Positions 1-11,598 of a stretch of 11,598 bases of DNA are shown piece after piece. The notes below the pieces were generated by a model. That model did not search any database and was not told the DNA's origin. It worked only from the letters and a program-made list of their open reading frames with translations. Origin of the DNA: Candidatus Woesearchaeota archaeon (lineage in GTDB: Archaea; Nanobdellota; Nanobdellia; Woesearchaeales; ARS49). The stretch is from NCBI GenBank assembly GCA_016203425.1, contig JACQMU010000150.1:1-11598 (forward strand), in the 5' to 3' direction. A program made the translations under genes and the position numbers. Every line of letters begins with the position of its first letter. The stretch's first letter is position 1.

Positions 1-2
1 CC

Positions 3-203
3 AGTAAAGCGGGCGTTGGTTACTCAACACTAAAAATGTTCTGGAACGAATTAGAAAAAAGAAAAATAGTTGTAAAAACAAGAACCATTGGAAAAGCAAA
101 ACTTTACAAACTAAACACGAGAAACATTGTTGTCCAACAATTCAAAAAACTCTATTGGATGACAACAGAAAAGCAAGCAACAGAACAAATAATAACTGTG
201 TAG
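3..203 (+). CDS. C-terminal part of a winged-helix transcriptional regulator (partial, start lies left of the window)
   Basis: An open frame runs in from the left edge and stops at TAG 201-203, giving the last 66 residues of a protein. The fragment contains a recognition-helix-like stretch (GVGYSTLKMFWNELEKR) followed by a beta-wing with the pattern TRTIGKAKLYKLN and then a short helix. This order, especially the 'IGKAKLYKLN' wing, is typical of archaeal ArsR/MarR-like winged-helix DNA-binding proteins, in which the wing and helix 3 contact DNA. The N-terminal half and any ligand domain are outside the window, so neither the regulated genes nor the exact subfamily can be named. It converges on the minus-strand gene ending at 363, across a hairpin-rich spacer. 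Confidence 0.72.
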   Translation, partial: SKAGVGYSTLKMFWNELEKRKIVVKTRTIGKAKLYKLNTRNIVVQQFKKLYWMTTEKQATEQIITV

Positions 204-254
204 ACTATAACGACAGAACTTAATAATCGTATATCAATACTAACTTCTGTCGAA

Positions 255-284
255 CACGAAAAAATCTCTTCAGGATTTTTTGTG
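255..284. terminator. Hairpin 1 of three in the convergent intergenic region
   Basis: CACgAAAAAATC (255-266) pairs with GATTTTTTGTG (274-284) around a 7-nt loop, with one bulged G at 258. It lies 51 bases past the stop of the plus-strand regulator and is one of three consecutive inverted repeats. The A and T tracts mean either strand would carry a U run, so a bidirectional terminator or 3'-end stabiliser for the convergent transcripts is plausible. Function is inferred from position only. Confidence 0.45.
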
Positions 285-318
285 CGCCAAAAATTGTCAA
301 GCAATTTTTTAGCGCATA
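281..318. terminator. Hairpin 2 of three in the convergent intergenic region
   Basis: TGTGCGCCAAAAATTG (281-296) is nearly complementary to CAATTTTTTAGCGCATA (302-318) across a 5-nt loop, with one unpaired base and wobble pairs. With about 16 pairs it is the longest stem in the window. It overlaps hairpin 1 by four bases, so the two stems compete at their junction. It probably acts as a shared terminator or RNA 3'-end structure for the genes ending at 203 and 363. Confidence 0.5.
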
Positions 319-359
319 GGAAAGGAGAATACATTACGAAAATTAACTTCCTTTCCTAT
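316..359. terminator. Hairpin 3 of three in the convergent intergenic region
   Basis: ATAGGAAAGGA (316-326) is perfectly complementary to TCCTTTCCTAT (349-359), an 11-bp inverted repeat with a 22-nt loop. It ends four bases before the stop codon of the minus-strand gene at 363 and overlaps hairpin 2 by three bases. This is the stem a minus-strand transcript would meet first. There is no U tract directly after it on either strand, so a purely structural or processing role is as likely as termination. Confidence 0.4.
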
Positions 360-362
360 ATT

Positions 363-584
363 TCACCAACCATCATAATTAGTTATGTCCTCTTTTTGAC
401 CACAAGCACACTCTGCCTTACAAATTGTACCAAGACTTGTTGAAGTGAAACTGTATGTGATTTTTCCTCCAATTGCGCCATCATATGTTAACGGGCATTT
501 GTGTTTTAAAAAATGCCCATATTTTTCACTAAGAACTTCAGCACGCTCTTCAAGTATCATACATTTTTTTTGTTCTTCAGTCAT
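363..584 (-). CDS. Small Cys-containing protein of unknown function, 73 residues
   Basis: The ATG at 584 is chosen over an upstream in-frame ATG at 632 because it makes a 4-base ATGA overlap with the stop of the gene before it, a typical translational-coupling arrangement. I do not recognise the family. The N-terminal half (about residues 2-28) is charged and probably helical. The C-terminal half has Cys30, Cys55, Cys59 and Cys61, ending in a CxCG-type motif followed by DITNYDGW. A C-terminal 'CG...D.T.YD.W' ending resembles small zinc-ribbon-like proteins, but the spacing is not a clean four-cysteine ribbon. It is expressed with the 141-residue neighbour and probably works with it. Confidence 0.6.
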   Translation of the reverse strand: MTEEQKKCMILEERAEVLSEKYGHFLKHKCPLTYDGAIGGKITYSFTSTSLGTICKAECACGQKEDITNYDGW

Positions 585-1006
585 TTTTGTTCTTCTCTCT
601 TCTTCCAAAATGCAGGGAAAACCCTGCGCCAAAAATAATCCTGTTTCTGATTGTCGTTCACATAATTTGTTTCAAAAATGTAAGGCGTATCCCCGCCAAC
701 AGTTATTACAACATCACAAGGACTTGCATCAGATGCACCATCTTCAGGTTTATTTTTAAATTGCCCGAGATAAAGATAAACAATATCGTACGCGCCAATC
801 CAAACTTCTCCGCTTTTGTAACTTCCTTCTCTGACAGGCGTAAATCTTTCTTTTAACCCTTTTGGCAAACCATGAGTTGTTATCAACCTCAAAGCTTCAC
901 GAACATTATCTCTAATATCCTCAAAAGGAATTGAATCATATTCACTCAGATTCCTGCCAATAATGTCTTCCAATTCTTTATCGCTAACAGGCACACGTTC
1001 AACCAT
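581..1006 (-). CDS. Unknown soluble protein, about 141 residues
   Basis: The frame can be extended to a GTG at 1024, but a TATA box at 1031-1037 (minus) lies only about 10 bp before that codon. The ATG at 1006 sits about 28 bp below the TATA box, which suits a leaderless start, so I take 1006. The protein begins MVERVPVSDKELEDIIGR and is acidic and helical in its first 45 residues. An aromatic, beta-looking middle follows (GEVWIGAYDIVYLYLGQF), then a C-terminal stretch rich in Tyr and Trp (DYFWRRVFPAFWKKR). There is no signal peptide or membrane segment, and no family is recognised. Its stop overlaps the start of the Cys-containing small gene by four bases, so the two form an operon. Confidence 0.62.
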   Translation of the reverse strand: MVERVPVSDKELEDIIGRNLSEYDSIPFEDIRDNVREALRLITTHGLPKGLKERFTPVREGSYKSGEVWIGAYDIVYLYLGQFKNKPEDGASDASPCDVVITVGGDTPYIFETNYVNDNQKQDYFWRRVFPAFWKKREEQK

Positions 1007-1029
1007 TGAAAGAAGAAATTCCACATCAT

Positions 1030-1038
1030 GTTATAAAC
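1030..1038 (-). promoter_or_regulatory. TATA box for the two-gene minus-strand operon (581-1006, 363-584)
   Basis: On the minus strand this reads GTTTATAAC, preceded by an A-rich BRE-like context. Its centre is about 28 bp upstream of the ATG at 1006, the usual archaeal spacing for transcription starting at or next to the start codon. It argues against the GTG at 1024 as the start. Confidence 0.5.
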
Positions 1039-1070
1039 TTTGCCCCGCACAAACAAGATGAGATATTTCA

Positions 1071-1084
1071 ACGGGCCTGTGAGG
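1071..1084. repeat. 14-bp partial copy of the tRNA-Arg 3' end (direct repeat)
   Basis: The 14 bases ACGGGCCTGTGAGG at 1071-1084 are repeated exactly at 1139-1152, where they form the 3' acceptor strand and part of the T stem of the tRNA gene. The copy lies 68 bp downstream of the tRNA 3' end. Beyond the exact match, 1097-1108 (CCTACCGTCGAA with small gaps) also resembles the anticodon-arm region of the same tRNA at the corresponding offset, so this may be a decayed tRNA fragment. Such partial 3' copies are what site-specific integration at tRNA genes leaves, but only 54 bp separate the two repeats. Confidence 0.6.
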
Positions 1085-1105
1085 CAGCTTTTTTCTCCTA
1101 CCGTC

Positions 1106-1126
1106 GAAAAAACCTGGGAAAAAAAC
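1106..1126 (-). terminator. Oligo-T tracts downstream of tRNA-Arg
   Basis: Reading away from the tRNA on the minus strand there is a run of seven T (1125-1119), the bases CCCAGG, and a run of six T (1112-1107), 14-33 bases past the tRNA 3' end. Archaeal RNA polymerase terminates in T-rich stretches without needing a hairpin, so this is the likely end of the tRNA transcript. Confidence 0.45.
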
Positions 1127-1139
1127 GCGACGAAAACCA

Positions 1140-1213
1140 CGGGCCTGTGAGGATTTGAACCCCAGTCTACCGGTCCGAAGCCGGTCGTACTATCCAAGCT
1201 ATACTACAGGCCC
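1140..1213 (-). tRNA. tRNA-Arg, anticodon TCG
   Basis: The minus strand folds into a standard 74-nt cloverleaf without an intron. The acceptor stem GGGCCTG/CAGGCCC has seven perfect pairs. The D arm has a four-pair stem GTAT/GTAC. The anticodon stem ACCGG/CCGGT has five pairs around the loop CTTCGGA, giving anticodon TCG, which reads CGA and probably other CGN codons. The variable loop is four nt. The T arm is TGGGG/CCTCA around TTCAAAT, carrying the B-box. The discriminator is G, the base commonly seen in archaeal tRNA-Arg. CCA is not encoded (TGG follows), so a CCA-adding enzyme must add it. A TATA-like box lies about 30 bp upstream and T tracts lie downstream. Confidence 0.95.
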
Positions 1214-1238
1214 AAAGAAACATGATTAAATAAACACA

Positions 1239-1248
1239 GCTTTTAAGC
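1239..1248 (-). promoter_or_regulatory. TATA box for tRNA-Arg
   Basis: The minus strand reads AGCTTAAAAG followed by CTG, about 27-34 bp upstream of the mature tRNA 5' end at 1213. That leaves room for a few bases of 5' leader. The sequence AAGCTTAAAAGCT is itself close to palindromic, so it is a weak divergent signal as well. Confidence 0.45.
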
Positions 1249-1263
1249 TTTGTTACGCCACCA

Positions 1264-1274
1264 CATTTTTAAAC
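1264..1274 (+). promoter_or_regulatory. TATA box for the gene at 1299
   Basis: CATTTTTAAAC is centred about 28 bp upstream of the ATG at 1299, so the transcript is probably leaderless or nearly so. No Shine-Dalgarno sequence is present between it and the start codon. Confidence 0.4.
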
Positions 1275-1298
1275 ACACTTCATTTTATTATTCAAACA

Positions 1299-1580
1299 AT
1301 GGCATTAACACCAAAAGAATTACGCACGTTAAATGTGCAACTAAGCCCTTCAGAAGTAAGCGGCGCAGATAGAATAGAAAAAATAGTTGATGCAGCATTG
1401 CGAATTCCGAACCAAACTCCAGATTGCATTGAACAAAATGGTGAATATACTGTTTATATACCTATGCCAATTACAACAAGACTCGCCCAAGAAGTCATAA
1501 GAAGATATACTGTTGCTGGTTGGGGAAAAGTCAAATATATCACATCTGAACTATCGCAATGGTTTAAACTATCTGAATAA
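1299..1580 (+). CDS. Unknown small protein, 93 residues
   Basis: The first ATG after the TATA-like box at 1264-1274 is used. The first 40 residues are polar (LTPKELRTLNVQLSPSEV, then a short helix ADRIEKIVDAAL). Residues 47-60 look like a beta strand (GEYTVYIPMPITTR). These are followed by an amphipathic helix (TRLAQEVIRRYTVAG), a second strand (WGKVKYITSE), and a C-terminal WFKL. A strand-helix-strand order ending in a statement like 'YxxAGWxxVxY' is reminiscent of small viral or plasmid proteins, but I cannot assign a family. It is followed after 63 bp by the DUF483-like gene, which has its own TATA box, so co-transcription is possible but not required. Confidence 0.6.
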   Translation: MALTPKELRTLNVQLSPSEVSGADRIEKIVDAALRIPNQTPDCIEQNGEYTVYIPMPITTRLAQEVIRRYTVAGWGKVKYITSELSQWFKLSE

Positions 1581-1600
1581 AGAAACATTTCTTCAAACAG

Positions 1601-1613
1601 CATAATATAAATA
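1601..1613 (+). promoter_or_regulatory. TATA box for the DUF483-like gene and DNA ligase
   Basis: CATAATATAAATA is centred about 37 bp before the ATG at 1644, placing transcription start near 1632-1634 and a leader of about 10 nt. No GGAGG-like sequence is present in that leader. Confidence 0.4.
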
Positions 1614-1623
1614 CCACAAATTC

Positions 1624-1646
1624 CATTCTCTGTTGAAAAGAGAATG
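1624..1646 (+). repeat. 7-bp inverted repeat covering the start codon of the 1644 gene
   Basis: CATTCTC (1624-1630) is perfectly complementary to GAGAATG (1640-1646), with a 9-nt loop, and the right arm ends with the ATG start codon. A transcript reading through from the 1299 gene would carry the whole stem, which could hide the start. A transcript from the proximal TATA box (start near 1632-1634) would lack the left arm. It could equally be a DNA operator or chance. Confidence 0.3.
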
Positions 1647-2561
1647 ATTAACGAACAAACACAACTCATCAAGTTTGCAGAACAAGCACAAGGGCTTGAA
1701 CCACTTCAACAACTAAAACTAATTCTGTTTGCAACAGGCACCAAACCCAGCGCGTATGTTCTGCTTAAGACAGATGGAAAAAATCTTGATGAAAAAGAAC
1801 ACTTTGAACAGCATTTAAAGCACAACAACATTATTTATGAAACCAGCAAAGCAAAATCATACGAGGAAATAAAGGACATACGCGGCAACACAGTACGATG
1901 GGAAATAAAAGGAACATGGCACGGATATGACTTATTCCACACAAAAACTGCACGGCAAGGATTTCACAACTACAAAAAGTTCTTGAAAGAACAAAAACAC
2001 TCAATAGCTGACAAAATCGCAGGAAAGCTTTACGGATATCCTGACTGTTGCATGAACGAGTATACAAAAGAACACAACATTAATTACATTAAAAAAAAAT
2101 ACACGTATTATTCTTTTTACAAAAGAATGTATGAGAATGACAGAAAGTTCCCATTCATTGCACACTATCCCTGCAGTTCACACTGCACAGCAACAAAAAA
2201 ACTTAACAATCATTACTCAACAATTATCAGGAAAAATGCGCCTGCATTCTTGAAAGAATACACAAAAAAACATTATGTCAGCACAGCGCTTGTTGTAGAT
2301 GCAGAATCAAATGTTTACGACGACAACGCACAACCATTATGGGAAAAAAAAGACGCACATGATTATTCGCTTATCACGCTGAAACCTGTAAACAAACACC
2401 ATTATATGCTTAGCCACCTGACAAAAGCACTCCTACTGCACGGCACAATTGTCACAGCAAACATAATAATGACACAAAGATGGGCAGATGTAAGAATAAA
2501 AGCACTCAAAGACTTCATCAAAGATTTCCACCACGAAAGAAAATTTTTAGTCACAAATTAA
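1644..2561 (+). CDS. DUF483-like protein with conserved Cys/His motifs, 305 residues
   Basis: The biochemical role is unknown. Two motif blocks stand out: YGYPDCC at 130-136 (Cys135, Cys136) and AHYPCSSHC at 173-181 (His174, Cys177, His180, Cys181). Together they look like a metal-binding or redox site. From memory the pair 'GYP.CC ... YPC...C' is characteristic of the archaeal and bacterial family DUF483, but I could not search to confirm. The N-terminal 110 residues are mixed alpha/beta with a HGYDLFH stretch. The C-terminal 95 residues form an alpha/beta region with no clear motif. There is no signal peptide or membrane segment, so it is cytoplasmic. Its TAA is followed after one base by the DNA ligase ATG, so the two are almost certainly one operon. 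That suggests, without proving, a nucleic-acid-related task. Confidence 0.75.
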   Translation: MINEQTQLIKFAEQAQGLEPLQQLKLILFATGTKPSAYVLLKTDGKNLDEKEHFEQHLKHNNIIYETSKAKSYEEIKDIRGNTVRWEIKGTWHGYDLFHTKTARQGFHNYKKFLKEQKHSIADKIAGKLYGYPDCCMNEYTKEHNINYIKKKYTYYSFYKRMYENDRKFPFIAHYPCSSHCTATKKLNNHYSTIIRKNAPAFLKEYTKKHYVSTALVVDAESNVYDDNAQPLWEKKDAHDYSLITLKPVNKHHYMLSHLTKALLLHGTIVTANIIMTQRWADVRIKALKDFIKDFHHERKFLVTN

Positions 2562-2562
2562 A

Positions 2563-4272
2563 ATGGCAAGACTGTTGTTTGCGAAACTGGCAGAACTGTA
2601 CGAACAGCTTGAAAAAATAACATCAGGCAATGCCATCCGCGCACTGATTTCAGCTTTTCTCAAAAAAGTGCCAAAAAAAAACGTAGAACAAGTAACGTAC
2701 ATGACGGTCGGGCAGATAGCATCAGAATACGAGGACATCAATATTGGAATTGCAGAAAAAATGGTTCTCAGAGCCATTGCAACAACTGCAGACAAAGATT
2801 ACGCAACCATCACTGCACTCTACAAAAAACTCGGCGACACAGGCCTTGTTGCAGAAAAACTCGTCGGCAAGAAAAGAAAAAATCTTCCAGTAAATGAAGT
2901 CTTCAACGCGCTCCATGACATAGCACGCGCCACCGGTGCAGGAAGCCAAAGAAAAAAAACACTCATTCTTGCACATTTATTAAAAACAGCGTCACCAATT
3001 GAAGCACGCTATATCTGCAGAATTGTTCTTGGCACACTCAGGCTTGGAGTTGGCGACATGACCGTCCTTGACAGCCTTGCAATAGCATTCACAGGCTCAA
3101 AAAAAGCCAAAAAAGAATTAGAACAAGCATACAACATTTGCCCAGACATCGGCATCATTGCAAAAACACTGGCAACAAAAGGGCTGAAAAGCGTGAGAAA
3201 AATAAAAACAGTCATTGGAAGGCCGATACAAATGATGCTGGCGCAGCGCATTGGGAAGTTTGAAGAACTCAAAGAAAAAATAAACGGTTCCATAGCGGCA
3301 GAAGAAAAATATGACGGAGAAAGAATACAGGCACACAAAAAAGGCAGAACAACAATTCTGTACTCAAGACGATTAGAAAATATAACACGTGAATTCCCAG
3401 AAATTGCTGAACAAATACAAGAAAACGTCAAAGCAAAAAACTGCATAATAGAAGGAGACTGCGTTGCTGTTGATGCTCAAGGAAATTTACTGCCATTCCA
3501 AGTCATCATGCAACGCAAAAGAAAATACGACATTCAAGAATACATCAAAAAAGTACCGGTGTGCTTTTATGTTTTTGACTTGCTTAACCTGCACGGGGTG
3601 TCTTATATAGACACAGCATATCCTGCACGAAGAGCACTGCTCAAACGCATCGTCAAAGAAACACAGAGATTGCAGCTGGCAAAACAAATTGTTTCAACAA
3701 ACCTCGACGACATAGAAGAATTCTTTAACAAAACAGTAGAGCGCGGCGGAGAAGGCATCATTGCAAAATCCTGCGCTTCAAATTCATTTTATACACCTGG
3801 CAAACGCGGCTGGCTGTGGATAAAATGGAAACGCGAATATGCTGCAAAAATGGCAGATACTTTTGATTTGGCAGTGGTTGGAGCTTATCACGGCAGAGGA
3901 AAAAGGGGCGGAACATACGGGGCATTGCTGTGCGCTGCCTACAATTCAACAGCAGACAGGTTTGAAACAGTCTGCAAACTAGGCTCTGGATTCACAGACG
4001 AAGAACTCAAAACACTGCCAAAAAAATTCAGAAAATATGAAACAAAAACAAAACCTGCGCGCGTTATTGTCCACAAAAATTTAGTGCCAGACGTTTGGTT
4101 CACACCAGCAATTGTTGTTGAAGTCGTTGGTGCAGAAATCACTCAAAGCCCAATCCACACTGCAGGAAAAGGACTGGCATTAAGATTTCCAAGATTCATA
4201 AAATACAGACCTGAGAAAAAACCGGAGCAAGCAACAACAGTGAAAGAAATTGAGGCGATGGCAGAAAAGTAA
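2563..4272 (+). CDS. lig: ATP-dependent DNA ligase, 569 residues
   Basis: It seals nicks in duplex DNA during Okazaki-fragment joining and repair, using ATP to form a lysyl-adenylate, then DNA-adenylate, then the phosphodiester bond. All nucleotidyltransferase motifs are visible. Motif I is EEKYDGER with catalytic Lys249. The SRR after it is at 268-270, motif III EGD at 297-299, the YVFDLL strand at 336-341, motif IV GGEGIIAK at 395-402, and motif V WIKWK at 419-423. Motif VI is in the OB fold (GLALRFPRF, 547-555). Residues 1-230 are the helical DNA-binding domain, with the characteristic 'YICRIVLGTLRLGVGD' near 150-165. The length matches archaeal replicative ligases (about 550-610), so the enzyme is complete. 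It starts one base after the DUF483-like gene. Its stop abuts the stop of the convergent membrane-protein gene. Confidence 0.97.
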   Translation: MARLLFAKLAELYEQLEKITSGNAIRALISAFLKKVPKKNVEQVTYMTVGQIASEYEDINIGIAEKMVLRAIATTADKDYATITALYKKLGDTGLVAEKLVGKKRKNLPVNEVFNALHDIARATGAGSQRKKTLILAHLLKTASPIEARYICRIVLGTLRLGVGDMTVLDSLAIAFTGSKKAKKELEQAYNICPDIGIIAKTLATKGLKSVRKIKTVIGRPIQMMLAQRIGKFEELKEKINGSIAAEEKYDGERIQAHKKGRTTILYSRRLENITREFPEIAEQIQENVKAKNCIIEGDCVAVDAQGNLLPFQVIMQRKRKYDIQEYIKKVPVCFYVFDLLNLHGVSYIDTAYPARRALLKRIVKETQRLQLAKQIVSTNLDDIEEFFNKTVERGGEGIIAKSCASNSFYTPGKRGWLWIKWKREYAAKMADTFDLAVVGAYHGRGKRGGTYGALLCAAYNSTADRFETVCKLGSGFTDEELKTLPKKFRKYETKTKPARVIVHKNLVPDVWFTPAIVVEVVGAEITQSPIHTAGKGLALRFPRFIKYRPEKKPEQATTVKEIEAMAEK

Positions 4273-4647
4273 TTATGATAACTTCGCCTGCACTTCTTCT
4301 TTCGGCGGTTCTTGCATACGTGTAGATTCATCCTGCTTATTCAGCTGGTCATACACGCGCACCAAAACACAAGCAAACAAATACCAGTACGCAACCATCA
4401 AGCAGAACAACAAAATTATTCCAAACTGAGAACCAAAAAAAGCCTTGATTGAAGCAGTGGCAAAAACAATCTTCATCGGCAAAGAAACAACAAGATCAAC
4501 AGCTGCAAGAAACATGTTAACAAAAAAAGGCACTTTCGCAGCAACACGCACGTGATTCAAGTAACCCAACAACCAGCGCGCAGCAACAAACAAAAAAACA
4601 ATGTACAACTTTTCTTTTGTTGCTGAAAAAAACGATTGAGATTCCAT
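4273..4647 (-). CDS. Small membrane protein with three predicted helices, 124 residues
   Basis: The frame reaches a GTG at 4695 that overlaps the upstream gene's TGA. However, a strong TATA box (CTTTATAAAC, minus, 4671-4680) lies inside that extension, about 27 bp before the ATG at 4647, so I take 4647 as the start. Residues 13-30, 40-64 and 75-97 are hydrophobic enough to span the membrane, with basic patches (HVRVAAK) between the first two. The C-terminal 25 residues are polar and acidic/basic mixed. No conserved motif or family is recognised. If translation also occurs from the GTG through read-through of the upstream gene, a longer 140-residue form is possible. Its stop codon is directly adjacent to that of the ligase on the other strand. 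Confidence 0.65.
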   Translation of the reverse strand: MESQSFFSATKEKLYIVFLFVAARWLLGYLNHVRVAAKVPFFVNMFLAAVDLVVSLPMKIVFATASIKAFFGSQFGIILLFCLMVAYWYLFACVLVRVYDQLNKQDESTRMQEPPKEEVQAKLS

Positions 4648-4670
4648 CACGACAGTTTTAATGAAGATGT

Positions 4671-4680
4671 TTATAAAGTT
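4671..4680 (-). promoter_or_regulatory. TATA box for the small membrane protein, lying beyond the 3' end of the upstream gene
   Basis: The minus strand reads CTTTATAAAC, centred about 28 bp before the ATG at 4647. It falls just after the stop codon of the 355-residue gene, so the membrane protein can be transcribed independently and leaderlessly. Confidence 0.5.
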
Positions 4681-4691
4681 ATTGATAACTG

Positions 4692-5759
4692 TCACTGCTG
4701 AGAATACATCTTTCTTATCTTTTGCAAAAAATCACGACGCAGCTGGCTTCCATCAACAAGTGCACTAACCCTGGACAAGAATTCAAACGGGTCTGGAAGA
4801 ACTTCAATAACCTTAAAAACAAAATCCTCACGGTCTCCCCAACTGCACTTGTCAGATAAGTCCTTCGCAAGAGCATCACGCACAACATCATTCTTTGCAA
4901 GATACTGCGCAACAAAAGGCTCCTGCAAACGCGCTTTATAATCTTTTGAGTGTTCTCCATCAAAACGAGGCAAACCTGGATAATCATCATCAAACCCCTG
5001 CAGCGTTACTGTTTCCAAAACATAAGGCACCAAAAGCTCAGCAACAACACCCTCAGAAATTCCAACCTTAGACTTTTCACAGTCAATCAATTCAACAAAA
5101 CGAACATAATTATCAATAGTTTTGTCAGACAACCAACAAAGATAAGGCTTAGAACAATAATTTACACAGTATAATTCAAAACCCTTCGGAACAAACGATA
5201 CAGAAATGTCATCCAGATGATTATCAAGAACATCAGAAACCACAACGTATGCAACACCGTTATTAAGCCCTGGCGACAAATCAGGCAACAGCTCCCACAA
5301 ACGACCATTATTCAAACGCTTTCTAAACTCTTCATCAACAAAACCCTTAAACAAAGAATCAGGCTTTTCAACAAGCTCACGATACAAAATCTTGTGACCT
5401 CTTGTAGAGCCAGGCCAGCCAGTCCTCAAAGGAGCAAGCAAAGCTTCATTCACACAAATGTTCAACAAATCTTCAAGCTCAGACTCAGTGAAAAATTCCT
5501 TTGCCCAAACACGCGCCAACTGCATTTTTTCAGGACTATCAGGATTCGAGTGGTTATAACAGCCGTCCACCAAACTCAAAACACCCCAAAAACGAGTGTT
5601 AGCCAAATCCTGAAAAAGAAGATTAAGACGGTCAGACTTTTTGTCAGAATGCTTTTTCAAATACTCTTCCTTAAACTCATAAGCACGCTTCACAATCTCA
5701 CCACATGATTGCGGCTTCTTCGCAACATCCTCTGGAAGAAAATTAAGTCTGTAATCCAT
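4692..5759 (-). CDS. Unknown soluble protein, 355 residues
   Basis: The ATG at 5759 is supported by a TATA box (CTTATAAATA, minus, 5781-5790) centred 26 bp upstream, the leaderless spacing seen elsewhere here. The protein is acidic and mostly helical, with no signal peptide and no membrane segment. Notable stretches are an early Lys/Glu helix (residues 20-42), FWGVLSLVDGCYNHSNPDSPEKM (57-79), a Gly-rich loop RTGWPGSTRGHK (112-123) and a repeated 'VLPDPFEFLSRV' style helix near the C-terminus. I see no nucleotide-binding P-loop and no metal motif that would assign a function. Several residues (scattered Cys and Trp) suggest a folded globular protein, not a chance frame. It is transcribed divergently from the antitoxin-like mini-gene. 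Confidence 0.68.
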   Translation of the reverse strand: MDYRLNFLPEDVAKKPQSCGEIVKRAYEFKEEYLKKHSDKKSDRLNLLFQDLANTRFWGVLSLVDGCYNHSNPDSPEKMQLARVWAKEFFTESELEDLLNICVNEALLAPLRTGWPGSTRGHKILYRELVEKPDSLFKGFVDEEFRKRLNNGRLWELLPDLSPGLNNGVAYVVVSDVLDNHLDDISVSFVPKGFELYCVNYCSKPYLCWLSDKTIDNYVRFVELIDCEKSKVGISEGVVAELLVPYVLETVTLQGFDDDYPGLPRFDGEHSKDYKARLQEPFVAQYLAKNDVVRDALAKDLSDKCSWGDREDFVFKVIEVLPDPFEFLSRVSALVDGSQLRRDFLQKIRKMYSQQ

Positions 5760-5780
5760 TCGTCAGCAAAACTTCCATTC

Positions 5781-5790
5781 TATTTATAAG
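5781..5790 (-). promoter_or_regulatory. TATA box for the 355-residue gene
   Basis: The minus strand reads CTTATAAATA, centred about 26 bp before the ATG at 5759. It is back to back with the TATA box of the mini-gene (5822-5830) about 40 bp away. Confidence 0.55.
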
Positions 5791-5800
5791 TTTATCGGCA

Positions 5801-5848
5801 CTGAAATACTGAAAGAGAAAGGTTTATACAATGCGTTATCCACATAAC
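5801..5848 (+). promoter_or_regulatory. Promoter and possible operator of the antitoxin-like gene
   Basis: A TATA box GTTTATACA lies at 5822-5830 and places transcription start near 5851, just before the Shine-Dalgarno sequence. Upstream is a direct repeat CTGAAA-TA-CTGAAA (5801-5814). Downstream of the TATA box is a short palindrome GTTAT-CCAC-ATAAC (5835-5848), the position where a repressor would block initiation. Antitoxins often bind such repeats in their own promoters. The repeats are short and that role is inference. Confidence 0.4.
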
Positions 5849-5853
5849 CTGCC

Positions 5854-5860
5854 GGAGGTG
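5854..5860 (+). promoter_or_regulatory. Strong Shine-Dalgarno sequence of the mini-gene
   Basis: GGAGGTG is a full match to the anti-SD end of archaeal 16S rRNA. It lies one base before ATG 5862 and four bases before ATG 5865, so the second ATG has the more normal spacing. It is the only strong SD seen in the window, where other starts appear leaderless. Confidence 0.6.
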
Positions 5861-5861
5861 T

Positions 5862-5987
5862 ATGATGACAACGACAATGATACAGCCTGATAAGTCTGAG
5901 TACGATGAATTTCTGCACAAAATTCAACAAACGAAAATGAAAGACCTGTGGGACAACAAAGAAGACGAAGCGTGGGAGAATGCATAA
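5862..5987 (+). CDS. Antitoxin-like small protein (VapB/RelB-type C-terminal end), 41 residues
   Basis: This short frame reads MMTTTMIQPDKSEYDEFLHK and continues to a C-terminal KMKDLWDNKEDEAWENA. An acidic 'LWDN.EDEaWe' ending is characteristic of prokaryotic antitoxins of the VapB/RelB sort, where this tail wraps the toxin and blocks its active site. The short N-terminus lacks a full AbrB, RHH or Phd DNA-binding domain, so it may be a minimal or reduced antitoxin. It has its own TATA box, a strong Shine-Dalgarno sequence and normal codon use, which makes it a real gene despite its size. The start may be the second ATG (5865). No toxin gene (PIN, RelE or similar) lies next to it: its neighbours are a divergent unknown gene and a convergent ABC exporter. 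The function is therefore assigned from the motif alone. Confidence 0.62.
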   Translation: MMTTTMIQPDKSEYDEFLHKIQQTKMKDLWDNKEDEAWENA

Positions 5988-6003
5988 ACCATGAGATGTT
6001 GTT

Positions 6004-7770
6004 TTAATGAAACTGCAATTCATACAAACGCTTGTAAACAGGATTTTTCAACAAATCATGATGCCTGCCAACAGCAAGAACTCTGCCTTTGTCCAACAAA
6101 ACAATCTGGTCAGCATGTAAGATTGTCGAGAGGCGGTGCGCAATAATTATTTGAGTTGTTTTGTGATGCAAAGTTCTAATTGACTCAGAAATAGCTTTTT
6201 CTGTCTCACTGTCCAAATGGCTTGTTGATTCATCAAGAATCAAAACACTCGGCTTGATGAGCAAGGCGCGGGCAATAGCAATTCTTTGACGCTGGCCACC
6301 TGAAAGCTTAACACCACGCTCACCAATAACTGAATCATAACCTTTCGAAGTTTGCAAAATAAATTCATGTGCATGCGCTAATTTTGCAGCAGCAATGATT
6401 TCTTTCATAGACGCTTCAGGACTGCCATATGCAATATTTTCCTTAATACTTCGATTGAACAAACTCGTGTCCTGCGGAATCCAAGCAATTTGTTGCCTCA
6501 AAGAAGAACGCTTTATTTTTTTAAACTCAATACCATCAAATGAAATTCTACCTTGGACAGGATCATAAAATCGCATCAGTAATAACGCCAATGTTGACTT
6601 GCCAGCACCACTTTTTCCAACTAATGCTGTTGTTGTGCCAACAGGAATTTTCAGATTAATATCATGCAATGCATCAACCTTGCCAGAATATTCAAAAGAA
6701 ATGTTATCAAGCAAGATTTCTTTATTCAACTCTTTAACGTCAACCGCATCAGGAACATCCTTCAGTTTGTCATCCTCAGCAATAATCTCAAACAAACGAC
6801 TAGTCTTTTTAACCTGACGTTTAAGACGGGTGAATAATTGGTTCAACTGCTGCAGCGGAGCAAACGTCATTTGTTGATAACTAACTATTAGAATCACCTG
6901 ACCAACAGTCAAAGAGCCATTAAATACTGCATAAACACAATACGCGAGAACAGATGTGCGCATGCTTATCTCAATAATTTTCTGAATAAACCCCTGCACA
7001 AACCACCAACGCTCTACAATGTACTCAAACAAATGATACGCAGTCCACTTGCGCGCATAATTGAGTGTTTCAGCAATTTCTTTGCCAAACGCCTTAACAG
7101 AGCGAACATTCGCCATGCCATCATACAAAGTTTTGTTAGCGAGTTCTGACAAAACATTCAGCCGAGCCTGCCCTTTTGCTATTTTCTTTGAAAGGAAATA
7201 AGTGATGATAACATAAATTGGAATCGGCACCACAATCATAAGACCAATCAATGGAAACAACCAAAAAGAATATGCAACAACAAAAACAAGCGTTATCAAA
7301 GAAATCAATAATTGAGCGCCCAACAATTCATGCATCATTGCATAAATAGCGCTACCGCCCTTCTCAATCTTATTGCCCATTGAACCCGAATCACGACTGT
7401 CATGCCACGATAAATACAAATTATAATAATGCCCTAACGCAGCATAACGCCACTTATCCTCAACCTGCGTTGCAATAAAATTACTAAACTGCCAAGAAAT
7501 AAAACTGCCAAGCTCACCGCCAAGCAAGCACACACCATAAAACAACAACAATTTCCAGAAACTATTATTCAAAAAAACACCACCAATAACCCCATCAATA
7601 ATTTCCTGCAACAATTTAGGCGCAATCGTCATCAAAACTCCAGAAATACTTGCAAATAAAAAAAACAAAATTACGCGACCCTTAAACTCAAACCAAACAC
7701 TCTTAAAAATAACCTTGATAACACTCCAAAATTCCAAATCGCTTCGCATAACTGCATAAGGAGACTTCAT
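6004..7770 (-). CDS. ABC exporter half-transporter (fused membrane and ATPase domains), 588 residues
   Basis: It is a type IV ABC exporter of the MsbA/LmrA/BmrA layout, expected to dimerise and pump a lipid, peptide or drug-like substrate out of the cytoplasm. Residues 30-315 are the six-helix transmembrane domain (hydrophobic spans near 33-50, 72-92, 152-170, 172-192, 255-280, 285-300). Residues 350-588 are the ATPase. Its motifs are the A-loop Tyr361, Walker A GKSGAGKST (385-393), Q-loop Gln433, signature LSGGQRQR (489-496), Walker B VLILDE (509-514) with catalytic Glu514, D-loop SHLD (517-520) and H-loop His545. It is full length with no missing residue, so it should be active as a homodimer, or as a heterodimer with a partner not in view. 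A TATA box 26 bp above ATG 7770 indicates a leaderless transcript. The substrate cannot be inferred. It is divergent from the FecR/cyclase cassette. Confidence 0.95.
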   Translation of the reverse strand: MKSPYAVMRSDLEFWSVIKVIFKSVWFEFKGRVILFFLFASISGVLMTIAPKLLQEIIDGVIGGVFLNNSFWKLLLFYGVCLLGGELGSFISWQFSNFIATQVEDKWRYAALGHYYNLYLSWHDSRDSGSMGNKIEKGGSAIYAMMHELLGAQLLISLITLVFVVAYSFWLFPLIGLMIVVPIPIYVIITYFLSKKIAKGQARLNVLSELANKTLYDGMANVRSVKAFGKEIAETLNYARKWTAYHLFEYIVERWWFVQGFIQKIIEISMRTSVLAYCVYAVFNGSLTVGQVILIVSYQQMTFAPLQQLNQLFTRLKRQVKKTSRLFEIIAEDDKLKDVPDAVDVKELNKEILLDNISFEYSGKVDALHDINLKIPVGTTTALVGKSGAGKSTLALLLMRFYDPVQGRISFDGIEFKKIKRSSLRQQIAWIPQDTSLFNRSIKENIAYGSPEASMKEIIAAAKLAHAHEFILQTSKGYDSVIGERGVKLSGGQRQRIAIARALLIKPSVLILDESTSHLDSETEKAISESIRTLHHKTTQIIIAHRLSTILHADQIVLLDKGRVLAVGRHHDLLKNPVYKRLYELQFH

Positions 7771-7790
7771 GATAACACAAAACTTTCAGG

Positions 7791-7800
7791 CTATTTAATT
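7791..7800 (-). promoter_or_regulatory. TATA box for the ABC exporter
   Basis: The minus strand reads AATTAAATAG after an A-rich BRE-like segment (CAAAA), centred about 26 bp before ATG 7770. It lies only 16 bp from the oppositely directed TATA box of the FecR cassette, so the two initiation complexes would crowd each other. Confidence 0.5.
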
Positions 7801-7816
7801 TTTGCCCCACACCAAC

Positions 7817-7827
7817 ATTTATATATG
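7817..7827 (+). promoter_or_regulatory. TATA box for the FecR/cyclase cassette
   Basis: ATTTATATATG is centred about 26 bp before the ATG at 7848, again indicating a leaderless transcript. Confidence 0.55.
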
Positions 7828-7846
7828 CCCTATTCTCTGCAGGGCA
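7826..7846 (+). promoter_or_regulatory. Inverted repeat between TATA box and start: possible operator
   Basis: TGCCCT (7826-7831) and AGGGCA (7841-7846) form a perfect 6-bp inverted repeat with 9-bp spacing. The repeat covers the stretch between the TATA box and the start codon. A protein bound here would block transcription initiation of the cassette. The half-site spacing suits a dimeric winged-helix or similar regulator, but no regulator is identified. Confidence 0.35.
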
Positions 7847-7847
7847 G

Positions 7848-8654
7848 ATGCTCAAAAAAATTCTTGGCAGCATATTGTTCATCTTTATACTAATTGCTGG
7901 GGGAATAGCATACTCACTATTTTCGTCATCAACTGAAGCTGCACAACTCCACATTGAATCAGGCACAGTCACTGTAAACGGAAACACTGTAACAAACGAC
8001 CAAACATTATCATCAAAAGATGTGATTGAAACAACAAACGGAAAAGCAACAGTCATACTTCATGACAGCATAATTATCAGCCTCGAACCAAACACAAAAA
8101 TCACCCTCGACAGCCTCACACGCAAAAATCCAGTTGTAAGCCAGCCAACAGGCACAACATGGAACACTTTTATGAAACTAACTGGCGTCGATGGATTTGA
8201 CATCAAAACAAGCAACAGCATTGCATCAGTCAGAGGCACAGGATTCCAGCTCACTGACAAAAAAGTACTCACCGCAGACGGCACTGTAACGTACAATGAT
8301 GCGGGCAAAACATTCACAGTCACAGAAATGACAGCTGTTGAACAAGGACTACAACGGCCAGCAAACAATGAAGAAAAAACATCTGTTAAAAACTACTACC
8401 GCCAAACTGTCAACGAACTAAAACGCATGCGCAAAACAGAAATGAACAAACACCAATTTCTGATGAGAATGATTAAAACACAGTACGGAATGAGCGACGA
8501 CATGATTAATAAAAAAATGGATGAAATAGACACAGGCACAATAAATGTTGACGACATTATGCGCCAAGCACCAGTTACGCCAGCATCACTTAACAAACTT
8601 GCAATGATGACAAAAGAAATTCAAAACCTCAACCAGAAACTTGCACGAATGTAA
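7848..8654 (+). CDS. Membrane-anchored FecR-domain protein 1, 268 residues
   Basis: Residues 5-25 form one uncleaved membrane anchor (ILGSILFIFILIAGGIAYSLF). Residues 32-165 form a FecR domain: an SGTVTVNG strand, then VIETTNGKATVIL, DSIIISLEPNTKITLDSL and the closing SIASVRGTGFQL (124-135). FecR domains are beta-rich and lie outside the cytoplasmic membrane. In the classical Fec system FecR relays signal to a sigma factor, but archaea have none, and here the output is likely the cyclase downstream. After the domain comes a Met/Lys-rich helical tail (about 175-268, including RMRKTEMNKHQF and MTKEIQNLNQKL) that could form coiled coil. It is a clear paralogue of the next gene, sharing GTTWN, DGF and ASVRGT at the same places. 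The start is fixed by the TATA box at 7817-7827. Confidence 0.85.
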   Translation: MLKKILGSILFIFILIAGGIAYSLFSSSTEAAQLHIESGTVTVNGNTVTNDQTLSSKDVIETTNGKATVILHDSIIISLEPNTKITLDSLTRKNPVVSQPTGTTWNTFMKLTGVDGFDIKTSNSIASVRGTGFQLTDKKVLTADGTVTYNDAGKTFTVTEMTAVEQGLQRPANNEEKTSVKNYYRQTVNELKRMRKTEMNKHQFLMRMIKTQYGMSDDMINKKMDEIDTGTINVDDIMRQAPVTPASLNKLAMMTKEIQNLNQKLARM

Positions 8655-8667
8655 GTTCTCACACAGA

Positions 8668-8675
8668 TTAATAAA
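8668..8675 (+). promoter_or_regulatory. Internal TATA box ahead of FecR gene 2 and the cyclase
   Basis: TTAATAAA is centred about 26 bp before the ATG at 8697. It allows the second FecR gene and cyclase to be transcribed separately from the first FecR gene, and it favours ATG 8697 over the in-frame GTG at 8679. Confidence 0.4.
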
Positions 8676-8696
8676 GACGTGCAAACAAACAACAAC

Positions 8697-9665
8697 ATGA
8701 ATAGCACAACTTCATTTTCACGACAAACCGTGATAATTATTACAGCAATACTCATAATCCTGTTCTACATCCTGTTCAAAGAGATTACCATCACACAGCC
8801 TACCGCAAAACTTTATCTTGAAAACAGCACAGCAATTGTAAACGGCAAACCAGCACGTGATGCACAACCACTAACGCAATCAGATGTTATAGAAACAAAA
8901 GACGGCACTGCAACAGTCGTCTTGTACGATAGCATCATCATAACACTCCAACAAAACACCACAGTAACACTAAGCAACCTGTCCAAAAACCACCCGATTG
9001 TCAAACAAACAGGCACCACGTGGAACAAATTCCTGACTGTCACAGGCATTGACGGCTTCACTGTGCACACCAGCACCAGCGTTGCATCAGTCAGAGGCAC
9101 TGCATTTGAACTAAACGACGACCACCTCATAGTTGGCGAGGGCGAAGTAAGCTACACACGCGACGAACAAACAATTCTCGTCCAAGAACTAACAATTGTA
9201 GAAAAACAAAACAACAAACTCATCAAACGTGCTCTGCGCTCTGACGAACTCACCCGCATAAAAAAACACACCCAAAGAACCATCAACATAATTGAACGAA
9301 GCATAGCAAAAGAACAGAAAAAAGTCGATAAATTAAAAGAAAGATTAAAACAAATTGAAGAAAAAGAACACACATCCATCACTGAAGAAAAAAACACGCG
9401 AACTGTTAAACAAGAAAACAACAAACCACGCATCAGAGAACAAGATGCAAAAACAATTGCGTACCTCAAAAAAACATACAGGCTCACTGACGCCCATTTA
9501 TCAAGAATATTTGCAGCACAAAAAGCAGCAAGCAGAGTTTCAAAACGCACAACAACCACTCAATCAATCCAGACAAAAACAACCACACTTGAACAACCGC
9601 GTGCCTCACAAAACCATCGCGGCGCAAGCAAAAACACTGGCGGAGATGCTGGCGGAAAAAAATGA
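8697..9665 (+). CDS. Membrane-anchored FecR-domain protein 2, 322 residues
   Basis: The in-frame GTG at 8679 would add six residues, but the TATA box at 8668-8675 is only a few bases from it and 26 bp from ATG 8697, so I use 8697. Residues 11-26 are one membrane anchor (TVIIITAILIILFYILF). Residues 37-169 are a FecR domain with VIETKDGTATVVL, DSIIITL, TGTTWNKF and SVASVRGTAFEL (117-128 region). The C-terminal half differs from protein 1. It has a Lys/Glu-rich coiled coil (about 190-235, KEQKKVDKLKERLKQIEEK), a helical patch similar to the paralogue's tail (IAYLKKTYRLTDAHLSRIF), and a Thr/Gln/Gly-rich disordered end. The protein should be anchored with its FecR domain and coiled coil outside the cell membrane. 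Its TGA overlaps the cyclase ATG by four bases (ATGA), so the two are translationally coupled and probably form one complex. Confidence 0.85.
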   Translation: MNSTTSFSRQTVIIITAILIILFYILFKEITITQPTAKLYLENSTAIVNGKPARDAQPLTQSDVIETKDGTATVVLYDSIIITLQQNTTVTLSNLSKNHPIVKQTGTTWNKFLTVTGIDGFTVHTSTSVASVRGTAFELNDDHLIVGEGEVSYTRDEQTILVQELTIVEKQNNKLIKRALRSDELTRIKKHTQRTINIIERSIAKEQKKVDKLKERLKQIEEKEHTSITEEKNTRTVKQENNKPRIREQDAKTIAYLKKTYRLTDAHLSRIFAAQKAASRVSKRTTTTQSIQTKTTTLEQPRASQNHRGASKNTGGDAGGKK

Positions 9666-11527
9666 ATTCAAAAACAACAAAAATAACAACATTTACGATT
9701 CTTTTTATTATATTCAGCACATTTATTTTGCTCAATGCGTTCTCCCACATCAGAGCAACGCTGACAGACAGATTGTACAGTGACAAACCAGTGCTTGACA
9801 ACATAATAATAATTGCAATTGACGACTACAGCATACAAAAGATTGGGCGATGGCCTTGGAACAGAATTGTTTTTTCAGAAATAATTGAAAAAATAAAAGA
9901 AGCAAAAGCTGTTGGCATTGATGTTTCATTCTTTGAACACAGCAGTTCAGACACACAACTTTCAGCAACACTCAAAAAAAACAACAACCTTGTTCTCGCA
10001 GCAGAAATCAACCACGACAAACACTATCAACCAATTTTTAACACGACCTCTGGATTTGCAAACCTACTGACAGACAGCGATGGCGTAACACGACACGTGG
10101 CACTAACAAGAATTCAAGACACTTTGCCATTTGCATTTATGATTTTCCAAAAAAGCTGGAATCCTGCTGCAGAAATACCTGACAAGATTGCAACCATCAA
10201 TTTTGCAGCACCGCCAGAAAGCTTCACAACATACTCATTTGCAGACGTACTTCAAAACAACTACAACTTCAGCAACAAAATTATTCTCATAGGCGCAACA
10301 GCACCAGACTTACACGACACTTACTTTGTACCAACATCACGAGGAACAGCAATGAGTGGTGTTGAAATACACGCAACAATAATCCAAAACCTAATACGCA
10401 ACGATTTCCTAACAAACCAAAGCAGACCCGGCATAACCATTCTTGTTTTAATTGCAGGTGTCCTTGGAATGTTCATAATCTCACGACTAAAGATACAGCA
10501 CGCATTACCAACCATCCTGAGCACATTAGCAATATATGCAATCACCAGCATAATGCTTGCAAACAACACAAACTATCATTTAGACTTATTTTATGCACCA
10601 CTTGCACTCATCATCTTCACCAGCTGCGGAACAAGCATCCACTACTTCAACGAAAAACAAGAAAACAAATACCTCACAAATGCATTCGGCAAATACATAA
10701 GCCACGACCTGCTCAACCAGATTGTAGCACACAAACACAACCTCAACCTCGGCGGCATAAAAACCACAGTCACACTTTTCTTCTCAGACATCAGAGGATT
10801 CACAACAATCTCAGAAAAACTCGGGCCGGAACAACTCGTCACATTACTCAACGAATACTTAACTGCAATGACCACAATTATTTTAGACCATCACGGCACG
10901 CTCGACAAATTCATAGGAGACGCAATAATGGCATTCTGGAACGCACCATTGCCAGAACCAAACCATACAAAACTTGCCTGCACAGCAGCCGTTGCTCAAG
11001 TAAAAGCACTCAAACAATTACAACCACAATGGGCAGCCAGAGGCTATCCAACAATCGACATCGGCTGCGGACTCAATACTGGTGAGGCAGTCATCGGCAA
11101 CATGGGAAGCACAGACAGATTTGACTACACAGCAATGGGCGACACAGTCAACCTTGCCTCGCGCCTAGAAAGCCTAACCAAAACATACGGCGTCCACATA
11201 ATTATTTCAGAAACAACACACGCATTAGTTAAAGACAACTTCAAATGCAGAAAACTCGACGCAGTAAAAGTCAAAGGCAAAAAAATACCAGTAACAATTT
11301 ATGAATTATGCATTGATTACGACGAAAAATTTGTCGAAAAATATGAAGAAGCACTACAAAAATACTTCAAAAGAAACTTCAAAGAATCACTAACAATGTT
11401 CACCAACCTGCTAAAAACAAAAGAAAACAGCACATCCTGCAAACTATTCATTGAAAGATGCGAACACTTCATCACAGAACCACCAACAGACGACTGGGAT
11501 GGCTCATACGAGATGAAAACAAAATAA
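9662..11527 (+). CDS. CHASE2-transmembrane class III adenylate cyclase, 621 residues
   Basis: It should convert ATP to cAMP in response to an extracytoplasmic signal. Residues 11-27 are a first membrane span. Residues 30-253 are the extracytoplasmic CHASE2 sensor, with IIIIAIDDYSIQKIGRWPW at 48-66, GIDVSFFE and the closing KIILIGATAPDLHDTY. Spans at 257-274, 281-299 and 307-327 are followed by the cyclase domain (about 368-548). All catalytic residues are present: metal-binding Asp376 (FFSDIRGF) and Asp420 (KFIGDAIM), base-recognising Lys416 and Thr490 (DYTAMGD), and transition-state Asn497 and Arg501 (VNLASRLE). Thr instead of Asp at 490 is the class IIIb signature and favours ATP over GTP. 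Residues 555-602 form a TPR-like tail ending in a PP..DWDG motif (607-613), which from memory is typical of bacterial CHASE2 cyclases. It works as a homodimer. The ATGA overlap couples it to FecR gene 2. Confidence 0.95.
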   Translation: MNSKTTKITTFTILFIIFSTFILLNAFSHIRATLTDRLYSDKPVLDNIIIIAIDDYSIQKIGRWPWNRIVFSEIIEKIKEAKAVGIDVSFFEHSSSDTQLSATLKKNNNLVLAAEINHDKHYQPIFNTTSGFANLLTDSDGVTRHVALTRIQDTLPFAFMIFQKSWNPAAEIPDKIATINFAAPPESFTTYSFADVLQNNYNFSNKIILIGATAPDLHDTYFVPTSRGTAMSGVEIHATIIQNLIRNDFLTNQSRPGITILVLIAGVLGMFIISRLKIQHALPTILSTLAIYAITSIMLANNTNYHLDLFYAPLALIIFTSCGTSIHYFNEKQENKYLTNAFGKYISHDLLNQIVAHKHNLNLGGIKTTVTLFFSDIRGFTTISEKLGPEQLVTLLNEYLTAMTTIILDHHGTLDKFIGDAIMAFWNAPLPEPNHTKLACTAAVAQVKALKQLQPQWAARGYPTIDIGCGLNTGEAVIGNMGSTDRFDYTAMGDTVNLASRLESLTKTYGVHIIISETTHALVKDNFKCRKLDAVKVKGKKIPVTIYELCIDYDEKFVEKYEEALQKYFKRNFKESLTMFTNLLKTKENSTSCKLFIERCEHFITEPPTDDWDGSYEMKTK

Positions 11528-11567
11528 CTGCGGACGACGGGAACGAATGAAAAAGGTTCGGAACTGA

Positions 11568-11577
11568 GTTTAAATAG
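11568..11577 (+). promoter_or_regulatory. TATA box for a gene starting just beyond the window
   Basis: GTTTAAATAG is centred about 26 bp before the window's last base, so by the spacing seen for other genes here a leaderless gene would start at about 11598. The 40 bases between the cyclase stop and this box hold no clear terminator. A short T-rich stretch (11581-11593) follows it. Confidence 0.4.
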
Positions 11578-11598
11578 AATTTTACTCTTTTAATTACA

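Follow-up and report, generated by a model that had tools for sequence, protein, structure and literature searches.

The closest described counterparts of the locus analyzed here are bacterial. In Campylobacterota, PMC9239204 describes a FecR gene clustered with a gene for a CHASE2 class III adenylate cyclase and reports that the cluster moves horizontally. Burkholderia carries, according to PMC5192318, an operon (BiofilmReg) in which a LysM-FecR gene likewise lies directly upstream of the gene for a CHASE2 sensor, a histidine kinase. The CHASE2 receptor cyclases of the CyaD1/CyaD2/CyaK-NsrA-Clr system of Sinorhizobium meliloti are reported to answer an outside protein signal and to give constitutive cAMP once CHASE2 is removed (PMC5498481, PMC7529298, PMC13001267); the FecR gene SMc02177 adjoins cyaD1 (SMc02176) by locus number, as FecR and cyclase genes do here. 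According to PMC8646023, class III accounts for very few of the cyclases predicted in archaea, and the route by which most of these organisms produce cAMP is probably one still to be discovered. CHASE_2-histidine kinases are reported from ammonia-oxidizing archaea (PMC11442133), so CHASE2 itself is not new to these organisms. None of the literature matches listed, with subscription journals mostly outside coverage, described an archaeal cyclase of the FecR-CHASE2 kind. The FecR-CHASE2 pair is already known from bacteria (PMC9239204), and what is unusual in the present case is a cassette of just two genes, together with the lack of a reader for its product.

The window (the whole 11,598-nt stretch of DNA that was analyzed) belongs to a genome placed in the same family as a named Woesearchaeota metagenome-assembled genome (MAG). 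The open reading frame coordinates and Pfam domains bore out the gene order given by the first-pass annotation, with two single-span FecR proteins followed by a cyclase of CHASE2-TM-class III type, all on the + strand. FecR1 (7848..8654) encodes 268 aa from an ATG start, and FecR2 (8679..9665) encodes 328 aa from a GTG start, with an in-frame ATG at 8697 as the other possible start; the cyclase gene (9662..11527, 621 aa) overlaps FecR2 by 4 bases. Both FecR proteins have the FecR fold and exceed the Pfam FecR cutoff of 24 bits (PF04773; 28.2 bits for FecR1 and 28.8 bits for FecR2), and neither contained a second Pfam family at E 1e-3. FecR1 consists of an N-terminal TM helix (residues 2-25), an extracytoplasmic beta FecR domain (32-171) and a helical C-terminal part (174-267), while FecR2 ends in a charged tail; each protein has one hydrophobic segment, at residues 5-23 and 18-36, respectively. 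No outer membrane is expected in an archaeon. In contrast to these single-span archaeal proteins, the Campylobacterota FecR is described as an outer-membrane protein (PMC9239204), and the LysM domain described for the Burkholderia FecR protein (PMC5192318) was not detected here by Pfam. With its TM segment starting at residue 2-5 (FecR1) or at about residue 18 (FecR2), neither protein has room ahead of that segment for the cytoplasmic N-terminal sigma-binding domain that characterizes the anti-sigma FecR/PupR cell-surface signaling regulators. This arrangement, together with the lack of a second Pfam family, supports the earlier proposal that FecR does not act here through a sigma factor; a sigma-independent FecR is not new, as FecR clustered with CHASE2 sensors instead of a sigma factor is already described in bacteria (PMC9239204, PMC5192318).

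The cyclase has the architecture of a CHASE2 receptor cyclase, with an N-terminal TM segment, a CHASE2 extracytoplasmic sensor domain (9722..10462, + strand; residues 21-267; PF05226, 159 bits), TM helices and a cytoplasmic class III catalytic domain (10766..11287, + strand; residues 369-542; Guanylate_cyc, PF00211, 93.8 bits against a cutoff of 21.9). The structural model places helices at residues 2-23 and, after CHASE2, at 255-275, 278-303 and 311-342; a simple hydropathy scan gave three segments, at 8-26, 258-276 and 281-299. The catalytic set is complete (D376, D420, K416, T490, N497 and R501), comprising what we take to be the two metal-binding Asp residues, the adenine-selecting Lys and Asp/Thr, and the transition-state Asn and Arg, with the Thr read as class IIIb. 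All six residues are invariant among the archaeal copies wherever the column is present and the domain complete. Comparison with solved structures gave 3r5g_A at 3e-41, and the best 50 matches listed in a Foldseek search with the whole cyclase were to the catalytic domain. Pseudomonas aeruginosa CyaB (3r5g) and Spirulina CyaC (1wc0/1wc1) rank with the nearest class III catalytic domains of known structure listed, a likeness that covers the catalytic domains alone. The enzyme is therefore a predicted class III adenylate cyclase, with cAMP as its presumed product, unlike the Burkholderia operon, whose output is described as a phosphorelay (PMC5192318).

The suggestion that all three genes stand behind archaeal TATA boxes was correct for FecR1, where a TTTATATA TATA box (7818..7825, + strand) begins 30 nt ahead of the ATG, a leaderless-type spacing. 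It did not extend to FecR2, which is preceded by a weak AT-rich stretch only, or to the cyclase, whose start sits within the FecR2 gene. Across 32 homologous loci, 11 had a match of at least 7/8 to the TATA motif 22-36 nt before a start, whereas mononucleotide shuffles predicted 1.5; alternative starts were permitted in the real and shuffled sets alike.

Of the 279 genomes sampled from this archaeal phylum, 23 encode CHASE2, and in 21 of these 23 a PF04773 gene lies directly upstream of it; FecR occurred in 12 of the 256 genomes without CHASE2 (Fisher p = 4e-21 for co-occurrence, indicative only, since the genomes are related). Class III cyclases, which the first-pass annotation had held to be uncommon in archaea, are not rare in this phylum (55/279). 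The neighborhood survey that it had called for found the FecR-CHASE2 linkage elsewhere, FecR adjoining the cyclase in 32 of 33 distinct loci (the window and 31 others). Within the window's family, 15 of the 26 genomes sampled carry the cassette, which spans several families of the order plus two families outside the order but within the class (f80 and f87). A lone FecR gene is the rule among the distinct linked loci (30 of 32), so FecR2 is probably a lineage-specific duplicate; in the FecR tree it falls, on a long branch, in the same seven-row clade as FecR1. Duplicates (L028, L110, L137, L138 and L144) were removed before counting, L028, L144, L138 and L137 being the same loci as L111, L022, L024 and L027, respectively, and L110 coming from the same genus as L111, of which it is a near copy. 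The distance test was run without FecR2 and without the second FecR of L111, and 3 of 89 upstream proteins were excluded from the Pfam scan because of their size.

We also considered a conserved neighbor as effector and rejected it: the largest third gene cluster occurred in 4 of 32 loci, and no Pfam family appeared in more than two of the 102 nearest neighbor genes. Neither PDE nor TPR families recurred among these genes, whereas both are described as part of the Campylobacterota cluster (PMC9239204). Upstream genes were absent in 4 of the 32 loci and downstream genes in 6, including the window's downstream side. A downstream partner gene could be missed here, since the contig stops 71 bases 3' of the cyclase and the genome is 82.5% complete. 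FecR also occurs beside MacB-type ABC transporter genes, at L153 without a cyclase and at L142 with one.

From the genes observed and their linkage, the domain folds and catalytic residues, the promoter motif, the place of the cyclase in the tree and the lack of a cyclic nucleotide-binding (CNB) match, we think it reasonably probable that the cassette is a surface sensor of bacterial origin with cAMP output, in which an adenylate cyclase is switched from outside the cytoplasm by FecR together with CHASE2 and the receptor is no recognizable CNB/CRP protein. We infer both the FecR-CHASE2 contact and the direction of gating. The FecR protein or proteins, tethered by a single N-terminal helix and exposing the beta domain on the outside, would touch the CHASE2 domain of the cyclase, possibly as a FecR1-FecR2-CHASE2 complex. 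An outside cue, perhaps the condition of the envelope or of the S-layer, or else the surface of a neighbor, would act on FecR/CHASE2 and alter the CHASE2 dimer, and the change would pass via three TM helices to the paired class III catalytic domains, which would convert ATP to 3',5'-cAMP. That FecR is instead an envelope or attachment protein merely sharing a promoter with a cyclase that senses alone through CHASE2 seems to us unlikely. The FecR genes in 12 of 256 genomes without CHASE2 and those beside MacB-type transporter genes would fit such an arrangement, as would the report that SMc02177 is dispensable for plant-signal perception in S. meliloti (PMC5498481), a result that also counts against a surface sensor, though that signal can pass through several cyclases. 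However, FecR adjoins the cyclase in 32 of 33 loci while other neighbors mostly differ, and according to PMC5192318 FecR pairs with CHASE2 even when the output is a histidine kinase.

The bacterial origin proposed for this sensor is supported by the cyclase tree, in which the archaeal copies stand beside CPR bacteria, favoring an old acquisition from bacteria as the likely history. Of 70 bacterial loci with a cyclase frame found, 46 entered the first tree and 20 the careful tree; at least 6721 of 8000 scored candidates were cyclase homologues at E <= 1e-60. The acquisition suggested by the first-pass annotation is thus probable as to ancestry but not private to this genome, the cassette being old and patchy. 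Four CPR cyclases (L029-L031 and L033) are nearest to the archaeal clade. On the flanking DNA examined, no FecR lies beside the cyclase in L029-L033, so the two genes may have been acquired separately; FecR domains occur elsewhere in the four nearest genomes, all of which were searched, the L033 match being below the cutoff. We give little weight to the cassette being ancestral to these DPANN and lost from most lineages: its occurrence across a number of families within the order as well as in f80 and f87, and an AU test that did not reject a single DPANN clade (p = 0.234), agree with such a history, but the distribution is patchy (23/279), members of one family (f1) are scattered across the cyclase tree, and cyclase relatives occur in many bacterial phyla. 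A chimera, in which a contig from a bacterium was binned with an archaeal MAG, is very improbable and was rejected for the clade, as the first-pass annotation's archaeal placement would have it. The same clade occurs on a 736,702-base single-contig genome (G087) and on contigs of 402 kb and 568 kb, TATA placement is archaeal, the window encodes an ATP-dependent DNA ligase, and the best 120 homologues listed include 22 with an organism name, 21 archaea and 1 bacterium. One relative does fit a chimera: in G049/L118 a DUF4384 gene accompanies a cyclase that falls on a bacterial branch, which probably reflects contamination from a bacterium; G049/L118 was kept in the counts 23/279, 19/57 and 13 genomes and excluded from the careful tree. 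Overall, the earlier interpretation of the cassette was supported in part. Under the old bacterial acquisition that we favor, the gene set would have come under an archaeal promoter, and many Woesearchaeota-like DPANN would have kept it together.

In S. meliloti the signal is described as entering via an outer-membrane beta-barrel and the cAMP as being read by a CRP-type regulator (PMC5498481, PMC7529298, PMC13001267), whereas the recommended search for cAMP-binding domains found no CNB protein in the window's genome by Pfam (PF00027), an absence not proven at its completeness. A CNB too diverged for Pfam was rejected as an explanation, as a profile built from nine DPANN CNB proteins matched nothing there. 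This lack leaves the genome no known way of reading cAMP and counts against a surface sensor; the receptor would be something other than a recognizable CNB/CRP protein. It is possible, though we hold it tentatively, that Woesearchaeota-like DPANN and some CPR have a CNB-free cAMP pathway, with FecR-CHASE2 cAMP read by a new receptor family or acting on the host across the contact site. In support, CNB was found in none of 13 genomes whose sole class III cyclase carries CHASE2, none of eight named DPANN carriers (four being the same loci as genomes in that set) and none of four CPR carriers (L033, L035, L038 and L042), vs. 10/10 other bacteria and 3/3 of L029-L031. The idea is weakened by CNB in 4 of 19 cassette carriers among near relatives and by its rarity in the phylum (8/279), because of which 0/13 is not a significant depletion. 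CNB was present in 2/23 genomes with a CHASE2 cyclase vs. 6/256 without (p = 0.13, not significant), and in 5/55 with any class III cyclase vs. 3/224 without (p = 0.009).

Host recognition by DPANN in general is described as poorly known (PMC11329633). In many DPANN the cassette supplies a predicted class III enzyme that retains every catalytic residue, together with a sensor domain and a partner that are both defined. The enzyme and its partner lend themselves to testing as a pair, and the cassette directs attention to a missing cAMP receptor.

The coordinates and Pfam matches confirmed the first-pass annotation's reading of two FecR genes followed by a CHASE2-cyclase gene. FecR1 (7848-8654, plus strand) and FecR2 (8679-9665, plus strand) each score slightly above the Pfam FecR cut-off, and the cyclase (9662-11527, plus strand), which FecR2 overlaps by 4 bases, scores 159 bits for CHASE2 and 94 bits for Guanylate_cyc. 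The window is an entire contig of an 865 kb assembly (82.5% complete) and ends 71 bases past the cyclase. Also on it are a tRNA-Arg gene and genes for an ABC exporter, an ATP-dependent DNA ligase, a protein that matches DUF483 below threshold, and two proteins without assignment. Two overlapping genes of 140 and 355 aa at 4273-5759 on the minus strand matched neither a Pfam nor an NCBIfam family at E 1e-3; they adjoin the exporter, which is MsbA-like.

We conclude that the host is a DPANN archaeon, because relatives match archaeal-named records: a locus of G011, from the window genome's family, is common to Candidatus Woesearchaeota archaeon ETNP7_MAG_72, and further relatives match records labelled Woesearchaeota, Pacearchaeota and Nanoarchaeota. 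A chimeric contig, the hazard named in the first-pass annotation, was checked on the contigs of relatives, and we rejected a binning error since the cassette is carried by a 736,702-base single-contig genome (G087) and by contigs of 402 kb and 568 kb. Locus L118 (G049:C66), a DUF4384 gene with a CHASE2-cyclase on a bacterial branch, lies in an archaeal MAG and is probably a bacterial contaminant contig. A 45%-identical CHASE2-cyclase (P0095), on a 569-kb contig labelled Methanococcoides sp. SA1, may have been transferred to that methanogen, or the contig may belong to a DPANN archaeon and bear the wrong name.

Of 57 near relatives, 19 carried CHASE2, and 15 of these 19 came from the window's family (15/26 members). 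Across the phylum it was present in 23 of 279 genomes, and all 23 CHASE2 proteins contain a class III cyclase domain. In the phylum sample the FecR family PF04773 was found in 21/23 CHASE2 genomes vs. 12/256 others (Fisher p 4e-21, with kinship among genomes uncorrected), and in all 21 genomes having both, one match lies directly upstream of the cyclase. One of the two misses (G203) yielded its FecR gene to a DPANN-trained profile (L022/L144); the other, G049, is the probable bacterial contig. The expected FecR-CHASE2 linkage thus recurs, with FecR adjoining the cyclase in 32 of the 33 archaeal-assigned loci left after duplicate removal. The intervening gap ranged from -29 to +32 nt in 22 measured linked loci, with starts taken as longest frames. 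Other neighbors mostly vary: the largest third gene cluster in common was shared by 4/32 loci, and a Pfam scan of the 102 nearest neighbor genes found no family in more than two. At L153:2734-8125 (without a cyclase) and L142:2346-7581 (with one), genes for an ABC ATPase and a MacB-type permease precede FecR. Databases label the Woesearchaeota homologs "adenylate/guanylate cyclase domain-containing protein". Class III cyclases as such are not unusual in this phylum, occurring in 55/279 genomes, and many are ~220 aa long and without CHASE2.

Among linked loci, the tandem FecR pair is restricted to the window and genus g12 (G011, G022). FecR2, though long-branched, is probably a local duplicate, because it shares one seven-row clade with FecR1 (99 SH-aLRT). 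The sequence TTTATATA starts 30 nt upstream of the FecR1 ATG, and TATA matches of 7-8/8 located 22-36 nt before a start occur at 11/32 loci vs. 1.5 expected. This archaeal spacing suggests that the cassette is probably transcribed from archaeal promoters, perhaps as a leaderless mRNA.

In a careful tree of 52 cyclases, all 32 DPANN cyclases and one long-branched Paenibacillus sequence form a single group (91/97) that adjoins four Gracilibacteria/Peregrinibacteria-type cyclases (92/95), with three more from the bacterial group CPR close by. Topology tests rejected neither a single DPANN clade (p = 0.234) nor DPANN with all seven CPR (p = 0.163), although in the free tree starred branches hold Paenibacillus within the DPANN group. 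The proposed acquisition from bacteria is likely, given archaeal copies beside CPR, but falls short of proof because the tree is unrooted and its bacterial sequences were picked by similarity to the window. Family f1 cyclases are dispersed across the tree, a pattern consistent either with transfer between DPANN or with ancient duplication followed by loss. The same FecR-cyclase pair occurs in three CPR genomes (L035, L038, L042), and the four CPR cyclases closest to DPANN have no adjoining FecR within the flanking DNA examined. In Paenibacillus whitsoniae (L049:10001-12851), whose long-branched cyclase sits inside the DPANN clade, a FecR gene directly follows the cyclase (E 6e-54 with a DPANN-derived FecR profile). 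The CPR bacteria of L035, L038 and L042, like Paenibacillus, are not known to have an outer membrane. Alphaproteobacterial loci (L080:4445-9706, L069, L073, L093, L094) carry a FecR domain 5' of a CHASE2 cyclase, in very large proteins of ~1600-2100 aa; in L080, cadherin-like and RTX repeats are present as well.

As a reader of cAMP we sought cyclic-nucleotide-binding (CNB) domains. Neither PF00027 nor a profile built on DPANN CNB proteins matched the window's genome, at its 82.5% completeness. CNB occurred in 8/279 phylum genomes, two of which also have a CHASE2 cyclase, and both of these carry another class III cyclase. The absence of CNB from the 13 phylum genomes whose sole class III cyclase is the CHASE2 form is no significant depletion, because CNB is rare throughout the phylum. 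Among near relatives, 4/19 CHASE2 carriers had CNB vs. 2/38 others; among named carriers, CNB was found in 0/8 DPANN (four of them already within the phylum sample), 0/4 CPR (L033, L035, L038, L042), 3/3 of L029-L031 and 10/10 other bacteria. Six loci (L120-L125, in G013, G018, G044, G019, G007 and G023) encode a stand-alone CNB protein of 157-160 aa, whose gene overlaps the following AI-2E_transport (PF01594) permease gene (Pfam was run on 3/6 permeases). Five of these genomes belong to the window's family, four of them with the cyclase, and the sixth is G044. Judging from this arrangement, the CNB/AI-2E-type transporter is a possible cAMP-controlled output in that DPANN subset.

Published accounts describe a Campylobacterota cluster of FecR, CHASE2 cyclase, PDE and TPR genes (PMC9239204), a Burkholderia operon of LysM-FecR and a CHASE2 kinase (PMC5192318), and, in magnetotactic bacteria, a CHASE2 cyclase gene 3' of MtxA (PMC4439547). 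Given these first two precedents, FecR partnering CHASE2 in place of a sigma factor is already known in kind, so the first-pass annotation's sigma-independent FecR output is not new. For S. meliloti CHASE2 cyclases, published work describes an outside protein signal arriving via an outer-membrane protein (PMC7529298, PMC13001267), constitutive cAMP from CyaD1 without CHASE2, and a FecR protein dispensable for perceiving the plant signal (both PMC5498481); by analogy, that dispensability would count against FecR as receptor. Unlike the Campylobacterota cluster as described there, with its PDE and TPR genes, the DPANN form is a bare FecR-cyclase pair, and our literature search found no description of such a pair without a CNB reader. 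The observation is sound: a sensing module already known from bacteria has a conserved branch in archaea, to which the cassette belongs. What surprises is the missing receptor, together with the module's reach across DPANN.
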